Source: Celeribacter naphthalenivorans (GTDB lineage Bacteria > Pseudomonadota > Alphaproteobacteria > Rhodobacterales > Rhodobacteraceae). Taken from it: a stretch of 64,000 nucleotides of DNA. Under the pieces are notes generated by a model. The model was not told the origin of the DNA. It did no database searches and saw nothing but the letters and a program-made list of their open reading frames with translations. The position numbers and the translations under genes were made by a program. This document shows, piece by piece, positions 1 to 64,000 of this stretch. Position 1 is the first letter of the stretch, and the number at the start of each line of letters is the position of its first letter. The stretch lies in the NCBI RefSeq assembly GCF_020524585.1, contig NZ_JAIVLK010000006.1, positions 124,001 through 188,000 on the forward strand, in the 5' to 3' direction.

Positions 1-9
1 GAGCTCGGT

Positions 10-1044
10 GTGAACCCGTTACGTGTTTTGATTGTTGACGACTCCGCCACGATGCGACGACTTATCCGGTCCATTCTGGATGCGGATCACCGCTTGGAGG
101 TGGTGGCCGAAGCCGGCACCGCGCGCGACGCCCGCGATGCTGTGAATACCCATCGTCCGGATGTGATGACGCTCGATGTGGAAATGCCCAATATGAGCGG
201 TCTTGAGTTTCTGAAGAGGCTCATGAAACATCGCCCGATGCCTGTGGTGATGGTGTCGACGCTCACCCAAAAAGGCAGCGATGTGGCGGTCGAGGCCATG
301 GCGCTGGGGGCCGTGGATTGTGTCGAAAAGCCAAAACTGGGCGGCGGAACCGACAATTTCGCCAAATTGGCCGATACGGTTGCTTTGGCGGCGCGCGCGC
401 GCGTCACTGTCGCCCGCCCCGTGCGAAGCAGCATTGCCCCGCAACAGAACAGAAGATTCCGCCGCATTTGTTTGATCGGGGGATCGACTGGAGCCGTGGA
501 TGCGATCGAACGCATTTTGCAGAGCTTTCCGGTCGATTGCCCGCCCACTTTGATCACACAGCATATGCCGGAACCTTTCTTGGTCAGCTTCGCGGCCCGT
601 CTGGATCCTCTGGTGCAGCCAAAAGTGTGTCTGGCTCAGGACGGTGCGGTTTTGCGCCCAGGGCTGGTGATGATCGCCCCCGGAGGGGAGTATCATCTCA
701 ATGTGACGGGCAAAACTGAGCTCAGGGCCAAGTTGTACAAAGGGCCTCTCGTCTCCGGGCATCGCCCCTCCGTGGATTCGATGTTTCTTTCCGCAGTGGA
801 GCATGCTCCCAAGATTGTGGCTGGAATTTTGACCGGGATGGGGGGCGACGGCGCGGCGGGCATGAAGGCCCTTCGGGATGCCGGTGCGAAAACACTAGGC
901 CAGAGTCAACAAACCTGCGTTGTTTTTGGCATGCCGCGCGTGGCCGCAGAGATGGGCGGCGTCGAACAATGGGCGGATTTGGATAAGGTCGGCGAAGAAT
1001 TGCTGCGTCTCTGTGAAGCGCCTGTACAAATGAGGGTCACATGA
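10..1044 (+). CDS. cheB: Protein-glutamate methylesterase/glutamine deamidase CheB
   Basis: CheB removes methyl groups from chemoreceptor glutamates during adaptation and acts in the cytoplasm when phosphorylated by CheA. The N-terminal receiver domain (about residues 4-120) shows the acidic pair D10-D11 and phospho-acceptor D56 in LDVEMP. The C-terminal esterase domain carries the catalytic triad S159 (IGGSTG), H185 (TQHMP) and D280 (GMGGDG), with spacing like E. coli CheB. The 344-residue length is normal for the family. The start is GTG, preceded by GAG six bases upstream; the frame is open to the window edge, so an earlier start cannot be excluded. The stop overlaps the cheD start by 4 bp, so the two are translationally coupled. 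The rest of the chemotaxis operon presumably lies to the left. Confidence 0.96.
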   Translation: MNPLRVLIVDDSATMRRLIRSILDADHRLEVVAEAGTARDARDAVNTHRPDVMTLDVEMPNMSGLEFLKRLMKHRPMPVVMVSTLTQKGSDVAVEAMALGAVDCVEKPKLGGGTDNFAKLADTVALAARARVTVARPVRSSIAPQQNRRFRRICLIGGSTGAVDAIERILQSFPVDCPPTLITQHMPEPFLVSFAARLDPLVQPKVCLAQDGAVLRPGLVMIAPGGEYHLNVTGKTELRAKLYKGPLVSGHRPSVDSMFLSAVEHAPKIVAGILTGMGGDGAAGMKALRDAGAKTLGQSQQTCVVFGMPRVAAEMGGVEQWADLDKVGEELLRLCEAPVQMRVT

Positions 1045-1574
1045 CAGCCATGCTTCAACAACGCAGCGGCGGACTGCGCACCTATATCGCTCAGGGCGAA
1101 TATGCGATTGCCAATGTGGAAGAGGCCGTGATCTCGACCATCCTCGGGTCATGTGTGGCAACTTGCCTTTGGGATCCCGTGGCGAAAATTGGTGGTATGA
1201 ACCATTTCCTCTTGCCGGAAGGGCCGCCATCTCGAAGCGATGTGAGTTCTTTCGGGGCCAATGCCATGGAGCTTTTGATCAATGCGCTCATTCGATCGGG
1301 CGCGGTTCGGGAACGTTTGCGGGCCAAAGTTTTTGGCGGTGCGGAAATGTACAAAGGGCTGACCAACGCCGGCAATCAAAACGGGTTGTTCGTGCTGTCC
1401 TATCTCGAACGTGAGAACATTCCCTGCGATGGTCAAAGTCTTGGCGGCGGTCAGGCACGGCGGGTTGAGTTTTTTCCGGCGCAGGGCAAAGCACGTCAGA
1501 AACTTGTGGAGGATCCGCATATCGTTGAAAAACGGCCGGTTCCGGAAAAGACCAGCGATCTCGAGCTGTTTTAG
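1041..1574 (+). CDS. cheD: Chemoreceptor glutamine deamidase CheD
   Basis: CheD deamidates specific glutamines of methyl-accepting chemotaxis proteins to glutamate, priming them for CheR and CheB. The protein (177 residues) shows the conserved GSCVATC motif with the probable nucleophile C38 and the probable catalytic H55 in GGMNHFLLP, followed by the FGGAEM block. These match the Cys-His pair known in the CheD family. The start codon lies inside the cheB stop (ATGA overlap), so it is the last gene of this chemotaxis operon. A terminator hairpin follows about 80 bp downstream. Confidence 0.95.
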   Translation: MTAMLQQRSGGLRTYIAQGEYAIANVEEAVISTILGSCVATCLWDPVAKIGGMNHFLLPEGPPSRSDVSSFGANAMELLINALIRSGAVRERLRAKVFGGAEMYKGLTNAGNQNGLFVLSYLERENIPCDGQSLGGGQARRVEFFPAQGKARQKLVEDPHIVEKRPVPEKTSDLELF

Positions 1575-1654
1575 TCCGTTGTGATCATTCCTGTATGCGA
1601 TCCTGTGGCAGGCTCTGGGCTTTTTCCAAAGTGCCATTCAGGGGTGGCAAAGCG

Positions 1655-1688
1655 GTCGGCATATGCGGCCGAAGTGATGCCGACTTTT
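1655..1688 (+). terminator. Intrinsic terminator after cheD
   Basis: A perfect 8-bp stem, GTCGGCAT pairing with ATGCCGAC, with a 14-nt loop is followed directly by TTTT. It lies 80 bp after the cheD stop on the same strand and probably ends the chemotaxis operon. Confidence 0.6.
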
Positions 1689-1806
1689 GGGCGCCAGCCT
1701 CGTTTCGATGCGGGCGCCTCTGAGGGGAAAATCTCTGGATGAAATCCTTGGTCTCCGCTGGCGGAAAAGAAAGGCACTCAGTGATTTGATCAGTCGAAAA
1801 GGTCTC

Positions 1807-1837
1807 ACGAAAAGCCCCGCGCGAGACCGCACGGGGC
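1807..1837 (-). terminator. Intrinsic terminator after the M20 peptidase gene
   Basis: On the minus strand a GC stem, GCCCCGTGC with GCGCGGGGC (one mismatch), is followed by TTTTCG. It sits about 25 bp beyond the stop of the minus-strand peptidase gene. The rest of the convergent gap 1575-1861 holds only this and the plus-strand terminator. Confidence 0.6.
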
Positions 1838-1861
1838 ATCAGAATTCTGAAAAAACGGAAC

Positions 1862-3247
1862 TCAGGCTTTAGAGACCGCATCCAAAATGCGGGCCCAGGA
1901 GCGGATGCCTTTGTGGAAATTCTTAAGGCCGTATTTCTCGTTGGGCGAATGGATGCGGTCGTCGTCATCGGCATAGCCGACCAGCATGGAATCCAGCCCC
2001 AAGATGGTGGTGAAGAACCCGGCAATCGGGATCGAGCCGCCCATGCCGGCAAACACCGCCTCACGGTCCCATTCGGCAGAGAGCGCCTGACGCGCGGCTT
2101 CGAATTCCGGGCGCGCGGTGTTCATCACGGCGGCGGGGGAGCCGTCCAGATCCTGGTTCCAAGTGACTTTCGCATCCACCGGCAGACGGCTTTCGACATG
2201 GGCGCGCAGGTTTTCGCGGATCGCATCCGGGTCTTGCGTGCCGACCAGACGGCAGGTGATTTTGCAATGCGCCTCCGACGGGATCACGGTTTTCGTGCCG
2301 GGGCCCTGATAGCCGCCCCACATGCCGTTGATCTCCAAGGTCGGGCGGGCCCATTGCTGTTCCAAGGTGGAATAGCCCGCTTCGCCGTGCGACTCCGTCA
2401 TGCCGACGCCGGAGAGATAGTCCTCCTCGTCAAAGCCGCAGCCCTTCCACTGTTCGAGGATATCGGCAGGCACGTCTTGGACACCGTCGTAGAAATCCTT
2501 GATCGTCACGCGGCCTTGCTCGTTGTGAAAACTCGCGACAATTTTAGAGATTTCGCGCAGCGGGTTGAGCGCCGGGCCACCATAGTGACCAGAGTGCAAG
2601 TCCATCGTCGGGCCGGTCAGCGTGAATTCGTCCTTCAACATGCCGCGCAGTTGCGAACAGATCGACGGCACGCCGGGCGCCACCATGGACGTGTCGCAGA
2701 TCAAGGCCAGATCGGCGGAGAGCTTGTCCTTATTGGCCTCCATGAAGGGGATGAGCGAGGGCGACCCGCTTTCCTCTTCGCCCTCGAAGAAGAAGGTGAT
2801 GGTGCAGGGCAGGGTGCCATGTTCGGCAATCCAGGCGCGACAGGCCTCGACAAAGGTCATGAGCTGGCCCTTGTCATCAGAGGCGCCGCGGCCACGGATC
2901 ACCTTGCCGCTTTCGCGGTCTTCAATGAAAGGCGCAAAGGGATCGTGGTCCCACAGCGACAGCGGATCGACCGGTTGCACATCGTAATGGCCGTAAAACA
3001 ACAGATGCGGACCACCGGAGCCGATCTTGCCATAGACCATCGGATGTCCTGGGGTCTCGCAAAGTTCGGCCTCGGCGCCCAGAGATTTCAGATCCTCCAC
3101 AAGCCACGCGGCCGCCTTCAAACAATCGTCCTTATGGGCAGGGTCGGTGGAGATCGACGGAATGCGCAGCAGGTCCATCAAACGGTCGAGTGACGCGTCG
3201 AGATCGGCATCGATGCGCGACAGCACCGGGGCGAGGCGGGAGTTCAT
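1862..3247 (-). CDS. M20 family metallopeptidase (dipeptidase)
   Basis: A cytoplasmic zinc dipeptidase of the M20/ArgE/DapE family, likely cleaving dipeptides or acylated amino acids. The metal and catalytic motifs are visible: YGHYDVQP (His ligand and catalytic Asp), RGASDDKGQ (bridging Asp), and EGEEESGS (general-base Glu and ligand). An inserted lid/dimerisation domain lies between them and the second metal half. I place the start at the ATG giving MNSRLAPVL because an in-frame ATG 18 codons upstream lacks similarity to family N-termini, while AAAGG lies at fair distance from the chosen start. This gives 461 residues, normal for the family. The exact substrate cannot be read from sequence. 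It is a single gene, convergent with cheD. Confidence 0.9.
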   Translation of the reverse strand: MNSRLAPVLSRIDADLDASLDRLMDLLRIPSISTDPAHKDDCLKAAAWLVEDLKSLGAEAELCETPGHPMVYGKIGSGGPHLLFYGHYDVQPVDPLSLWDHDPFAPFIEDRESGKVIRGRGASDDKGQLMTFVEACRAWIAEHGTLPCTITFFFEGEEESGSPSLIPFMEANKDKLSADLALICDTSMVAPGVPSICSQLRGMLKDEFTLTGPTMDLHSGHYGGPALNPLREISKIVASFHNEQGRVTIKDFYDGVQDVPADILEQWKGCGFDEEDYLSGVGMTESHGEAGYSTLEQQWARPTLEINGMWGGYQGPGTKTVIPSEAHCKITCRLVGTQDPDAIRENLRAHVESRLPVDAKVTWNQDLDGSPAAVMNTARPEFEAARQALSAEWDREAVFAGMGGSIPIAGFFTTILGLDSMLVGYADDDDRIHSPNEKYGLKNFHKGIRSWARILDAVSKA

Positions 3248-3328
3248 TATAGGAAACCTTTGATCGTAGAGGGATGTTTTGTCGCAGCTTACGCCGATCA
3301 CATCTGGTGTCCAGAGCCTGTTGGCGGG

Positions 3329-3342
3329 TTGACATAGATCAT
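3329..3342 (+). promoter_or_regulatory. FNR/FnrL-like box upstream of hemA
   Basis: TTGAC-ATAG-ATCAT matches the FNR consensus TTGAT-N4-ATCAA at 8 of 10 half-site positions. It lies about 190 bp before the hemA start, in the gap between the divergent M20 peptidase and hemA. hemA of Rhodobacter is known to be controlled by FnrL, which supports the reading. The TTGACA within it could also serve as a -35 element. Confidence 0.5.
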
Positions 3343-3532
3343 ACTGAAAGGGTTTTTAGTCATTCTAAAAGGGCAGGGCATAATGCTCGCGATCACAGAG
3401 GTGGTCACCCCCGGGCTCTTGCGAAAGGTGGTCTAGCCAAAAGGTATTATCTTGCGAATTGTGAATATGAGTCGCAATTTTCGTTTGATGCCGCTAAAAC
3501 AGGCAGACCTGAGACGCGCGAAAGGACAAAAA

Positions 3533-4762
3533 GTGGACTACACGGCGAAGCTTGACGAGGCGATCCAACGTTTGCATGACGAAGGCCGCTACCGCACCTT
3601 CATCGACATCGAGCGTAAGCGCGGGCAATTCCCCCACGCCACATGGACGCGCCCGGACGGCACAGAGCAACCCGTGACGGTCTGGTGCGGCAACGACTAT
3701 CTCGGCATGGGGCAGAACCCGGTTGTTCTGGCCGCCATGAAAGAGGCTGTCGATGCGACGGGCGCCGGTTCGGGCGGGACGCGCAATATCTCAGGCACGA
3801 CCGTGTACCACAAACGTCTCGAAGCCGAGCTGGCCGATCTGCACGGCAAAGAAGGCGCGCTGGTGTTCTCCTCGGCCTATATCGCCAATGACGCCACGCT
3901 TTCGACCCTGCCGACGCTGTTTCCGGGGCTGATCATCTACTCCGACGAGTTGAACCACGCCTCCATGATCGAAGGCATCCGTCGCAATGGCGGCTCCAAG
4001 CGCATCTTCCGCCACAACGATCTCGATCACCTGCGCGAGCTTTTGGCCGCCGACGATCCTGAGGCGCCAAAGCTGATCGCTTTTGAATCCGTCTATTCGA
4101 TGGACGGTGATTTCGGCCCGATCAAGGAATTGTGCGACCTTGCCGAGGAATTCAACGCGCTGACCTATCTCGACGAGGTGCACGCGGTCGGCATGTACGG
4201 CCCGCGCGGCGGCGGTGTGGCCGAGCGTGACGGTCTGATGGGCCGGATCGACATCATCAACGGCACTTTGGGCAAAGCCTTCGGCGTGTTCGGCGGCTAT
4301 ATCGCGGCAAGCGCGAAAATGTGTGACGCCGTGCGTTCTTACGCGCCGGGCTTCATCTTCACGACCTCGATCCCGCCGGCGGTGGCTGCGGGCGCTGCGG
4401 CCTCCATCGCATTCCTGAAAGGCGAGGGCGGCGTGACGCTGCGCGAACAGCATCAGACTCAGGCGAAAATCCTCAAAACCCGGCTCAAAGGTCTCGGTCT
4501 GCCGATCACCGACAACGGCTCGCACATCGTGCCGCTGATCGTGGGCGATCCGAAACACACGAAATTGATGTCGGACATGATGCTGGAGCACTATGGTATC
4601 TACGTGCAGCCGGTGAATTTCCCGACCGTGCCGCGTGGCACCGAGCGTTTGCGGTTTACACCGTCGCCGGTGCACGGGCCCAATGAAATGGACCACCTGA
4701 TCAAGGCGCTGGACGCGCTCTGGAGCCATTGTGCGCTGAATCGTGCCGAAATGGCCGGATGA
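3533..4762 (+). CDS. hemA: 5-aminolevulinate synthase
   Basis: A PLP-dependent alpha-oxoamine synthase that condenses glycine and succinyl-CoA to 5-aminolevulinate. This is the first step of tetrapyrrole synthesis by the C4 pathway used by alphaproteobacteria. The N-terminus ([20 protein letters not shown]) matches Rhodobacter HemA. The PLP lysine in GTLGKAFG falls at residue 248, the position known in R. capsulatus ALAS. The start is GTG at 3533, chosen because AAAGGA precedes it by 6-7 nt and because homologues begin at this DY; the frame is open 27 codons further up, but that extension has no similarity. Length is 409 residues (Rhodobacter about 407). An FnrL-like box upstream suggests oxygen control. 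Confidence 0.96.
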
Positions 4763-4814
4763 CGCGCATAACCCCTGTGCGCCCGGTTTGAGCATGTGGT
4801 AACACTGTTTCCAA

Positions 4815-4842
4815 GAGCTTAAGACGAATCGTCTATAAGCTC
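4815..4842. repeat. Imperfect inverted repeat before the RodZ-like gene
   Basis: GAGCTTA-AGACGA and its near-complement TCGTCT-ATAAGCTC form 13-bp arms with one bulged base and almost no loop. The right arm contains a TATAAG that could be a -10 element. There is no T-run after it, so it looks more like an operator over the promoter of the next gene than a terminator of hemA. Confidence 0.35.
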
Positions 4843-4877
4843 ATGGGGACAGGACCAACTTAGGGCGGCACACAGGC

Positions 4878-6083
4878 ATGATCAGGCGGTGGAGCAAACC
4901 ACCCGTCGAGGAACAGGAACAACCTCGCGGGTTTGATGACTTTGAGTTGCGGCTCGGAGATGTCATGCGTGGTGAACGTGCGACCATCGGCAAATCCCTT
5001 TTGGATGTCCAGCGCGAGCTGAAGATCAAGGCGACCTACATCGCCGCGATCGAGAATGCCGATCCTGCCGTGTTCGAAACCCAAGGCTTTATTGCCGGTT
5101 ATGTGCGCTCCTATGCGCGCTACCTCGATCTCGATCCCGATTGGGCGTTTTCGCGCTTTTGTCAGGAAAGCGGCTTTGCCGTGGCTCACGGCATGTCGCC
5201 GCAGGCCTCGACCAAACGCAGCCCGGCGACCGCGCAAAAGCAATCCCCCGTCAAAGACCCCTTTGCCGATCCGAACGCCTCTTTTGTGCCGCGCGGCCAA
5301 GGTTTTATGACCCGCATCGAACCCGGCGCTCTGGGCTCGACGGCGGTGTTGCTCGCGCTTTTGGGTGTGATTGGCTATGGCGGTTGGTCGGTGTTGCAAG
5401 AGGTGCAAAAGGTCAAACTGGCGCCCATCGATCAGGCGCCCGGCATGATCTCCGAAGTGTCGCCGCTTGAGAGTGAGACCACCACAATGGCCGCCTTGGA
5501 CGAGAGCGTCGGCCTTGCCACGCCCTCTGCCGAAGCTCTGGACCGTCTCTATCGTCCGCAGGCCCTCGATGTGCCTGTGCTCGTGCCGCGCGATGGTCCG
5601 ATTGCGACCCTCGATCCGCGCACGGTCGGCGCCTTGACGGCGGAAAGTCAGGCCGAGGATCGCGAAGATATTCTCAACGATATGTCCAACCTGATCGCCC
5701 AGGCTGCGCTCTCCGAGGATGGCGACTCGCCCATTCAGGTGACCGCAGAGGGCGCGCCGGAACTGGCTGTTGTCGCTGTGCTGCCGTCTTGGGTCCGGGT
5801 GCAGGCCGCTGATGGCTCCGTTTTGTTTGAGAAAATTCTCGATGCGGGCGAACGCTATGTCGTGCCCGCGATGGACAAGGCCCCCGTGCTGCGCACCGGC
5901 AATGCGGGCGGCGTCTATTTCGCTGTGAACGGTCAGGCCTATGGCCCGGTCGGGTCTTCCGGCTCCGTGGTGAAAAACGTGGCGCTGTCCGTGGCCGATG
6001 TCTCTGACGTCTTTGCGCCGGTCGATCTGGCCGCGAACACCTCGGTGGCGGAATTGTTCCGTGTGGCGCAAAACACCGAATAA
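4878..6083 (+). CDS. RodZ-like helix-turn-helix membrane protein (DUF4115)
   Basis: A predicted bitopic inner-membrane protein resembling RodZ, which links MreB to the wall-elongation machinery. The cytoplasmic N-terminus has a HTH_25-type domain (about residues 24-95: LGDVMRGERATIGKSLLDVQ, then YIAAIEN and GFIAGYVRSYARYLDLD). It is followed by a low-complexity linker, a transmembrane segment at about 151-172, and a periplasmic DUF4115 domain near the C-terminus (WVRVQAADGSVLFEKILDAG). Length is 401 residues. The gene lies 115 bp after hemA in the same direction, with an inverted repeat between them, and 150 bp before ispG; rodZ-ispG adjacency is common in proteobacteria. The HTH is probably used for MreB contact rather than DNA binding, as in RodZ. 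Confidence 0.8.
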   Translation: MIRRWSKPPVEEQEQPRGFDDFELRLGDVMRGERATIGKSLLDVQRELKIKATYIAAIENADPAVFETQGFIAGYVRSYARYLDLDPDWAFSRFCQESGFAVAHGMSPQASTKRSPATAQKQSPVKDPFADPNASFVPRGQGFMTRIEPGALGSTAVLLALLGVIGYGGWSVLQEVQKVKLAPIDQAPGMISEVSPLESETTTMAALDESVGLATPSAEALDRLYRPQALDVPVLVPRDGPIATLDPRTVGALTAESQAEDREDILNDMSNLIAQAALSEDGDSPIQVTAEGAPELAVVAVLPSWVRVQAADGSVLFEKILDAGERYVVPAMDKAPVLRTGNAGGVYFAVNGQAYGPVGSSGSVVKNVALSVADVSDVFAPVDLAANTSVAELFRVAQNTE

Positions 6084-6232
6084 TTCGGTTGAGAAGATCG
6101 CGCGTGATCTTGTCACAGGCCCCTTTTGGCTCACGCGGGCTTCGTTTGACGCAAGCGGGGTCTGACCGCTTGCCCCGCGCGCACCATAGGCCTATCTAGG
6201 GCAGGACCGCGTATCGCACCAAAGAGGCTCCC

Positions 6233-7360
6233 ATGTCCCACAATCCCATCCGTCCCTGGCGCAACATCGACCGTCGTGTGAGCCGCAAGATTTGGGTCGG
6301 GAATGTGCCCGTGGGCGGCGACGCACCGATCTCCGTGCAGACGATGACCAACACGCTGACCCATGACGTGAAGGGCACGCTGGATCAGATCATCCGCGCC
6401 GCCGAGGCCGGTGCCGACATCGTACGGGTGTCCGTGCCGGACAAGGAAAGCTCTGCGGCCCTGAAAGAAATCTGCCGTGAAAGCCCGGTGCCGATTGTCG
6501 CCGACATCCATTTCCACTACATGCGCGGCATCGAGGCGGCAGAGGCGGGCGCTGCCTGCCTGCGCATCAACCCCGGCAACATCGGCGATGAGACGCGGGT
6601 CAAAGAGGTGCTCAAGGCGGCGCGCGATCACAATTGTTCGATCCGCATCGGCGTGAATGCCGGCTCTTTGGAAAAGCACCTCTTGGAGAAATACGGCGAA
6701 CCGTGCCCCGACGCGATGGTCGAGAGCGGCATGGATCACATCAAAATTCTCGAAGATAACGACTTCCACAATTTCAAAATCTCGGTGAAGGCCTCCGACG
6801 TCTTCATGGCCTCCGCCGCCTATCAGCAACTCGCGGAGGCCACCGACGCCCCCATTCACCTCGGCATCACCGAGGCGGGCGGGCTGATGTCCGGCACGAT
6901 CAAATCGGCGATTGGCATGGGCCAGCTTCTGTGGATGGGCATCGGCGACACTCTGCGCGTGTCTCTCTCCGCCGATCCGGTCGAAGAGGTCAAAGTGGGC
7001 TATGAAATCCTCAAATCCCTCGGCCTGCGCCACCGCGGCGTGAATATCATTTCCTGTCCCTCCTGTGCGCGTCAGGGCTTTGATGTGATCAAAACAGTGG
7101 AGGAATTGGAAAAACGTCTTGAGCATATCAAGACGCCGATGAGCCTCTCCATTATTGGCTGCGTGGTGAACGGGCCGGGCGAGGCCTTGATGACCGATGT
7201 CGGCTGGACCGGCGGCGGTGCGGGGCACGGTATGGTCTATCTGGGCGGCAAACAGGACCATAAAATGTCAAACGACCACATGGTCGAGCACATCGTCGAA
7301 CAGGTCGAAAAGAAAGCCGCCGAGATCGAAGCCGCCGCCGCTCAGGATGCCGCGGAATAA
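6233..7360 (+). CDS. ispG: 4-hydroxy-3-methylbut-2-en-1-yl diphosphate synthase
   Basis: IspG (GcpE) converts methylerythritol cyclodiphosphate to HMBPP in the MEP isoprenoid pathway using a [4Fe-4S] cluster. The TIM-barrel N-terminal half starts with the [20 protein letters not shown] region. The cluster ligands are visible in the C-terminal domain as C275 and C278 (SCPSCAR) and C310 with E317 ([10 protein letters not shown]). Length is 375 residues, usual for the family. The ATG is preceded by AAAGAGG at good distance. An Ala/Glu-rich tail follows the conserved end. Two long inverted repeats and a terminator lie downstream. Confidence 0.97.
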
Positions 7361-7392
7361 ACGCGACCGGCGTGCGTTTCCTTTGCTGCCAC

Positions 7393-7435
7393 AACGTTTT
7401 TCACTGAATCTGCCACAGATTGAGTGAAAAACGTT
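7393..7435. repeat. Long inverted repeat (20-bp arms) downstream of ispG
   Basis: The arms 7393-7412 and 7416-7435 are reverse complements with a single mismatch, separated by CCA. The core reads AACGTTTTTCACT on the left and AGTGAAAAACGTT on the right. It begins 33 bp after the ispG stop and lacks a T-run, so it is not a classical terminator on either strand. It may be an RNA-processing or stability hairpin of the ispG transcript, or a protein site. Confidence 0.7.
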
Positions 7436-7458
7436 ACTACATCTATTCGGTGTTGCGA

Positions 7459-7497
7459 CGCTTCTCAAAATTGAGTGCCTCAAATTTTTGAGAAACG
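7459..7497. repeat. Second long imperfect inverted repeat
   Basis: Arms at 7459-7475 (CGCTTCTCAAAATTGAG) and 7479-7497 pair almost completely, with a TGC loop, one wobble and two extra A/T bases. It starts 23 bp after the first inverted repeat and is followed 17 bp later by a GC-rich terminator, so three hairpins stand in a row. Confidence 0.6.
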
Positions 7498-7514
7498 CTT
7501 TAAATACTCAAATA

Positions 7515-7540
7515 AAAACCCCGCCGATTGGGCGGGGTTT
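7515..7540. terminator. Bidirectional intrinsic terminator between ispG and the DsbA-like gene
   Basis: AAACCCCGCC and GGCGGGGTTT form a 10-bp stem with a short GATTG-type loop. On the minus strand the T-run is TTTTTATTT, directly after the DsbA-like gene; on the plus strand TTTGTCGTTT follows. It therefore serves both convergent genes. Confidence 0.85.
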
Positions 7541-7564
7541 GTCGTTTCAGGCCTTCAAATGGCC

Positions 7565-8359
7565 TCAGCGGTTCGCACGCACCTCGGCGACGATCTCCAC
7601 CATACCGTCATAGGGCACATAGCCGCGCAGCATCTGGTCGCCCAAGATGAACCCCGGCGTGCCGGAGATTTGCAACTCCTGCGCCAGCTGATGGTTCAGC
7701 GCCAGAATGGCCGTGACCTCATCGCTCTCCATCTCCGCGACCACCGCATCGGCGTCAATCTCAAGATCCTTGGCCAAACGGCGCAGCATGCCCTCGGAGA
7801 CGTCGCCACGGGCCTGCATCAATTCGTCGTGCAGTTTGAGATAGGCCTCATTGCCCGCCACAATTTTCGTCGCCACGGCAAAACGAGAGGCCAGAACGGA
7901 GGCCTCGCCCAGAATGGGGAACTCCTTGACGATCAGCTTGATATTGCCATCTTTTTCCAGCAAAGCCTGCACGTCCGGATAGGCTTTTTTGCAATAGCCA
8001 CAACGATAGTCGGAGAACTCGACCAGCACGATGTCACCGTCCGGGTTGCCGTAAACCGCGTCGTTTTCGTCATTGTAGATCACTTCGGAATAGGCCGCGA
8101 TCAGATCGGCGTCATTGGCGACCTGCGCCTCGCTTTGTTGCTGCTGATAGACCTCATAGGCCTCTTCCATGATCATCTCGGGGTTTTCCATGATGAACGC
8201 CCGGACCTCGGCGCGAAATGCCTCGCGTTCGGCGTCCGACATGTTGGTGATGTCAAAGGCCTGCGCGGCCAGCGTGGTGGTCGCGGTCAAAAGGGCTGCG
8301 GTGCCGATACGCGTGCCGGATCGGATAAGGGGGCGCGCGAGGGCTTTGGCAAAATTCAT
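7565..8359 (-). CDS. DsbA-family thiol:disulfide oxidoreductase, periplasmic
   Basis: A thioredoxin-fold protein with the redox motif CGYC (FSDYRCGYCKKAYP) and a cis-proline loop (SGTPGFI), as in the DsbA/DsbG/BdbD-like family. The N-terminus has a Sec-type signal (basic stretch, then a hydrophobic run ending near AAQA). The mature part opens with a helical region rich in Glu/Gln (about residues 40-85), typical of the alphaproteobacterial Com1/DsbA-like group. The start is the ATG giving MNFAKAL, with GGAGAG at good spacing; 12 upstream in-frame codons are excluded because they would precede the signal. It probably catalyses or isomerises disulfides in exported proteins. The substrate is unknown. 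It is divergent from the aminotransferase gene. Confidence 0.88.
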   Translation of the reverse strand: MNFAKALARPLIRSGTRIGTAALLTATTTLAAQAFDITNMSDAEREAFRAEVRAFIMENPEMIMEEAYEVYQQQQSEAQVANDADLIAAYSEVIYNDENDAVYGNPDGDIVLVEFSDYRCGYCKKAYPDVQALLEKDGNIKLIVKEFPILGEASVLASRFAVATKIVAGNEAYLKLHDELMQARGDVSEGMLRRLAKDLEIDADAVVAEMESDEVTAILALNHQLAQELQISGTPGFILGDQMLRGYVPYDGMVEIVAEVRANR

Positions 8360-8572
8360 CGGGTGTCTCTCCGTCTCAAACCTGTTCCGTCGCATGTATC
8401 ACATCTTCGTGCCGGGGCCACCCAACAGTTGCGTGACCCAAGGCCGCATCCCCCGGCGTGGCGTGGCGCCGCACAAGTTCTATGCACAGGCCATATGCAG
8501 CCACTTCACCGCATTGCATTTCCCCCGTCTCGCTGGCATGGGAGGGCAGACTTTCAGGACAGGAGCCTCCCC

Positions 8573-9712
8573 ATGAAAACCTCGAAACGATCCGTGGTCG
8601 ATCCCTTCATCGTGATGGATGTCATGGAGGCGGCGCGTGCGGCCGAGGAGGCGGGGCGGCACATCATTCATATGGAGGTCGGCCAGCCCTCGACCGGCGC
8701 ACCCGCCAAGGCGCGTGCACGGGTGGAACAGGCGATGGAGGCCGACCCTTTGGGCTATACGGTCGCGCTTGGCCTGCCGGAGCTGCGCAAAGGCATCGCG
8801 GCGCTTTATAAGGATTGGTACGGGGTCGATCTCGACTGGCACCGCGTGGTGATCACGCCCGGCTCTTCGGGCGCTTTCATCCTCGCGTTTACTGCGCTGT
8901 TTGACGCGGGCGCCAAGGTGGGTATGGGCGAGCCGGGCTACCCGTCTTATCGCCAAATTTTGAGCGGGTTGGACATCACCCCCGTGGGCCTGCCGACCAA
9001 GATGGAGAACCGCCTGCAACCGGTGCCCTCCGACATTCCCGATGGGCTGGATGGTTTGATCGTGGCCTCTCCCGGCAACCCCTCCGGCACCATGTTGGAC
9101 CATGAGGCCATGGGCGCGCTGATCAAAACCTGTCAGGACAAAGGCATCGCCTATATCTCCGACGAGATTTACCACGGCATCCAATATGAGGGCCGGGCGG
9201 TGACCGCGCTGGAACTCTCCGACGATGTCTATGTCATCAATTCGTTCTCGAAATTCTTCTCGATGACCGGCTGGCGCATCGGCTGGATGGTGGTGCCCGA
9301 AGATCATGTGCGGGTGATCGAACGCATCGCGCAAAACTTTTTCCTCTGCCCGCCGCATGCCTCGCAGGTCGCGGCTTTGGGCGCATTGGAGGCCCGGCAG
9401 GAATGCCAGGAAATGGTCGATGTCTATGCCGAGAACCGTTGTCTCATGCTCGAAGAGCTGCCGAAAATCGGCTTTGACAAAATCGCGCCGCCGGACGGGG
9501 CGTTTTACATCTACGCCGATGTGTCGGAGTATACCGAGGACAGCAAGGCGTTCTGCAATGAAATCCTCGCCGAAGCGGGCGTCGCCGTGACGCCGGGGCT
9601 GGATTTCGATCCGCTGCGCGGCGCGCAAACATTGCGGTTTTCCTACGCGCGCTCGACCGAGGACATTCGCGAAGGTCTGGTGCGGCTCAAGGCGTTTATG
9701 GCCAATCGGTAA
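8573..9712 (+). CDS. PLP-dependent class I/II aminotransferase
   Basis: A fold-type I aminotransferase of about 379 residues, similar to aspartate/aromatic aminotransferases. The PLP-binding lysine lies in NSFSKFFSMTGWRIGW, the Asp/Tyr-containing block in YISDEIYHGIQYEG, and the substrate-carboxylate Arg near the C-terminus in LRFSYARS. The frame is open 366 codons upstream, but coding similarity starts at MKTSKRSVVDPF. CAGGACAGGAG gives a Shine-Dalgarno sequence 7-9 nt before this ATG. The substrate (aspartate, alanine or another amino acid) cannot be decided from sequence. It lies 93 bp upstream of the amidase gene in the same direction. Confidence 0.9.
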   Translation: MKTSKRSVVDPFIVMDVMEAARAAEEAGRHIIHMEVGQPSTGAPAKARARVEQAMEADPLGYTVALGLPELRKGIAALYKDWYGVDLDWHRVVITPGSSGAFILAFTALFDAGAKVGMGEPGYPSYRQILSGLDITPVGLPTKMENRLQPVPSDIPDGLDGLIVASPGNPSGTMLDHEAMGALIKTCQDKGIAYISDEIYHGIQYEGRAVTALELSDDVYVINSFSKFFSMTGWRIGWMVVPEDHVRVIERIAQNFFLCPPHASQVAALGALEARQECQEMVDVYAENRCLMLEELPKIGFDKIAPPDGAFYIYADVSEYTEDSKAFCNEILAEAGVAVTPGLDFDPLRGAQTLRFSYARSTEDIREGLVRLKAFMANR

Positions 9713-9805
9713 CGTATCGCTTCACGCTTTGGTCAAACCGGCGATCCGTCATGGGCAAAGCGGGCGGGGCAGGGTAGGTATCGGTGAAATGTTTTTGAGG
9801 ATGTC

Positions 9806-11047
9806 ATGGTCAAGCTTTTCAAACCGCTGGTTTTCGCCACTCTTCTGGGCCTGTCTGCGAGCTTGCCTGTGGGCGGTTCCGCCTCGGCGCAGAGCGGTCT
9901 GACGGCGCTTGCGCGGGCCGACAGCGGGGCGTCGGCGCTTGTGGATCAGGGCGAGCGCGTCGAGATGATGCTGCGCCTGAGCCAGCCGGTGCCGTTTCGC
10001 ATTTTCACCCTCGACGAGCCGCGTCGCATGGTCATCGATTTCGCCGAGGTCGATTGGACCGGCTTTGACACCGAGCAATTCGACACTGCCGAGGGCATCA
10101 CCGGCCTGCGCGTGGGCGGGTTCGTTCCCGGCTGGTCGCGGATGGTGTTGGATTTGGCAGGACCTTTCCGTCTGGTCCACGCCCAGATGTCGCGCGACGA
10201 CAAAGGCGCGGTCCTGACGCTGACGCTCGATCCCACGGCCTCGGACGAATTCGCTTTGGGGGCGGGCACGCCGCCAGATGCGCAGCTTGTGCGCCCCTCC
10301 ACGGACGATGCGCCCAAAGCCGCGCCTGCGCGCAAATTGGGGGAGGGGCCGCTGCGCGTGGTGCTCGATCCCGGCCATGGCGGCATCGATCCGGGCGCGG
10401 AACGGGACGGGGTGGTGGAAAAAGAGCTGACCCTGACCTTCGCCCGCGAATTGCAGGACGTGCTCAATCGTGCGGGCGGGTTCGAGGTCACTCTGACCCG
10501 CGCCGAGGACCTCTTTGTGCCGCTGGAAACCCGACTGACGCTGGCGCGGGAGGCGGGGGCCGATGTGTTCCTGTCGATCCACGCCGACGCGATTGCCGAG
10601 GGCCGGGCCGAAGGCGCGACGATCTACACTTTGGCGGCACGCGCCTCGGATACGGCGTCGCAAAAGCTTGCGGAGCGTCACGATCGGTCGGATTTGCTGT
10701 CTGGTGTCGATTTGACCGGGCAGGATGACGTGATCGCCACCGTGCTCATGGATATGGCGCGCACGGAAACCACGCCGCGCACGGATCGTCTGGCGGATGC
10801 CTTGGTGGAACAGCTCGACGAGAGCGTCGGCATGCACAAACGTCCGCGTCTGGAGGCCGGGTTTTCGGTCCTGAAAGCGCCTGACATGCCCTCTGTTCTG
10901 ATCGAATTGGGCTTCCTGTCCTCGGCCAAGGACCGTGCAAAGCTTGCCGATCCGGCCTGGCGGACCAAAGCCGCCTGGGCGATCCGAGATGCTTTATCTG
11001 CTTGGGAAGACGAGGAAATCTCGCTTCGGGATAAGCTTAGAAAGTGA
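9806..11047 (+). CDS. N-acetylmuramoyl-L-alanine amidase (AmiC-like)
   Basis: A periplasmic zinc amidase that cleaves the bond between N-acetylmuramic acid and L-alanine in peptidoglycan, usually during cell separation. It has a signal peptide (residues 1-28, ending SASA), an AMIN domain that targets septal wall (about 45-140; PFRIFTLDEPRRMVIDF), and an Amidase_3 catalytic domain. That domain shows zinc ligands in VVLDPGHGGIDPGA, EKELTL and SIHADAI, and the catalytic Glu in SVLIELGFLSS. Length 413 fits AmiC-type enzymes. The 93-bp gap and orientation allow cotranscription with the aminotransferase. A GC hairpin follows. Confidence 0.93.
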   Translation: MVKLFKPLVFATLLGLSASLPVGGSASAQSGLTALARADSGASALVDQGERVEMMLRLSQPVPFRIFTLDEPRRMVIDFAEVDWTGFDTEQFDTAEGITGLRVGGFVPGWSRMVLDLAGPFRLVHAQMSRDDKGAVLTLTLDPTASDEFALGAGTPPDAQLVRPSTDDAPKAAPARKLGEGPLRVVLDPGHGGIDPGAERDGVVEKELTLTFARELQDVLNRAGGFEVTLTRAEDLFVPLETRLTLAREAGADVFLSIHADAIAEGRAEGATIYTLAARASDTASQKLAERHDRSDLLSGVDLTGQDDVIATVLMDMARTETTPRTDRLADALVEQLDESVGMHKRPRLEAGFSVLKAPDMPSVLIELGFLSSAKDRAKLADPAWRTKAAWAIRDALSAWEDEEISLRDKLRK

Positions 11048-11073
11048 GGGCGGCCTAGGGTCTCTGGCCGCCC
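11048..11073. terminator. Hairpin between convergent amidase and zinT genes
   Basis: GGGCGGCC (11048-11055) and GGCCGCCC (11066-11073) form a perfect 8-bp GC stem with a 10-nt loop between two convergent stops. There is no clear T-run on either side, so termination function is likely but not certain. Confidence 0.5.
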
Positions 11074-11083
11074 CGGAAAGCGC

Positions 11084-11755
11084 TTAATGCGCGATCATAT
11101 CCTCGGCGATTTGCTCCGCCGTCAGATCGACCGGGAAATAGGTCGGCCAGTTGGTCAGCTCTTCGAGCACGGCGGCGCGGTCGTTGCCCCAATAGAGATG
11201 GTAGTGATCCGATTTCGACGGGAAGATGCGGTGGTCGCTGAATTGGATGAACTGCGGCGCCGCGTCGTCGCCTGAGACCTTTTCAAACACAAAGCGCACA
11301 CCACGGTTGCCTCGTGCGTAGGTCAGAACCTCATAGCCATCGTCTTCGTAGACACCGGAGATAGCGCCGTCCGGCTGATGGAAGGTGACGGTGTCGCCCG
11401 TGATCTCGATCCGGTCGACATCGGTGGCATAGCCGGTGGCGTAATAGGCGGTATAGGCCGCGGCGGATTTGTCGCCATGTTCGGCCTTATATTCCATCAC
11501 CGCGTCGAGTTTGCCGTCGTTCAGCAGCGGGTAGACGGATTGCCAGTCGCCGGCCCAATCGGAGAGCGGGCGCGGGGCGATTTGGCTGTCTTCGAAATAG
11601 CCTTCGTAGATAGAGTTGTCATGATCGTGGTCATGATTATGTGCGTGCTCTTCGGCATGATCGTGGTCGTGATCATGGGACTCGGCTTGCGCCTGAGCCG
11701 TAAAGCTCAGCGTGGCGGCGAGGGCGGTCGCGAGGGCGAGAGATGTTTTTTGCAT
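11084..11755 (-). CDS. zinT: ZinT-family periplasmic zinc-binding protein
   Basis: ZinT (YodA) binds zinc in the periplasm and passes it to the ZnuABC importer under zinc starvation. The 223-residue protein has a signal peptide (about 1-24, ending AQA), then a His/Asp-rich segment (about residues 26-46, alternating HD and HNH), then the lipocalin-like ZinT domain. Characteristic features of that domain are the DWAGDWQSVYP opening and, near the end, the SDHYHLYWGND motif with metal-binding histidines and LTNWPTYFP. A palindrome resembling a Zur operator lies 55 bp upstream of the start, consistent with zinc repression. No znu genes are in the window. Confidence 0.93.
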   Translation of the reverse strand: MQKTSLALATALAATLSFTAQAQAESHDHDHDHAEEHAHNHDHDHDNSIYEGYFEDSQIAPRPLSDWAGDWQSVYPLLNDGKLDAVMEYKAEHGDKSAAAYTAYYATGYATDVDRIEITGDTVTFHQPDGAISGVYEDDGYEVLTYARGNRGVRFVFEKVSGDDAAPQFIQFSDHRIFPSKSDHYHLYWGNDRAAVLEELTNWPTYFPVDLTAEQIAEDMIAH

Positions 11756-11809
11756 CCGGGTCTTTCCTTGTTGTTCCGTCCTGTGGATCTGTGATCCTCA
11801 TATGGATAC

Positions 11810-11827
11810 GTTATGAAATAACATAAC
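11810..11827. promoter_or_regulatory. Zur-like operator upstream of zinT
   Basis: GTTATGAAATAACATAAC is a palindrome with GTTATG/CATAAC arms, close to the AT-rich dyad of Zur boxes in proteobacteria (GTTATRTTATAACATAAC-like). It sits 55-72 bp before the zinT start, in a suitable position for repression. Confidence 0.65.
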
Positions 11828-11918
11828 AAAACGGACTTAGAAAAATGACGCCGAATTGGCAAGCCTGAAAATTTTTGAAAACCACTTCGCCTCAGGGATC
11901 ACCTCAGGGGAGGGCCGT

Positions 11919-12527
11919 TCAGCCGCTCTTGCGCGCCAACCAGACGGAATGCCCGGTGCAACCGGGGTCTTCGGGGGTAAACGCGATCACCTCGATGCCC
12001 TCATTTGCCATCAACTGGCGGTATTCTTCGGGCGCAAGCGAGGCGTGGTAGACGGTCTCATGTTCGACATTGCCGATGGCTTCGCCCGCGTCGGGGCCGG
12101 AGGTGAAGAGCAACACGCCACGCGGGGCGAGGTGTTTGGCGAAGGTCGTAAACATCGCCCGCTGGTCTTCGGCGGTGAGGTGAAAAAAACTGTCCCAGGC
12201 CACGACCGCATCGAAGGTCTCGCCCAGATCAAGCCCCCGCATGTCGGCGCGAATGGCGCGCGCGCGGGGCAGGTTTTGTTGGAACAGCGCGACCATGGCG
12301 GCGGCACCATCCACACCCGTCACCTCGCAGCGGCGGTCATAAAGATACTGTGCAATCGGCCGACCCGAGCCGCACCCCAGATCAAGCACATGGCGCTTGC
12401 CCTCGGTCTGCGGCGTATAGCCCAGCATCCGGTCAAGCCAGGGGCGCTCGAACAGGGTCTTGGACCGCGCGATGTCGAAAGCGCGGGCCTGACGTTCATA
12501 GGTCGGAAGGATGTCTTCAGGTCTCAT
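11919..12527 (-). CDS. Class I SAM-dependent methyltransferase
   Basis: A 202-residue cytoplasmic methyltransferase. Motif I, the SAM-binding glycine loop, is VLDLGCGSGRP (about residues 47-57). It is followed by the acidic end of strand beta-2 in VTGVDGA, the ADMRGLDLGETFDAVVAWDSFFHL block (motifs II-III), and a seven-stranded Rossmann pattern to the end. The substrate cannot be inferred; similar proteins are annotated only as class I methyltransferases. It is a single gene divergent from mrcA, with a 200-bp gap between them. Confidence 0.85.
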   Translation of the reverse strand: MRPEDILPTYERQARAFDIARSKTLFERPWLDRMLGYTPQTEGKRHVLDLGCGSGRPIAQYLYDRRCEVTGVDGAAAMVALFQQNLPRARAIRADMRGLDLGETFDAVVAWDSFFHLTAEDQRAMFTTFAKHLAPRGVLLFTSGPDAGEAIGNVEHETVYHASLAPEEYRQLMANEGIEVIAFTPEDPGCTGHSVWLARKSG

Positions 12528-12636
12528 GCCTCGCAGATAGGCGGGACGCGCACCTAGAGCAAGCGGCTCTGTTCACATCCACCTCACGAGCGGCGCCTTT
12601 CTGCTCACATTTGCGCGCGAACTGGCCGGGGATGTT

Positions 12637-12663
12637 TTGACCACGGCCTCCACGCTGTATAAG
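12637..12663 (+). promoter_or_regulatory. Possible sigma-70 promoter for the PBP1A gene
   Basis: TTGACC (12637-12642) and TATAAG (12658-12663) are separated by 15 bp, a slightly short but possible spacing, about 68 bp upstream of the chosen start. Confidence 0.35.
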
Positions 12664-12730
12664 GAGGGGCAAACCCGGGCGGTTCCGATGCGAGTCAGCG
12701 CGGGTGTTGTGGTGTGGGAAAGGCTCTTCA

Positions 12731-15238
12731 GTGCTCAGATTTATCTTTTCGTTTTTTGGCACAATCTTCTCGTGGATCACCACGGGGCTGTTTTTGCTGG
12801 CGCTTGTCGTTGGCGGCATCTTCTGGATGTACGGTCGCGATTTGCCCAATCACGAAGCTCTGGCCCAATATCAACCGCCGACGATTTCGCGGATTTATTC
12901 CAACGAAGGCCGTATCATCGACGAATTCGCCAGAGAGCGTCGCCTCTACACACCGCCCGAGGAAATCCCCGATCTGGTGAAAAACGCCTTTATTTCCGCC
13001 GAGGATAAGAACTTTTACCACCACAGGGGCTATGACCTGCGCGGCATGGTGGCGGCGGCTTTGACCGCAGCACAGGGTGGTCCTCTGCGCGGCGCCTCGA
13101 CGATCACCCAGCAGGTGATGAAGAACTTCCTGCTCGACGGTTCGCGCTCCGCCGAGCGCAAGATCAAGGAATTGATCCTGGCGACGCGTCTCGAACAGAC
13201 CCTGACCAAAGACGAAATCCTCGGGCTTTATCTCAACGAGATCGATTTGGGTGTGCGCTCTTTCGGGGTGACGGCGGCGGCGCAGAGCTATTTCAACAAA
13301 AGCCTGTCGGAACTTGCGCCGGAAGAGGCGGCGTTTCTCGCGATCCACCCGAAGGCGCCTTATTCCTACAACCCGGCGAAGAATTACGACGCCGCACTGA
13401 CGCGCCGCAACTACGTGCTGCGCGAGATGTATGAGAACGGCTATCTGACGCAGGAGGCCTATGAAACGGCCCGCGAAAAGCCGATCAAATCGGTGCAGAC
13501 CGGGGATTATCCGAGCTACCGCGAGAGCCTGCCGACGCGCGATTACTTCACCGACGAAATCCGTCGCCAACTGTCGAAGAACTTCGGCGAAGAGGAGTTC
13601 TTCGAAGGCGGTCTGTCGATCCGTGCCACCATCGATCCCGAGATGCAGACCAACGCGGCACATGCGCTGCAAAAGCGGCTCGAAGCTCTGGATCGCGGTA
13701 TGGGCCAATGGCGCGGCACCGGCAAAACCATCGACGCGGCCACATTGGACAATGGCACATGGGAGACGGCGCTCTCTGAGATCCGTGTGGCGCGCGACGT
13801 GACGCTCGACGGCAAATGGTATGTCGGCGCGGTGAACGAGGTGGGCGACAGCGCCATTTCGGTGATGGTCGAGGACGGCGTCGGCGAGGTCTCCGTGCCG
13901 CGCGAGGACATCAAATGGATGCGCGGCTCGTTTAGGGACAATTTCACCCGCGGCGACGTGGTGCACATCCGCCGCATGACCACGGGCAACAATGGTGAGG
14001 GTGATCTGATCCGCTGGTCGCTGCGTCAGGTGCCGGAAGTGCAGGGCGCTTTCATGGCGATGGACGTCAACACCGGCCGTGTGATCGCGATGCAGGGCGG
14101 GTTCTCCTATCAGAACTCGGTCTTCAACCGCGCCACGCAGGCCACGCGCCAGCCGGGCTCAAGCTTCAAGCCCTTCGTCTACGCCGCAGCGCTCGACAGT
14201 GGGTTTACCCCCGCGACCATCGTCGTCGACGCGCCGATCGAGATCAACACGCCCCAAGGCGTCTGGCGCCCGAAAAACGCCTCGCGTCAATTCTACGGCC
14301 CGACGCCCTTGCGGACCGGGATCGAGCAATCGCGAAACCTGATGACCATCCGCCTCGCGCAAGAGGTCGGCATGGACACGGTGGCGCGCTATGCCGAACG
14401 CTTTGGCGTCTATGACCACATGGGGCAATATCTCGCCTCCTCTCTCGGCGCCGAGGAAACCACCGTGTTCAAAATGGTCTCTGCCTACGCCATGTTCGCC
14501 AATGGCGGCGAACGCGTCGAGCCGACGCTCGTTGACCGGGTGCAGGACCGTTACGGGCGGACGATCTATCGCCATGACCAGCGGGTCTGCGAAGAATGCG
14601 AAGTGGCCTCTCTGGCCCCCGGCGTCGCGCCCAAAATCGTGACGAACCGCGAGCGCATGATCAACGCGATCACCGCCTATCAGCTGACGTCGATGATGCA
14701 GGGCGTGGTCCAACGCGGTACGGCCGCCGGTCAGGTCAACCTGCCGGTGCCGGTGGCGGGCAAGACGGGCACCACGAACGACGGTAAAGACGCATGGTTC
14801 ATGGGCTTTACCTCGAACATCGTCGCGGGCTGTTACATCGGCTACGACACGCCGCGCGCAATGCGGGGCGCCTCGGGCGGCGGTTTCTGCGGTCCGGTGT
14901 TCAACGATTTCATGCAGGACGCGGTGAAGAAATACGGCGGCGGCAAATTCAAAGTGCCCCCGGGCGGCCATTTCATCAAAATCGACCGCTATACCGGCGC
15001 GCGTCTGAACGACAGCGCCTCTGGTCCGAATGTCGTGGCGGAATATTTTCGCGATGGCGAAGAGCCGATCTTTGGCCTGATGTATGACGGTGGCTTTGCC
15101 ATGGGCGCCGACCTGCCATTGTTCGAAGGTCAAACCAGCTCATCGGGCGAGCGTGAGGTGCAAACCTCGACAGGTCGAACGATCAGGGTGCCCGAGAAAG
15201 CGACGATCAACTCGCTCTCGTCGGGCGGCTTGTACTAA
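12731..15238 (+). CDS. mrcA: Penicillin-binding protein 1A (bifunctional transglycosylase/transpeptidase)
   Basis: A class A PBP that polymerises and cross-links peptidoglycan at the outer face of the inner membrane. One N-terminal transmembrane helix (about residues 8-32) is followed by the GT51 transglycosylase domain with catalytic E91 (SAEDKNFYHHRG) and the STITQQVMKN motif. An OB-like insert comes next, and then the transpeptidase domain with S477-x-x-K480 (PGSSFK), the SRN motif (IEQSRNL) and K678-T-G (GKTGTTND). I place the start at GTG 12731 (GGAAAGG seven bases upstream); an ATG nine codons earlier lacks an RBS. Length 835 is typical for PBP1A. A strong terminator follows. Confidence 0.95.
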   Translation: MLRFIFSFFGTIFSWITTGLFLLALVVGGIFWMYGRDLPNHEALAQYQPPTISRIYSNEGRIIDEFARERRLYTPPEEIPDLVKNAFISAEDKNFYHHRGYDLRGMVAAALTAAQGGPLRGASTITQQVMKNFLLDGSRSAERKIKELILATRLEQTLTKDEILGLYLNEIDLGVRSFGVTAAAQSYFNKSLSELAPEEAAFLAIHPKAPYSYNPAKNYDAALTRRNYVLREMYENGYLTQEAYETAREKPIKSVQTGDYPSYRESLPTRDYFTDEIRRQLSKNFGEEEFFEGGLSIRATIDPEMQTNAAHALQKRLEALDRGMGQWRGTGKTIDAATLDNGTWETALSEIRVARDVTLDGKWYVGAVNEVGDSAISVMVEDGVGEVSVPREDIKWMRGSFRDNFTRGDVVHIRRMTTGNNGEGDLIRWSLRQVPEVQGAFMAMDVNTGRVIAMQGGFSYQNSVFNRATQATRQPGSSFKPFVYAAALDSGFTPATIVVDAPIEINTPQGVWRPKNASRQFYGPTPLRTGIEQSRNLMTIRLAQEVGMDTVARYAERFGVYDHMGQYLASSLGAEETTVFKMVSAYAMFANGGERVEPTLVDRVQDRYGRTIYRHDQRVCEECEVASLAPGVAPKIVTNRERMINAITAYQLTSMMQGVVQRGTAAGQVNLPVPVAGKTGTTNDGKDAWFMGFTSNIVAGCYIGYDTPRAMRGASGGGFCGPVFNDFMQDAVKKYGGGKFKVPPGGHFIKIDRYTGARLNDSASGPNVVAEYFRDGEEPIFGLMYDGGFAMGADLPLFEGQTSSSGEREVQTSTGRTIRVPEKATINSLSSGGLY

Positions 15239-15260
15239 GGTTCAGATCGGATCGAAAAAA

Positions 15261-15286
15261 AAGAGGCCCAGAGATGGGCCTCTTTT
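15261..15286. terminator. Bidirectional intrinsic terminator after mrcA
   Basis: AAGAGGCCCA-GAGA-TGGGCCTCTT is a perfect stem with a tetraloop, followed by TTTTT on the plus strand and preceded by an eight-A run that acts as the T-run for the minus-strand GNAT gene. Confidence 0.9.
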
Positions 15287-15300
15287 TATGTGTCCATGCG

Positions 15301-15777
15301 TCAGGACAGACGAAGCCGAAATTTCTGAAACCGCTCCCCGTGAAGCTCCACATCCCCTTCTTGCACCGCCCCCAGACGGAGGAGCGCGCCCGTGTGACGT
15401 CGGGTGGGGGGCAAGAGAAAGGTCACACTGTCGATGCGCGGGTCTTGTCGCGCGGTGTCCAGAGCCAGCTTTGTGATGGCGCGCCCGAGGCCGACCGCCT
15501 CGCGGGTGAGGACCAGACCGAAATCCCAGTCTTCGCCTTCGCGCTCGAACCCGCCCCAGCCGACATAGGTGCCGTGGTCGAGAAACGCCCAATGCCCAAG
15601 GCCATGCGTCGCCCAATGCGCCTCTTTGGCGGCCACCCAGTCCCGTGTCATCGCATCGGTCCAGGTGCCGGTCAAAAGCGGCATATGCGCGGCCACAAAA
15701 GGATCGCTCATATGGGCGGTGAGGCGTTCGGTGGGAATGTCGCTCAGGCGGGCAAATTGGATATTATGTGCTGTCAT
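15301..15777 (-). CDS. GNAT family N-acetyltransferase
   Basis: A 158-residue protein with the GNAT fold pattern: an N-terminal helical region, a central GTYVGWGGFEREGEDWDFGLVL beta block, and an acetyl-CoA-type region (TREAVGLGRAITKLALDTA) that deviates from the classical Q/RxxGxG/A. It ends with strands typical of RimJ/RimL-like acetyltransferases (LLRLGAVQEGDVELHGERFQKFRLRL). The frame stays open across the antisense of prfB, so the start is uncertain. I chose the ATG of MTAHNIQF, which begins family-like sequence, though no good RBS precedes it. The substrate is unknown. Confidence 0.75.
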   Translation of the reverse strand: MTAHNIQFARLSDIPTERLTAHMSDPFVAAHMPLLTGTWTDAMTRDWVAAKEAHWATHGLGHWAFLDHGTYVGWGGFEREGEDWDFGLVLTREAVGLGRAITKLALDTARQDPRIDSVTFLLPPTRRHTGALLRLGAVQEGDVELHGERFQKFRLRLS

Positions 15778-15915
15778 GACGCGAAAAGGGCCAGAACGCC
15801 GCGCCACGGTCAAGGCAACAAGAGGCAGAACACGGAAGAGTGACGCCCCTTGCCTCCGGGCGCTGCAACGCGTATCTCTCGGCAAACGTTCAAAAGACCG
15901 ATAAGGTGACCTGCC

Positions 15916-17037
15916 GTGCGCGCTGAAATTCAGAATACCGTTGCGAAAATCGAAAAATCCGTGGCCCTGCTCAAACAGCGCATGGATTGGGACACCGCGC
16001 CGCATCGCCTCGAAGAGTTCAACGCGATGATCGAGGACCCGACGCTTTGGGACGACCCGGAGCGCGCCCAGAAACTCATGCGCGATCGCCAGATGTTGAT
16101 GGATGCGTTCAAAACCGCGACCTCCATTGAGCAGGACATGAAGGACAACATCGAGCTGATCGAATTGGGCGAGATGGAAGAGGACGAAGAGGTCGTCACC
16201 GAGGCCGAAGACACGCTCAAGGCGCTGGCGGAAACGGCGGCGGCGAAAGAGCTTGAGGCTTTGCTGGATGGCGAAGCGGACTCCAACGACACCTTCCTCG
16301 AGATCAACGCGGGCGCGGGCGGCACGGAGGCCTGCGACTGGGCCTCGATGTTGCAGCGCATGTATGTGCGGTGGGCTGAGAAGAAAGGCTACACCGTCGA
16401 ATTGCAATCCGAAGAAGCGGGCTCCGAGGCGGGGATCAAATCCGTCTCCTATAAGATCTCCGGCCACAATGCCTATGGCTGGCTGAAGTCTGAGAGCGGC
16501 GTTCACCGTCTGGTGCGCATCTCGCCCTTCGGCAAGGGCACGCGCGAGACCTCTTTTGCTTCCGTCTGGGTCTATCCGGTGGTCGATGACAACATCGAGA
16601 TCGAGGTGAACCCCGCCGACATCCGCATCGACACCTATCGCTCGTCTGGCGCGGGCGGGCAGCACGTGAACACCACCGACTCCGCCGTGCGGATCACCCA
16701 CGCGCCGACGGGCATCGTGGTGACCAGCTCCGAGAAGTCGCAGCACCAAAACCGTGACATCGCCATGAAGGCGCTGAAATCGCGGCTTTACCAGTTGGAG
16801 CTGGACCGTCGCAACGCGGCGATCAACGAGGCGCATGAAAGCAAAGGCTCGGCAGGTTGGGGCAACCAGATCCGCTCTTACGTGATGCAGCCCTATCAGA
16901 TGGTCAAAGACCTGCGCACCAATTACGAGACCTCCGACACCCAAGGCGTACTTGATGGCGATCTCGACAAATTCATGGCGGCGACGCTGGCGATGAATGT
17001 CGCGGGCAAATCGCGCGCAGATGCGCAAGGCGAGTGA
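15916..17037 (+). CDS. prfB: Peptide chain release factor 2
   Basis: RF2 recognises UAA/UGA stop codons and triggers peptide release. The codon-recognition tripeptide is SPF at 203-205, which separates RF2 from RF1 (PxT). The catalytic GGQ is at 247-249 in SGAGGQHVNTTDSAVRITH. Length is 373 residues, starting at GTG 15916. The +1 programmed frameshift with an in-frame UGA near codon 26, used by E. coli and many other bacteria, is absent: the region LLKQRMDWDTAPHRLEEFNAM is read without interruption. Synthesis is therefore not autoregulated by frameshifting here. A terminator lies 48 bp downstream. Confidence 0.97.
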   Translation: MRAEIQNTVAKIEKSVALLKQRMDWDTAPHRLEEFNAMIEDPTLWDDPERAQKLMRDRQMLMDAFKTATSIEQDMKDNIELIELGEMEEDEEVVTEAEDTLKALAETAAAKELEALLDGEADSNDTFLEINAGAGGTEACDWASMLQRMYVRWAEKKGYTVELQSEEAGSEAGIKSVSYKISGHNAYGWLKSESGVHRLVRISPFGKGTRETSFASVWVYPVVDDNIEIEVNPADIRIDTYRSSGAGGQHVNTTDSAVRITHAPTGIVVTSSEKSQHQNRDIAMKALKSRLYQLELDRRNAAINEAHESKGSAGWGNQIRSYVMQPYQMVKDLRTNYETSDTQGVLDGDLDKFMAATLAMNVAGKSRADAQGE

Positions 17038-17084
17038 TCCGGAAGAGTATTCCGGGTGTATCATTCGGGATCGGAAAAGACATC

Positions 17085-17110
17085 AAAGGCCCCTGATCGG
17101 GGCCTTTTTT
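17085..17110 (+). terminator. Intrinsic terminator after prfB
   Basis: AAAGGCCCC and GGGGCCTTT pair around a TGATC loop, followed by a TTTTTT run. It is a canonical terminator on the plus strand. Confidence 0.9.
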
Positions 17111-17249
17111 CATGAGGTGATCCGCTCTTCGTGTAAGACTTGCCGTAAGGTCGCTTTGCGCCAATGTGACAAACTCACCGACAGGCCCGCGCATGCTGGC
17201 ATAAAGTGAGGGCCAAGCGGGGCAACCTGCACAAAACAAGGAAACGCAC

Positions 17250-17312
17250 ATGACAAATCGGACCCAAGCTCGGGAGCTTCCTCAGGCTTTTCGCGGAGGG
17301 CAGGCGACATGA
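17250..17312 (+). CDS. 20-codon leader ORF of the sulfur operon (hypothetical)
   Basis: ATG at 17250 opens a 20-residue reading frame ([20 protein letters not shown]) whose stop TGA overlaps the start ATG of the first YeeE/YedE gene. AAGGA stands seven bases before the ATG, a good ribosome binding site, so it is probably translated and coupled to the next gene. It has no transmembrane segment or cysteine, and I recognise no family. It could be a regulatory leader peptide or a true microprotein. The next gene also has its own GGAGG, so coupling is not strictly needed. Confidence 0.4.
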   Translation: MTNRTQARELPQAFRGGQAT

Positions 17313-17758
17313 TGACCGAAATCGCGCCCACGGAGTTCACCCCCTTTGTCTCGCTCATCGGTGGCATGCTGATCGGCACCGCCGCTGTACTCTTGATGGC
17401 CTTTCAGGGGCGTATCTTTGGCGCCACCGGCATTCTTGCGGGATTTCTGACGCCTGTGAACTCGTCTGATTGGGCCTGGCGCGCCGTGCTTTTGGCAGGC
17501 ATGGTTACCGGTCCGCTCGTCTACGCGCTGTTCACCGGCCATTTTCCCGCAGTGGATGTGCCCGTGACCAAAGGCGCGCTTTTGATTGGCGGCTTCATTG
17601 TCGGCATCGGCGTGAGCTATGGCTCCGGCTGCACCTCCGGCCACGGGGTCTGCGGCATGGCGCGTTTGTCGCCGCGCTCCATCGTGGCAACGCTGTCCTT
17701 CATGGCTTCGACCGCAGTGACGGTCTTCGTCATTCGCCACATCTTTGGAGGGGCATAA
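17309..17758 (+). CDS. YeeE/YedE family sulfur transporter subunit (half 1)
   Basis: A 149-residue inner-membrane protein with about four to five transmembrane helices and the signature [16 protein letters not shown], whose cysteines are conserved in the YeeE/YedE (DUF395, TsuA-like) family that moves thiosulfate or sulfur-bearing ions. It is half the length of the fused proteins; the second half is encoded by the next gene, one base after this stop, so the two probably form one transporter. GGAGG lies 8-9 bases before the start. It heads a co-directional operon for sulfide/persulfide oxidation. Direction of transport is not determinable. Confidence 0.88.
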
Positions 17759-17759
17759 G

Positions 17760-18203
17760 ATGAAGCTGATCGTGACCTATGTGATCGGGCTGATCTTTGG
17801 CCTCGGCATCTCGATGTCTGGCATGGCCAATCCGGCAAAAGTTCTGAATTTCTTCGACTTTTTCGGCGTTTGGGATCCATCCTTGATGTTTGTGATGGGC
17901 GGCGCAGTGGTGGTGTCCTTCTTTGGTTACCGCTTCGTTTTCAAACGCTACGAGACCCCGGCCTTCGAGCCGAAATTCACCGTGCCGACCTCGCGCGTCA
18001 TCGACGCCAAGCTGGTGGGCGGCTCTTTGGTGTTTGGCGTCGGCTGGGGCATCGCGGGCTTTTGTCCGGGCGGCGCTTTGCCGGCTTTGGGCACGTTCAA
18101 CCCGCAGGTCTGGCTGTTCTTTGTGGCCCTCGTGGCAGGCATCTTCGCGGCCAAAGTCCTGATGAAATACACCGCGGCCCGTGCCGCAAGGCGTGCGGCC
18201 TGA
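17760..18203 (+). CDS. YeeE/YedE family sulfur transporter subunit (half 2, DUF6691)
   Basis: A 147-residue inner-membrane protein, partner of the preceding half. It has four to five hydrophobic helices and the signature [15 protein letters not shown] with the conserved cysteine (CPG) of the second YeeE/YedE repeat. An ATG at 17745 exists, but the ATG at 17760 has GGAGGGG at ideal spacing and gives the family N-terminus [22 protein letters not shown]. It is translated directly behind the first half and 34 bp before the metallo-hydrolase gene. Confidence 0.88.
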
Positions 18204-18237
18204 CAGGTCCGCGCCAGAGATGAGAGGAGAACATAAC

Positions 18238-19128
18238 ATGGCATCCAACTACCCCGTCGATCTGTCGGTCAAACCTGAGGTCAAAGCCTTTTTCGATCCG
18301 GCCACATGGACGATTTCCTATGTGGTGAAAGACCCGGCCTCGGACGCCTGCGCCATCGTCGACAGTGTGATGGACATCGACTACGCCGCCGGTCGTATCA
18401 CCTACGAATCCGCCGACGAGATCATCGCCTATGTGAAAGAGCAGGGGCTTAAGGTCGAATGGCTGATCGAGACCCATGTCCACGCCGACCACCTCTCTGC
18501 CGCGCCCTATATCCAAGATGCGCTCGGCGGTAAAATCGGCATCGGCGAGCATATCGTCACGGTGCAGGAAACCTTTGGCAAGGTCTTCAACGAAGGCACC
18601 GAATTCCAGCGCGACGGCTCGCAATTCGACCGATTGTTCAAGGATGGCGACACATATTCCGTCGGCTCGATGCACTGTTTCGCCATGCACACGCCGGGCC
18701 ACACGCCCGCCTGTATGGTGCATGTGATGGGCGATGCGACCTTTACCGGCGACACGCTGTTCATGCCCGATGGTGGCTCTGCGCGCGCCGACTTCCCGGG
18801 GGGTGACGCGGGCGTCCTGTACGACTCGATCCAGAAAGTGCTGGCTCTGCCGGACGACATGCGTCTCTTCATGTGCCACGACTACGGTCCGAACGGGCGC
18901 GACATCGCGTGGGAAACCACCGTGGGCGCCGAGAAGCAACACAACATCCACGTCGGCGGCGGCAAATCCAAAGAGGAATTCGTCAAATTCCGCGAGGAGC
19001 GCGATGCTCAACTGGCCATGCCGCGTCTGATTATTCCCTCTTTGCAGGTGAATATGCGCGCAGGTGAATTGCCGCCAGCGGATCAGGACGGTAAGACTTT
19101 CCTCAAAGTTCCGGTGAACGGCCTCTGA
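18238..19128 (+). CDS. MBL-fold persulfide dioxygenase-like protein (Blh/ETHE1 type)
   Basis: A metallo-beta-lactamase-fold enzyme of 296 residues, probably oxidising glutathione persulfide to sulfite with O2 using one iron, as known for ETHE1/PDO and the Blh proteins of alphaproteobacteria. The metal-binding motif is H80-x-H82-x-D84-H85 (THVHADHLS), with further ligands in HTPGHTPACM, FTGDTLF and CHDYGP. The start is ATG 18238 (GAGGAGA upstream); the longer in-frame extension starts inside the preceding gene and is discarded. Position between sulfur transport genes and the SQR fusion supports the role. Confidence 0.88.
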   Translation: MASNYPVDLSVKPEVKAFFDPATWTISYVVKDPASDACAIVDSVMDIDYAAGRITYESADEIIAYVKEQGLKVEWLIETHVHADHLSAAPYIQDALGGKIGIGEHIVTVQETFGKVFNEGTEFQRDGSQFDRLFKDGDTYSVGSMHCFAMHTPGHTPACMVHVMGDATFTGDTLFMPDGGSARADFPGGDAGVLYDSIQKVLALPDDMRLFMCHDYGPNGRDIAWETTVGAEKQHNIHVGGGKSKEEFVKFREERDAQLAMPRLIIPSLQVNMRAGELPPADQDGKTFLKVPVNGL

Positions 19129-19182
19129 TCGCATCTCTTGTTGCGTGGGGCCAGACCGGTTCCACGCACAGGAGACGCGACA

Positions 19183-19596
19183 ATGGAATTCAACAAGATC
19201 AACGATCAGATCACGGTCAGCGGCCAAATCACCCCCGAGGAGGTGACGATCCTCAAGGAGAAGGGGTTCAAGACGCTGATCTGCAATCGCCCGGACATGG
19301 AGGTGGAGCCGGGTCTGGCGTCAGACGTTCTGGAACAGGCGGCGAAAGAGGCGGGGCTGAGCTTTGCCTATCTGCCAATCTTCCCCGGCCAGTTCACCGA
19401 GGAGCTGATTTCTGAGACCGCCCGGGCGCTGTCTGAGCTGCCCGCTCCGGTCTACGCCTATTGCCGCTCCGGCACCCGCTCGACCACCGCTTGGGCCTTG
19501 GCGCAATCCGGTCAGATGGAGCCGGAGACGATCATTAGCCAGGCCGCAGAGGCGGGCTATGACATGACGGGTCTGAGACCCTATCTGGCGGGATAA
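19183..19596 (+). CDS. DUF442/TIGR01244 family sulfurtransferase-like protein
   Basis: A 137-residue cytoplasmic protein with a protein-tyrosine-phosphatase-like fold (DUF442) but a rhodanese-like active loop C94-R-S-G-T-R99, one residue shorter than the CX5R of true phosphatases. It probably moves sulfane sulfur between SQR-made persulfide and glutathione or thiosulfate. The start is ATG 19183 after CAGGAGACGCGACA. The same ribosome-binding context and the same Cys position recur in the N-terminal domain of the next gene, so the two domains look like a tandem duplication. Confidence 0.85.
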   Translation: MEFNKINDQITVSGQITPEEVTILKEKGFKTLICNRPDMEVEPGLASDVLEQAAKEAGLSFAYLPIFPGQFTEELISETARALSELPAPVYAYCRSGTRSTTAWALAQSGQMEPETIISQAAEAGYDMTGLRPYLAG

Positions 19597-19694
19597 CAAG
19601 CCAACTCGTGCCTGTCCCGTCAACCACAACGGTTTTCGGGACATCTCGCCTGAGGGGGCGGACACGTCCCCACATGAGCGAGGAGACGCACGCA

Positions 19695-21371
19695 ATGGAG
19701 ATCAAACGGATCACGGACGGCCTGTCCGTCTCTGGGCAGGTTCAGCCCGAAGACATGGCCAAACTCAAACGCCGCGGCTTTCGCGCAGTGGTCTGCAATC
19801 GCCCCGACGGCGAGGCCGCCGACCAGCCGACGCATGAGGAAATGGCGCGCGCCGCCGAGGCCGAGGGCCTTGAGTTTCTCTACCTGCCGGTGACGCCCGG
19901 CATGGTGACCGAAGAGACCGCCACCGCCTTTCGCCAAGCTTTGACGGAACTTCCGGGGCCGGTCTTTGGCTATTGCCGCACAGGCACGCGCACCACGACG
20001 CTTTGGTCCCTGGCGATGGCCAAGGAGAAATCCGTGGTCGACATTTTGGCCGCCACCAATGCCGCAGGCTACGACATGACCGGCGTGGCGCGCCGCATCG
20101 CCAATGGCGGCGTGACGCCCACTGATAGCGTCGAAGACGCGAAACATGACGTGGTGATCGTCGGCGGGGGCGCGGCTGGTGTGGCCGTCGCGGCGTCTCT
20201 GAAGACGCGCAAACCGGACCTCGACATCGCGATCATCGACCCGGCGGACATCCACTATTACCAACCCGGCTGGACGATGGTCGGCGCAGGCGTGTTTGAA
20301 CCTTCCACCACGGCGAAAACCATGGGGTCGCTCATTCCGCGCGGGGTGCATTGGCTCAAATCCGCAGTCGCGGCTTTTGAACCAAAGAACAACGCGGTGA
20401 TCCTCGACGGTTGCCGGGTGGTGAAATACGACCGTCTGATCGTCTGTCCGGGGTTAAAGCTTGATTGGGATAAGATCGAGGGCCTCGTGGAGACGCTCGG
20501 CAAGAACGGCGTGACCTCGAATTATCGTTACGATCTGGCCCCTTACACGTGGGAGTTGGTCAAAGGGCTGAAAGGCGGAAAGGCCGTCTTCACCCAGCCT
20601 CCGATGCCGATCAAATGCGCCGGAGCGCCGCAAAAGGCGATGTATCTCTCGGCCAACACTTGGGAAGAGGTCGGAGTTCTCGGCAACATCGACATTCAGT
20701 TCATGAACGCGGGCGGGGTGCTCTTTGGCGTCAAAGATTACGTCCCGGCGCTGGAAAGCTATGTCGAACGCTACGGCGCCAATCTGAACTTCTTCCACAC
20801 CCTCAAATCCATCGACGGTGCGGCGAAGAAAGCCACCTTCACCGTCGCGAAACCCGACGGCGCGCCCACCGAGGTGACCGTCGATTTCGACATGATCCAT
20901 GTGGTGCCGCCGCAAAGCGCGCCAGATTTCATCAAGGTCTCGCCCTTGTCTGACGCGAGCGGCTGGGTCGATGTGGATCAGGTCACGCTGCGCCACAAGG
21001 AGTTCGACAACATCTGGTCTCTGGGCGATGTGATGAACGCGCCCAATGCGAAAACTGCCGCCGCCGCCCGGATGCAGGCGCCGATCGTGGCGATGAACGT
21101 CGCCGCCGACATCGACGGCAAAGGCCCGCAGGCGGGGTACAACGGCTACGGCTCCTGTCCGCTGACGGTGGAGAAGGGCAAGATCGTTCTCGCGGAATTC
21201 GGCTACGGCGGGGTGCTGTTGCCCTCTTTCCCGAAATGGGTGCTCGACGGCACAAAACCGACGCGCAAGGCCTGGTGGCTCAAGGAACAGATCCTGCCGC
21301 CCATCTATTGGAAGGCCATGCTGCGCGGCAAGGAATGGATGATCAAGCCTGAGAAAGTCTCGGCGAAATAA
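19695..21371 (+). CDS. Fused DUF442 sulfurtransferase-like domain and sulfide:quinone oxidoreductase
   Basis: A two-domain protein of 558 residues. Residues 1-140 repeat the preceding DUF442 protein with the loop C94-R-T-G-T-R. Residues about 152-558 are an FAD-dependent sulfide:quinone oxidoreductase: FAD-binding VVIVGGGAAGVAVAASL, cysteines C251 (CPGLKLDW), C308 (PIKCAGAPQKA) and C488 (GYGSCPLT), and a C-terminal membrane-associated tail. The C308/C488 contexts resemble mitochondrial SQOR. It should oxidise H2S at the membrane, pass electrons to quinone, and hand the sulfur to the attached domain. I place the start at 19695 because AGGAGACGCACGCA-ATG copies the RBS of the previous gene; ATG 19674 is an alternative. 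A TGTCCCG/CGGGACA hairpin (19613-19643) lies in the gap before it. Confidence 0.9.
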   Translation: MEIKRITDGLSVSGQVQPEDMAKLKRRGFRAVVCNRPDGEAADQPTHEEMARAAEAEGLEFLYLPVTPGMVTEETATAFRQALTELPGPVFGYCRTGTRTTTLWSLAMAKEKSVVDILAATNAAGYDMTGVARRIANGGVTPTDSVEDAKHDVVIVGGGAAGVAVAASLKTRKPDLDIAIIDPADIHYYQPGWTMVGAGVFEPSTTAKTMGSLIPRGVHWLKSAVAAFEPKNNAVILDGCRVVKYDRLIVCPGLKLDWDKIEGLVETLGKNGVTSNYRYDLAPYTWELVKGLKGGKAVFTQPPMPIKCAGAPQKAMYLSANTWEEVGVLGNIDIQFMNAGGVLFGVKDYVPALESYVERYGANLNFFHTLKSIDGAAKKATFTVAKPDGAPTEVTVDFDMIHVVPPQSAPDFIKVSPLSDASGWVDVDQVTLRHKEFDNIWSLGDVMNAPNAKTAAAARMQAPIVAMNVAADIDGKGPQAGYNGYGSCPLTVEKGKIVLAEFGYGGVLLPSFPKWVLDGTKPTRKAWWLKEQILPPIYWKAMLRGKEWMIKPEKVSAK

Positions 21372-21427
21372 GTGCGAAGGGCGGGCCGTGGTCCGCCCTT
21401 TATGACCAATCTGAAAGGACACCGCCC

Positions 21428-23194
21428 GTGTCATCTAAACTGTCGTTCGACCCGCGTCTTTTGAAGCGCTACCTCCCCATTCTTGACTGGGGCTCGAAGT
21501 ATAACGCCAACGCCTTTGCCAATGACGGGGTGGCCGCGATCATCGTGACCATCATGCTGATCCCGCAATCTCTGGCCTACGCTCTGCTCGCGGGCCTGCC
21601 GCCCGAGGCGGGGCTTTATGCCTCCATCGTGCCGATCATGCTCTATACGGTGTTCGGCACCTCGCGCGCTTTGGCGGTCGGGCCTGTTGCCGTGGTCTCT
21701 TTGATGACCGCCGCGGCTGTCGGGCAGGTGGCCGAACAGGGCACGGCGGGCTATGCCACCGCCGCCATCACGCTGGCCTTCATGTCGGGCGCGATGTTGG
21801 TGACCTTGGGCGTGTTCCGGCTGGGCTTTCTGGCGAATTTCCTGTCGCATCCGGTCATCGCGGGGTTCATCACCGCCTCGGGTATCCTGATCGCCGCCTC
21901 TCAGCTCAAACACATCTTCGGCGTCAGCGCGGGCGGGCACACGCTTTTGCACCTGTTGGAGAGCCTCTGGGCGCATCTCTCCGAGATGAATTTCATCACT
22001 TTGGTGATTGGTGTTCTGGCCACCGCTTTCCTGTTCTGGGTCCGCAAGGGATTGAAACCCCTGTTGAAAAAACTCGGCCTCGGCCCGCGACTGGCCGATG
22101 TGATCACCAAAGCTGGCCCCGTCGCGGCGGTTTTCGTCACCACGCTTGTGGTCGGGGTCTTCCGCCTCGACGAACACGGCGTGCGCATCGTCGGCGAGGT
22201 GCCGCAAAGCCTGCCGCCCTTCACCTGGCCGATCAGCTCTTTGGCGCTGTTGAAACAGCTTTTCATCCCGGCGCTTCTGATTTCGATCATCGGTTTCGTG
22301 GAATCCATCTCGGTCGCGCAAACCTTGGCCGCCAAAAAACGTCAACGCGTCGATCCCGATCAGGAATTGATCGGTCTGGGCGCCGCCAACCTTGGTGCGG
22401 CCTTCACCGGTGGTTTTCCGGTCACGGGCGGGTTCTCGCGCTCTGTCGTGAACTTTGATGCGGGCGCCGAGACGCCTGCCGCTGGCGCCTTCACAGCCAT
22501 CGGTCTCGCCATCGCAGCGCTGTTTTTGACGCCCCTGATCTATTTTCTGCCGCAGGCCACATTGGCCGCAACCATCATCGTCGCCGTACTCTCGCTGGTG
22601 GATTTCAAAATCCTAAAGACCACTTGGGACTACTCGAAAGCCGATTTCACCGCCGTGATGGCAACCATCGTTCTGACACTGGTCTCAGGTGTAGAGGTGG
22701 GTGTGTCTGCGGGGGTGATCCTGTCGATCGCGCTGCATCTCTATAAGACCTCGAAACCGCATATTGCAGAAGTCGGCCTTGTTCCGGGCACCGAGCATTT
22801 CCGCAACATCAACCGGCATGACGTGTTGACGACCCCTGAGGTGGTGACGATCCGGGTCGATGAGAGCCTGTATTTTGCCAATGCGCGGTTCCTTGAAGAC
22901 TATATCCTCGATCGGGTTGCTGGCGATGAAGCGCTCAAACATATCGTGCTGATGTGTCCTGCGGTCAACGAGATCGACACCTCGGCCTTGGAAGCGCTCG
23001 AAGAAATCAACCGGCGCCTGGCCGACGGCGGCATTCAGCTGCATCTCTCGGAGGTCAAAGGCCCGGTGATGGACCGCCTGCAGAAATCGCATTTCCTGCA
23101 CGATCTGACGGGGCAGGTCTTCCTCAGCCAGTTCGCGGCGATGAAGGCTCTAGGCGATGTGACCTCTCCCACACCCGCCAGCGACGCGGCCTAA
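21428..23194 (+). CDS. SulP family inorganic anion transporter with STAS domain
   Basis: A 588-residue sulfate permease-type protein (SLC26/SulP). The N-terminal membrane domain has about 12-14 helices, beginning with the family block ALLAGLPPEAGLYASIVPIMLYTVFGTSR. A cytoplasmic STAS domain occupies about residues 450-570 (VVTIRVDESLYFANARFLEDY; NEIDTSALEAL). The start is GTG 21428 with GAAAGGACAC upstream, 56 bp after the SQR fusion. As last gene of the sulfur operon it may export sulfite or sulfate made by the oxidation steps, or import sulfate; sequence alone does not decide. A strong terminator follows. Confidence 0.92.
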   Translation: MSSKLSFDPRLLKRYLPILDWGSKYNANAFANDGVAAIIVTIMLIPQSLAYALLAGLPPEAGLYASIVPIMLYTVFGTSRALAVGPVAVVSLMTAAAVGQVAEQGTAGYATAAITLAFMSGAMLVTLGVFRLGFLANFLSHPVIAGFITASGILIAASQLKHIFGVSAGGHTLLHLLESLWAHLSEMNFITLVIGVLATAFLFWVRKGLKPLLKKLGLGPRLADVITKAGPVAAVFVTTLVVGVFRLDEHGVRIVGEVPQSLPPFTWPISSLALLKQLFIPALLISIIGFVESISVAQTLAAKKRQRVDPDQELIGLGAANLGAAFTGGFPVTGGFSRSVVNFDAGAETPAAGAFTAIGLAIAALFLTPLIYFLPQATLAATIIVAVLSLVDFKILKTTWDYSKADFTAVMATIVLTLVSGVEVGVSAGVILSIALHLYKTSKPHIAEVGLVPGTEHFRNINRHDVLTTPEVVTIRVDESLYFANARFLEDYILDRVAGDEALKHIVLMCPAVNEIDTSALEALEEINRRLADGGIQLHLSEVKGPVMDRLQKSHFLHDLTGQVFLSQFAAMKALGDVTSPTPASDAA

Positions 23195-23201
23195 ACGGAT
23201 G

Positions 23202-23229
23202 CGCCCTCCCAGATCGGGAGGGCGTTTTT
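23202..23229 (+). terminator. Intrinsic terminator of the sulfur operon
   Basis: CGCCCTCCC pairs with GGGAGGGCG around an AGATC loop, followed by TTTTTC. It starts eight bases after the SulP stop. Confidence 0.9.
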
Positions 23230-24137
23230 CATTCGGCGGGCTGGACCTTGGCCGCCATCACAGGGCGCGATTGCGCATATTGCCCAAGCCAGACCGCGAA
23301 GAACACCAGCGCCATGCCGAGGCTTTGCAACAGCGACAGGCTCTCTCCCGCAAAGATCAGTCCCAAAGCCACCGCCGTCACCGGGCTGAGAAAGCCCAGA
23401 GGCGCGACCGTTGCTGGCCCAAGGCGGGCAATGCCCCGGAAGAAAAAGTAATAAGTCAAAGCGCCGCCGATCAGCCCGAGATAGGCGATGCCGGCCATGT
23501 TCGTCGCGGTAAAGGCGGGTGTGGGCGGATCAAGCCAGATCGCCAGCGGCACAAGCAACAGCCCGCCCGCCACCAACTGCCAGGCCGTGAAGGTGAGCGG
23601 CGGCACGGGCGGCGTCCATTTGCGACTGAGCACGGTGCCAAGCGCCATGGAGACCGCGCCTCCGAAAGCGGCCAAAAGGCCAAAGCCATCAAGCTGGGCA
23701 TTGGGCGAGAGCACCAGCGCGCCCACGCCCGCAACGCCGATCAGCCCGGCGAGCACCGCCAAGGGCCGCATTGGCGTGCCAAGGAGCACTCTGGAAAGTC
23801 CCAGAATGATCAGCATCTGCGTCGCGCCCAAAGTGGCGGCCACGCCGCCGGGCAGGCGATAGGCGGCGACGAAGAGGCAGATCCAGAACAGGGTGAAATT
23901 CAGCGCGCCGAGCACCAGAAGTTTCGGCACCCAGCTGAGAGGCGGCAGTTGCCGCAGGATCACCAAAAGCAAAATCCCGGCCGGAAGCGCGCGCAACAGC
24001 GCGATGGTGACGGGGATGCCCTCAGGCAAAAAACGCGTGGTGACGAGGTAGCTCGACCCCCAGATGGCGGGGGCGAGGCCGGTGAGGATCAGATCCGTTG
24101 TGCGGGATGTCGTGCGGGACACTTGGGGATTCTCCAT
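23229..24137 (-). CDS. EamA/DMT-family transporter
   Basis: A 302-residue inner-membrane protein with about ten hydrophobic helices in two EamA repeats (first opening LAPAIWGSSYLVTTRFLPEG, second GGALTYYFFFRGIARLGPATVAPL), typical of drug/metabolite exporters. It is divergent from a MarR regulator and shares with it two copies of a TTGACGTCAA palindrome. The ATG at 24137 lies two bases from the first palindrome and has no RBS. An in-frame GTG five codons in (24122) has GGAG nine bases upstream and may be the true start; otherwise the message is nearly leaderless. The exported compound is unknown. Confidence 0.87.
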   Translation of the reverse strand: MENPQVSRTTSRTTDLILTGLAPAIWGSSYLVTTRFLPEGIPVTIALLRALPAGILLLVILRQLPPLSWVPKLLVLGALNFTLFWICLFVAAYRLPGGVAATLGATQMLIILGLSRVLLGTPMRPLAVLAGLIGVAGVGALVLSPNAQLDGFGLLAAFGGAVSMALGTVLSRKWTPPVPPLTFTAWQLVAGGLLLVPLAIWLDPPTPAFTATNMAGIAYLGLIGGALTYYFFFRGIARLGPATVAPLGFLSPVTAVALGLIFAGESLSLLQSLGMALVFFAVWLGQYAQSRPVMAAKVQPAE

Positions 24138-24138
24138 T

Positions 24139-24156
24139 TATCTTGACGTCAAGATA
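24139..24156. promoter_or_regulatory. Palindromic MarR operator, site 1
   Basis: TATCTTGACGTCAAGATA is a perfect 18-bp palindrome. It lies between the divergent DMT-transporter and MarR genes, immediately upstream of the transporter start, a typical place for a MarR-family repressor site. Confidence 0.8.
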
Positions 24157-24167
24157 GGTGGAGGCGC

Positions 24168-24179
24168 CTTGACGTCAAG
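24168..24179. promoter_or_regulatory. Palindromic MarR operator, site 2
   Basis: CTTGACGTCAAG repeats the core of site 1, centred 26 bp away, with the right-hand ATA flank retained but the left flank lost. It lies 25-36 bp before the marR start and probably mediates autoregulation. Confidence 0.75.
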
Positions 24180-24203
24180 ATAAAATTTTGAGACTCCAGA
24201 ACC

Positions 24204-24695
24204 ATGAGTGAAAAGACCCTTTCTCCCGACGATATTCGTGCGCAATGGGCCGTTGAGCGCCCCGATCTGGCCACCGAACCCATGGCGCTCATTGGGCGGA
24301 TGGGGCGGCTTGCACGTGTGCTGAGTGAGGCGATGGAGGCCACCTTTGCCCGCCATGGCCTTAATTATGCAAGCTTCGATCTTTTGGCGACCCTGCGCCG
24401 CTCGGGCGATCCCTATGCGCTCACGGCGGGCGATTTGATGGCGCAGATGATGATCACCTCGGGTACGGTGACAAACCGGATCAACCGGCTTGAGGCGCAG
24501 GGGCTGGTTGTGCGGCGCAGCGACAAAAACGATGCGCGCCGGGCGATTGTGGCGCTGACCGAGGCTGGGTTTGCCGTGATCGACCGCGCGGTCGAGGATC
24601 ACGTTGCGACGCAGAAACGGCTGACGGAAATGTTGAGCGCCGAGGAATTCGTGCAGCTCGATGGCTTGCTCAGGAGCTGGTTAGACAGGCTATAG
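24204..24695 (+). CDS. MarR-family transcriptional regulator
   Basis: A 163-residue winged-helix protein. The recognition region is LTAGDLMAQMMITSGTVTNRINRLEAQGLVVRRSDKNDARRAIVALTEAG, in which the helix-turn-helix and the beta-wing with the DKNDARR motif are clear. The flanking helices form the dimer interface. It is divergent from an EamA-type exporter, and both promoters carry a TTGACGTCAA palindrome, so it probably represses itself and the exporter until a small ligand binds. It ends five bases before the convergent kinase-like gene. Confidence 0.9.
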   Translation: MSEKTLSPDDIRAQWAVERPDLATEPMALIGRMGRLARVLSEAMEATFARHGLNYASFDLLATLRRSGDPYALTAGDLMAQMMITSGTVTNRINRLEAQGLVVRRSDKNDARRAIVALTEAGFAVIDRAVEDHVATQKRLTEMLSAEEFVQLDGLLRSWLDRL

Positions 24696-24700
24696 TGGCG

Positions 24701-25414
24701 TTAAAGCCGGCTTTTCAACACGCGGGCGACGAGGGCGGCGTGCTCTGGTTCGACCTGCCAGCGACAGGCCACTTCCCACGCCAGTGCGGCGGTTTTCTCA
24801 GCGGCCGTTGCCGCCTCAGGCCGGGTGCGCAGCATATCAAACGCCAGATCATCCACCCGCGCCTCATCCCAATCGATCAGGGCCGGGCCTTCTTCCGTAT
24901 GGATCAGATTGCCTGCGGTCAGATCGCCATGAATGATGCCGATCTCGCCCCTCATAGCGCCCCAAGCCTTGCGGCACAGCGCTAGCAGATCGGCGGGCAG
25001 GGCGCAAAGATCGACATCGCCGCCGGAGGTCTCATGGAGCAAATCGGAAGACGATCGGAAGTCGGGTCTTTGCGGTAAGTTACTGGTATTTCGATGAAAG
25101 GCATCGATCTTGTCGGCAATTCGCGGCAGGTCTTCTGGCTGAAATGGACGGCCATCGATCAGCGGCTCACAGGTCCAGCCATTCGGTCCCAATCGTCCGT
25201 CCTGCGCGGGCATCAAGCGGGGCACAGTAAAGCCCGCCGCTTCGGCGGCGTCATGGACGGGGGCCAGCCATCGGAGCTGCGCCTCAGAGCGGCGTGTGGA
25301 TTTGAACACCACATCCTGCGCCAGTTCGGAGGTGCGAAAGACCGCATTGCGAGGACCGCCGCCAAGCGGTTCGAGAGGGGCGGAAAGACCCCAAAGATGA
25401 ATGGGCGGCAACAT
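24701..25414 (-). CDS. Aminoglycoside phosphotransferase (APH)-like kinase
   Basis: A 237-residue protein with the APH/choline-kinase-like fold. The catalytic loop is IIHGDLTAGNLIH (Asp base and metal-binding Asn) and the magnesium-binding motif is LIDWDEARVDDLAFD. The N-lobe is short (PRNAVFRTSELAQDVVFKS with the ATP-binding Lys). It is probably a small-molecule kinase; the substrate is not inferable and a resistance role should not be assumed. The ATG overlaps the TGA of the TRAP large-subunit gene (TGATG), so it is translationally coupled to that transporter. That coupling suggests the transported compound or a derivative may be its substrate. Confidence 0.82.
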   Translation of the reverse strand: MLPPIHLWGLSAPLEPLGGGPRNAVFRTSELAQDVVFKSTRRSEAQLRWLAPVHDAAEAAGFTVPRLMPAQDGRLGPNGWTCEPLIDGRPFQPEDLPRIADKIDAFHRNTSNLPQRPDFRSSSDLLHETSGGDVDLCALPADLLALCRKAWGAMRGEIGIIHGDLTAGNLIHTEEGPALIDWDEARVDDLAFDMLRTRPEAATAAEKTAALAWEVACRWQVEPEHAALVARVLKSRL

Positions 25415-26736
25415 CAATAGATCAGCCGCACGAGACCGAGCGTGAGCACCGGAAAAGCCACAAGGATCGCCACCCGGATCAGGTCGGTGAGGACGAAAGG
25501 CAACGTGCCTTTGAAGGTTTCCGAGATCGGAACGTCGGGGTCCAAAGCATTGATGATGAAGAGATTCATGCCAACCGGTGGCGTGATCAACCCGACCTCG
25601 ACGACGATCAAGACGATGACCCCGAACCAGAGGCCGAACTCGCCGGGTGTGAGGCCGAAATCAAGCCCCGCCATGATCGGGTAAAGGATCGGGATGGTGA
25701 GGAAAATCATCGAGAGACTGTCCATCACACAGCCAAAAGCGAGATACATCAACAGCACCGCGGCGAGGATCAGCCAGGGCGAAAGCGTCAGCCCCTCGGC
25801 CCAACCGGCGGCGGCCATGGGCAAGCCGGAGAGTGCCAGAAAATTGTTGAACATCTTGGCGCCCAGAAGGATCAGGTAGATCATGCCGGTCGAGGCGGCG
25901 GTCTCGAAAATCGCTTCTGCGACGCCGCGCCAGGTGAGGCTGCCGGACAAAAGGGCCACGAGGCCGGTGCCTGCGGCCCCCACGGCGGCGCCTTCCGTGG
26001 GGGTGAAGATGCCCAAGTAGATGCCGCCCACGACAGCGCCGAAAATTGCGATCACCGGCCAGACGTTGATGAGCGCGGTGAAGCGCTCCGCCCAGCTTGC
26101 AGGCGCGCGGGAACTGCAACAATCGGGGCGGAGGCGGACGTAGATCGAAATGCAGATCATGTAACCGAGGGCGGCGAGCAAGCCGGGAACGAAGGCGGCG
26201 AGGAACAGTTTGGCGATGTTTTCCTCGGCCAGCATGGCGTAGATCACGAGGATCAGCGAGGGCGGGATGAGGATGCCCAGAGTGCCGCCCGCCGCGAGCG
26301 AGGCGGTGGCGAGGCGGCCCGAGTAGCCGTTGCGTTTCAACTCAGGAAGCGCGGTTTTGCCCATGGTCGCAGCCGTTGCCAGAGAAGATCCGCAAATCGC
26401 ACCAAAGCCTGCGCAGGCACCGACGGCCGCCATAGCGACGCCGCCTTTGCGATGGCCAAGCCAGGTCTCAGCCGCTTTAAACAGCCCGGTCGACATGCCG
26501 CCCAACGTGGCGAAATGGCCCATCAGGAGAAACAGCGGGATGATCGAAAAGGAATAGGAGGAGAACTCACCATAGGTCAGATGTTTGAGCTGGCTCAGCA
26601 TCATGATGGAATTGCCGTTGAGCAAATAGGCGCCGCCAAAGCCGACCACCGCCATCGACACCCCGATCGGAATGCGCAGGAACAGCAAGAGGAGAAGGAC
26701 GGGGAAGGACCAGAGGCCGATCTCGATGCGGCTCAT
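25414..26736 (-). CDS. dctM: TRAP transporter large permease subunit (DctM)
   Basis: A 440-residue inner-membrane protein of the TRAP large-subunit family with about 12 helices. Family features include GGTLGILIPPSLILVIYAMLAEE, PTEGAAVGA and the C-terminal GLITPPVGMNLFIINA. It uses the sodium gradient to import acids captured by a periplasmic DctP protein. The start is ATG 26736, overlapping the DctQ stop by 4 bp. No dctP gene is found nearby, so the binding protein must be encoded elsewhere or lost. The frame extends upstream over dctQ but without meaning. Confidence 0.93.
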   Translation of the reverse strand: MSRIEIGLWSFPVLLLLLFLRIPIGVSMAVVGFGGAYLLNGNSIMMLSQLKHLTYGEFSSYSFSIIPLFLLMGHFATLGGMSTGLFKAAETWLGHRKGGVAMAAVGACAGFGAICGSSLATAATMGKTALPELKRNGYSGRLATASLAAGGTLGILIPPSLILVIYAMLAEENIAKLFLAAFVPGLLAALGYMICISIYVRLRPDCCSSRAPASWAERFTALINVWPVIAIFGAVVGGIYLGIFTPTEGAAVGAAGTGLVALLSGSLTWRGVAEAIFETAASTGMIYLILLGAKMFNNFLALSGLPMAAAGWAEGLTLSPWLILAAVLLMYLAFGCVMDSLSMIFLTIPILYPIMAGLDFGLTPGEFGLWFGVIVLIVVEVGLITPPVGMNLFIINALDPDVPISETFKGTLPFVLTDLIRVAILVAFPVLTLGLVRLIY

Positions 26737-27257
26737 GATGGGGCCTCCATCTGCGGTTCGGGCAGGATGAGCGCACGGATCGCGCGCAGCACAGAAAACA
26801 GCGCCACGAGACAGGCCACCACCATCACCGCCATCGCAGCGCGGTAGCCCCAAACGAGCGGAATTTGCAGGATAAAAGTGGTCTCGTGATAGGCGGCCTT
26901 GTCGAGCATGCCGAACCAAAGCCGCCAGCTCAGCCCCAGCGTGAGTGCGCACATCAACAGCTCTCCGATCACATCGAGCACCCGGTTTGGCCGCGCACCA
27001 AAGGCCGGTTTGAAGAGATCGACGCGGGCATGGGTACGGAAAAACTGCGCGTAGGGCAGGGTGGAGAAGACCGCAAACCCGATGCCCAGCTCCACGAGTT
27101 CGATGTCGCCCGGCACGGGACCCAGCCCCAAGCCATCGAGCGCCCGGCCCGCGACGGAGACACAGGTGACTATGATCACCGCGAACAACCCGATGCCGCC
27201 CAGAAGCGCCGTGATCTGCGCCAATTGGCCGATCCGCTTCGACACTGTGGTATACAT
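26733..27257 (-). CDS. dctQ: TRAP transporter small permease subunit (DctQ)
   Basis: A 174-residue membrane protein with four hydrophobic helices (the first about residues 15-35: ITALLGGIGLFAVIIVTCVSVAGRALDG) and the DctQ pattern around ELGIGFAVFSTLPYAQFFRTHARVDLF. It is the small subunit paired with DctM, which overlaps its stop. I use ATG 27257 (GAGGGCAGGA upstream) rather than the TTG five codons earlier. It is the first gene of the unit; the expected dctP is missing upstream, where 180 bp of non-coding sequence precedes a plus-strand small ORF. Confidence 0.88.
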   Translation of the reverse strand: MYTTVSKRIGQLAQITALLGGIGLFAVIIVTCVSVAGRALDGLGLGPVPGDIELVELGIGFAVFSTLPYAQFFRTHARVDLFKPAFGARPNRVLDVIGELLMCALTLGLSWRLWFGMLDKAAYHETTFILQIPLVWGYRAAMAVMVVACLVALFSVLRAIRALILPEPQMEAPS

Positions 27258-27436
27258 ATGTCCTGCCCTCAAAACCTATGTCGGGTTTAGCGGCTGCGCC
27301 TTTCCGGTCAACCGAAAATCATCGCTCTTATGCGTCTCCAATCGCTTTGAAAGAGGTTTGACCGGGAGTGAAATTTGCTTGTCGTGGGAGAGAGGAACAG
27401 GTGTCGACCCCCTCTGTTTCGCATGAGAGAGCCAGA

Positions 27437-27550
27437 ATGAAATGCGCCACCGACAATATCTTTCGCAACCCCAACGGGCGGTTTTTCGAGATTGAGGAAG
27501 GGGAGGCGCAGCGGCGTCTTTTGGTCAGCGAATATGAGCGTCGGCTTTGA
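27437..27550 (+). CDS. Small ORF of 37 codons (hypothetical)
   Basis: ATG 27437 gives a 37-residue charged peptide (MKCATDNIFRNPNGRFF at the start, ending VSEYERRL), preceded by GAGAG at moderate distance. Codon use is like neighbouring genes. I recognise no family; it may be a short gene, a fragment of a decayed gene or chance. It lies alone in the 370-bp gap between dctQ and the TolB-like gene. That gap also holds a 9-bp inverted repeat, TGGTTTGAG/CTCAAACCA (27556-27564 and 27578-27586). Confidence 0.25.
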   Translation: MKCATDNIFRNPNGRFFEIEEGEAQRRLLVSEYERRL

Positions 27551-27555
27551 GAGGA

Positions 27556-27586
27556 TGGTTTGAGGTGATTGTCGACACTCAAACCA
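27556..27586. repeat. Inverted repeat upstream of the TolB-like gene
   Basis: TGGTTTGAG and CTCAAACCA form 9-bp arms separated by 13 bases, 42 bp before the TolB-like start. There is no T-run, so it is a possible operator or leader hairpin. Confidence 0.4.
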
Positions 27587-27627
27587 AGGTGTAGCGTGGC
27601 TTTGAAAGAAGTGCCGGGAGGGGTGAT

Positions 27628-28461
27628 ATGTCGGGCTGGGTCTCACGTGTGATGATTTACGATCTCGAGGAGCAGGCGGCCTTTCCGGTCCTTGAAACCG
27701 ACATGGAAATTGCCGCGCCCAATTGGGTGCCGGACGGTTCGGCGCTGATCGTGAATGGCGATGGAAGCCTGTTCTGGATCGATCTCGACCAGCCGGAATT
27801 GCTCGAGATTGACACCGGGCTCTGCATCAATCTGAACAACGATCACGGCCTGTCGCCCGACGGCGAAACGCTTTATTTCACCGATCATTCCTTTGGCGGC
27901 GCGGCGCGCATTTGGCGGCAGGACCTAGACACGGATGACGATCCTGTCGAGGTCAGCCGCAAAGAACCGTCCTGGTTTCACGGCATCTCGCCAGACGGAG
28001 CCACGATCTGTTACACGGCCGTGCGTGAGGGGCTGTTCGGCATCTACACGGCGCAGGCGGATGGCGGACATGAGACCTGCGTGATCGCGGGCGCCCATCA
28101 TTACGACGGACCGGATTTCTCCGCCGACGGCCAATGGATCTGGTTCAATTCCGACCGCACTGGGGCCTCTGAGCTGTGGCGTGTGCGTCCCGATGGCTCT
28201 GGTTTGGAGCGGATGACCGAGGACGCCATGGTCAATTGGTTCCCGCATCCCTCGCCGGATGGCGACAGCGTGGTCTATCTTGCCTATCCCGAGGGCACGG
28301 TCGGCCATCCGCCGGGGATGCATGTGGAGCTGCGGCTCTGGACTGGGACAGATCGGCCGACGGAAACTCTGGTGCAGCTGACCGGTGGGCAGGGCACGAT
28401 CAATTCGCCCTCATGGTCGCCCGATGGACAGGCCTTTGCCTATGTCGAATATGCACCGTGA
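27628..28461 (+). CDS. TolB-like beta-propeller (PD40 repeat) protein
   Basis: A 277-residue protein made of about six WD40-like PD40 units, seen as repeated SPDG/SADG turns: WVPDGSALIVN, LSPDGETLYFTD, ISPDGATICYTA, FSADGQWIWFNSDR, PSPDGDSVVYLA and WSPDGQAFAYVEY. It lacks a signal peptide, unlike TolB, so it is probably cytoplasmic. Its function is unknown; such proteins are often scaffolds or sugar/peptide-binding. A GGGAGGGG sequence lies before the ATG. Its last codons overlap possible starts of the following peroxidase gene, suggesting coupled translation. Confidence 0.82.
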   Translation: MSGWVSRVMIYDLEEQAAFPVLETDMEIAAPNWVPDGSALIVNGDGSLFWIDLDQPELLEIDTGLCINLNNDHGLSPDGETLYFTDHSFGGAARIWRQDLDTDDDPVEVSRKEPSWFHGISPDGATICYTAVREGLFGIYTAQADGGHETCVIAGAHHYDGPDFSADGQWIWFNSDRTGASELWRVRPDGSGLERMTEDAMVNWFPHPSPDGDSVVYLAYPEGTVGHPPGMHVELRLWTGTDRPTETLVQLTGGQGTINSPSWSPDGQAFAYVEYAP

Positions 28462-28480
28462 AAATATGCCCTGTGAGTAT

Positions 28481-29803
28481 ATGTGCCGTTATCTGATCCT
28501 CCTCGCCCTCTGTTTGGCGAGCCCAGCTGTGGCGGACGGGTTTGATCGTACCCTGCTGCCCGATCCGATCACGGACGCAGATTACGTAACTGTAAACCCG
28601 GCGGAGGCGGCATTGGGCCAGCTGTTGTTCTTCGATCCGATCCTGTCGGGCAACGACAATATCTCCTGTTCGACCTGTCATCACCCGCGTCTGGGAACCT
28701 CCGATGGGCTGTCATTGGGCATGGGCGAGGGCGGTGTGGGATTGGCCCCGAGCCGTGTCGCCAACCCTGATAATCTTCCAGAGGATCGCATCCCGCGAAA
28801 CGCGCCGGTGCTCTACAATCTCGGTGCGCGCGAATACACGGTGATGTTTCATGACGGCCGCGTGGAGATGACTGGGGATGAGCTGCGTGTGCCCATCGAG
28901 GACGATTTCTTTGCCCGCGTCTCAGGTGTGCTGGCGACGCAGGCCGCTTTCCCGGTGCTCTCGCCCGATGAAATGGGCGGGCAGGTGAGTGAGAATCCGC
29001 TGTCGAAAGCCATCCGTCAGGGTCGGTTTTCGGGCGAGGGCGGCGCTTGGGACATGATCGCGGAAAAAGTCGCCGCGATCCCCGACTATCAAGCCCGGTT
29101 CGAGCAAGTCTATCCGGAAATTGCCTTTGGTCGCAGGGTCCATTTTGCCGATATTTCCAACGCCATTGCCGCCTTCATGGCGTTTGAATTCCGCGCTGAT
29201 GACAGTGCCTTTGACCGTTACCTGCGCGGTGATGACGCGGCTCTCTCTGAGGCGGCGCAAAAGGGCATGGCGCTGTTTTACGGCGAGGCGGAATGCGCCA
29301 CCTGTCACAGCGGTAAGTTCCAGACAGATCACGATTTTCACGCCATGGGACAGCCGCAGCTTGGCCCCGGAAAGACGCTCGATTTCGAACGCGGCAACCG
29401 CGACGAAGGCCGCTACCGGGTGACGGGGCAGGCCGAGGATCTCTACGCCTTCCGCACGCCCGCGCTGCGCAATGTCACCCTGAGCGCGCCCTATGGCCAC
29501 GCTGGAGCCTATAGCGATTTGCGGTCTTTTGTGGTGGCCCATCTCGCCCCCGCCGACAGCCTCGCGCATTACGAGAGATTTCACGCCACGCTGCCGGAGG
29601 TGCCGGGGCTTGAGGACGATTGGAATGTGATGAACAGCGAGACAGACCGCGCGGCGATCCTGGCCGCCATCGAGGTCGAAGATCGCATTCTGCCCGGCGA
29701 AGACATCGACGCTCTCATGGCATTTTTGGCGGCACTTGAAGATGATCCGCGCCGGTTGGGTATTCCCGACACCGTGCCCTCAGGCCTCACCTTCGAGAAA
29801 TAA
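28481..29803 (+). CDS. Di-heme cytochrome c peroxidase / MauG-family protein
   Basis: A periplasmic protein of about 440 residues with a signal peptide (MCRYLILLALCLASPAVA) and two c-heme sites: CSTCH near the N-terminus and CATCH in the second domain. A methionine-containing loop (DFHAMGQPQLGPG) could ligate the second heme. The family reduces hydrogen peroxide or carries out MauG-type oxidation of a protein partner. In-frame ATGs at 28451, 28466 and 28481 are possible starts; I prefer 28481 for the compact signal peptide, although 28451 would overlap the TolB-like stop. Its stop is two bases from the convergent FG-GAP gene. Confidence 0.88.
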   Translation: MCRYLILLALCLASPAVADGFDRTLLPDPITDADYVTVNPAEAALGQLLFFDPILSGNDNISCSTCHHPRLGTSDGLSLGMGEGGVGLAPSRVANPDNLPEDRIPRNAPVLYNLGAREYTVMFHDGRVEMTGDELRVPIEDDFFARVSGVLATQAAFPVLSPDEMGGQVSENPLSKAIRQGRFSGEGGAWDMIAEKVAAIPDYQARFEQVYPEIAFGRRVHFADISNAIAAFMAFEFRADDSAFDRYLRGDDAALSEAAQKGMALFYGEAECATCHSGKFQTDHDFHAMGQPQLGPGKTLDFERGNRDEGRYRVTGQAEDLYAFRTPALRNVTLSAPYGHAGAYSDLRSFVVAHLAPADSLAHYERFHATLPEVPGLEDDWNVMNSETDRAAILAAIEVEDRILPGEDIDALMAFLAALEDDPRRLGIPDTVPSGLTFEK

Positions 29804-29805
29804 CC

Positions 29806-31335
29806 TTAGCGGGCCAACTCGACCCAGCGGTCGAACTGCGTGATCTCCACCCAGCCGGTTTCTTCGCCATCGGGCCATGTCACCTTGACCTGCGCCACTT
29901 CGGCATCCGCCAGTCCGAAATGCAAAGGCACCGCTTTACCCGAAGCATGTCCGCCGCCCACAGTAACATCCTGCCGCTGCAACCCGCGATTGGTCAAAAT
30001 CTCCACCGTGGCGCCCACGGCCGCCGGGTTCAGCCCCGGCTGGCGCAGGCTGACGGCCAGAGAGTGCCCCGCACCCGGCGTCACGTTCTGATACAACTCC
30101 ATCGCGCTTTGCCGGTTGACCACCACCAAATCGAGCAAACCGTCGCCGTTGAGATCGACCAGATGCCCCCCGCGCGATTTCTCCATCGAGGCGACACCCG
30201 CCGCAATCGAGACCTCGCGAAATGTGCCGTCGGGCTTTTGCTGCAACAGGTTGTTGGGGTCGTGGGCGGCGTTGTTGGGCATCTGTTCGACATTGCCCTT
30301 GGCGATGAACAGATCGGCGCGGGCGTCATTGTCGACATCGCCCCAATCCGCCGACCAGCCGGTCGAGGGCCGCCCATCACCGCCCAGATGCGGCCGATGC
30401 GCATAGGTGCCGATCTCATAGGGCGCCGCTTTGTAATGACCGTCCTCTTGGCCGAATTGCAAAAGCTGATCGCCCATGGAGGTCAGCATCACGTCCGGGA
30501 TGGTGTCGCCGTCGATGTCACGTTCGGCAATGCCCATGCCCCAAAGCGAAACCTTTTCCCAACCGTCCGCATCATTCAGAAACCGGTTTTCTTGCAGGTC
30601 GTACAACTGCTCATAGCCGCCTTTGACATAGTAATGCCGATCATTCGACAGGCGCAGGCTCTGCGTGCCTCGCGCGCCTTTCGAGATCAGTGCTGAGAGC
30701 GTGCAAAACCCCGGCTCCAAGACGGTCTTCTCATAGCCGCCCGCGACAGGTCGGTGCAGCTCGTTCACGTCACAGGCCTCGAACGGCCCGTCCGGGTTGT
30801 CGCGATCCACGTAATTGCCGAAAAACAGCGTTGGGCGCGCGGCTCCGTCTTCCCATCCGGCCGTAAATGCCGTGGTCCAGCGATCGCCACCGTCAAAGCC
30901 CCAATCCTCATTGGCGCGCTCGAACGCACAGTCGCCCAAGCCCCGCAGCAAAAGGTTTTCACCCACGCGCAGCACCGCCAGATCGGTCACGCCGTTGCTG
31001 TCAATGTCCAAAGGATAGGCGCCGGTGACGCCGGTCATCTCCATGATTTCGCCCGGCTCAAAGGACAGGTCTTCGCCCTGAAAAGACCGGTTCAACATCA
31101 GGCTGGCCGGGTTTTCCCCACCGGCTGCGAAAATCTCCGGCATGCCGTCGCCGTTACAGTCGAAAACCGCCAAGCCGCCGCCAACAAAATGTTCCCAGCC
31201 GCCACCGTAAATATGTGCGGGCAGGGCATCGGAACGGTTCTGAAACTGCGGGATCGACTGTGCCCAAAGCGGCAGTGGCACAAGGCTCAAACTGGCAATC
31301 AAGGCTTTGGTATTCAACACAACCGGGCGGCTCAT
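29806..31335 (-). CDS. Secreted FG-GAP/VCBS repeat protein with ASPIC/UnbV domain (CRTAC1-like)
   Basis: A 509-residue exported protein (signal peptide ending PLWAQ) forming an integrin-like beta-propeller. Calcium-binding loops of the DxDxDGxxD kind occur as DCNGDGMPEIF, DIDSNGVTDLA, DIDGDTIPDVM, DVDNDARADLF and DLNGDGLLDLV. A C-terminal ASPIC/UnbV domain follows (GATVEILTNRGLQRQDVTVGGGHASG ... VTWPDG). Its role in bacteria is unknown. The ATG overlaps the stop of the ROK regulator gene by 4 bp, so it is translated from the same message. It converges on the di-heme peroxidase gene with only two bases between. Confidence 0.85.
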   Translation of the reverse strand: MSRPVVLNTKALIASLSLVPLPLWAQSIPQFQNRSDALPAHIYGGGWEHFVGGGLAVFDCNGDGMPEIFAAGGENPASLMLNRSFQGEDLSFEPGEIMEMTGVTGAYPLDIDSNGVTDLAVLRVGENLLLRGLGDCAFERANEDWGFDGGDRWTTAFTAGWEDGAARPTLFFGNYVDRDNPDGPFEACDVNELHRPVAGGYEKTVLEPGFCTLSALISKGARGTQSLRLSNDRHYYVKGGYEQLYDLQENRFLNDADGWEKVSLWGMGIAERDIDGDTIPDVMLTSMGDQLLQFGQEDGHYKAAPYEIGTYAHRPHLGGDGRPSTGWSADWGDVDNDARADLFIAKGNVEQMPNNAAHDPNNLLQQKPDGTFREVSIAAGVASMEKSRGGHLVDLNGDGLLDLVVVNRQSAMELYQNVTPGAGHSLAVSLRQPGLNPAAVGATVEILTNRGLQRQDVTVGGGHASGKAVPLHFGLADAEVAQVKVTWPDGEETGWVEITQFDRWVELAR

Positions 31336-32570
31336 CCCACACGCATCTCCGTCGCAAAATCAAGCGCCAAGGCCCCGGCACCGCGCGCCCAGACCAGATC
31401 GCCCCAGGCATGGATTTCCACCGGGGTCGGCGGGCGTCCGGGGCGATAGGTCAAGGCATGAGTCTCGCTGAGCACATCCTCGGCATAGAGATAGTCGTAG
31501 CGCAAGCGGTCTCCGGAGAGAAGGATCAATGCGGGGTCATAAAGCGTCACCACATTCGCGAGCCCCGCCGCCAGATAGCGTCCGGCGCGGGCAAAGATCG
31601 TGCGCGCAAGCGCGTTGCCGTCCTTGGCCTGCGCATAGAGCGTTTCCAGCATCACATCGGCACAGGTGCTTTGATGTCCGAGATTGAGCGCGGTATGGGC
31701 CTCACGCACCAGCGCATAGTCGGCCACATAGGCCTCAAGACAGCCACGTTGCCCACAGCGACAGAGCGCGCCGTCGAGTTGCACCTTGGTGTGGCCCAAT
31801 TCCATCCCGTGGCCCATGCCGCCGCGATGAAGCTGATTGCGGATCACCAACCCCATCCCCAAGCCATGCTCAATCGAGACCACGGCAAAGTTGTCGAGCG
31901 CGCGGCCTTCGCCAAACCAAAGCTCGGCCAGCGCCAAAAGGTTGGCGTCATTGTCGATCCGCACGGGCCGGTGCAGCCGGTTTTGCAACAGATCGCGCAG
32001 AGGCACGTCGGTCTCTTCCATAAAGGGACACCAAAGCACGCGCCCGGTGATGAAATCGACCATGCCCGGCAGGCCGAGCGCGATGGTCTGCGGTTCGATG
32101 CCCGGTCCTGCGTCGTCCAAAGCGGCCTGAATGATGGCTTCGGCCTCTGACAAAACCTCTTCCGTGCTGCGCGCGGTGGGCGGTGCGGGCAGGGTGGCTG
32201 AGCCCAAAAGATTGCCCGCCATGTCCAGCACGACGGCGGAGTTTGACCGATCCGAGATTTTGATGCCCACGACCGTTGCCGCCGTGGCCTGCACCCGAAG
32301 CCCCACAGGCGGGCGCCCGCGCGGACTGTCGCCTTCGCGCGGCAATTCGCTTTCCTGAATGAGGCCTGCCTCGATCAGCTCCGTGGTGATCTGGGTCACC
32401 GTTGCGGGCGAGAGCGCGAGTTGGCGGGCCAATTCGACGCGGGGGATGATGCCGCTGGCCCGCACCGCCTCGAAGACCTGGCGCCGGTTGGATTTTGCCT
32501 GACTGTCCTGCTCGGGCAGCAGCGGGCCGCAGCCGTCCAAATCTTCGGTTTTGAGGTCCGTGTCGGGCAT
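31332..32570 (-). CDS. xylR: ROK-family transcriptional regulator (XylR-like)
   Basis: A 412-residue repressor. The N-terminal winged helix (about residues 27-85; IIPRVELARQLALSPATVTQITTELIEAGLI) is followed by a ROK sugar-kinase-like domain. That domain has the zinc-binding motif GHTKVQLDGALCRCGQRGCLEAY and the phosphate loop region VVGIKISDRSNSAVVLD. It is divergent from xylF across 253 bp, so it most likely senses D-xylose and represses the xyl operon; this is inferred from position. It forms an operon with the FG-GAP protein, which begins inside its stop codon. Confidence 0.88.
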   Translation of the reverse strand: MPDTDLKTEDLDGCGPLLPEQDSQAKSNRRQVFEAVRASGIIPRVELARQLALSPATVTQITTELIEAGLIQESELPREGDSPRGRPPVGLRVQATAATVVGIKISDRSNSAVVLDMAGNLLGSATLPAPPTARSTEEVLSEAEAIIQAALDDAGPGIEPQTIALGLPGMVDFITGRVLWCPFMEETDVPLRDLLQNRLHRPVRIDNDANLLALAELWFGEGRALDNFAVVSIEHGLGMGLVIRNQLHRGGMGHGMELGHTKVQLDGALCRCGQRGCLEAYVADYALVREAHTALNLGHQSTCADVMLETLYAQAKDGNALARTIFARAGRYLAAGLANVVTLYDPALILLSGDRLRYDYLYAEDVLSETHALTYRPGRPPTPVEIHAWGDLVWARGAGALALDFATEMRVG

Positions 32571-32708
32571 GGCACCTGCCTTTTTGTATAGTTTGACTGC
32601 CTAATTAAATGCCGCCCTGCAGCATAAAATCAGAGGAATTATATGACGTTAATCATGGGTTTTCGATTCATTTACACCCAATATTTGAGCAAAAGCGAGA
32701 TTATTTTT

Positions 32709-32736
32709 TTGACAGCCGAAATAAATATGCCATGAT
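32709..32736 (+). promoter_or_regulatory. Probable sigma-70 promoter of xylFHGBA
   Basis: TTGACA (32709-32714), a 16-bp spacer and CATGAT (32731-32736) lie 88 bp before the xylF start. The motif ATTTGAGCA occurs at 32683-32691 and again at 32734-32742, over the -10, and may be part of a XylR operator. Confidence 0.55.
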
Positions 32737-32823
32737 TTGAGCAGCCGACGATGAGTCGGCCCCGCCCTGCGCAGCTCTTGAGGAGGAGAGGCGGCATCGG
32801 CGTGGAGATTTGGGAGGATATTC

Positions 32824-33852
32824 ATGCGTAAATCCATGTTGATGGCGGCCACGATCGTGGCGGCCGGTTTCACGACATCTGCGATGGCAGAGGGTCTCAC
32901 GGTCGGCGTCAGCTGGTCCAATTTCCAAGAAGAACGCTGGAAAACCGACGAGGGCGCCATCAAGGCCGCGCTCGATGCGGCGGGCGCCACCTATGTCTCG
33001 GCGGACGCTCAGTCGTCCTCCGCCAAACAGCTTTCCGACATCGAAAGCCTGATCGCTCAGGGCGTCGATGCGCTCATCGTTCTGGCCCAAGACACTCAGG
33101 CGGTGATCCCGGCGGTGCAAATGGCCGCTGACGAAGACATCCCGGTGATCGCCTATGACCGCCTGATCGAAGACCCGCGCGCCTTCTATCTGACCTTCGA
33201 CAACGTCGAAGTGGGCCGTCTTCAGGCGCAGGCCGTGTTCGACGCCCAGCCGACCGGAAATTACGTCATGATCAAAGGCTCGCCGACCGACCCGAACGCC
33301 GATTTCCTGCGCGGCGGTCAACAAGAGGTTCTGCAAGCGGCGATTGACGCGGGTGACATCACCATCGTGGGCGAGGCCTATACCGACGGTTGGCTTCCGG
33401 CCAATGCGCAGCGCAACATGGAATCGATCCTGACCGCCAATGACAACAATGTGGACGCGGTCGTGGCCTCCAACGATGGCACTGCCGGTGGCGCTGTGGC
33501 CGCACTCGCGGCGCAGGGCATGGCGGGCATTCCGGTCTCCGGTCAGGACGGCGACCACGCCGCTTTGAACCGTATCGCGCTTGGCACGCAAACCGTGTCG
33601 GTGTGGAAAGACTCTCGCGAGCTGGGCAAAAACGCTGCCGAGATCGCGCTGCAATTGGCCGGTGGAGATATGGCCTCTGACGTCGCGGATACGGTGAAAT
33701 TTACCACGCCGGGCGGTCAGGAGATGGATGCGAAATTCCTCGGGCCCATTCCGATCACCGCCGCCAATCTCGACGTGGTGGTAGACGCCGGCTGGATCAC
33801 CAAGGATGCGCTGTGCCAAGGCGTCACCGACGGTCCGTCGCCCTGTAACTGA
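32824..33852 (+). CDS. xylF: D-xylose ABC transporter substrate-binding protein
   Basis: A periplasmic sugar-binding protein of 342 residues with a signal peptide (1-22, ending SAMA). It has the periplasmic-binding fold: TVGVSWSNFQEERWKTDEGAIKAAL, then IPVIAYDRLIEDPRAFYLTFDNVEVGRLQA, a block characteristic of XylF, and SGQDGDHAALNRIALGTQTVSVWKD. It captures D-xylose for the XylGH permease. GGAGGATATTC precedes the ATG. A strong intercistronic hairpin follows, which should raise its message above that of the permease genes. Confidence 0.95.
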   Translation: MRKSMLMAATIVAAGFTTSAMAEGLTVGVSWSNFQEERWKTDEGAIKAALDAAGATYVSADAQSSSAKQLSDIESLIAQGVDALIVLAQDTQAVIPAVQMAADEDIPVIAYDRLIEDPRAFYLTFDNVEVGRLQAQAVFDAQPTGNYVMIKGSPTDPNADFLRGGQQEVLQAAIDAGDITIVGEAYTDGWLPANAQRNMESILTANDNNVDAVVASNDGTAGGAVAALAAQGMAGIPVSGQDGDHAALNRIALGTQTVSVWKDSRELGKNAAEIALQLAGGDMASDVADTVKFTTPGGQEMDAKFLGPIPITAANLDVVVDAGWITKDALCQGVTDGPSPCN

Positions 33853-33875
33853 TCTGATCCGAAATCGGATTTTTC

Positions 33876-33911
33876 GCACGACCCGAACCATTCAACGGGC
33901 GCGGGTCGTGC
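33876..33911 (+). other. Intercistronic stem-loop between xylF and xylH
   Basis: GCACGACCC (33876-33884) and GGGTCGTGC (33903-33911) form a perfect 9-bp stem. A short hairpin with TTTTT (33859-33874) precedes it. Such structures after binding-protein genes usually stabilise the upstream message or partly terminate transcription. Confidence 0.6.
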
Positions 33912-33932
33912 CCCAGGAAAAAGGCAAATCTC

Positions 33933-35240
33933 ATGTCAGATCAGGCAGATAGCAACCGGATCGAAACGGGTCAAAGCGGCAAGAGTCTGTTTGGCCAGCT
34001 CGAACTTGACATGCGGCTCATGGGGATGGTGGGGGCCTTCATCGCCATCGCGCTGGTGTTCAACTTTTTCACCGACGGGCGGTTCATCACGCCGCGCAAC
34101 ACCTTCAATCTGACGGTTCAAACCGTCTCCGTGGCGATCATGGCGACCGGCATGGTCTTTGTCATCGTCACGCGTCACATCGACCTTTCTGTCGGCGCCG
34201 TGCTGGCCATCGCCTCCGCCATGGGCGCTATGATGCAGGCGCGTTGGCTACCGCAGGTGGTGGGTCTTGAGTATGGCAACCCGATGATTGCGCCGCTGGC
34301 GATTGTGACCTGTCTTGTTGTCGGCACCCTCATAGGTGCCTTCAACGGCTGGCTGATCGGCTATCAGGGCATCCCGGCCTTCATCGTCACCCTTGGCGGT
34401 CTGCTGATCTGGCGCTTTGTCGGCTGGTATGTCACCGATGGCCAGACGATTGCGCCTTTGGATCAGAACTTTCTCGTCTTGGGTGGGGCGGAAGGCACCA
34501 TTGGCGCCACCCTGTCCTGGATCATCTGCGCACTGGCCGTCGCAGGCGCGATCTTTGCCCTCTACAATGCCCGCAAGGCCAAGAAAAATCACGGTTTTCC
34601 GACAAAGCCGCTCTGGGCCGAATTCACCGTCGGCGGGCTAATTGTCGCCGTCATCATCGGCTATGTCGCGACACTCAACGCCTATGACATCCCGACCGGC
34701 AAGCTGCGCCGCCTGTTCGAAGCCCGCGGTGACGTCTTGCCCGATGGCTATACCGAAGCCTACGGCCTGCCGATCTCGGTTCTCGTGCTGATCGTCGTGG
34801 CGATTGCCATGACCATGGTCGCCAAGAAGACGCGGCTGGGCAAATATATCTTCGCCACCGGGGGCAACCCGGATGCGGCGGAATTGTCGGGGATCAACAC
34901 CAAACTTCTGACGGTCAAAATCTTCGCGCTGATGGGCTTTCTGTCTGGTCTCTCTGCAGTGATCGCCTCGGCGCGTCTGTCGGTGCACTCCAATGACATC
35001 GGCACTTTGGACGAGCTGCGCGTGATTGCGGCGGCGGTGATCGGGGGGACGGCTTTGTCCGGCGGGATCGGCACCATTCACGGGGCCATTCTAGGCGCGC
35101 TGATCATGCAGTCGCTGCAATCCGGCATGGCGATGGTGGGCGTCGATGCGCCGCTTCAGAACATCGTCGTCGGGTCTGTTCTGGTCTTCGCGGTCTGGAT
35201 CGACATCCAATATCGCAAACGCCTCGGCATCAAAGTGTAA
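33933..35240 (+). CDS. xylH: D-xylose ABC transporter permease
   Basis: A 435-residue inner-membrane permease of the branched-chain/ribose (BPD_transp_2) family with about 10-12 helices. Blocks typical of sugar permeases include VTRHIDLSVGAVLAIASAMGAMMQ, GAFNGWLIGYQGIPAFIVTLGGLLIWRFVGWYVTDGQTIAPL, and GGNPDAAELSGINTKLLTVKIFALMGFLSGLSAVIASARLS. It forms the channel for xylose with XylF and XylG. It lies 12 bp before xylG. Confidence 0.95.
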   Translation: MSDQADSNRIETGQSGKSLFGQLELDMRLMGMVGAFIAIALVFNFFTDGRFITPRNTFNLTVQTVSVAIMATGMVFVIVTRHIDLSVGAVLAIASAMGAMMQARWLPQVVGLEYGNPMIAPLAIVTCLVVGTLIGAFNGWLIGYQGIPAFIVTLGGLLIWRFVGWYVTDGQTIAPLDQNFLVLGGAEGTIGATLSWIICALAVAGAIFALYNARKAKKNHGFPTKPLWAEFTVGGLIVAVIIGYVATLNAYDIPTGKLRRLFEARGDVLPDGYTEAYGLPISVLVLIVVAIAMTMVAKKTRLGKYIFATGGNPDAAELSGINTKLLTVKIFALMGFLSGLSAVIASARLSVHSNDIGTLDELRVIAAAVIGGTALSGGIGTIHGAILGALIMQSLQSGMAMVGVDAPLQNIVVGSVLVFAVWIDIQYRKRLGIKV

Positions 35241-35252
35241 GGAGAGATGATC

Positions 35253-36020
35253 ATGAGCAGCAATCCGAACACCGGCACGCCTCTTGTCGAACTCAAGGAT
35301 ATTTCCATCGCCTTCGGCGGCGTCAAGGCGGTGGATCACGTGAGCATCGACCTCTATCCCGGCGAAGTTGTTGGACTTTTGGGGCACAATGGCGCGGGAA
35401 AGTCGACGCTGATCAAATGCCTCTCCGGTGCTTATCAAAAGGACGCGGGCGAGATCGTGATCAACGGCGAGCATGCCGAGATCCGCAACACCCGAGACGC
35501 GCGGCGCTACAATGTCGAGACGATCTACCAGACGCTGGCGCTGGCGGACAATCTCGATGCGGCTTCGAACCTCTTTCTGGGCCGCGAATTGGTGACGCCT
35601 CTTGGTTTTGTCGACGAACCCGCGATGGAGGCCGAAACCCGCAAGATCATGGGACGGCTCAATCCGAACTTCAAAAAATTCAAAGTGCCGGTTTCCGCGC
35701 TTTCTGGTGGTCAGCGTCAGTCCGTCGCCATCGCCCGCGCGGTCTATTTCAACGCCAAAATCCTGATCATGGACGAACCGACCGCCGCGTTGGGGCCGCA
35801 TGAGACCCAGATGGTCGCGGAGCTGATCGAGGAGCTGAAAGCCCAAGGCCTTGGCATCTTCCTGATCGAGCATGACATCCACAACGTCATGCGGCTGTGC
35901 GACCGGGCGATGGTGATGAAGAACGGCCAGAAAGTCGGGACGGTGAACGTGAATGAGGTCACGGACGAGGACATTCTCGGCATGATCATCATGGGAAAAA
36001 AGCCGCCTCAGGCCTATTGA
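35253..36020 (+). CDS. xylG: D-xylose ABC transporter ATP-binding protein (single domain)
   Basis: A 255-residue ABC ATPase that energises XylFH. The motifs are Walker [10 protein letters not shown], signature [14 protein letters not shown], Walker [13 protein letters not shown] and H-loop LIEHD. Unlike E. coli XylG, which has two fused ATPase domains (about 513 residues), this protein has one domain and must act as a homodimer. I use ATG 35253 because AAGGAGAG gives proper spacing; ATG 35247 lies too close to the RBS. It sits between xylH and xylB with gaps of 12 bp each. Confidence 0.93.
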
Positions 36021-36032
36021 AACGGATGACAC

Positions 36033-37472
36033 ATGTATATCGGACTTGATCTCGGGACCTCCGGTCTCAAAGCCTTGCTGATGGACGCGGATCAGAGCGT
36101 CGTTGCGGAGGCCAATGCAGCTCTCACCAATGAGCGTCCACATGACGGGTGGTCTGAACAGGACCCGGCCAGTTGGCTTGCGGCCTGCGACACCGTCATG
36201 GCGGCGTTGAAAGTGCAGGCGGATCTGTCGGGCGTGACGGGCATCGGCTTGTCGGGGCAGATGCATGGCGCGACGCTTTTGGATGCTTCCGATCAGGTGT
36301 TGCGCCCCTGCATCCTGTGGAATGACACGCGGTCTTATCGCGAAGCGGCGGCGCTCGATGCCGATCCTCAGTTCCGGGCGATTACCGGCAACATCGTCTT
36401 TCCGGGCTTCACTGCGCCAAAGCTCGTTTGGGTCAAACATCATGAGCCGGAGACCTTCAAAGCGACCGCCAAGGTCTTGCTTCCCAAAGATTATCTGCGC
36501 CTCTACCTGACCGGAGAGTTCGTCGGTGAGATGTCCGACAGCGCGGGCACCGCCTGGTTCGACACATCGGCGCGGGATTGGTCGGATTCGCTTTTGGCAG
36601 CCACCGATATGGACCGTAGCTACATGCCGCGTCTGGTCGAGGGCTCCGAAGTCTCCGGCCAATTGCGCCCGGAGCTTGCGGCCCAATGGGGCCTGTCCCC
36701 ATCTTGTGTGATCGCGGGCGGCGGCGGCGACAATGCCGCTTCGGCCATCGGTGTGGGCGTCGTCAAAGCAGGGCAGGCTTTTGTCTCGCTCGGCACCTCC
36801 GGCGTGTTGTTCGCGGCCAACGATGGCTATCAACCCGACGCCGACACGGCTGTTCACACCTTTTGCCACGCCCTGCCTGAGACTTGGCACCAGATGGGCG
36901 TGATCCTGGCCGCCACCGATGCGCTCAATTGGTACGGGCGGTTCGTGGGCAAGGGTGCGGCGGAGCTGACCGCCAACCTCGGCGCACTCAAAGCGCCCAC
37001 CAAGACGCAATTCCTGCCTTATCTTGGCGGCGAACGCACGCCTTTGAACGATGCTGCCATCCGCGGCGCCTTTACGGGCCTCGAACACGCCACAGACACG
37101 GTGGCGGGCACCCGCGCGGTGCTCGAAGGCGTCACTTTCGCCATCAAGGACTGCGCCGAGGCACTGGCCGCCACCGGCACCAAGATCGACCGGCTTTTGG
37201 CCGTCGGCGGCGGCTCGAAATCGCACTATTGGCTGGAGGCCATCGCCACCGCTTTGGGCGTGCCGGTGGACCTTCCGGTCGCTGGTGATTTTGGCGGTGC
37301 CTTTGGCGCTGCGCGTCTGGGCATGATGGCCGCGACAGGTGGCGGGGCAGAGATCGCCACCGCACCGCGCATTCAGGCCACCATCGACCCGATTTCCGAT
37401 TTGACGGCGGCATATGAGGACGGGTTCGCTCGTTTTAAATCCGCACAACATGCACTCAAGAGGCTGACATGA
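36033..37472 (+). CDS. xylB: Xylulokinase
   Basis: A FGGY-family carbohydrate kinase of 479 residues that phosphorylates D-xylulose to xylulose 5-phosphate for the pentose phosphate pathway. It starts with the phosphate-binding loop [17 protein letters not shown]. It shows the xylulokinase hallmarks [25 protein letters not shown], and the C-terminal FGGY signature region ([13 protein letters not shown] and [25 protein letters not shown]). The stop overlaps xylA by 4 bp, so the two catabolic enzymes are translated together. Confidence 0.95.
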
Positions 37473-38773
37473 CAGAGTTTTTCAAAAACATTCCGCAGAT
37501 CAAATATGAAGGCCCAACGAGTGCCAATGAATTTGCTTTCAAACATTACAACCCCGATGAGGTGGTGATGGGCAAGCGGATGGAGGACCATCTGCGCTTT
37601 GCCGTGGCCTATTGGCACAGCTTTGCCTATGAGGGCGGCGATCCGTTCGGCGGGCGGACCTTTGATCGTCCGTGGTTCGGCGAGGGCATGGACAAGGCCA
37701 AAATGAAGGCCGATGTGGCCTTCGAGATGTTCGACATCCTGCAAGCGCCGTTCTTTTGTTTCCACGACCTCGATGTGCGGCCCGAAGGCGCGAGTTTTGC
37801 CGAAAACAAACGCAATCTCGAGGAAATTGTCGATTATTTTGCGGAAAAGATGGAAGGCTCGAAAACCAAGCTTCTGTGGGGCACCGCGAACCTCTTTACC
37901 CATCGCCGGTTCATGGCCGGATCGGCCACCAACCCGGACCCGGACGTGTTTGCCTACAGCGCCGCGACGATCAAATCCTGCATGGATGCGACGATCAAAC
38001 TCGGCGGCCAGAACTATGTGCTTTGGGGCGGGCGCGAAGGCTATGAGACGCTGCTCAATACCGACCTCGGCAAAGAGGCGGATCAGGCGGCGAAGATGCT
38101 CGAAATGGTGGTCGAGTATAAGCACAAAATGGGCTGGGACGGTGCCATTCTGGTCGAGCCGAAGCCGCAGGAGCCGTCGAAGCACCAATATGATTTCGAC
38201 GTGGCGACGGTTTATGGCTTTCTCAAGCGTTACGGGCTTGAGAATGAAGTCAAAATGAACATCGAACAGGGACACGCCATTCTGGCCGGGCATTCGTTTG
38301 AGCATGAGTTGGCGCTTGCGGGCTCTTTGGGCATCCTCGGCTCCATCGACATGAACCGCAACGATTACCAATCCGGCTGGGACACCGATCAATTCCCGAA
38401 CGCGCCGCATGAGGTGGCGCTGGCCTATTACGAGGTACTGAAAGCGGGCGGCTTCACCACTGGCGGCACCAATTTCGATGCGCGCATCCGGCGGCAATCC
38501 TTGGACGCGGAAGACCTTATTTTGGCCCATGTCGGCGGCATGGATATGTGCGCGCGGGGGCTGAAAGCGGCGGCGGCCATGCTGGAAGACGGGCGTTTGG
38601 AGGACGCGCGGACGGCGCGCTATGGCGATTGGGACAAGCCGGAAAACGCAGAAATGCTGAAAAAAGGCGATTTGGACAGCATTCATGCGCGGGTACTGGC
38701 CGAGGACATCAACCCTGAGCCGCGCTCGGGGCGGCAGGAGCGGTTGGAAAATCTGGTCAGTTCATTCGTCTGA
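37469..38773 (+). CDS. xylA: Xylose isomerase
   Basis: A 434-residue TIM-barrel enzyme (class II isomerase size) that interconverts D-xylose and D-xylulose with two divalent metals. The active-site blocks are present: [12 protein letters not shown] (catalytic His/Asp), [42 protein letters not shown] (metal Glu and Lys) and [20 protein letters not shown]. It is the last gene of the xyl operon, followed by a terminator 17 bp later. Confidence 0.97.
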
Positions 38774-38790
38774 AACAGAGTATCAGAAAG

Positions 38791-38816
38791 AAGGCGGGGA
38801 AATTCCCCGCCTTTTT
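38791..38816 (+). terminator. Intrinsic terminator of the xyl operon
   Basis: AAGGCGGGG and CCCCGCCTT pair around AAATT, followed by TTT. It lies 17 bp after xylA. Confidence 0.88.
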
Positions 38817-38842
38817 GAGTATTTGACCAGCGAAACGCCCTG

Positions 38843-38875
38843 TCCAAAACAAAGGCGCACCGTGCGGTCCGCCTT
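38843..38875 (-). terminator. Probable terminator of glpD
   Basis: On the minus strand AAGGCG...CGCCTT (with an inner CCG/CGG) is followed by TGTTTTGG, 34-66 bp after the glpD stop. It is weaker than the facing xyl terminator. Confidence 0.5.
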
Positions 38876-38908
38876 ACCGGCATCACGCATTTGGTGATGG
38901 CGTGGTTT

Positions 38909-40492
38909 TCATGCTTCGACAAGCAGAGGCACGTTTTGGCGCATCCAGTCGTCGATGGCGGCGATCTCGGCGGCGGTGAGGCGCAGACCCAATTTGGTGC
39001 GCCGCCAGATCACATCTTCGACCTCGCGGGCGAATTCTTCGCGGATCAGATAGCGCAGCTCCGCCTCGGTCAGCCCATGGCCGAAATCCCGCCCCATGTC
39101 GGAAGCGCCGACCACATCCTCGAAAATCCCCGCCGCATTGCGCCCGTAGAGATGGACGAGGCGTTCGGCGGCCTCAAAGCTCAGAAACGGGAATTGCAGG
39201 ATGAGCGAGGTCGCCTGTTCTTTGTCCCGACCATAGGTGAAACCACCGGGCAGGGCGGCGCCTTTGGTCCAGGGGTGGGACATGGTGAAATGCCCGCTGA
39301 GCTTGTCCAGAGCGGCCTCGGCCAATTTGCGGTAGGTGGTGATTTTGCCGCCGAAAACATTAAGCAAAGGCGGGCCGTTTTCATCGAGCGAAAGGACGTA
39401 TTCGCGGGTGGCGGCGGTGGCCGTCGAGGCGCCGTCCTCATAGAGCGGGCGGACACCGGCGAAGGAATGTACCACATCGGCTTGGGTCAGCGGTGTCTTG
39501 AGATATTGGTTCGCGAAATCAAGGAGGTAGCGTTTCTCTTCAAAGGTTGCCTCGGCCACGAGAGGATCGGCCTCATGCGGGGCTTCGGTGGTGCCGATCA
39601 TGGTGAAATCGCGCTGATACGGCAGGAAAAAGATGATGCGCCCGTCGGAGCCTTGCAGGAAATAGGCCTTGTCGTGCTCATAGAGGCGGTTGACGACGAT
39701 ATGTGAGCCGCGCACGAGGCGGATGCGCTCGGATGAGTTGATGCCGATCACGCCGGTAACAATGTCGGCGACCCAAGGCCCACCGGCGTTCACGAGCGCT
39801 TTGGCGCGGAAGTTTCCTTGGCCCTCGACCTCAATCACCCAATGATCCACCTCACGCCGGGCCGAGGTGACCTTGGCCCGCGTCATGATCCGGGCGCCCA
39901 GATCGCGCGCATCCATGGCGTTTAAAACCACAAGGCGGGCGTCATTCACCCAGACGTCGGAATATTCAAAAGCGTGTTTGAACATGTCCTTCAAGGGCGC
40001 GCCCTCGGGCCGCCCGGCAAGGTTATAGCCCGTGGTGCCGGGCAAAATTTTGCGCTTGCCCAGATGGTCATACATCCAAAGCCCGACGCGGATGATCCAG
40101 CCGGGGCGCTGGCCTTTGAGCCAGGGCATGGTGTATTTCAACAGCTTCGAGATTGGCGTGTCGGCGTCGAAGCGCATCTCTTTCGAAAGCGGCAGGACAA
40201 AGCGCATTGGGAAGGAGATATGCGGCATGGCCTGAAGCAGCACTTCGCGCTCTTCCAAAGCCTCGCGCACCAGACGGACTTCGCCATATTCGAGATAGCG
40301 AAGCCCGCCGTGGAAGAGTTTCGAGGAGGCCGAAGAAGTCGCCTGCGCCAGATCGCCCATCTCAGCCAGCGCGACCTCAAGTCCGCGCCCCGCCGCATCG
40401 CGGGCGATGCCACAGCCATTGACCCCGCCGCCGATGATGAACAGGTCGAGGAGGTCGTCGTTTTCAGGTTCGATTTTCTGAGCTTGGGTCAT
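38909..40492 (-). CDS. glpD: Aerobic glycerol-3-phosphate dehydrogenase
   Basis: A 527-residue FAD enzyme at the inner membrane that oxidises sn-glycerol 3-phosphate to dihydroxyacetone phosphate and reduces quinone. The FAD-binding motif is DLFIIGGGVNGCGIARDAAGRG. The family blocks SSASSKLFHGGLRYLEYGEVRLVREALEER and RLVRGSHIVV follow, as do GGKITTYRKLAE and a C-terminal DAO_C domain (ELRYLIREEFAREVEDVIWRRTKLGL). It stands alone: no glpK, glpF or glpR is adjacent. No clear RBS precedes the ATG. Confidence 0.95.
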   Translation of the reverse strand: MTQAQKIEPENDDLLDLFIIGGGVNGCGIARDAAGRGLEVALAEMGDLAQATSSASSKLFHGGLRYLEYGEVRLVREALEEREVLLQAMPHISFPMRFVLPLSKEMRFDADTPISKLLKYTMPWLKGQRPGWIIRVGLWMYDHLGKRKILPGTTGYNLAGRPEGAPLKDMFKHAFEYSDVWVNDARLVVLNAMDARDLGARIMTRAKVTSARREVDHWVIEVEGQGNFRAKALVNAGGPWVADIVTGVIGINSSERIRLVRGSHIVVNRLYEHDKAYFLQGSDGRIIFFLPYQRDFTMIGTTEAPHEADPLVAEATFEEKRYLLDFANQYLKTPLTQADVVHSFAGVRPLYEDGASTATAATREYVLSLDENGPPLLNVFGGKITTYRKLAEAALDKLSGHFTMSHPWTKGAALPGGFTYGRDKEQATSLILQFPFLSFEAAERLVHLYGRNAAGIFEDVVGASDMGRDFGHGLTEAELRYLIREEFAREVEDVIWRRTKLGLRLTAAEIAAIDDWMRQNVPLLVEA

Positions 40493-40725
40493 GGGGAGGT
40501 CATGTCACGCTTTGCAAAATGAAACTTTCTTCTGTTGACGGTGACCCTGCACTGAAAATTGTCAAGAAAAGGTTTTTTGACCAAATATTTAGGCGGGAGC
40601 CCCAAAAAGGCTGCGTAAAGGCAAAGTTAACGCCGGTTGGGGAGCCAGACAGTCCTGTCATTTCAGGTTGTCATTTCCGGGCTGATCGGAGACCCTGCGA
40701 GAAAGTCCACAAAGAGGCGGTGCTT

Positions 40726-41715
40726 ATGAAATTCTTCCCCATGTTCTTGCGCATGATCGAGCGCGATGTCGTCATCATTGGTGGCGGTGAAACGGCGGCA
40801 CAAAAGGCCCGCCTGATGCTCAAGACCGAGGCGCGGATCGTCTTGGTGGCGCCGGAGCTGGAGCCGGAACTGGCCGCTTTGGTGGCCGAAGGCCGCGCCG
40901 TTCAGCATGCGGGCGAGATCACCGATGACCTTTTTGCCAATGCCGCGCTGGTGTTCGTTTGCACCGAGGATGACGCGCGCGATTCCGAGCTTTATCATGT
41001 GGTGCGGGCGGCGGGCGCCTTGGTCAATGTCGTCGACAGGCCGGATCTCTGCGAGGCGAACACGCCCTCTCTGGTGGACCGCGATCCCTTGGTGGTGGCG
41101 ATCGGCACCGAAGGGGCCGCGCCGGTTTTGGCGCGTCAGATCAAGACCCGTCTGGAGGAGATGCTCGAGCCGCGTTTGGGCGATCTCGTGGCGCTTGGCG
41201 GGCGACTGCGGGACCATGTGGCCGAAGAAGTGCCGCGCGCCAAACGTCGGGCGTTTTGGCGCTGGGTCTATGCAGAGACGCCGCGACGGCTCTTTGCCAA
41301 AGGCGCCGAGCGCGAGGCCGCAAAAGTGATCAAGGCCGCGATTGCCGAGGGCGGTGCGCCGGAGAGTGGCACAAAGGGCGGGCAGGGCGCCATTACGCTT
41401 TTGCCGGTCGGAAGCCTCGAGCCCGACCTGATGACGTTGCGGGCCGTGCAGCGGCTTCAAGAGGCCGATCTGGTGATCTGCGCCGAGGCCGAGTTTGCGC
41501 CCATGCTGGAGCTTGCCCGCCGCGATGCGGAGCGGGTCATCGTGGGCCAAAGTTACGGCACAGAAGATTGGCTTTTGTCGGATCAGCGCAAGGTGATCAC
41601 GGCGAAATGCGAGGCGGGCGGGCGCGTGGTCTGGCTGGTCAGTCGCCGGGACGCTGAACGCGCGGCTTTGGGCCTGCCGGAAGACATTGAACGCGTTCCC
41701 GCAGTCCGGGTTTAA
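40726..41715 (+). CDS. Siroheme synthase-like protein: precorrin-2 dehydrogenase domain with a truncated methyltransferase domain
   Basis: The N-terminal half (about residues 1-200) is the CysG_N module that oxidises precorrin-2 and inserts iron to give siroheme: [35 protein letters not shown]-binding region, then [40 protein letters not shown]. The C-terminal part starts like a uroporphyrinogen-III methyltransferase ([29 protein letters not shown]) but lacks the GAGPGD sequence and stops after about 100 residues instead of about 240. It is therefore probably inactive as a methyltransferase, and a separate cobA/SUMT would be needed. The start is ATG 40726 with AAAGAGG; 69 further upstream in-frame codons are discarded. 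A 23-bp gap separates it from the adenine deaminase gene. Confidence 0.85.
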
Positions 41716-41738
41716 GGCGTGAGTTTAAGGAGAAGATC

Positions 41739-43433
41739 ATGAGCGATTTGGAACATCGAATTGCCGTGGCGCGCGGCGAGGCGCCTGCGGATATTGTGCT
41801 CAAGAACGGCTCGATCTTTGATCTCATGACCGGTGAGTTGATCGTCGGCGATGTCGCCATCGTGGGGGACAGGATCGCGGGCGTTTACGAGCGTTACGAG
41901 GGGAAACGCGAGATCGACGTGACCGGCAAGGTGATCGTGCCCGGCTTTATCGACACACATCTTCATATCGAAAGCTCTCTGGTGACGCCCTTTGAGTTCG
42001 ACCGCTGCGTCTTGCCGCGCGGCGTGACGACGGCGATCTGCGACCCGCATGAGATTGCCAATGTGATCGGCCTGCCGGGCATTCGTTATTTCCAACAGGC
42101 CTCCGAGCATACGCTGATGTCGATCCGCGTGCAGCTGTCGTCCTGTGTGCCGTCCACGCATATGGAGACGGCAGGGGCCGAGCTTTTGGCGGAGGATTTG
42201 CAAGAGGTTATGGGGCATCCCTCGGGCATCGGTCTGGCGGAATTCATGAATTATCCCGGCGTGATTTTCCGCGACCCGGAGGCGATGAAGAAACTTCGCC
42301 TTTTTGAGGACGCCCATATCGACGGCCACTGTCCGCAGCTCTCCGGCATGGATTTGAACGCCTATATCGCCGCCGGCATTCGCACCGAACATGAGGCGAC
42401 CACCGTCGAGGAAGCGCGTGAGAAATTGCGCAAAGGCATGCGGGTGCTGATCCGCGAAGGCTCTGTGTCCAAAGACATGCACGCGTTGCAACCGCTTTTG
42501 ACCCAACTGAGCGCGCCCTACATGTGCCTCTGCACCGATGATCGCAACCCGCTGGACATCGGCGAGCATGGTCATCTGGATTACGTGATCCGCACATTGA
42601 TTGCGCTTGGAAGCCCGGCTCTGGCGGTTTACCGCGCGGCCACTTTGTCGGCGGCTGAGGCCTTTGGGCTCAAGGATCGCGGCATGATCGCGCCGGGCAA
42701 ACGCGCCGATATTGTGGTGCTCGACAGTCTGGAAAACTGCAATGCATCCATGGTCTTCGCGGGCGGAGTTGAGGTGACGGACGCGGCCTTCGCCGCGCGT
42801 GGTCATGTGGCGCCCGTGGGGCGTGGTTCGGTCAAAGCGCCCAAGGTCACGCCGGAGCAGTTCCGCACCTCCGGCAACCGCGAAGAGGTTGATGTGATCG
42901 GCATCATCGAGGGCAAAATCATCACCGAACACCTGCGCGAGACCGTGCCCATCGTCGATGGCGATAAGGCGCCGGACCCCGCGCGCGATCTGTCGCGGAT
43001 CACCGTCATCGAACGCCACGGCAAGAACGGCAATATCGCGAGCGGTTTTGTCAAAGGCTTTGGCCTCAAAGCAGGCGCGATTGCCTCGACCGTTTGTCAC
43101 GATCACCACAATATCGCCTGCGTTGGGGTCGATTACGCCGATATGGCGCTGGCCGCGAACCGCCTGTCGGAGATCGAAGGCGGCTTTGTCGTGGTGAAAG
43201 ACGGCCAGGTTCTCGCCGAGTTGGCGCTGCCGGTCGCGGGGCTGATGAGCCTTGAGCCTTTTGAGGTGGTGCGCGATGATCTGGTCGATCTGCGCGCGGC
43301 GGCGGCCTCTCTTGGGGTCACGCTGGAAGAGCCGTTTTTGCAACTGGCCTTTCTGGCGCTTCCGGTCATTCCGGCGCTCAAAATCACCGACCGGGGTATG
43401 GTCGATGTGACGAAATTCGAGATCATTGCCTGA
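41739..43433 (+). CDS. ade: Adenine deaminase
   Basis: A 564-residue amidohydrolase that converts adenine to hypoxanthine and ammonia in purine salvage. The metal site starts with [20 protein letters not shown]. It is followed by the [17 protein letters not shown] block typical of Ade, [18 protein letters not shown], and the C-terminal domain with [37 protein letters not shown] precedes the ATG. The close spacing behind the siroheme gene suggests cotranscription without an obvious functional link. A terminator follows. Confidence 0.95.
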
Positions 43434-43456
43434 CACTGTTTGATGCCTGAAAAACA

Positions 43457-43486
43457 GCCCGCCCTTTGCAAAGAGGGGCGGGTTTT
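43457..43486 (+). terminator. Intrinsic terminator after ade
   Basis: CCCGCCCTTT pairs with AAGAGGGGCGGG (small bulges), followed by TTTTGG, 24 bp after the ade stop. Confidence 0.75.
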
Positions 43487-43500
43487 GGCTTTGTCACAAT

Positions 43501-43522
43501 AAGTGAACTAATCAGTTCACTT
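43501..43522. promoter_or_regulatory. Perfect inverted repeat upstream of the small lipoprotein gene
   Basis: AAGTGAACT-AATC-AGTTCACTT has perfect 9-bp arms and a 4-nt loop, typical in size of a TetR-family operator. It is about 80 bp before the lipoprotein start. Four Ts follow the right arm, so it could also act as a second terminator for ade. Confidence 0.5.
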
Positions 43523-43602
43523 TTAGGCATTCTACATATTGACGAAGCCGTCAAAACGACCGCATTAGAGGCAAGACAGAACGCTTTCGAAAGGAGAGAG
43601 TC

Positions 43603-43797
43603 ATGAAAAAGCTGATACTGCCCGCACTGCTTCCCGTGGTGGTCCTGCTGACGCTTTCGGGCTGCGCAGACGGCAAATACCCGGTGTCGCAATGCACCAC
43701 CGCCGACCATTATCCGGTGGCCTGCCAAAACATCGAAGAGGGTGAAAGCCCGGCCGATCTCGAACCGATGCAAGTGCCCGCTTTTACAGGCGCTTAG
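43603..43797 (+). CDS. Small lipoprotein (hypothetical)
   Basis: A 64-residue protein with a clear lipoprotein signal: basic MKK, a hydrophobic stretch and the lipobox LTLSGC, so the mature form begins with a lipidated Cys at about residue 21. The mature part has two further cysteines (SQCTTADH and VACQN), which could form a disulfide, and no known domain. GAAAGGAGAGAGTC is a strong RBS. A perfect inverted repeat 80 bp upstream may regulate it. The function is unknown. Confidence 0.75.
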   Translation: MKKLILPALLPVVVLLTLSGCADGKYPVSQCTTADHYPVACQNIEEGESPADLEPMQVPAFTGA

Positions 43798-43800
43798 GCC

Positions 43801-44742
43801 TCAATAGCCGCGTGCCAGATTGACCACATCTGACAGCGGCGCGCCGGCGAGCAGGGCGCTCAGATTGTTGAGCGTCTTTTGCTCGAAGCGTCCGCGTTCC
43901 GCCGTGCCGCCTTTGTAGGATTCATGCGGGGTCAAAAGCACCTTCGGATGGGTCCATATTGGATCATCGGCCTCGGGCGGTTCGGGATGGGTGACGTCGA
44001 GCGTCGCCTTGCTCAGCTGCCCCGCATCCAACGCCCGCAATAGTGCTGGCTGATCCACCAACGCCCCGCGCGCCACATTGATCAGATGCAGCCCCGGCTT
44101 TGCGTGGGACAACAGAGCGTCATTGACCATCGCCTCGGTTTCCGGCGTGTGCGGCATCGCCAAAACGACGTGATCGGAGCCCGCCATGACCTCCTCGGCG
44201 CTGGCACAGGGGGTGATCTCTTCTGGCACCGCCTCCCAAACGCCACGCCGCGCGGCCAGCACCCGCATATCAAAAGCCCGCGCGCGCTTTGCCACCGCAT
44301 CGCCGATGGCGCCATAGCCGATGAGGCCCAGCGTCTTGCCCTCTAGAGTGCCAAATTCCCGGGCCCCCCAATCCGCAAGAGAGGTGGTGCGCGCCGCGAA
44401 AATATCCTTTTCCACCAAGAGCATCGCCGCCAAGACATATTCGGCAATCTGCGGCGCGGTCAGGCCGCGACCGTTGGTGACGATCGGGGCGCGCATCAGC
44501 CACTCGGGATAGATCTCGATCCCGGCGGAAAAGGTTTGCACCCATTTGAGATGCGGATACGCCATTTGCGGCGCCTCGGCCCAAGTGCGAAACGCCCGCG
44601 TCACCAAGACCTCCGCCTCCTGCGGCAACTCCCAAGGGCGCTCGCGGTCGAAATGATCGATCACCCGCGGCGCGCTTGGATGCGCGGCGAGGATGCGGCC
44701 AAAGTCTTCGTCGATTTGGTTGACGATCACGGGGGAGGACAT
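43801..44742 (-). CDS. D-2-hydroxyacid dehydrogenase
   Basis: A 313-residue NAD(P)-dependent dehydrogenase of the D-isomer-specific family, similar to glyoxylate/hydroxypyruvate reductase-type proteins. The cofactor site is LGLIGYGAIGDAVAKRARAFDMRVLAAR. The catalytic Arg region is LINVARGALVDQPALL, the Glu region DVTHPEPPEADDP and the His HESYKGG. The start is at MSSPVIVN (AAAGAG seven bases upstream); nine in-frame codons further up are discarded. The substrate is not determinable. It is convergent with the small lipoprotein gene, three bases apart. Confidence 0.9.
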   Translation of the reverse strand: MSSPVIVNQIDEDFGRILAAHPSAPRVIDHFDRERPWELPQEAEVLVTRAFRTWAEAPQMAYPHLKWVQTFSAGIEIYPEWLMRAPIVTNGRGLTAPQIAEYVLAAMLLVEKDIFAARTTSLADWGAREFGTLEGKTLGLIGYGAIGDAVAKRARAFDMRVLAARRGVWEAVPEEITPCASAEEVMAGSDHVVLAMPHTPETEAMVNDALLSHAKPGLHLINVARGALVDQPALLRALDAGQLSKATLDVTHPEPPEADDPIWTHPKVLLTPHESYKGGTAERGRFEQKTLNNLSALLAGAPLSDVVNLARGY

Positions 44743-44807
44743 GCGAGGCTCTTTCTGTCGAGGTTTCAAAGCCTTGGTAGCGAGCCTTGCCCCAGATTTC
44801 CAGCCTC

Positions 44808-45494
44808 TCAGAGTTCAAACACCGCCGCAGAGGCCAAAATGTCGCCTGTCGGTTGGCCTGTGGGCGAGCCGCCCGGAGGCTCATCCGAGACGGCCATGGT
44901 GGCGCCTTCGACCTGTGCCAAAAGCGCGGGCGGGATGGTCACACGAATCTCGCCGATCTCTGAGGGCACGAGGCCCAAGGAGACGGGCGTCTCAGACCCA
45001 TCTGCGATGAGCCAAAGTTCGAGCACTCGACCGGGGCGCGGCGCGCCTTGGTTCAACTGCACGATCATCACATCGGTTTCAGGGATAAACCCTGCGGCGA
45101 CCACCAGATCGCCGCTCACCAGATCGACGTGGAATTTCGGACCGGGAGCGTTCAGCACTGGGGCGAAGGCGAGAAAACCGATCATGGCGACGGCGGCCGC
45201 CCCCGAGACCCAAAGCCCGAAGATCGAGCGTTTCGGGCCAGTGGGCGCGGGGGCGATCTGGGCCATGATCCGGGATTTCAGCGCTTTCGAAGGCCGCACT
45301 TCGGCCAGATCGCCCGCGAAAACCGCCAATTCGCGCTCCCATTCATGCACCATGCGCTGAAGCTCCGGGTCGTCTTTCAGACGCGCTTTGAACCGGGCCT
45401 CCTCGACCGCATCGAGCAGGCGCAGCACATATTCCCCGGCAAGTGCTGGGTCGTTGCTTTCCGTGTGATCCATGTGATCGCTCTCATCGGTCAT
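44808..45494 (-). CDS. Anti-sigma factor (RskA-type)
   Basis: A 228-residue single-pass membrane protein. The N-terminal cytoplasmic anti-sigma region (about 15-75: LAGEYVLRLLDAVEEARFKARLKDDPELQRMVHEWERELAVF) lacks a zinc HxxxCxxC motif. A transmembrane helix (about 92-112) is followed by a periplasmic anti-sigma-K (RskA) domain (ELWLIADGSETPVSLG). It lies 27 bp after the ECF sigma gene on the same strand and should hold that sigma inactive until an envelope signal releases it. Confidence 0.88.
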   Translation of the reverse strand: MTDESDHMDHTESNDPALAGEYVLRLLDAVEEARFKARLKDDPELQRMVHEWERELAVFAGDLAEVRPSKALKSRIMAQIAPAPTGPKRSIFGLWVSGAAAVAMIGFLAFAPVLNAPGPKFHVDLVSGDLVVAAGFIPETDVMIVQLNQGAPRPGRVLELWLIADGSETPVSLGLVPSEIGEIRVTIPPALLAQVEGATMAVSDEPPGGSPTGQPTGDILASAAVFEL

Positions 45495-45521
45495 TGGGCC
45501 ATCCTCGGTTAGAGGTTCAGG

Positions 45522-46070
45522 TTAAGCATTCAGGCAGTCGCGCAAGGAGATCAGGCTGCGCCGCAGCCAAGTGCGCATGGTGTTCAGCGGCACGCGAAAT
45601 TTCTCGGCCAGATCGGCGTAGCTATGGCCCTCAAGATAGGCGCCGCGCACGGCGTCTTTGCGGTCGGGTTCCAGCGCGTCGAGGCAAACGTTCAGCCGGG
45701 CATTTTCCGAGGCTGCGATGCTTTGCGCCTCAGGGCTCGGGCCGGGATCGGCGAGATCGGACATCTCGCTCACGTCGCGCGGATGGCCCTGTCGCTGTTT
45801 CGCGCGGAGCCGGTCGATCGCCAGATTGCGCGCCACGGTGACGAGCCAGGTGATCGGACTGTGACCCGTCACGGCATAGCGGTCCGCCTTGTGCCAGACG
45901 CGCAGATAGACCTCCTGCAACACATCCTCTGCCTCTGCGCGGTTGTTCAAGACGCGCAGCACGACGCCGAACAGCTTGCCATTCGTGGCGTCATAAAGCT
46001 CTGAAAAGGCGTGACGATCCTTGAGCGCGATCCGTGCGATCATCTCTTCGATCTCTGCCCGTGTGCGCAT
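45522..46070 (-). CDS. ECF-type RNA polymerase sigma factor
   Basis: A 182-residue sigma-70 family extracytoplasmic-function factor. Region 2 is FSELYDATNGKLFGVVLRVLNNRAEAEDVLQEVYLRVWHKADRY, with WLVTVARNLAIDRLR (region 2.4/linker). Region 4 is LEPDRKDAVRGAYLEGHSYADLAEKFRVPLNTMRTWLRRSLISLRDCL. The start is ATG 46070 with AGGATT upstream; a TTG six codons earlier is less likely. It is paired with the downstream RskA-type anti-sigma and lies behind a DUF7282 gene that has its own terminator. A TGAAACT motif precedes both this gene and the DUF7282 gene and may be part of a self-recognised promoter. Confidence 0.92.
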   Translation of the reverse strand: MRTRAEIEEMIARIALKDRHAFSELYDATNGKLFGVVLRVLNNRAEAEDVLQEVYLRVWHKADRYAVTGHSPITWLVTVARNLAIDRLRAKQRQGHPRDVSEMSDLADPGPSPEAQSIAASENARLNVCLDALEPDRKDAVRGAYLEGHSYADLAEKFRVPLNTMRTWLRRSLISLRDCLNA

Positions 46071-46124
46071 CTTTGAATCCTGTACCAAACACCAGTTTCA
46101 GAAAGCATATAGCGTCCGGACACA

Positions 46125-46159
46125 TAAAAACACCCGGCACGGATCACGCGCCGGGTGTT
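46125..46159 (-). terminator. Intrinsic terminator between the DUF7282 gene and the ECF sigma gene
   Basis: On the minus strand AACACCCGGC pairs with GCCGGGTGTT around an 11-nt loop, followed by TTTT. It ends the DUF7282 message before the sigma gene. Confidence 0.8.
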
Positions 46160-46177
46160 GTCACCGTTTGGCGCGGA

Positions 46178-46594
46178 TTACATCGCGGTGATGGTGGTCA
46201 TCACCAGCTTGTCGTCGACGCGGATCGGGCCGTCTTCCTTGGCGCCCAGCGTGTATTCGAACACGCCGGTATGCATGCCGCCTTCTTCGGCGTGGATCAT
46301 CAGCATAAGCATCTCGCCCGGCTTGACCTCTTCGGTCAGGATCGCGGCGACGTCTTTCGTTTCGCCCGCACGCAGCGGCGCATAGGCGACGACCGGGCCC
46401 GGTTTCATGGTCTCATCGGTGCGATGCACGACGAGCCAGCCGTTTTGCGCAGCGGTGATGCTGTCGGCGCTGACGATGCCGTTGGCGACGGACTGATCGG
46501 CGGCCTCGACCTTTTGCATCATGTCGTCGCTTGCGAAAGCGGCGGTGGCGGTCAGGCTCATCGTCATGGCGGCGGCGGTCATCAGAAATTTCAT
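46178..46594 (-). CDS. Exported DUF7282-like protein, possible ECF target
   Basis: A 138-residue secreted protein with a signal peptide (1-21, ending AFA) and a small beta-rich domain: VSADSITAAQNGWLVVHRTDETMKPGPVVAYAPLRAG, then LTEEVKPGEMLMLMIHAEEGGMHTGVFEYTLGAKEDGPI. This pattern matches DUF7282-type domains of unknown function often found beside ECF sigma/anti-sigma pairs. The position, 107 bp upstream of the sigma gene and behind its own terminator, fits a highly expressed target of that sigma. Methionines and histidines in the domain could bind metal; this is speculation. Confidence 0.75.
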   Translation of the reverse strand: MKFLMTAAAMTMSLTATAAFASDDMMQKVEAADQSVANGIVSADSITAAQNGWLVVHRTDETMKPGPVVAYAPLRAGETKDVAAILTEEVKPGEMLMLMIHAEEGGMHTGVFEYTLGAKEDGPIRVDDKLVMTTITAM

Positions 46595-46789
46595 GGGTCG
46601 TCTCCGTATAAAGTGCGTTTGTTTCGCGTTTCGAGCCAGCTCGTGAGCCGCTCTTGCCCAGAGTCACGACGGCGTTTCGGGAAAGTTTCAAAAAAAATTC
46701 AGACGGGGTGATTTTTTCGAATGGTGCCGGGCCAATGCCTCCCATCAAGTCGATTTCAAAGAAGCATTTGCGATAAATCAAAGTCGGTT

Positions 46790-47396
46790 CGACAATCCGG
46801 GCAATATACGAAACTCGCGACCGGGGCAGGGCACCCGCCTCTGGGCGACATCTCCGGCCTGCCGGTCAAGGGGCAGACGATCACAGGTGCCGACGCTTGG
46901 GCGGTCGATCTCATGAAATCGGCGCAATCGGTGGGCCTGCCGACGCGCGAGAATTGCGGCCAGTGCCATTTCTTCGGTGGCGGCGGCGACAATGTGAAAC
47001 ACGGCGATCTGAGTTCTGTGCTTTATGACCCGGACATCCACACCGATGTACATATGTCAAAAGACAGCGCCAATATGGTCTGCTCCGATTGCCACCGGGA
47101 AGAGAGCCACAGCTGGGCCGGATCGCGTTACCTTATGGACGCGAAGGACACAGTGGGCCTCGGTCATCCGGGAGAGGAGCGGTTCTCGGCCTCTTGCGAA
47201 AGCTGTCACAGCGACAACCCGCATGAGGGCGATCTCATGGCGATCAAGCTCAATGATCACGTCGATAAAGTTGCCTGTCAGACCTGTCACATCCCGGAGT
47301 TCGCGCGCGGTGGCGTGGCGACTAAGACCTATTGGGACTGGTCCACGGCAGGGCGTCATCGGCCACGGCATTTTGCGGCTCGTCACACGCAAATGA
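46790..47396 (+). pseudogene. Decayed octaheme tetrathionate reductase-family cytochrome c (internal fragment)
   Basis: The reading frame from about 46,790 to 47,350 encodes the middle of a TIGR04315-type octaheme cytochrome: YTKLATGAGHPP, AQSVGLPTRENCGQCHFFGGGGDNVKHGDL, and further CSDCH, CESCH and CQTCH sites up to YWDWSTAG. Only four of eight heme sites remain. There is no start codon, signal peptide or N-terminal half. After WSTAG the homology breaks, and a different frame continues as GVIGHGILRLVTRK then stop at 47,394, probably the old C-terminus. So both a 5' truncation and an internal out-of-frame deletion have occurred. The cytochrome b gene that normally accompanies it follows intact. 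Confidence 0.8.
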
Positions 47397-47407
47397 GGGA
47401 CACACCG

Positions 47408-48079
47408 ATGACCAAACGGATCGTCAAGGTTTGCCCCCGGTTTGAACGGCTCTGGCATTGGACGCAGGCGCTGTTGATTGCGGTGCTGATGTTCACCGGC
47501 CTTCGCGTGAGCGGCGTACATGCGCTCATTCCCTTCGGGTCTGCCGTCATGCTCCACACATTGGCCGCGCTTACGCTTCTGGTCGTGTGGATTTTCGCCA
47601 CGTTTTGGCTTTTCACCACAGGCACATGGCGGCAATTCCTGCCGAAGGTCGAAGGTATGCTCGCCACCGCGCGCTACTATGCTTACGGCATTTTCAAAGG
47701 CGAAGAGGCGCCCTACCAAAAGCAATATTGGCGCAAACACAATCCGCTTCAGGCCGCGACCTATTTCGGGCTGAAGTGGTTTGTCTTCCCGGCGATCTGG
47801 GTCACCGGCATTCTCTACCTGACCTATAATTTTTGGGATAGCGGGTCTGACAGCACCCTTGTGCTCGCCGTGGTGCGAAACATTCACCTCTTGGCGGCCT
47901 ATGTGATCTTCGCCTTCGTCATCGCGCATGTCTATCTTTTGACGACGGGCCACGGTTTTCGGAACCATGTCCGTCCGATGGTGACCGGTTATGAAGAGAT
48001 CGACCTGACCCCGGAGCAAGAAGCCTATTTCGAGGCCAACACGCCGGATCGGTTGAAGCCTCTGGAGCCTGCGCAATAG
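47408..48079 (+). CDS. Cytochrome b561-family membrane protein
   Basis: A 223-residue diheme-type membrane cytochrome b with about four to five transmembrane helices. It starts KVCPRFERLWHWTQALLIAVLMFTGLRV, whose HW histidine is a likely heme ligand. Further histidines within helices (VMLHTLAALTLL, RNIHLLAAYVIFAFVIAHVYLLTTGH) are also candidate ligands. It would pass electrons between quinol and a periplasmic multiheme cytochrome. The true start is ATG 47408 with GAGGGA upstream; the frame continues into the decayed octaheme cytochrome only by accident of the deletion. Its former partner being broken, the present electron acceptor is unclear. Confidence 0.87.
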   Translation: MTKRIVKVCPRFERLWHWTQALLIAVLMFTGLRVSGVHALIPFGSAVMLHTLAALTLLVVWIFATFWLFTTGTWRQFLPKVEGMLATARYYAYGIFKGEEAPYQKQYWRKHNPLQAATYFGLKWFVFPAIWVTGILYLTYNFWDSGSDSTLVLAVVRNIHLLAAYVIFAFVIAHVYLLTTGHGFRNHVRPMVTGYEEIDLTPEQEAYFEANTPDRLKPLEPAQ

Positions 48080-48100
48080 CCCCCGTCAGTCGAAAACACG

Positions 48101-48129
48101 AAACGGCGCCGCAATCGGGCGCCGTTTTC
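48101..48129 (+). terminator. Intrinsic terminator after the cytochrome b gene
   Basis: AAACGGCGCC pairs with GGCGCCGTTT around GCAATCG, followed by TTTT (overlapping the stem end). It lies 22 bp after the stop. Confidence 0.8.
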
Positions 48130-48142
48130 ATATTCTGCCATC

Positions 48143-48167
48143 AAAAAAGCCGCCCACATTGGGCGGC
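48143..48167 (-). terminator. Intrinsic terminator after the DUF882 gene
   Basis: On the minus strand GCCGCCC pairs with GGGCGGC around AATGT, followed by TTTTTT, about 30 bp beyond the DUF882 stop. Confidence 0.88.
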
Positions 48168-48196
48168 CTTTACGCTGTTCGGGATCAGCAAATCTC

Positions 48197-48766
48197 TTAA
48201 CCGTTCCAGCTGCGAACCACGCCGCAATCCATGTGAACGAAGTTGGAGCCACGGTAAGTGCCCACGCCACCAGCGGAGCAGGCTTGTGCGGCAGAGGCCA
48301 TTTGCGTCACAGAACGCGACTTGAGACGCAGGTCTGCGGCTTGGGCTTTCATGTGAAGCGAGTTCTTGGCAACACCGCGCGAGCGCGAACGCAGCATGGC
48401 GTTGGTCTCGGGCGAGCGATAGCCGGAGAGGAGCATATAGGGCTCGTCGGTTTCCATCAGGCGGTGCGCGGCGGTCATGATGTCGACGGTGCGCGCATCC
48501 ACGGCCTTGACCTGCGAGTTGCGCCAGTCGCGGAAGAAGTATGTCACTTCCTTGAGCGCCTCAGGGATGTATTCGCCTTCGATCCAATAGATGGTGTCGA
48601 TGCTTTCGCCCGTGCGGCCCGAATACATGTTGATCCGACGAATGTCGCCGGAGCCGCGCAGGAAGCCTGCTGCATTGGCATATACTGGAGCTGCGCTGAT
48701 TGCGGTTGCTGCAAAACCGCGAAGAAGTCCACGGCGTGTGAGCACGCCCGTTGCTTTCGTTGTCAT
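48197..48766 (-). CDS. DUF882 family (M15-like) exported protein
   Basis: A 189-residue protein with a twin-arginine-like leader (LTRRGLLRGFAATAISAAPVYA). Its domain resembles peptidase M15 (DUF882/YcbK): LSGYRSPETNAMLRSRSRGVAKNSLHMKAQAADLRL carries the SxHxxGxAxD-like zinc motif as SLHMKAQAAD, and NFVHMDCGVVRSW carries the second His/Asp site. YcbK/DUF882 proteins are thought to trim peptidoglycan cross-links (MepK-like). It is divergent from a YcbB-type L,D-transpeptidase across 729 bp, as in E. coli ycbB-ycbK, which supports a wall role. Confidence 0.9.
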   Translation of the reverse strand: MTTKATGVLTRRGLLRGFAATAISAAPVYANAAGFLRGSGDIRRINMYSGRTGESIDTIYWIEGEYIPEALKEVTYFFRDWRNSQVKAVDARTVDIMTAAHRLMETDEPYMLLSGYRSPETNAMLRSRSRGVAKNSLHMKAQAADLRLKSRSVTQMASAAQACSAGGVGTYRGSNFVHMDCGVVRSWNG

Positions 48767-49495
48767 TCTTTAAAGCGTCCCGTCGCTTACCTGTTCCCGC
48801 CTCACGCGGCTGTTTATGGATGTGCCGCCATTTGCGGCTTGTGCCGCTTGTTCCGGCATTCTTAACCAAGATTCTCAACAGAACAATGACTTAGATCAGA
48901 CAAACTTGCCTTTTCGCGGTCTTTTGCCTTCTTTTTCAGCATTTTGATCCAAACACGCTCCCAAATCCTCCGATCGTCACAAACATGTGATCCGGCAGTT
49001 TCGGGTGTTTCTGGACGCAAGCTGACGTCGAAACCTGTTAAAACCTCTCGGGTGAGCCACATCCCTGTCGCTCTGATGGGGTTATGGCATATTGTGATTC
49101 TTGGGCCAAGCACCGGTTTTGGCGCAGAGCTTAACAAAGGGTGAAATCGGCGGGTTTTTGCGCAAAATATGATGTAAGACCTTACCTGCGGGAACAATTT
49201 CCAAGGCTTCGAGTTGCGCGCGTCGGCCTGTCAGTGGCTCTCAAGTCTGCGTCCGTGGAACTGATGCCAAGGCCGCCTGAGCGTTTTGGGTCTTTTGGGA
49301 AGCCCCCGGTTTTAAGGGGAAAAATCCGATTTCCTTCCCTTTTGCGTCAACTGTTGTGCATATGGCACAGGGGCGCCTCACTGCGTTCTTCCCCCCTGAC
49401 GCTGCGCTCGGAACTCCTGTAACCTTTTCCGAACGACTGCTGAGCCATTCCGGGCCTATTCTGGCCTTTCCACCCCAAGTTTCCCGAGGACCGAT
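48767..49495. other. 729-bp intergenic region between DUF882 and L,D-transpeptidase genes
   Basis: The divergent gap holds no convincing gene. Short frames on both strands lack RBS and family similarity. There is no T-run-backed hairpin and no tRNA-like fold. The last 200 bp are T/C-rich before the transpeptidase start (GAGGA then ATG). Promoters for both genes must lie here, but I cannot assign them. Confidence 0.5.
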
Positions 49496-51181
49496 ATGTT
49501 TTTTTCACCGGTTTCCCCTGCTGCACATCGCGCCGCACATCATACTGACACCCCGCAAGCCGCGCCTTTGCGCCGGAAAGCGCCCCTGTTGAAGGCCGGT
49601 CTCGTTGCCCTGAGTCTCGCCCTGACAAGCGCACCTCTGGCGCTTATGCCCGTGACCGCTCAGGCCCAGCAGGTCAGCGCTTTCATGCAATCGGTGGCTG
49701 AAGCGGCGTCCTCGTCCAAGGTTCTGTCGGACTTCTACCGCTCCAATGGCTACAAACCGGTCTTCGCCGATCAAAGCGCCAGTGCGAAAGCGCGGCGTCA
49801 GGCGCTCCTGCGCGCGGTTCAATCCGCGCCGGACAAAGGTCTCGCGCCCTATGACACCTCGCTCCTCGAGGCCAACCTGCGGGCGATCAAATCCGACCGC
49901 GATCTGGGCCGCGCCGAAGTCGCTCTGGCGCAGCTCTTTCTCGATTATGCCCGCGACGTGCAGACCGGCCAGCTGATCCCGTCCCGCATCGACGCAGGCC
50001 TCGTGCGTCAGGTGCCCTACCGCGACGGCCTTGAGGTGCTCACCAATTTCACCCAATCCAACCCTCAGGCCTATCTGCGCAAGCTCGAACCCAGCTCGCC
50101 GGAATATGCCCGCCTGTTGAAAGAAAAAGCCAAGCTCGAAGAGCTGATCGCTCATGGCGGCTGGGGCCAGACGGTGCCGGGCGGCAAATACGAACCCGGC
50201 GCGACGGGCAATGGCGTGATCCTTCTGCGCAACCGTCTGATGGCCATGGGCTATCTGCCGCGCTCGGCGGCGACCGGCTATGACGCGAAGATGGAAAAGG
50301 CTGTCCAGCAGTTCCAGATGGACCACGGTCTGACCTCTGACGGTGTGGCCGGGCAGGCGACGATTGACGAGATCAACCTCAGCCCGGAAAAACGCATGGC
50401 CTCCATTTTGGTCGCGCTGGAGCGTGAGCGCTGGATCAACATGCCTTTGGGCGAGCGTCACATCTGGGTCAATCTGACGGATTTCTCCGCCAAGATCGTC
50501 GATCATGGCCGCGTGACCTTTGAAACCCGTTCGGTGATCGGTCAAAATTCCGGTGATCGCCGCAGCCCGGAGTTTTCCGACGAGATGGAGCATATGGTCA
50601 TCAACCCGACCTGGCACGTGCCGCGCTCGATCGCCGTCAAAGAATACCTGCCGATGATGCAGCGGAACCCGAATGCCGCCGGTCACCTGCGTCTTGTGGA
50701 CAGCCGCGGTCGCACGGTGAACCGCGCCAATGTGGACTTCTCGCAATACACGACCCGCAGCTTCCCGTTCAACCTCAAGCAACCGCCGTCGAACAGCAAC
50801 GCCTTGGGTCTCGTGAAGTTCATGTTCCCGAACAAATACAACATCTACCTGCATGACACGCCCTCGAAGAGCCTCTTTGGTCGTGAGGTGCGCGCCTTCT
50901 CGCATGGCTGTATCCGTCTGCAGCAACCCTTTGACTTCGCTTACGCTTTGCTCTCGAAACAGACCTCCGATCCGGAAGGTTTTTTCCAAGCCAAACTGCG
51001 CACCGGCGTTGAGACCCTCGTGCCGTTGGAGCAACATGTGCCGGTTCACCTGATCTATCGCACCGCCGTGACCCTGCCGAAAGGCGGCATGGAATATCGT
51101 CGCGATGTCTATGGTCGGGACGCGAAAATCTGGGCCGCGCTACAAGACAGAGGTGTGCAACTCTATTCTGTCGGCGGTTGA
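49496..51181 (+). CDS. L,D-transpeptidase, YcbB (LdtD) type
   Basis: A periplasmic enzyme of 561 residues that makes 3-3 cross-links in peptidoglycan. A signal or anchor segment lies at about residues 30-57. It is followed by a scaffold domain (LSDFYRSNGYKPVFAD), a peptidoglycan-binding domain (GVILLRNRLMAMGYL ... KAVQQFQMDHGLTSDGVAGQATIDEIN), and the YkuD catalytic domain with the motif HDTPSKSLFGREVRAFSHGCIRL, where C472 is the nucleophile and H470 belongs to SHGC. The domain order and an insert between YkuD strands match YcbB. The ATG follows GAGGACCGAT. Confidence 0.93.
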   Translation: MFFSPVSPAAHRAAHHTDTPQAAPLRRKAPLLKAGLVALSLALTSAPLALMPVTAQAQQVSAFMQSVAEAASSSKVLSDFYRSNGYKPVFADQSASAKARRQALLRAVQSAPDKGLAPYDTSLLEANLRAIKSDRDLGRAEVALAQLFLDYARDVQTGQLIPSRIDAGLVRQVPYRDGLEVLTNFTQSNPQAYLRKLEPSSPEYARLLKEKAKLEELIAHGGWGQTVPGGKYEPGATGNGVILLRNRLMAMGYLPRSAATGYDAKMEKAVQQFQMDHGLTSDGVAGQATIDEINLSPEKRMASILVALERERWINMPLGERHIWVNLTDFSAKIVDHGRVTFETRSVIGQNSGDRRSPEFSDEMEHMVINPTWHVPRSIAVKEYLPMMQRNPNAAGHLRLVDSRGRTVNRANVDFSQYTTRSFPFNLKQPPSNSNALGLVKFMFPNKYNIYLHDTPSKSLFGREVRAFSHGCIRLQQPFDFAYALLSKQTSDPEGFFQAKLRTGVETLVPLEQHVPVHLIYRTAVTLPKGGMEYRRDVYGRDAKIWAALQDRGVQLYSVGG

Positions 51182-51310
51182 GTGCCACTTTCTTCAAGAG
51201 TTTGAAACAGAGCTGAAATATTGAGGCGTTCGGGGGAAACTTCGGACGCCTTCGCTTTGCAAAGCGGCGCAAAACACCTATGTCACCTGCAAGACTGACG
51301 GAGATTTCAA

Positions 51311-52372
51311 ATGCCTATCACCATTGCCGAGCTTGCCGCCTCATTGAATGCCCCTTTCGAGGGGGACGGGGGGCTGGTCGTCGCGGCCGCACGTGAACCG
51401 CAGGACGCGGGCAAAGGCGATCTGGCGCTGGCGATGGACCCGCGTTTTGCCAAGAATATCGCTAAGGGCGCGGCTCAGGCGGCTGTGCTCTGGGAGGGTG
51501 CGGATTGGCAGGCGCTGGGTCTGAAAGCCGCCATTCTCGTCAAACGCGCACGTCTGGCGATGGCGGGGATCACCGCAAGTTTCGATGCGGGGCTGGGGCT
51601 TGAGCCTGGGATTCATCCCACGGCGGTGATCCATGAAAGCGCCGAGATCGGCGAGGGTGCGGCCATCGGCCCGCTCGTCGTGATTGGCAAAGGGGCCAAG
51701 ATTGGCAAGAACGCCAAAATCGCCCAGCATGTCTCAATCGGTGCCGGTGTCACCATCGGCGACGATGCCCTCATTCATCCCGGCGTGAAAGTCGGCGCGC
51801 AAGCCACCATTGGCGACCGGCTGATCGCCCAGCCCGGTGGTGTGGTCGGGGCGGATGGGTTCTCTTTCGTGACGCAGCAAAAATCTGCTGTCGAGGAAGC
51901 CCGCGAAAGCCTTGGCGAAACGGTCGAGGCGGCGGGGCAAGAGTGGCTGCGCATCGCCTCCATCGGCTCTGTGGTGATCGGCGACGATGTTGAACTGGGC
52001 GCCAATGTCACGATTGACCAGGGCACGATCCGGGCGACGCGCATCGGCCACGGCACGAAACTCGACAATCAGGTCCACATCGGCCACAACGTCGTGGTCG
52101 GCAATCACTGTCTTTTGTGCGGCCAGGTCGGCATCGCGGGCTCGACCGTGATCGGCGATTATTGCGTTATGGGCGGGCAGGCGGGCGCCGCCGACAACCT
52201 GACCATCGGCGCGGGCGCGATCATCGGGGCGGGCACGGGCGTCTTGTCCAACGTGCCGAAAGGCAAAGCGATGATGGGCTATCCGGCGGTCGCGATGCAG
52301 ACCCATGTCGAGATGTACAAGGCGCTCCGCCGTCTGCCGCGCATGCTCTCAAAGCTCAAATCAAAGGGCTGA
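51311..52372 (+). CDS. lpxD: LpxD-like UDP-3-O-acylglucosamine N-acyltransferase
   Basis: A 353-residue left-handed beta-helix acyltransferase. LpxD adds the second 3-hydroxyacyl chain from ACP to UDP-acylglucosamine in lipid A synthesis. The N-terminal uridine-binding domain (TIAELAASLNAPFEG ... LVKRARLAMAGI) precedes about ten hexapeptide turns (HPTAVIHESAEIGEGAAIGPLVVIG) with the catalytic histidine in KLDNQVHIGHNV, and a C-terminal helix that binds ACP. It is followed by genes for a dedicated ACP and a ketoacyl synthase rather than by the usual bamA/fabZ/lpxA neighbours, so it may be a second, specialised copy. Confidence 0.88.
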   Translation: MPITIAELAASLNAPFEGDGGLVVAAAREPQDAGKGDLALAMDPRFAKNIAKGAAQAAVLWEGADWQALGLKAAILVKRARLAMAGITASFDAGLGLEPGIHPTAVIHESAEIGEGAAIGPLVVIGKGAKIGKNAKIAQHVSIGAGVTIGDDALIHPGVKVGAQATIGDRLIAQPGGVVGADGFSFVTQQKSAVEEARESLGETVEAAGQEWLRIASIGSVVIGDDVELGANVTIDQGTIRATRIGHGTKLDNQVHIGHNVVVGNHCLLCGQVGIAGSTVIGDYCVMGGQAGAADNLTIGAGAIIGAGTGVLSNVPKGKAMMGYPAVAMQTHVEMYKALRRLPRMLSKLKSKG

Positions 52373-52491
52373 CCCGGCCCTGACGCGTGCAATTCGCAGC
52401 GTCACATCATACCAAACTGTCACAAAAACCTGTTTCCTAGGCGGGAAATTCAGATTAAGTCAGGCCAGAAACCTGTATCGGAGGGGATCAC

Positions 52492-52755
52492 ATGTCGGAT
52501 GTGAAAGAGAAAATCATCGAGATCATCGCGGAACAGGCCGTTCTGGACCCAAGCGATGTGGCGATGGATCAATCTCTCGAAGAGCTGGGCATCGACAGCC
52601 TTGGCCTTGTCGAAAGCATTTTCGCCATCGAGGAAACCTTTGATATTTCCGTGCCGTTCAACGCCAATGAGCCGGACCAGTCGGATTTCGACATCTCTTC
52701 CGTCTCCGCCATCGTCAAAGCGGTCGAAGCCCTGATCGCAGACCAGAAATCATGA
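52492..52755 (+). CDS. Acyl carrier protein (specialised copy)
   Basis: An 87-residue acidic helical protein with the phosphopantetheine attachment serine S36 in LGIDSLGLVESIFAIEETFDI. The usual housekeeping ACP has DSLDTVE; the DSLGLVE variant and the insertion NANEPDQSDFDISS between helices mark a non-canonical ACP. It lies 120 bp after the lpxD-like gene and overlaps the ketoacyl synthase gene by 4 bp, so the two enzymes probably act together on a special acyl chain. Confidence 0.9.
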   Translation: MSDVKEKIIEIIAEQAVLDPSDVAMDQSLEELGIDSLGLVESIFAIEETFDISVPFNANEPDQSDFDISSVSAIVKAVEALIADQKS

Positions 52756-53963
52756 AGCGCGTCGTCATCACCGGCGCGGGCACGGTCAACGCGCTTGGCC
52801 TTGATGTGCCTGCGACGCTTGCGGCCATGGCCGAGGGCAAGAATGGCATTTCCGATCTGGAATTCCGTGATGTCGACCGTCTGGCGATCACCATTGGCGG
52901 GCAGATCCACGACTGGAACACCGAAGGCCGGTTCAACCGTCAACAAATGGCGCTTTATGACCGGTTCACCCAATTCACGCTGGCGGCGGCGCAGCAGGCG
53001 ATCGGGCAATCCGGCCTCGAATTCGTCGGCGATCTGGCGCTGCGCTCGGGCGTGGTTTTGGGCACTTCCGGCGGCGGTCTGACGACCCAAGACGACAATT
53101 ACCGCATGGTCTATGAGGAGGGCAAAAACCGCGTTCACCCCTTTGTCGTGCCGAAGCTGATGAACAACGCGGCGACCAGCCACGTCTCGATGGAATACAA
53201 CCTCAAAGGCCCGTGTTTCACCGTGGCGACCGCCTGTGCGTCGTCGAACCACGCCATGGGGCAGGCGTTCAACATGATCCGTTCGGGCATGGCCACGGCC
53301 ATGGTCACCGGCGGCTCTGAATCGATGCTCTGCTTTGGCGGTGTGAAAGCCTGGGAAGGGCTGCGCGTCATGTCGAAAGACGCCTGCCGCCCGTTCTCGA
53401 TAAACCGCAACGGCATGGTGCAGGGCGAGGGCGCGGCCGTCTTTGTGTTCGAAGATTATGACCACGCCAAAGCGCGCGGTGCGGAAATCCTCGCCGAAGT
53501 CATCGGGTTCGCCATGACCTCGGACGCCTCCGACATTGTCATGCCCTCGAAACAGGGCGCGGCGCGGGCCATTTCCGGCGCCATTCAAGACGCACGGATC
53601 AACGCCTCCGAGATCGGCTATATCAACGCTCATGGCACTGGCACGGCGGCCAATGACAAAACCGAATGCGCGGCGGTCGCCGACGCCTTGGGATCGCACG
53701 CCGACAACATCATGATTTCGTCGACGAAGAGCATGCACGGTCACCTGATCGGCGGCACGGGGGCGGTCGAATTGCTGGCCTGTATCATGGCCTTGAAGGA
53801 CGGCATCATCGCGCCGACCATCAATTACGAAGAGCCCGATCCGGAATGCGCCCTTGACGTGGTGCCCAACGAGGCGCGCGACGCCAAGGTCGATGTGGTG
53901 CTGTCGAACGCCTTTGCCTTTGGCGGGTTGAACGCGGTTCTGGCGCTGCGCAAGGTGCCGTAA
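52752..53963 (+). CDS. Beta-ketoacyl-ACP synthase (FabF/KAS II type)
   Basis: A 403-residue condensing enzyme that extends acyl-ACP with malonyl-ACP. The triad is C162 (TACASSNHA), H294 (NAHGTGTAANDKTE) and H331 (STKSMHGHLIGGTGAVE). The C-terminal NAFAFGGLNAVLALR is the KAS end. Coupled to the preceding ACP, it probably makes a dedicated fatty acid, perhaps for lipid A given the neighbouring lpxD-like gene. The rest of the pathway (reductase, dehydratase) must be borrowed from the general system. Confidence 0.93.
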   Translation: MKRVVITGAGTVNALGLDVPATLAAMAEGKNGISDLEFRDVDRLAITIGGQIHDWNTEGRFNRQQMALYDRFTQFTLAAAQQAIGQSGLEFVGDLALRSGVVLGTSGGGLTTQDDNYRMVYEEGKNRVHPFVVPKLMNNAATSHVSMEYNLKGPCFTVATACASSNHAMGQAFNMIRSGMATAMVTGGSESMLCFGGVKAWEGLRVMSKDACRPFSINRNGMVQGEGAAVFVFEDYDHAKARGAEILAEVIGFAMTSDASDIVMPSKQGAARAISGAIQDARINASEIGYINAHGTGTAANDKTECAAVADALGSHADNIMISSTKSMHGHLIGGTGAVELLACIMALKDGIIAPTINYEEPDPECALDVVPNEARDAKVDVVLSNAFAFGGLNAVLALRKVP

Positions 53964-53982
53964 GACTTTCACATCTCAAAAG

Positions 53983-54017
53983 AAAAACGCCGCATCGGTT
54001 TGATGCGGCGTTTTTTT
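53983..54017. terminator. Bidirectional intrinsic terminator
   Basis: AAAAACGCCGCATC and GATGCGGCGTTTTT form a 14-bp stem around GGTTT, followed by a T-run on both strands. It separates the ketoacyl synthase gene from the convergent ialB-like gene. Confidence 0.93.
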
Positions 54018-54038
54018 GTTCGTGGGTTTTGCAGCGGA

Positions 54039-54686
54039 TTATTCCGCAGGTGCCTCAGCCGGGGCTTCTTCAGGTGCGGACGGGCCTTCGCCATTCTTGG
54101 CGGCTTCATTCAGCTCGGTCACGTTGGTGTAGGCGGCGGTAAAGCCCGTGAGCGACAGCGTCAAACGCACCGGCTCATCGGTGCGGCCCAGCGGCACGAT
54201 GCCAACCATGCCTTCAGAACCTTTTTTCAACAGATCGACATCGGCGGTGGTCAGACCGGCACGCACGAAACAGCCCACGCGGTTGCAGAATTGGAACGGA
54301 TAGCGACGGCCGTTTTCGCCATCGACGAACAGCGCCAGCTGTGCGGTCAACAGCGTCTCAAGCGGCGTGGTAAAGGTCGCGGCGGCCTCGACCTCTTCGC
54401 TTCCGACGTGGAACAGCGCCACTTCGGCGACTTCGGTGCCGTCTTCGTCCTTCAACAGTTGATACATGCTGCACGGATCGACCTGACCCTCAGGCGCGTT
54501 GATGCAGCGCACTTCCCAATCGCCATGGGTCTCAAGCGTGTAGGCACGCCCGACATTGCTCTCCGGCGTGATCGGAGTGCCTGCGGAGAGGCCGGAATCC
54601 TGTGCCGCCAGCGGCAGGGCAGCAGCCAGCGTCAGAACGGTTGCAGAGGCGAGGGTCGTGATCTTGCGAGAGATGGAAAACATCAT
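54039..54686 (-). CDS. Invasion-associated locus B (IalB) family protein
   Basis: A 215-residue exported protein with a signal peptide (about 1-29, ending LAAQ) and an IalB domain: THGDWEVRCINAPEGQVDPCSMYQ opens it, and FQFCNRVGCFVRAGL carries the second cysteine pair, likely forming disulfides. The tail is rich in Ala, Pro and Glu. The family was named from Bartonella erythrocyte invasion but is widespread in free-living alphaproteobacteria, where its job is unknown. Two consecutive ATGs begin the frame. It is a single gene with a terminator downstream. Confidence 0.88.
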   Translation of the reverse strand: MMFSISRKITTLASATVLTLAAALPLAAQDSGLSAGTPITPESNVGRAYTLETHGDWEVRCINAPEGQVDPCSMYQLLKDEDGTEVAEVALFHVGSEEVEAAATFTTPLETLLTAQLALFVDGENGRRYPFQFCNRVGCFVRAGLTTADVDLLKKGSEGMVGIVPLGRTDEPVRLTLSLTGFTAAYTNVTELNEAAKNGEGPSAPEEAPAEAPAE

Positions 54687-54833
54687 CTGTCCATATATTG
54701 TTGGTGTCTGTGCTCAATTCCCCCAACGATCTATCACGGGCAATTGGCTCTGTCAGGGGGGAGGAGAGAATATTTTCGTGAGAGATGAACGCGGGCGGCA
54801 AAGGATGGCCGAGAGGTCGCAAAGGTGTTTGCA

Positions 54834-54857
54834 CTCAGGCGCAATCTCAGGCGCAAT
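54834..54857. repeat. Tandem duplication of a 12-bp unit
   Basis: CTCAGGCGCAAT occurs twice head to tail, followed by the start of a third copy. It lies in the non-coding gap upstream of ialB and has no evident role. Confidence 0.6.
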
Positions 54858-54889
54858 CTGGGAGACAAAATGCTGGCTATAAAATGACG

Positions 54890-54914
54890 AAAGCCCCGGC
54901 TGAACCGAGGCTTT
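54890..54914 (-). terminator. Possible terminator in the gap 54,687-55,127
   Basis: AAAGCCCCGG and CCGAGGCTTT pair over 10 bp (one wobble when read on the minus strand) with a 5-nt loop; CGTCATTTTA follows on the minus strand. It may be a fallback stop for the small RNA locus to its right. I see nothing else supportable in this gap; a 110-codon frame over it looks like chance. Confidence 0.4.
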
Positions 54915-55127
54915 CGCGGATCTCTTGGATCGCTCGAAATCTTATGATTTCTCTGATTGTCTCCCTGCCGGACTTGGCCGACTTATTGCGACGACGGTAT
55001 GACAGGTCATTTCGACCGTCAACGGGAATTTTGCGCCGAAAACCCGTATTCTACTCCAAAAAGCAACAGGATGTGCGACTGGTTGCGACAAGCTTGCACA
55101 GGTGGCGCGATCTTTGAATCTTAGGTC

Positions 55128-55237
55128 AAAAAAATGACCGCACCGGGAATGCCCCGGGCGGCCAGTCTGACAGGGAGGAAGTCAATCCGAACCGAAGAAG
55201 TGGTTCGGATAGCAATAGACTGGCACGAAGTGGTTAA
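55128..55237 (-). ncRNA. Candidate small RNA with a CCUCC anti-Shine-Dalgarno loop
   Basis: On the minus strand CTGACA and TACAAT (55274-55269 and 55249-55244) are 19 bp apart and could start an RNA near 55,237. The body folds as an 8-bp closing stem (GCCAGTCT/AGACTGGC, 55217-55224 with 55161-55168). It encloses a perfect 9-bp hairpin (ATCCGAACC/GGTTCGGAT) and a TGAC/GTCA hairpin whose loop is TTCCTCCCT. A terminator follows at once: CCGC-CCGGG / CCCGG-T-GCGG with a 5-nt loop, then TCA and seven Ts. Exposed CCUCC loops are typical of alphaproteobacterial small RNAs such as the CcsR/cuckoo group, which bind ribosome sites. The exact family is not identified. Confidence 0.6.
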
Positions 55238-55322
55238 TTAAGTATTGTAGCGGCATACGGGATTGAATTGTCAGGGTTTTGAGCGAGAATCATGCGCGCG
55301 CAATCTGACATAAACGACAGGG

Positions 55323-56909
55323 ATGGCTGAGATGGACCGGATTTTCGTGGGCGGCGGCGGAGAGGCCTATGGCGAGGCGCAGGAGCTTTTGCTTAAATAC
55401 GGCAACCGCCACGGGTTGATCGCGGGCGCCACCGGGACGGGCAAGACCGTCACACTGCAAATCCTCGCCGAAGGTTTTGCAGCGGCGGGTGTGCCGGTGT
55501 TTCTGTCGGACGTCAAAGGCGACCTGTCTGGCTTGGCGAAATCCGGCAGTGCGGAGAGCAAATTGCACGAGGCCTTCACCTCGCGCGCCGAGACCATCGG
55601 GTTGGGCGAGCGCTATAGCTACGAGGCTTTCCCGGTCACATTCTGGGATCTGTTCGGCGAACAGGGCCACCCGATCCGCACCACGGTGGCGGAGATGGGG
55701 CCGCTGCTGATCTCGCGGCTTTTAGGGCTTTCCGAGGCGCAGGAAGGCGTGGTCAACGTCGCGTTTCGCGTGGCGGACGAACAGGGCCTGCCGCTTTTGG
55801 ATCTCAAGGACCTTCAGGCGCTTCTGGTCTGGTGCGGTGAGAATGCCGACGATCTGACCCTGCGCTACGGCAATATCTCGAAATCCTCCATCGGCGCGAT
55901 TCAGCGCGATCTTTTGGTGCTGGAAAATCAGGGCGGGGACAAGCTGTTCGGCGAACCGGCGCTGGAGCTGTCGGATATTATTCGCTCCGACGTTGACGGT
56001 CGCGGCCGGGTGAACATCCTTGCCGCTGACACGTTGATGTCCTCGCCGGGGCTCTACGCGACCTTCCTTCTGTGGCTGTTGTCCGAATTGTTCGAAGAAC
56101 TGCCGGAGATCGGCAATCCGGACAAACCGAAGTTGGTGTTCTTCTTCGACGAAGCGCACCTCTTGTTCGATGACGCCCCGAAAGCGCTGGTCGACAAGGT
56201 GGAACAGGTCGCGCGTCTCATCCGGTCGAAAGGCGTGGGCGTCTATTTCGTGACGCAAAACCCGGACGACATCCCCGAGGACATCTTGGGCCAGCTTGGC
56301 AACCGGGTGCAACACGCGCTGCGGGCCTTTACCGCCCGCGATCAAAAGGCGCTGTCGCGTGCTGCCGAGACCTATCGCCCGAACCCGACCTTCGAGGTGG
56401 AAACCGCGATCAAAGAGGTCGGCACCGGCGAGGCGGTGACCTCGTTTCTGGAGGACAAAGGCGTGCCCGGCATTTCCCAACGCACGCTGATCCGTCCGCC
56501 GTCGTCGCAGCTTGGGCCGATCACGGCGGAGGAACGCGCTGGGGTCATTGCCGCCTCGCCGATTGCCGGGAAATACGAGGCGGTACTGGACCGCGAAAGC
56601 GCCTTTGAGATGCTCAAAGCCCGCGCCGAAGCGGCGGCCAAGGCGGCTGAAGTGCTTGAGGCGAAAGAGGAAGAGGTGGCAGGACGTGAGGCTTTGGAGC
56701 GCGAATTTTCCAAGGCGCGACGCTATGACGGCACGCACTATAGCCGCACATCCGCGCCCAAGCCGCCCAAAACATCGACGCGCACGCGCTCAACCGCGGA
56801 TCAAACCATCACCGAACAGCTCGGCAAAATGGTGATGAAAGAACTGACGGGCACCACCGGAAAACGTATCGTGCGGGGCATTTTGGGCGGGTTGTTCAAA
56901 GCGCGTTGA
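55323..56909 (+). CDS. HerA-like P-loop ATPase (DUF853)
   Basis: A 528-residue ATPase of the HerA/FtsK superfamily (DUF853, YjgR-type). Walker A is GATGTGKT in YGNRHGLIAGATGTGKTVTLQILAEGF, Walker B is KLVFFFDEAHLLFDDAPKALV, and the sensor region is GVGVYFVTQNPDDIPEDILGQLGNRVQHALRAFTARDQKAL. The C-terminal part has a charged coiled coil and a basic tail. The function is unknown; it is thought to be a hexameric DNA translocase-like protein. The start may be ATG 55323 or ATG 55332; the second is better spaced from GGG. It is divergent from the small RNA candidate. Confidence 0.88.
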   Translation: MAEMDRIFVGGGGEAYGEAQELLLKYGNRHGLIAGATGTGKTVTLQILAEGFAAAGVPVFLSDVKGDLSGLAKSGSAESKLHEAFTSRAETIGLGERYSYEAFPVTFWDLFGEQGHPIRTTVAEMGPLLISRLLGLSEAQEGVVNVAFRVADEQGLPLLDLKDLQALLVWCGENADDLTLRYGNISKSSIGAIQRDLLVLENQGGDKLFGEPALELSDIIRSDVDGRGRVNILAADTLMSSPGLYATFLLWLLSELFEELPEIGNPDKPKLVFFFDEAHLLFDDAPKALVDKVEQVARLIRSKGVGVYFVTQNPDDIPEDILGQLGNRVQHALRAFTARDQKALSRAAETYRPNPTFEVETAIKEVGTGEAVTSFLEDKGVPGISQRTLIRPPSSQLGPITAEERAGVIAASPIAGKYEAVLDRESAFEMLKARAEAAAKAAEVLEAKEEEVAGREALEREFSKARRYDGTHYSRTSAPKPPKTSTRTRSTADQTITEQLGKMVMKELTGTTGKRIVRGILGGLFKAR

Positions 56910-56910
56910 T

Positions 56911-56943
56911 AAAAAGACCGCCGGAGAAACATCCCCGGCGGTC
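56911..56943 (-). terminator. Intrinsic terminator after the RTX-repeat gene
   Basis: On the minus strand GACCGCCGG and CCGGCGGTC pair around a 10-nt loop, followed by TTTTT. It sits 20 bp beyond the RTX gene stop and directly after the HerA-like stop on the other strand. Confidence 0.88.
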
Positions 56944-56963
56944 CATGTCGCAGCCTTGATGCA

Positions 56964-58259
56964 TCACATGTGCGACGCGCTGACATATTGGATCACAATG
57001 TCGCTTGCTGTGAGGGTCTCTGCGCTGGCCGTCACGCCCTCTGCCAGATGGATCACGAAGGGGGTGTCTTCCGCCCCGTCCTCGTAACTCAGATGGACCG
57101 TGTAGCTTCCTGCGTCGCTGTCGTAGGTCATATCGATGGCGCTGACAGGGGTGTCTTCGTCCACGTTGATTTGCAGCAGGTCTTCGCCGGGCGTAAAATC
57201 CGTCACCGTCGCCAAAACCGGATCAGCGCTCTCCTCTGTGCCGGTGAGGTCGGAGATGAAGGTGTCTGCGCCTTCGCCACCTTCAAGCGTGTCTTGGCCG
57301 TCGGTGACGATCAAAAGATCATCGCCAAAGCCTCCGACGAGCGTATCGTTGCCTGCGCCGCCAGAAAGTTCGTCGTTGCCGCTGCCGCCAGCGAGGTAGT
57401 CGTCGCCTTCACCGCCGTCCAGAGTGTCGTTGCCGCCACCGCCGCTGATGATATCCGCACCGGCATCGCCGGAGAGGAGACTGTCGCCATCGCCGTCCCA
57501 GATGCGGTCGTCGCCGTCGCCACCCGAAATGACATTTTCTCCGCCATAGTCGCGAATTGTGTCATCCCCCGCGCCTGCAAAGATTGCGTCATTGCCGGCG
57601 CTGTCCCAGATTTTGTCATCCCCGTCACCGCCGTCGAGAAAATCATCGCCGTAGCCGCCCTGCAAAATATCCGCGCCGTCCCCGCCGTAGAGCAGGTCAT
57701 CGCCTTCGCCACCGTTGAGCGTGTCGTCGTCATCGCCACCGGACAATGTGTCGTCGCCCGCGTCCCCGAAGAGGGTGTCGGCACCGGCATTGCCATAGAG
57801 AATATCGTTGCCCGCGTTGCCTTCGATGGTGTCGTTTCCGCCCCAGCCGAACAGCGTATCGTTGCCGTCCTGCCCATAGATCAGATCGTCTCCGGCGCCG
57901 CCGATCACGCTGTCGTCGCCGGCACCGCCATAGATCCGATCGTCGCCGCCGTTGCCGTTGAGCCTGTCATCCCCCGCATTGCCGTAGATCAGATCATTGC
58001 CCGCACCGCCGCCGATCACATCGTCACCGCCCAAACCGGCAAGGGTGTCATCGCCAGCATTGCCCCAGAGACGATCCGCCAAAGCGCCGCCATGAGTGTT
58101 GTCGTCGCCTTCTTCGCCAACGAAAACGGTGGCCGTGTCGGGCGCTTCGGGCTCGGGTGCATCGGGTTGCGATTGAGAGTGATCGTCGTCCGAGTCAAAA
58201 ATCTCGGTAAAGGCGTACACCATGGCCGATCCGGCCAGGACAGAGAAAAGAGACAGCAT
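56964..58259 (-). CDS. Membrane-anchored RTX (hemolysin-type calcium-binding) repeat protein
   Basis: A 431-residue acidic protein. A short hydrophobic segment (residues 1-22, LFSVLAGSAMVYAFTEIF) acts as anchor or uncleaved signal. From about residue 55 to 330 there are roughly thirty GGxGxDxLx nonapeptides (GNAGDDRLNGNGGDDRIYGGAG and variants) forming a calcium-stabilised beta roll. A C-terminal domain (TVTDFTPGEDLLQINVDEDTP) resembles the ends of RTX proteins. There is no adjacent type I secretion system. I use the start at 58259 (GGGG seven bases upstream) rather than the ATG five codons earlier. A CtrA-type box lies 35-50 bp upstream. Confidence 0.9.
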   Translation of the reverse strand: MLSLFSVLAGSAMVYAFTEIFDSDDDHSQSQPDAPEPEAPDTATVFVGEEGDDNTHGGALADRLWGNAGDDTLAGLGGDDVIGGGAGNDLIYGNAGDDRLNGNGGDDRIYGGAGDDSVIGGAGDDLIYGQDGNDTLFGWGGNDTIEGNAGNDILYGNAGADTLFGDAGDDTLSGGDDDDTLNGGEGDDLLYGGDGADILQGGYGDDFLDGGDGDDKIWDSAGNDAIFAGAGDDTIRDYGGENVISGGDGDDRIWDGDGDSLLSGDAGADIISGGGGNDTLDGGEGDDYLAGGSGNDELSGGAGNDTLVGGFGDDLLIVTDGQDTLEGGEGADTFISDLTGTEESADPVLATVTDFTPGEDLLQINVDEDTPVSAIDMTYDSDAGSYTVHLSYEDGAEDTPFVIHLAEGVTASAETLTASDIVIQYVSASHM

Positions 58260-58293
58260 AATAAAACCCCACACATGGTCCGCGAAATAGCGG

Positions 58294-58309
58294 TTAACTT
58301 TTCGTTAAC
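58294..58309. promoter_or_regulatory. Perfect CtrA-type box upstream of the RTX gene
   Basis: TTAA-CTTTTCG-TTAAC matches the CtrA consensus TTAA-N7-TTAAC exactly, and because of its symmetry it also does so on the minus strand. It lies 35-50 bp before the RTX gene start, where an activator or repressor would act. Confidence 0.65.
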
Positions 58310-58397
58310 ATATTTGTGTGTGGAACAGCGTCAACCTGAGAGAGCCCCGTCTGTGACAACGCGGCTGTGCGGATACATGTTCTTATACATCAATAGG

Positions 58398-58427
58398 TTG
58401 CGCAACATCTGCTTTTGTTGCGCAGGG
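58398..58427. repeat. Repeated GTTGCGCA motif
   Basis: GTTGCGCAAC (a perfect 10-bp palindrome, 58398-58407) and GTTGCGCAGG (58418-58427) lie 20 bp apart, two DNA turns, just after the end of rlmJ and upstream of the RTX gene. They may be a tandem operator. Confidence 0.4.
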
Positions 58428-58435
58428 GTTGAAAC

Positions 58436-59227
58436 TCAGAGCCGTTTGAACAACCCGCTCAGCCGGTTCGCCTCATCCGACAACCCAAAAGGCGCGTTGA
58501 TCACGAACATGCCCGAGCCGAACATGCCATGGCCTTTCTGCGCCGGTTTGAACCGCACTTCGTGGTGCAAACACCCGGGGAAATTGGCATAGAGCATGCC
58601 CTCGACCAGCGGCAGATGCGTGCCGTTTTTCAGGATCGGATACCAGAGCGCAATGATGCCCACGTTCCATTTGCGGTGCAGCTTGTAAATCTGGCTCGGC
58701 AGCGTTTCGAAATCCGATTTGATCTCATAGGAGGGATCGATCAGCATCAGGCCGCGTTTCGGCTCCGGCGGACAGATCGACTGGGCGAATTGGATGCCAT
58801 CCTGTTGCTTGAGATGCAGTCCGGCAAAGCTGGACGAGGCCTTGGTGTTCGCGGTCAGCTCCTCAAACTCGGTCGGGTGCAATTCGGCCAGATGCAGCTG
58901 ATCGGTGTCGCGCAAGAGCGCCTGCGCAATCGCCGGAGAGCCGGGGTAGATGTTTTTGCCATGCGCCTCGGCAATCGCCTTGCGCGCGCGGGCATAGGGG
59001 TGCGAGGGCTTGAACCAGTCATCGACCGCCTTGATCCCCTTCGTGGCCTCGCCGGTCTTTTGCGCCTGGGAGCCTTCCAGATCGTAAAGCGCGCGCCCCG
59101 CGTGGGTCTCGATATAAGAGATCGGCTTGTCCTTGCGGGTCATGTAATCGAGCATCACCGACAAAAGCGCGTGTTTTTGCACATCGGCGAGGTTTCCGGC
59201 GTGGAAACCGTGTTGGTAGGACAGCAT
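58436..59227 (-). CDS. rlmJ: 23S rRNA (adenine(2030)-N6)-methyltransferase
   Basis: RlmJ methylates A2030 in 23S rRNA. The 263-residue protein starts with the invariant LSYQHGFHAGNLADVQKHALL. It has the SAM-region ISYIETHAGRALYDL, the ALLR..DQLHLAELHPTEFEEL block, and the catalytic motif LMLIDPSYEIKSDF (N6-adenine DPPY type with Ser). The length matches the family. Its ATG overlaps the stop of the upstream CorC-like gene by one base (TGATG), so the pair is translationally coupled. Confidence 0.95.
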   Translation of the reverse strand: MLSYQHGFHAGNLADVQKHALLSVMLDYMTRKDKPISYIETHAGRALYDLEGSQAQKTGEATKGIKAVDDWFKPSHPYARARKAIAEAHGKNIYPGSPAIAQALLRDTDQLHLAELHPTEFEELTANTKASSSFAGLHLKQQDGIQFAQSICPPEPKRGLMLIDPSYEIKSDFETLPSQIYKLHRKWNVGIIALWYPILKNGTHLPLVEGMLYANFPGCLHHEVRFKPAQKGHGMFGSGMFVINAPFGLSDEANRLSGLFKRL

Positions 59228-60564
59228 CAGAGATCTCCCAGCGGGCGGATTTTGAGTTTCGTGATCCGGTTGTCTTTGCGCTCAACGACTTCGAACCGAT
59301 AGCCGTGGAAGGAAAACACCTGGCCCGGATTGGGGATGGTTTGCGCTTCGTGGATCACCAGACCGGCCATGGTGTTGGCCTCTTCATCGGACAGGTTGCA
59401 CTCGGTCCAGCGGTTGAAGTCGCGGATCGTCATGCCGCCGTCGACCTCCCATTCACCGGTCTCGCCAGATTGTTTCGGTGCATCTTCGGAGCGGTCGAAT
59501 TCGTCGGTGATCTCGCCCACGATCTCTTCGAGAATATCTTCGAGCGTGATCAGACCCTGAAGTGAGCCATATTCATCGACCACCAGCGCGAAATGCGTGT
59601 GGCGTTTCAAAAACTGCCGCATCTGGTCGTCGAGCGTGGTGGTTTCCGGCACGAAATAGGGTTTCATCGCCACGGTCATCACGTCGAAATCGTGGAAATC
59701 CACCATCATATGCGGGTCTTCGCTCTCGTGTTCGACGCGTTTGGCATGCATGCCACGCAGCAAATCTTTGGAGTGCAAGACGCCGACGATGTTTTCAGGA
59801 TCATCGCGAAACATCGGCAGGCGCGTGTGCGGACTTTTCAAAGACAGCTCAAGGATCTCAGAGGCCGGAAGGTCGGCATCGAGCATCTCGATCTGCGAGC
59901 GGTGCAGCATGATCTCCTCGACCGTGCGGTCGCCCAGATCGAGCGCGCCCAGCAACCGGTCGCGGTCCTCTTTCTCCACCACACCCTCGACATGGCCCAG
60001 AGCAATCGCGCCTGCGATCTCGTCGCGCACCGCCAAAACATCGGCCTCGGGGTCGGTCTGAACACCAAACAGCCGCAAAATCCCGCGCACCAAAAGACGC
60101 ACAAATCCCACGACCGGGGCAAAGACCGTCACGACAATGGAAATCGGTCCGGCGACACGAGAGGCGGCGGATTCCGGGTTGGTGATCGCGTAGGTCTTCG
60201 GCAGCACCTCGGCAAAAATCAGCACCAGCACGGTCATGATCAACGTCGCCAAAGCCACGCCATTCTGGCCGAACAATTTGGTGAACATCGCAGTCGCCAA
60301 AGAGGTCGCCAGAATGTTCACAAGGTTGTTGCCCAAAAGCACCGAGCCGATCAGCCGCTCGCTGTCATCGGTCACGCTCAACGCGCGTTCGGCGCCTTTG
60401 TCGCCCTTATCGGCCTGAGAGCGCAGCTTGCCGCGCGAGGCGGCGGTCAAAGCGGTCTCGGAGCCCGAGAAAAAGCCGGACATCACCAAGAGCGCCACAA
60501 TCGCGACGGCGGTGATCCAAAAGGCGGCATCAAGAAGGGTGGGATCGGTCATGGTCTCTGTCAT
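59227..60564 (-). CDS. CNNM/CorC/HlyC-family transporter-associated protein with CBS domains
   Basis: A 445-residue inner-membrane protein. The N-terminal CNNM/DUF21 domain has about four helices (MSGFFSGSETALTAASRGKLRSQADKG ... FAEVLPKTYAI). It is followed by a CBS pair (about 215-345; MLHRSQIEMLDADLPASEILE and ALVVDEYGSLQGLITLEDILEEIVGEI) and a C-terminal transporter-associated CorC_HlyC domain (VDGGMTIRDFNRWT ... GYRFEVVERKDNRITKLKI). Such proteins are linked to magnesium/cobalt efflux; older hemolysin labels are not functional evidence. I use ATG 60564; ATG 60552 is an alternative and the TTG further up is unlikely. It is coupled to rlmJ. Confidence 0.9.
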   Translation of the reverse strand: MTETMTDPTLLDAAFWITAVAIVALLVMSGFFSGSETALTAASRGKLRSQADKGDKGAERALSVTDDSERLIGSVLLGNNLVNILATSLATAMFTKLFGQNGVALATLIMTVLVLIFAEVLPKTYAITNPESAASRVAGPISIVVTVFAPVVGFVRLLVRGILRLFGVQTDPEADVLAVRDEIAGAIALGHVEGVVEKEDRDRLLGALDLGDRTVEEIMLHRSQIEMLDADLPASEILELSLKSPHTRLPMFRDDPENIVGVLHSKDLLRGMHAKRVEHESEDPHMMVDFHDFDVMTVAMKPYFVPETTTLDDQMRQFLKRHTHFALVVDEYGSLQGLITLEDILEEIVGEITDEFDRSEDAPKQSGETGEWEVDGGMTIRDFNRWTECNLSDEEANTMAGLVIHEAQTIPNPGQVFSFHGYRFEVVERKDNRITKLKIRPLGDL

Positions 60565-60644
60565 ACCCGTGGTTATGGGCACGCTCAGGGGGCTGCGCAA
60601 GAGGCACAGCCGCCCAAGTGCCGTAAATCTAAGAGGTAGGAGTT

Positions 60645-61574
60645 CTAATTCTCTGCCAGAGGGTGATGCGTGAGCACCAGTTCCCTCAGCCGCTCGTCCA
60701 GAACATGGGTGTAAATCTCGGTCGTCGACAGGTCGGCATGGCCCAAAAGCGTTTGGATCGCCCGCAAATCCGCACCGTGCGCCAAAAGATGCGTCGCAAA
60801 AGCGTGGCGCAACGTGTGGGGCGTCACTTTAGACGGGCTGACACCGGCGCGCACCGCGATGTCTTTGATGAGTTGGTAGAATCGAATGCGGGTGAAATGC
60901 CCGGTCTTGCCGCGTGAGGGAAAGAGATACGCCGAAGGTTTTTCGCCTTTCTCGCGCTTGGCCAAATCCTCTGCGGCGTCACGGGTTTCCAGCCAGCGTT
61001 TGAGCGCGGCGCGCGCAGGATCGGAGAGCGGCACCATGCGCTCCTTGCCGCCTTTGCCAAGGATCAACAGCATCCTCGGGTCGCCCCGTGTGGCCGAGAC
61101 GGGCAGGGACACAAGCTCCGAGACCCGCATGCCGGTGGCGTACAAAAGCTCCATCAGGCAAATGTTGCGCTGCCGGTCGGCCTCGGTGCGGCCCACCTCT
61201 TGCACGGCCTCCAAAAGCCGCGAGACCTCCTCCTCGGAGAGGGTTTTCGGCAGGCGTTTCGCGCGTCCCGGTCCTTTGATCTGGATCGCCGGATTGTCCT
61301 CGCGCCAGCCCTCTTCAAAGGCAAAACGGTAGAGCTGTTTGATCGACGACAGCCGCCGCGCGCGGGTCGATTGCGCCAGCCCTTCGGCCTCGCAGGCCAC
61401 GAGATAGGCCTCGATCTCGGCGCGCTCGGCCGCTGCGAAATCCTTGCCGCGCCGCGCAAGCCATTCGGAAAACCCTAATAAATCGCGCCCGTAGGACAAG
61501 CGCGTGTTCTCGGCGGCGCCCAATTCGGCCAGCTGCGCCTCGGCAAAGCGCGAAATCCAGCCGTGATCGCTCAT
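60645..61574 (-). CDS. xerD: Tyrosine recombinase XerD
   Basis: XerD acts with XerC at dif to resolve chromosome dimers. The 309-residue protein has the N-terminal SAM-like DNA-binding domain (FAEAQLAELGAAENTRLSYGRDLLGF ... STRARRLSSIKQLYRFAFEEGWREDNPA). The catalytic domain has Arg in ATGMRVSEL, Lys in LGKGGKERMVPL, HxxR in PHTLRHAFATHLL, His in LLGHADLSTT and the nucleophile Tyr in EIYTHV. It overlaps the preceding hypothetical gene by 4 bp, so the two are cotranscribed. XerD is preferred over XerC by overall similarity and neighbourhood, not proven. Confidence 0.92.
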   Translation of the reverse strand: MSDHGWISRFAEAQLAELGAAENTRLSYGRDLLGFSEWLARRGKDFAAAERAEIEAYLVACEAEGLAQSTRARRLSSIKQLYRFAFEEGWREDNPAIQIKGPGRAKRLPKTLSEEEVSRLLEAVQEVGRTEADRQRNICLMELLYATGMRVSELVSLPVSATRGDPRMLLILGKGGKERMVPLSDPARAALKRWLETRDAAEDLAKREKGEKPSAYLFPSRGKTGHFTRIRFYQLIKDIAVRAGVSPSKVTPHTLRHAFATHLLAHGADLRAIQTLLGHADLSTTEIYTHVLDERLRELVLTHHPLAEN

Positions 61575-63151
61575 CCGCGCCGCTCCAAAAGCAACAACTC
61601 CAGCGCCGCGCGGCGCGCCGTGGCCTCAAGCCCGATGGCGCGGAAGAATTGGATCGCATCCGACAGCTCGTCGAGATCGCCCGCCGCGCCGCCTTCGAGC
61701 AACTCAATCGCCCGCAGGATGGCTTCGCCCAGTCGTTTTTCACTCACCAGAGACGACAGACGCACGGGAATGCCGGTGCCCCGGAACCCCTGTGCAATCG
61801 CGCGGGCCTGCGCCTCGTTTTGCCGCTGCGTCGGCAGATCGCCCACGGCAATCCCATGCAGCAGCAATTGATCTTTTGTCAGCGCCGGGCTCCATTTCAA
61901 CGCGATCCGCTCATAATCCGGCGACAAAAGCGCGACTTCAAAAGCGATCTCGGAGGCCTTGCCCGTCAGGGGCAGGGTCGAAAGTGGCGTGGCGAAAAGT
62001 TCGGCGAAGACGCTTTGCAGACCGGAGGCGCGCATCGCATCCCAAACCGGCGGTAGCGTGCGGTTGAGACCGCCAACATCCTTGGCCAAAAGGGTTTTCT
62101 CGAAGTCCTGCAACACGTCGATCCGGTCCCAGATGCCGCCAGAGGCCGCCGGAAGGTGTTCCGACCAGATGCCAAGCCAGCGGTTCGGCGAGAGCGCCCC
62201 CACGCGGGCCAGCCGTTCGGCGGCGGTGGCGCGGGCCTTCCAGCCGGAGCTGGCGCGCAGATCGCTTTGCGCAAAGGCCAGCGGCAGCGCGGTCGTCGGC
62301 AGCGGCTCACCGATGGCCTCCATCAGGCGAAATGTCAGTGGTGTCGGATGCTCAGGCGTCGGCAGATGCGGCTCGCCCTCGAACAGCTCGGGATCCAAAA
62401 AACGTGCCAAAAGCTCGCCCTGATTGTCGCGAATGAGCCCAAGCGCCTCGCCGGTTTCCAAGGTGAGCGCCGCCGCGTCCCAATCGCCACTGCGCGCCAG
62501 ACAGAAAATCCGCGCCTGCAACGTGGGCGATAACCCCGGCGTGTGGGTCAACCGTCCGCAGGCTTCGTCCTCAGTGCCGAGCAGGAGTTTGGTGTCGAAA
62601 GACCGGCGGAAAATCTCAGGCGTGCTGAGCCCGGCCAGCGACATCAGCGAATCCGCCTCGTCCAACAGGCCCTGCGACAAGAGCGCATCGATCCGGGCGA
62701 GGAACAGCCGCCCGTCTCGATCCGACAGAACCGGCGGGTCGAGCTCCGCCAGGACCAGCGTATTGAGCAGACGCCGCGAGGCGGGCAAAAGGTCCGGCCG
62801 TGTGGAAATCGTCCTGATCCGCCGCGCGATGTCGCTGGCGGTCGAGGCGCCCCAAAGCCCGCGAGGGAGGCCTGTGACCGAACTGGGCAACAGCCCGGCC
62901 TGATCGGGGTCGGGCGCGTCCAGGGGCAGGACGCTGACGTCTTCGGGCAGGGCGCTCAACGCGATATCACCGGCCGTCGGCGGGGCCACAGGGCGGGGAG
63001 CGTCCAACGTGTCGGACAGCCAATCGATGGCGGAAAGCGGCCGGTCGTCACCGTTTGTTTGTGCGACACTCGGCTCTGCTGTGAGCACGAAAGCCAAACA
63101 CAACGGCGCGCAACTGATGAAAAACCGGGAAGAACCTGGGCGTTTGCTCAC
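61571..63151 (-). CDS. Conserved exported hypothetical protein upstream of xerD
   Basis: A 526-residue protein with a signal peptide (about 1-30, ending SVAQ) and no recognisable domain. The remainder is mostly helical with an Ala/Leu-rich pattern suggesting TPR-like or alpha-alpha repeats (RIFCLARSGDWDAAALTLETGEALGLI). The GTG start overlaps the stop of the small membrane protein gene (GTGA), and the stop overlaps the xerD start, so three genes form a tight operon. The arrangement is common in Rhodobacterales from memory. The function is unknown. Confidence 0.75.
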   Translation of the reverse strand: MSKRPGSSRFFISCAPLCLAFVLTAEPSVAQTNGDDRPLSAIDWLSDTLDAPRPVAPPTAGDIALSALPEDVSVLPLDAPDPDQAGLLPSSVTGLPRGLWGASTASDIARRIRTISTRPDLLPASRRLLNTLVLAELDPPVLSDRDGRLFLARIDALLSQGLLDEADSLMSLAGLSTPEIFRRSFDTKLLLGTEDEACGRLTHTPGLSPTLQARIFCLARSGDWDAAALTLETGEALGLIRDNQGELLARFLDPELFEGEPHLPTPEHPTPLTFRLMEAIGEPLPTTALPLAFAQSDLRASSGWKARATAAERLARVGALSPNRWLGIWSEHLPAASGGIWDRIDVLQDFEKTLLAKDVGGLNRTLPPVWDAMRASGLQSVFAELFATPLSTLPLTGKASEIAFEVALLSPDYERIALKWSPALTKDQLLLHGIAVGDLPTQRQNEAQARAIAQGFRGTGIPVRLSSLVSEKRLGEAILRAIELLEGGAAGDLDELSDAIQFFRAIGLEATARRAALELLLLERRG

Positions 63152-63285
63152 TTCAGTTCGATCTCCGTGGGCACCACCTGCTCGGACCGTTCGGGCGACA
63201 AATCGCCGACATAGGCAAAGCCGATAAAGCCGATGAAGCCCAACAAAATAAGGATGGCCAAAAGGCGAAAGAGAAATTTACGCAA
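63148..63285 (-). CDS. 45-residue single-pass membrane protein (hypothetical)
   Basis: A TTG codon at 63,285 preceded by GGAGG nine bases upstream starts a 45-residue frame. It has a basic N-terminus (LRKFLFR, first residue read as Met), a hydrophobic helix (LLAILILLGFIGFIGFAYVG) and a polar tail (SPERSEQVVPTEIELK). Its stop overlaps the GTG start of the following exported protein (GTGA). The strong RBS, coupling and membrane topology make it a likely real gene despite the rare start. It is the first gene of the operon leading to xerD and is divergent from aroK. The function is unknown. Confidence 0.7.
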   Translation of the reverse strand: MRKFLFRLLAILILLGFIGFIGFAYVGDLSPERSEQVVPTEIELK

Positions 63286-63557
63286 GGTCGACTGCCTCCA
63301 ATCGCGCCCATTGTGGGCGGTTTTATTCCCGATCTTTGCCGGAGTTTGCCTCCGAACCGGGTTTCTTTGGCTTTATATATGGCATTTTTCGTGAGATCAC
63401 GCCATTGAGAGAACGAAAATTTGATAAGCGGGATTTTGCCGTGCCGGCGTGTTTGGGCCAGTCCTTTGGCCATAGCTTGGGGCAGGGCATGTCCCACGGC
63501 AAAGGCAGTTGCGCGCAGGGCCGTGGCAGGGTAGGCGAAGGCGGTGAGACAAGAGGG

Positions 63558-64000
63558 ATGGCACAGGTGGCTGGAGGGGCCGGGGCATTGAAGAAAACCG
63601 TTGCACTGGTCGGCATGATGGGCGCCGGAAAAACCGCTGTGGGCAAGGCCTTGGCCGCGCGTCTTGGCGTGCCGTTTCTGGATTCGGATGCCGAGATCGA
63701 AAAAGCCGCCGACCGCACCATCGCGGAGATTTTCACTGAGCATGGCGAGGCGTTTTTCCGCAGCCGCGAGACCGAGGTGATCGGGCGTTTGCTGGAAAAC
63801 CACCGCGCGATCCTCTCGACCGGCGGCGGCGCGTTTCTGTCTCAGACCAACCGCGAGATGATCGCCGAAAAAGGCGTGGCGGTTTGGCTGAAGGCCGATC
63901 TCGATTTGCTGTGGAACCGCGTGAAACACAAAAGCACCCGGCCGCTTTTGCGCACTGAAAACCCTTACGAGACCTTGAAAGAGCTGGTCGCGGCGCGCGA
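63558..64000 (+). CDS. aroK: Shikimate kinase (5' part, runs off the window)
   Basis: Shikimate kinase phosphorylates shikimate in aromatic amino acid synthesis. The visible 147 codons contain Walker A GMMGAGKTAVGKALA, the shikimate-binding DSDAEIE, FRSRETEVI and STGGGAFLSQ, and the lid region RPLLRTENPY. ATG 63558 gives about ten residues before LKKTVALVGMMG, as in relatives. An in-frame ATG at 63489 and a TTG at 63588 with GGAGG are alternatives. aroB is expected downstream, outside the window. Confidence 0.92.
   Translation, partial: MAQVAGGAGALKKTVALVGMMGAGKTAVGKALAARLGVPFLDSDAEIEKAADRTIAEIFTEHGEAFFRSRETEVIGRLLENHRAILSTGGGAFLSQTNREMIAEKGVAVWLKADLDLLWNRVKHKSTRPLLRTENPYETLKELVAAR

Follow-up and report, generated by a model that had tools for sequence, protein, structure and literature searches.

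A conserved CCUCC-type small RNA in Celeribacter naphthalenivorans and an adjacent candidate sponge RNA resembling a Shine-Dalgarno target

A small RNA of the CCUCC type, called sRNA1 hereafter, is encoded on the minus strand of the 64,000-nucleotide stretch of Celeribacter naphthalenivorans DNA analysed here (the window); it is real and widely conserved. Downstream of it, on the same strand, lies a second short unit, RNA2, whose promoter-like TTGACG sequence, 5' hairpin, GGGAG and terminator had gone unseen in the original prediction. The two units are complementary to each other, conserved, syntenic and present in nearly single copy. We consider it probable, with moderate confidence, that RNA2 is a Shine-Dalgarno-mimic sponge common to a family of CCUCC sRNAs, of which the reported sRNA would be both the neighbour and one client. 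The features of the locus are collected in Table 1.

Table 1. Features of the sRNA1-RNA2 locus and its neighbouring genes, with positions counted from the first letter of the window.
Feature	Positions	Strand	Remarks
IalB-family gene	54039..54686	minus	Pfam PF06776, E 9.5e-34; downstream of RNA2
RNA2, candidate sponge RNA	54881..54987	minus	about 107 nt here, ends inferred; downstream of sRNA1, same strand
RNA2 intrinsic terminator, 14-pair stem	54887..54917	minus	
RNA2 5' element GTCGGCCAAGTCCGGCAGGGAG	54961..54982	minus	hairpin GTCGG/CCGGC followed by AGGGAG; nearly complementary to the cores of sRNA1 and of SorX-type sRNAs
RNA2 promoter-like sequence (TTGACG, 17 nt, TACCGT)	54994..55022	minus	conserved in the aligned loci
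sRNA1, the reported small RNA	55128..55234	minus	about 107 nt; conserved box used to infer the 5' end, T run taken as the 3' end
sRNA1 intrinsic terminator, GC-rich, seven T ending at 55128	55128..55163	minus	98.1% of cells paired; two-sided changes (see text)
sRNA1 near-invariant core CTCCCTGTCAGACTGGCCG	55159..55177	minus	complementary to RNA2; CCUCC part also to Shine-Dalgarno sequences
sRNA1 apical hairpin, 9 bp, perfect, ATCCGAACC/GGTTCGGAT	55185..55210	minus	covariation
sRNA1 conserved promoter-like box ACAATACTTAATTAACC	55232..55248	minus	family form A..ATACA.nnTTAACC; no conserved -35; 93 of 97 promoters used
HerA-like ATPase gene	55323..56909	plus	Pfam PF05872, E 2.7e-217; divergent neighbour

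The original prediction placed a minus-strand small RNA at 55128-55274, and the letters that it named are all present on that strand: CTGACA at 55274-55269, a 19-nt gap and TACAAT at 55249-55244, the two arms of an 8-bp closing stem (GCCAGTCT/AGACTGGC), and TGAC/GTCA around TTCCTCCCT. The 175 nt from 55274 to 55100 fold at -52.7 kcal/mol (z = -4.7), with none of 200 shuffles as good. The prediction stands as regards an RNA of about 107 nt with an apical hairpin and a terminator; the closing stem, the TGAC/GTCA hairpin and the CTGACA box find no support in the comparison. Conservation, covariation and the terminator give good support to a small RNA whose CCUCC segment is exposed. A BLAST search of the own genome and 60 relatives found homologues of sRNA1 in 28 of these 61 genomes, 27 of them adjoining a HerA-like gene and 26 of these with an IalB gene on the other side, and all 26 homologues that were aligned sit between these two genes. 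A class-level match, L028, has neither neighbour and was taken as spurious. The covariance-model search that had been proposed as a check found 204 matching genomes among 248 of the family (one per genus, E<=0.001); some of the matches may be SorX-type relatives. Among the matches listed (150 places in each of the sRNA1 and RNA2 tables), sRNA1 is followed by RNA2 on the same strand, 14-401 nt away, in 104 of the 107 genomes that appear in both.

Regarding structure, compensatory changes among the 26 aligned homologues affect all nine pairs of the apical hairpin and three of the six terminator pairs, and none is found in the closing stem or in the TGAC/GTCA hairpin. Altogether, two-sided changes occur in 12 of the 19 pairs counted (40 cells), a level that 0 of 500 shuffles reach. 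The closing stem pairs in 82.7% of cells compared with 83.1% in shuffles, which is no better. As for the hairpin loop in which the CCUCC motif was thought to be displayed, its TGAC/GTCA stem is paired in 77.9% of cells and broken in 22.1%. Judging from which stems covary, the supported structure of sRNA1 is therefore a hairpin, a C-rich core and a terminator, the core being probably unpaired. GGCCAGUCC of RNA2 and the 5' arm of the closing stem are alike in sense, so that this stem may reproduce the RNA2 duplex within sRNA1.

The core itself is invariant at 13 of 19 positions across the 26 sequences, with five more at >=90%, and TCCTCCCTG, which holds the CCUCC-type motif, is identical in 26/26. 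Complementarity to Shine-Dalgarno sequences in general had been offered as the explanation of this motif. It is insufficient, because the near-invariant stretch extends 12 nt past its CUCCCUG part and matches the adjacent RNA2. The small RNA itself and its resemblance to a CCUCC sRNA of Rhodobacter remain of the earlier interpretation, while display in a conserved hairpin loop, the proposed promoter and general Shine-Dalgarno pairing as the explanation do not survive.

The CTGACA of the proposed CTGACA...TACAAT promoter is lost even in the nearest relatives. Across 93 sRNA1 promoters no -35 box carries information, and a conserved element, A..ATACA.nnTTAACC, is found just upstream of the RNA; the promoters were registered on TTAA, so that its 100% is by construction, and 4 of 97 promoters without TTAA were dropped. 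A shared element of this kind in the absence of -35 information suggests that the sRNA1 promoter is served by an activator or by an alternative sigma factor. Its TTAACC resembles a CtrA half-site. Scanning 54500-56000 on both strands for consensus promoters gave none, and the sRNA1 terminator is absent from the terminator-scan output.

RNA2 is present in all 26 aligned loci, L020 and L024 included; at L014, which has sRNA1, no RNA2 lies within the 600 nt shown. In 26/26 loci the TGAC of the -35 box and the first T, the A and the last T of the -10 box are invariant. The -10 box agrees with the E. coli consensus at 3/6 positions, and the promoter scan did not call the RNA2 promoter. The 5' hairpin is paired in 97.6% of cells, and two of its pairs show two-sided changes; as 17 of 500 shuffles do equally well, its support from covariation is modest. 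Past GGGAG the RNA is A-rich (57% A over 12 nt) and, by eye, no conserved start codon follows: none precedes the terminator in L017 and L027. A small ORF was therefore judged unlikely, though L018 and L025 have an ATG. By its sequence signals, RNA2 may be a noncoding unit with its own promoter and terminator.

The family form of the RNA2 element is GUCGGCC(A)AGUCCGRCAGGGAG, and the own genome holds a single copy within 3 mismatches of this consensus. With one family genome taken per genus, a model of promoter and hairpin matches 213 of 248, leaving 35/248 without a match; among family genomes >=90% complete and <=5% contaminated the figure is 190 of 215, and among genomes drawn from the order it is 192 of 196, all belonging to the same family. 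RNA2 occurs once per genome among the matches listed, except in G219 and G331, which have two each. Scanning the collection for the element gave at least 119 stretches, with 80 among the matches listed; 77 of these are from Rhodobacterales, the three Streptomyces matches, which lack the promoter box and the neighbours, being left out. Among these 77 listed loci, TTGAC is found at a suitable distance in 76, the HerA-like gene at 69, the IalB gene at 70, and an sRNA1-like CCTCCCT upstream at 59 (60 regex matches less L195).

The position of RNA2 ahead of the IalB gene suggests another function, namely that of a terminated 5' leader of this gene, to which CCUCC sRNAs would bind and control readthrough by attenuation. 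Wherever the listed named loci include an IalB gene, it does lie downstream on the same strand (70/70), and the dcw cluster has such a leader in UpsM, as described in the accessible text (PMC5089854). Nevertheless, the distance from the element to the IalB start is variable (10th-90th percentile 190-309, extremes 128-1313 in the listed loci), and a separate promoter-like CTGACA stretch can be seen by eye past the RNA2 terminator, so that we regard a leader as quite unlikely. The identification of RNA2 with UpsM or a dcw leader was dropped, as the element is unique in the genome and adjoins the IalB gene.

The sponge reading rests on complementarity. The sRNA1 core CUCCCUGUCAGACUGGCCG is close to the reverse complement of the RNA2 element in 117 extracted pairs (123 loci were tried and six missed by the script). 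The core-element duplexes have a mean energy of -35.2 kcal/mol (range -45.8 to -28.2) compared with -16.6 for shuffled elements (best -31.1), and 117/117 pairs lie below each of their own 50 shuffles. True pairs are slightly better than swapped ones (-35.23 vs -34.99; 23 of 5000 permutations as good). At one site that co-varies, the RNA2 complement starts with TT for 8 of 9 sRNAs carrying T, against 16 of 95 carrying G (p = 2e-5 in Fisher's test, uncorrected for ancestry; 13 pairs that have other letters or indels there were excluded). Each of the two RNAs is almost invariant, which leaves their co-variation weak. Uncompensated mismatches occur in L020, L021 and L025, and an A.C mismatch lies mid-duplex in most pairs. 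At full length, sRNA1 and RNA2 of the window co-fold with a net energy of -13.4, a value within what 60 shuffled RNA2s give (minimum -13.9); their duplex energy of -54.5 is unremarkable beside 500 shuffles (mean -51.4, sd 5.6). Both values count against sRNA1 as the main client of RNA2 in the genome of the window.

The RNA2 element is also complementary to CCUCCCUGUUGGACU of SorX-type sRNAs encoded elsewhere in these genomes. The 15-mer CCTCCCTGTYRGACT has 69 occurrences in the 61 genomes compared with 1 for the reversed control, and 67 of the 69 copies fall in 32 of the 37 family genomes. Copies of the TCAGACT type lie at the sRNA1 locus (22 of 37 family genomes) and TTGGACT copies lie elsewhere. 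Besides sRNA1, the 15-mer picks out two SorX-type candidates in the genome of the window. The first, L057 (C5:327533-327591), has a LysR-type regulator gene on one side and a purL-like gene on the other (Pfam); its core is preceded by a GAGGAAACTC hairpin, and its terminator is GGCCGAGC. The second, L157, is found on contig C7 around 346142. The same 15-mer at L029 and a one-letter variant at L030, the two loci with the highest SorX scores, mark SorX itself, downstream of an OmpR-like gene (by Pfam for L029). In the window's genus, the assignment of sRNAs to the SorX type relies on the motif and on model scores that mostly fall short of the SorX cut-off. RNA2 is predicted to form, with each of the two SorX-type sRNAs of the own genome, a contiguous 15-bp pairing (G-U included) that leaves their terminators intact; the net co-folds of -20.0 and -18.9 kcal/mol are beyond all 60 shuffles each, and the duplex energies beyond all 500 shuffles each. 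By these energies, RNA2 in this genome pairs better with the SorX-type sRNAs than with its neighbour sRNA1.

The loci without sRNA1 bear on the same question. Among the matches listed, 43 genomes have RNA2 but not sRNA1, and 20 of these loci were fetched. RNA2 is intact without a recognisable upstream sRNA1 core in 10 of the 20 (L159, L162, L166, L167, L171, L173-L177), L176 and L177 showing what look like sRNA1 remnants; eight others have an sRNA1 core, that of L172 is degenerate, and L170 has both RNAs. Elsewhere in the genome, the 15-mer is present in 12/12 genomes searched, including all ten without a recognisable linked sRNA1; in G227 one unlinked copy is of the TCAGACT type. An intact RNA2 without a linked sRNA1, together with the 15-mer elsewhere, argues that selection seems to tie RNA2 to the whole CCUCC sRNA family rather than to its neighbour alone.

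The same complementarity would be expected if the roles were reversed, the CCUCC sRNAs being the active partners and RNA2 their target, so that binding triggers its decay or a structural change in an RNA that has another job. A precedent for one sRNA promoting the cleavage of another is StsR acting on UpsM in R. sphaeroides, according to the available portions of PMC8307010 and PMC8625941. RNA2 consists mostly of a pairing element, an A-rich linker and a terminator, however, with a median length of 66 nt (70 of the 77 listed loci, those whose end the script could locate), so that hardly any space remains for a further function. It is also intact at the loci that lack a recognisable linked sRNA1. 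We hold this reversal to be unlikely.

Regarding mRNA targets, ACAGGGAGG followed by ATG is found at 10 sites in the own genome and at 0 for the reversed control. At least six of the ten lie at plausible gene starts, four of these in transporter genes: an ABC ATPase, an ABC permease and the TRAP transporter parts DctQ and DctP by Pfam, to which CcmF-like and flavoprotein-like genes are added by eye. The remaining four sites look like wrong frames or short ORFs. Candidate targets of the CCUCC sRNA among ABC/TRAP transporter and CcmF-like genes are located at C5:334529, C7:26367, C7:75760, C7:154051 and C7:161939.

With such sites at hand, sRNA1 could be an ordinary SorX-like or CCUCC sRNA directed at mRNAs only, its match to RNA2 being an old inverted duplication without a present role. 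The ten sites set against none in the reversed control, the core in common with SorX and the full-length pairing in the window that does not go beyond shuffles all fit this explanation. Against it, the RNA2 promoter and element match 192 of 196 genomes of the order, also where no linked sRNA1 is recognisable, and a relic would drift. A relic is thus very unlikely.

For the preferred reading of RNA2 as a sponge, the following mechanism can be proposed. The two small RNAs would be encoded in tandem and separately transcribed, RNA2 from its own sigma-70-like promoter. As a trans-acting CCUCC sRNA with a stable apical hairpin, an unpaired CUUCCUCCCUGUCAGACU seed and a terminator, sRNA1 would repress mRNAs whose ribosome-binding site resembles ACAGGGAGG, presumably with the help of Hfq. 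RNA2 would act as a noncoding sponge, its small 5' hairpin and GGGAG mimicking an extended Shine-Dalgarno target, and its 5' end would pair over 15 to 20 bases with the seeds of sRNA1 and of SorX-type sRNAs made elsewhere. Constitutive RNA2 would then set a threshold below which CCUCC sRNAs have no effect. More generally, most or nearly all members of the family may carry one dedicated, short and constitutive Shine-Dalgarno-mimic RNA gene as a common sink for CCUCCCUGUYRGACU sRNAs (SorX, sRNA1, the purL-linked sRNA and others), with the SorX-type core conserved beyond its anti-Shine-Dalgarno part because of RNA2, and the reported sRNA arising beside it as a linked client or antagonist; this wider proposal could equally well hold or fail.

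If true, a sponge with its own gene would be found across a large marine and phototrophic family, complementary to sRNAs that include the photooxidative-stress sRNA SorX. RNA2 may soak up sRNA1 and its relatives and so set how strongly genes get switched off. The threshold idea of sRNA control would become directly testable, and the conservation of the SorX-type core well past the needs of anti-Shine-Dalgarno pairing would be explained.

Several known systems can be compared. SorX (Rfam RF02784, derived from a 3' UTR in R. sphaeroides) has the same CCUCCCUGU.RGAC.UGGCCG-like core as sRNA1, with the terminator directly after it. Unlike SorX, sRNA1 comes with a promoter-like box of its own and a different, covarying apical hairpin, and it is flanked by HerA-like and IalB genes rather than located in the 3' UTR of an OmpR-type gene. 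Processing by RNase E is a further mark of SorX. The RF02784 model scores 19.5 bits on sRNA1 (E 0.052), below its cut-off of 46.6; at the sRNA1 locus of a family relative, G025, it scores 48.6, above the cut-off. As both the Rfam score and the gene context fail, sRNA1 was not filed as SorX. SorX is stress-responsive and represses the transporter gene potA, according to the accessible text of PMC9438474.

In the CCUCC-motif class, the CCUCCUCCC anti-Shine-Dalgarno sRNAs RSs0680a (which we take to be CcsR) and SmelA075/SmelA099 have a C-rich anti-Shine-Dalgarno motif, as sRNA1 does, and the invariant motif of sRNA1 sits, as in that class, in a conserved structured sRNA, whose flanking hairpin and terminator covary. 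While their motif lies in two to four hairpin loops, as far as the available text of PMC3927594 goes, sRNA1 has one near-invariant stretch that is probably unpaired and far longer than its anti-Shine-Dalgarno part. StsR and UpsM of R. sphaeroides, which belongs to the same bacterial group, resemble sRNA1 and RNA2 in that one sRNA would pair with another. The dcw cluster has UpsM as its leader, 206 nt long, in the part of PMC5089854 at hand, whereas RNA2 is a short unit at a different locus, with promoter and terminator signals of its own.

Among sponges, RNA2 would resemble SroC (for GcvB) and SkatA (for PrrF1) in titrating sRNAs by target imitation. RNA2 has the extended conserved seed complementarity characteristic of sponges, strongest for the SorX-type sRNAs. 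SroC and SkatA derive from mRNAs, as do the sponge RNAs of the review literature, which come from few model species (accessible text of PMC9438474), whereas RNA2 appears to be a dedicated gene, beside one client and complementary to several. No sponge of SorX or CCUCC sRNAs was found in the literature listings searched or in the available text of PMC8307010, PMC8625941, PMC5089854, PMC9438474, PMC6238624, PMC3927594, PMC4809877, PMC5107571 and PMC3413700. Published sRNA lists for Ruegeria pomeroyi and Paracoccus denitrificans, in their accessible portions, did not establish a match to RNA2 or sRNA1 (PMC4809877, PMC5107571). Rfam at gathering scores and ARAGORN returned nothing in the window, the sub-threshold Rfam matches BSnc120, STnc450, suhB and WT1-AS_5 were taken as chance, and the plasmid collection gave one weak match only (27% of the query, E 0.1).

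Two minor observations can be added. Adjoining the HerA-like gene, at window positions 56964-58274 on the minus strand, is an ORF with RTX calcium-binding nonapeptide repeats (Pfam PF00353, 11 stretches). Elsewhere, same-strand SorX-type motifs or SorX-model matches are found 150-205 nt apart at G147:C1:2876243/2876412, G253:C3:381912/382065, G225:C35:29538/29742 and G020:C9:60608/60791; these pairs probably represent SorX-like sRNAs duplicated in tandem, in several genera.
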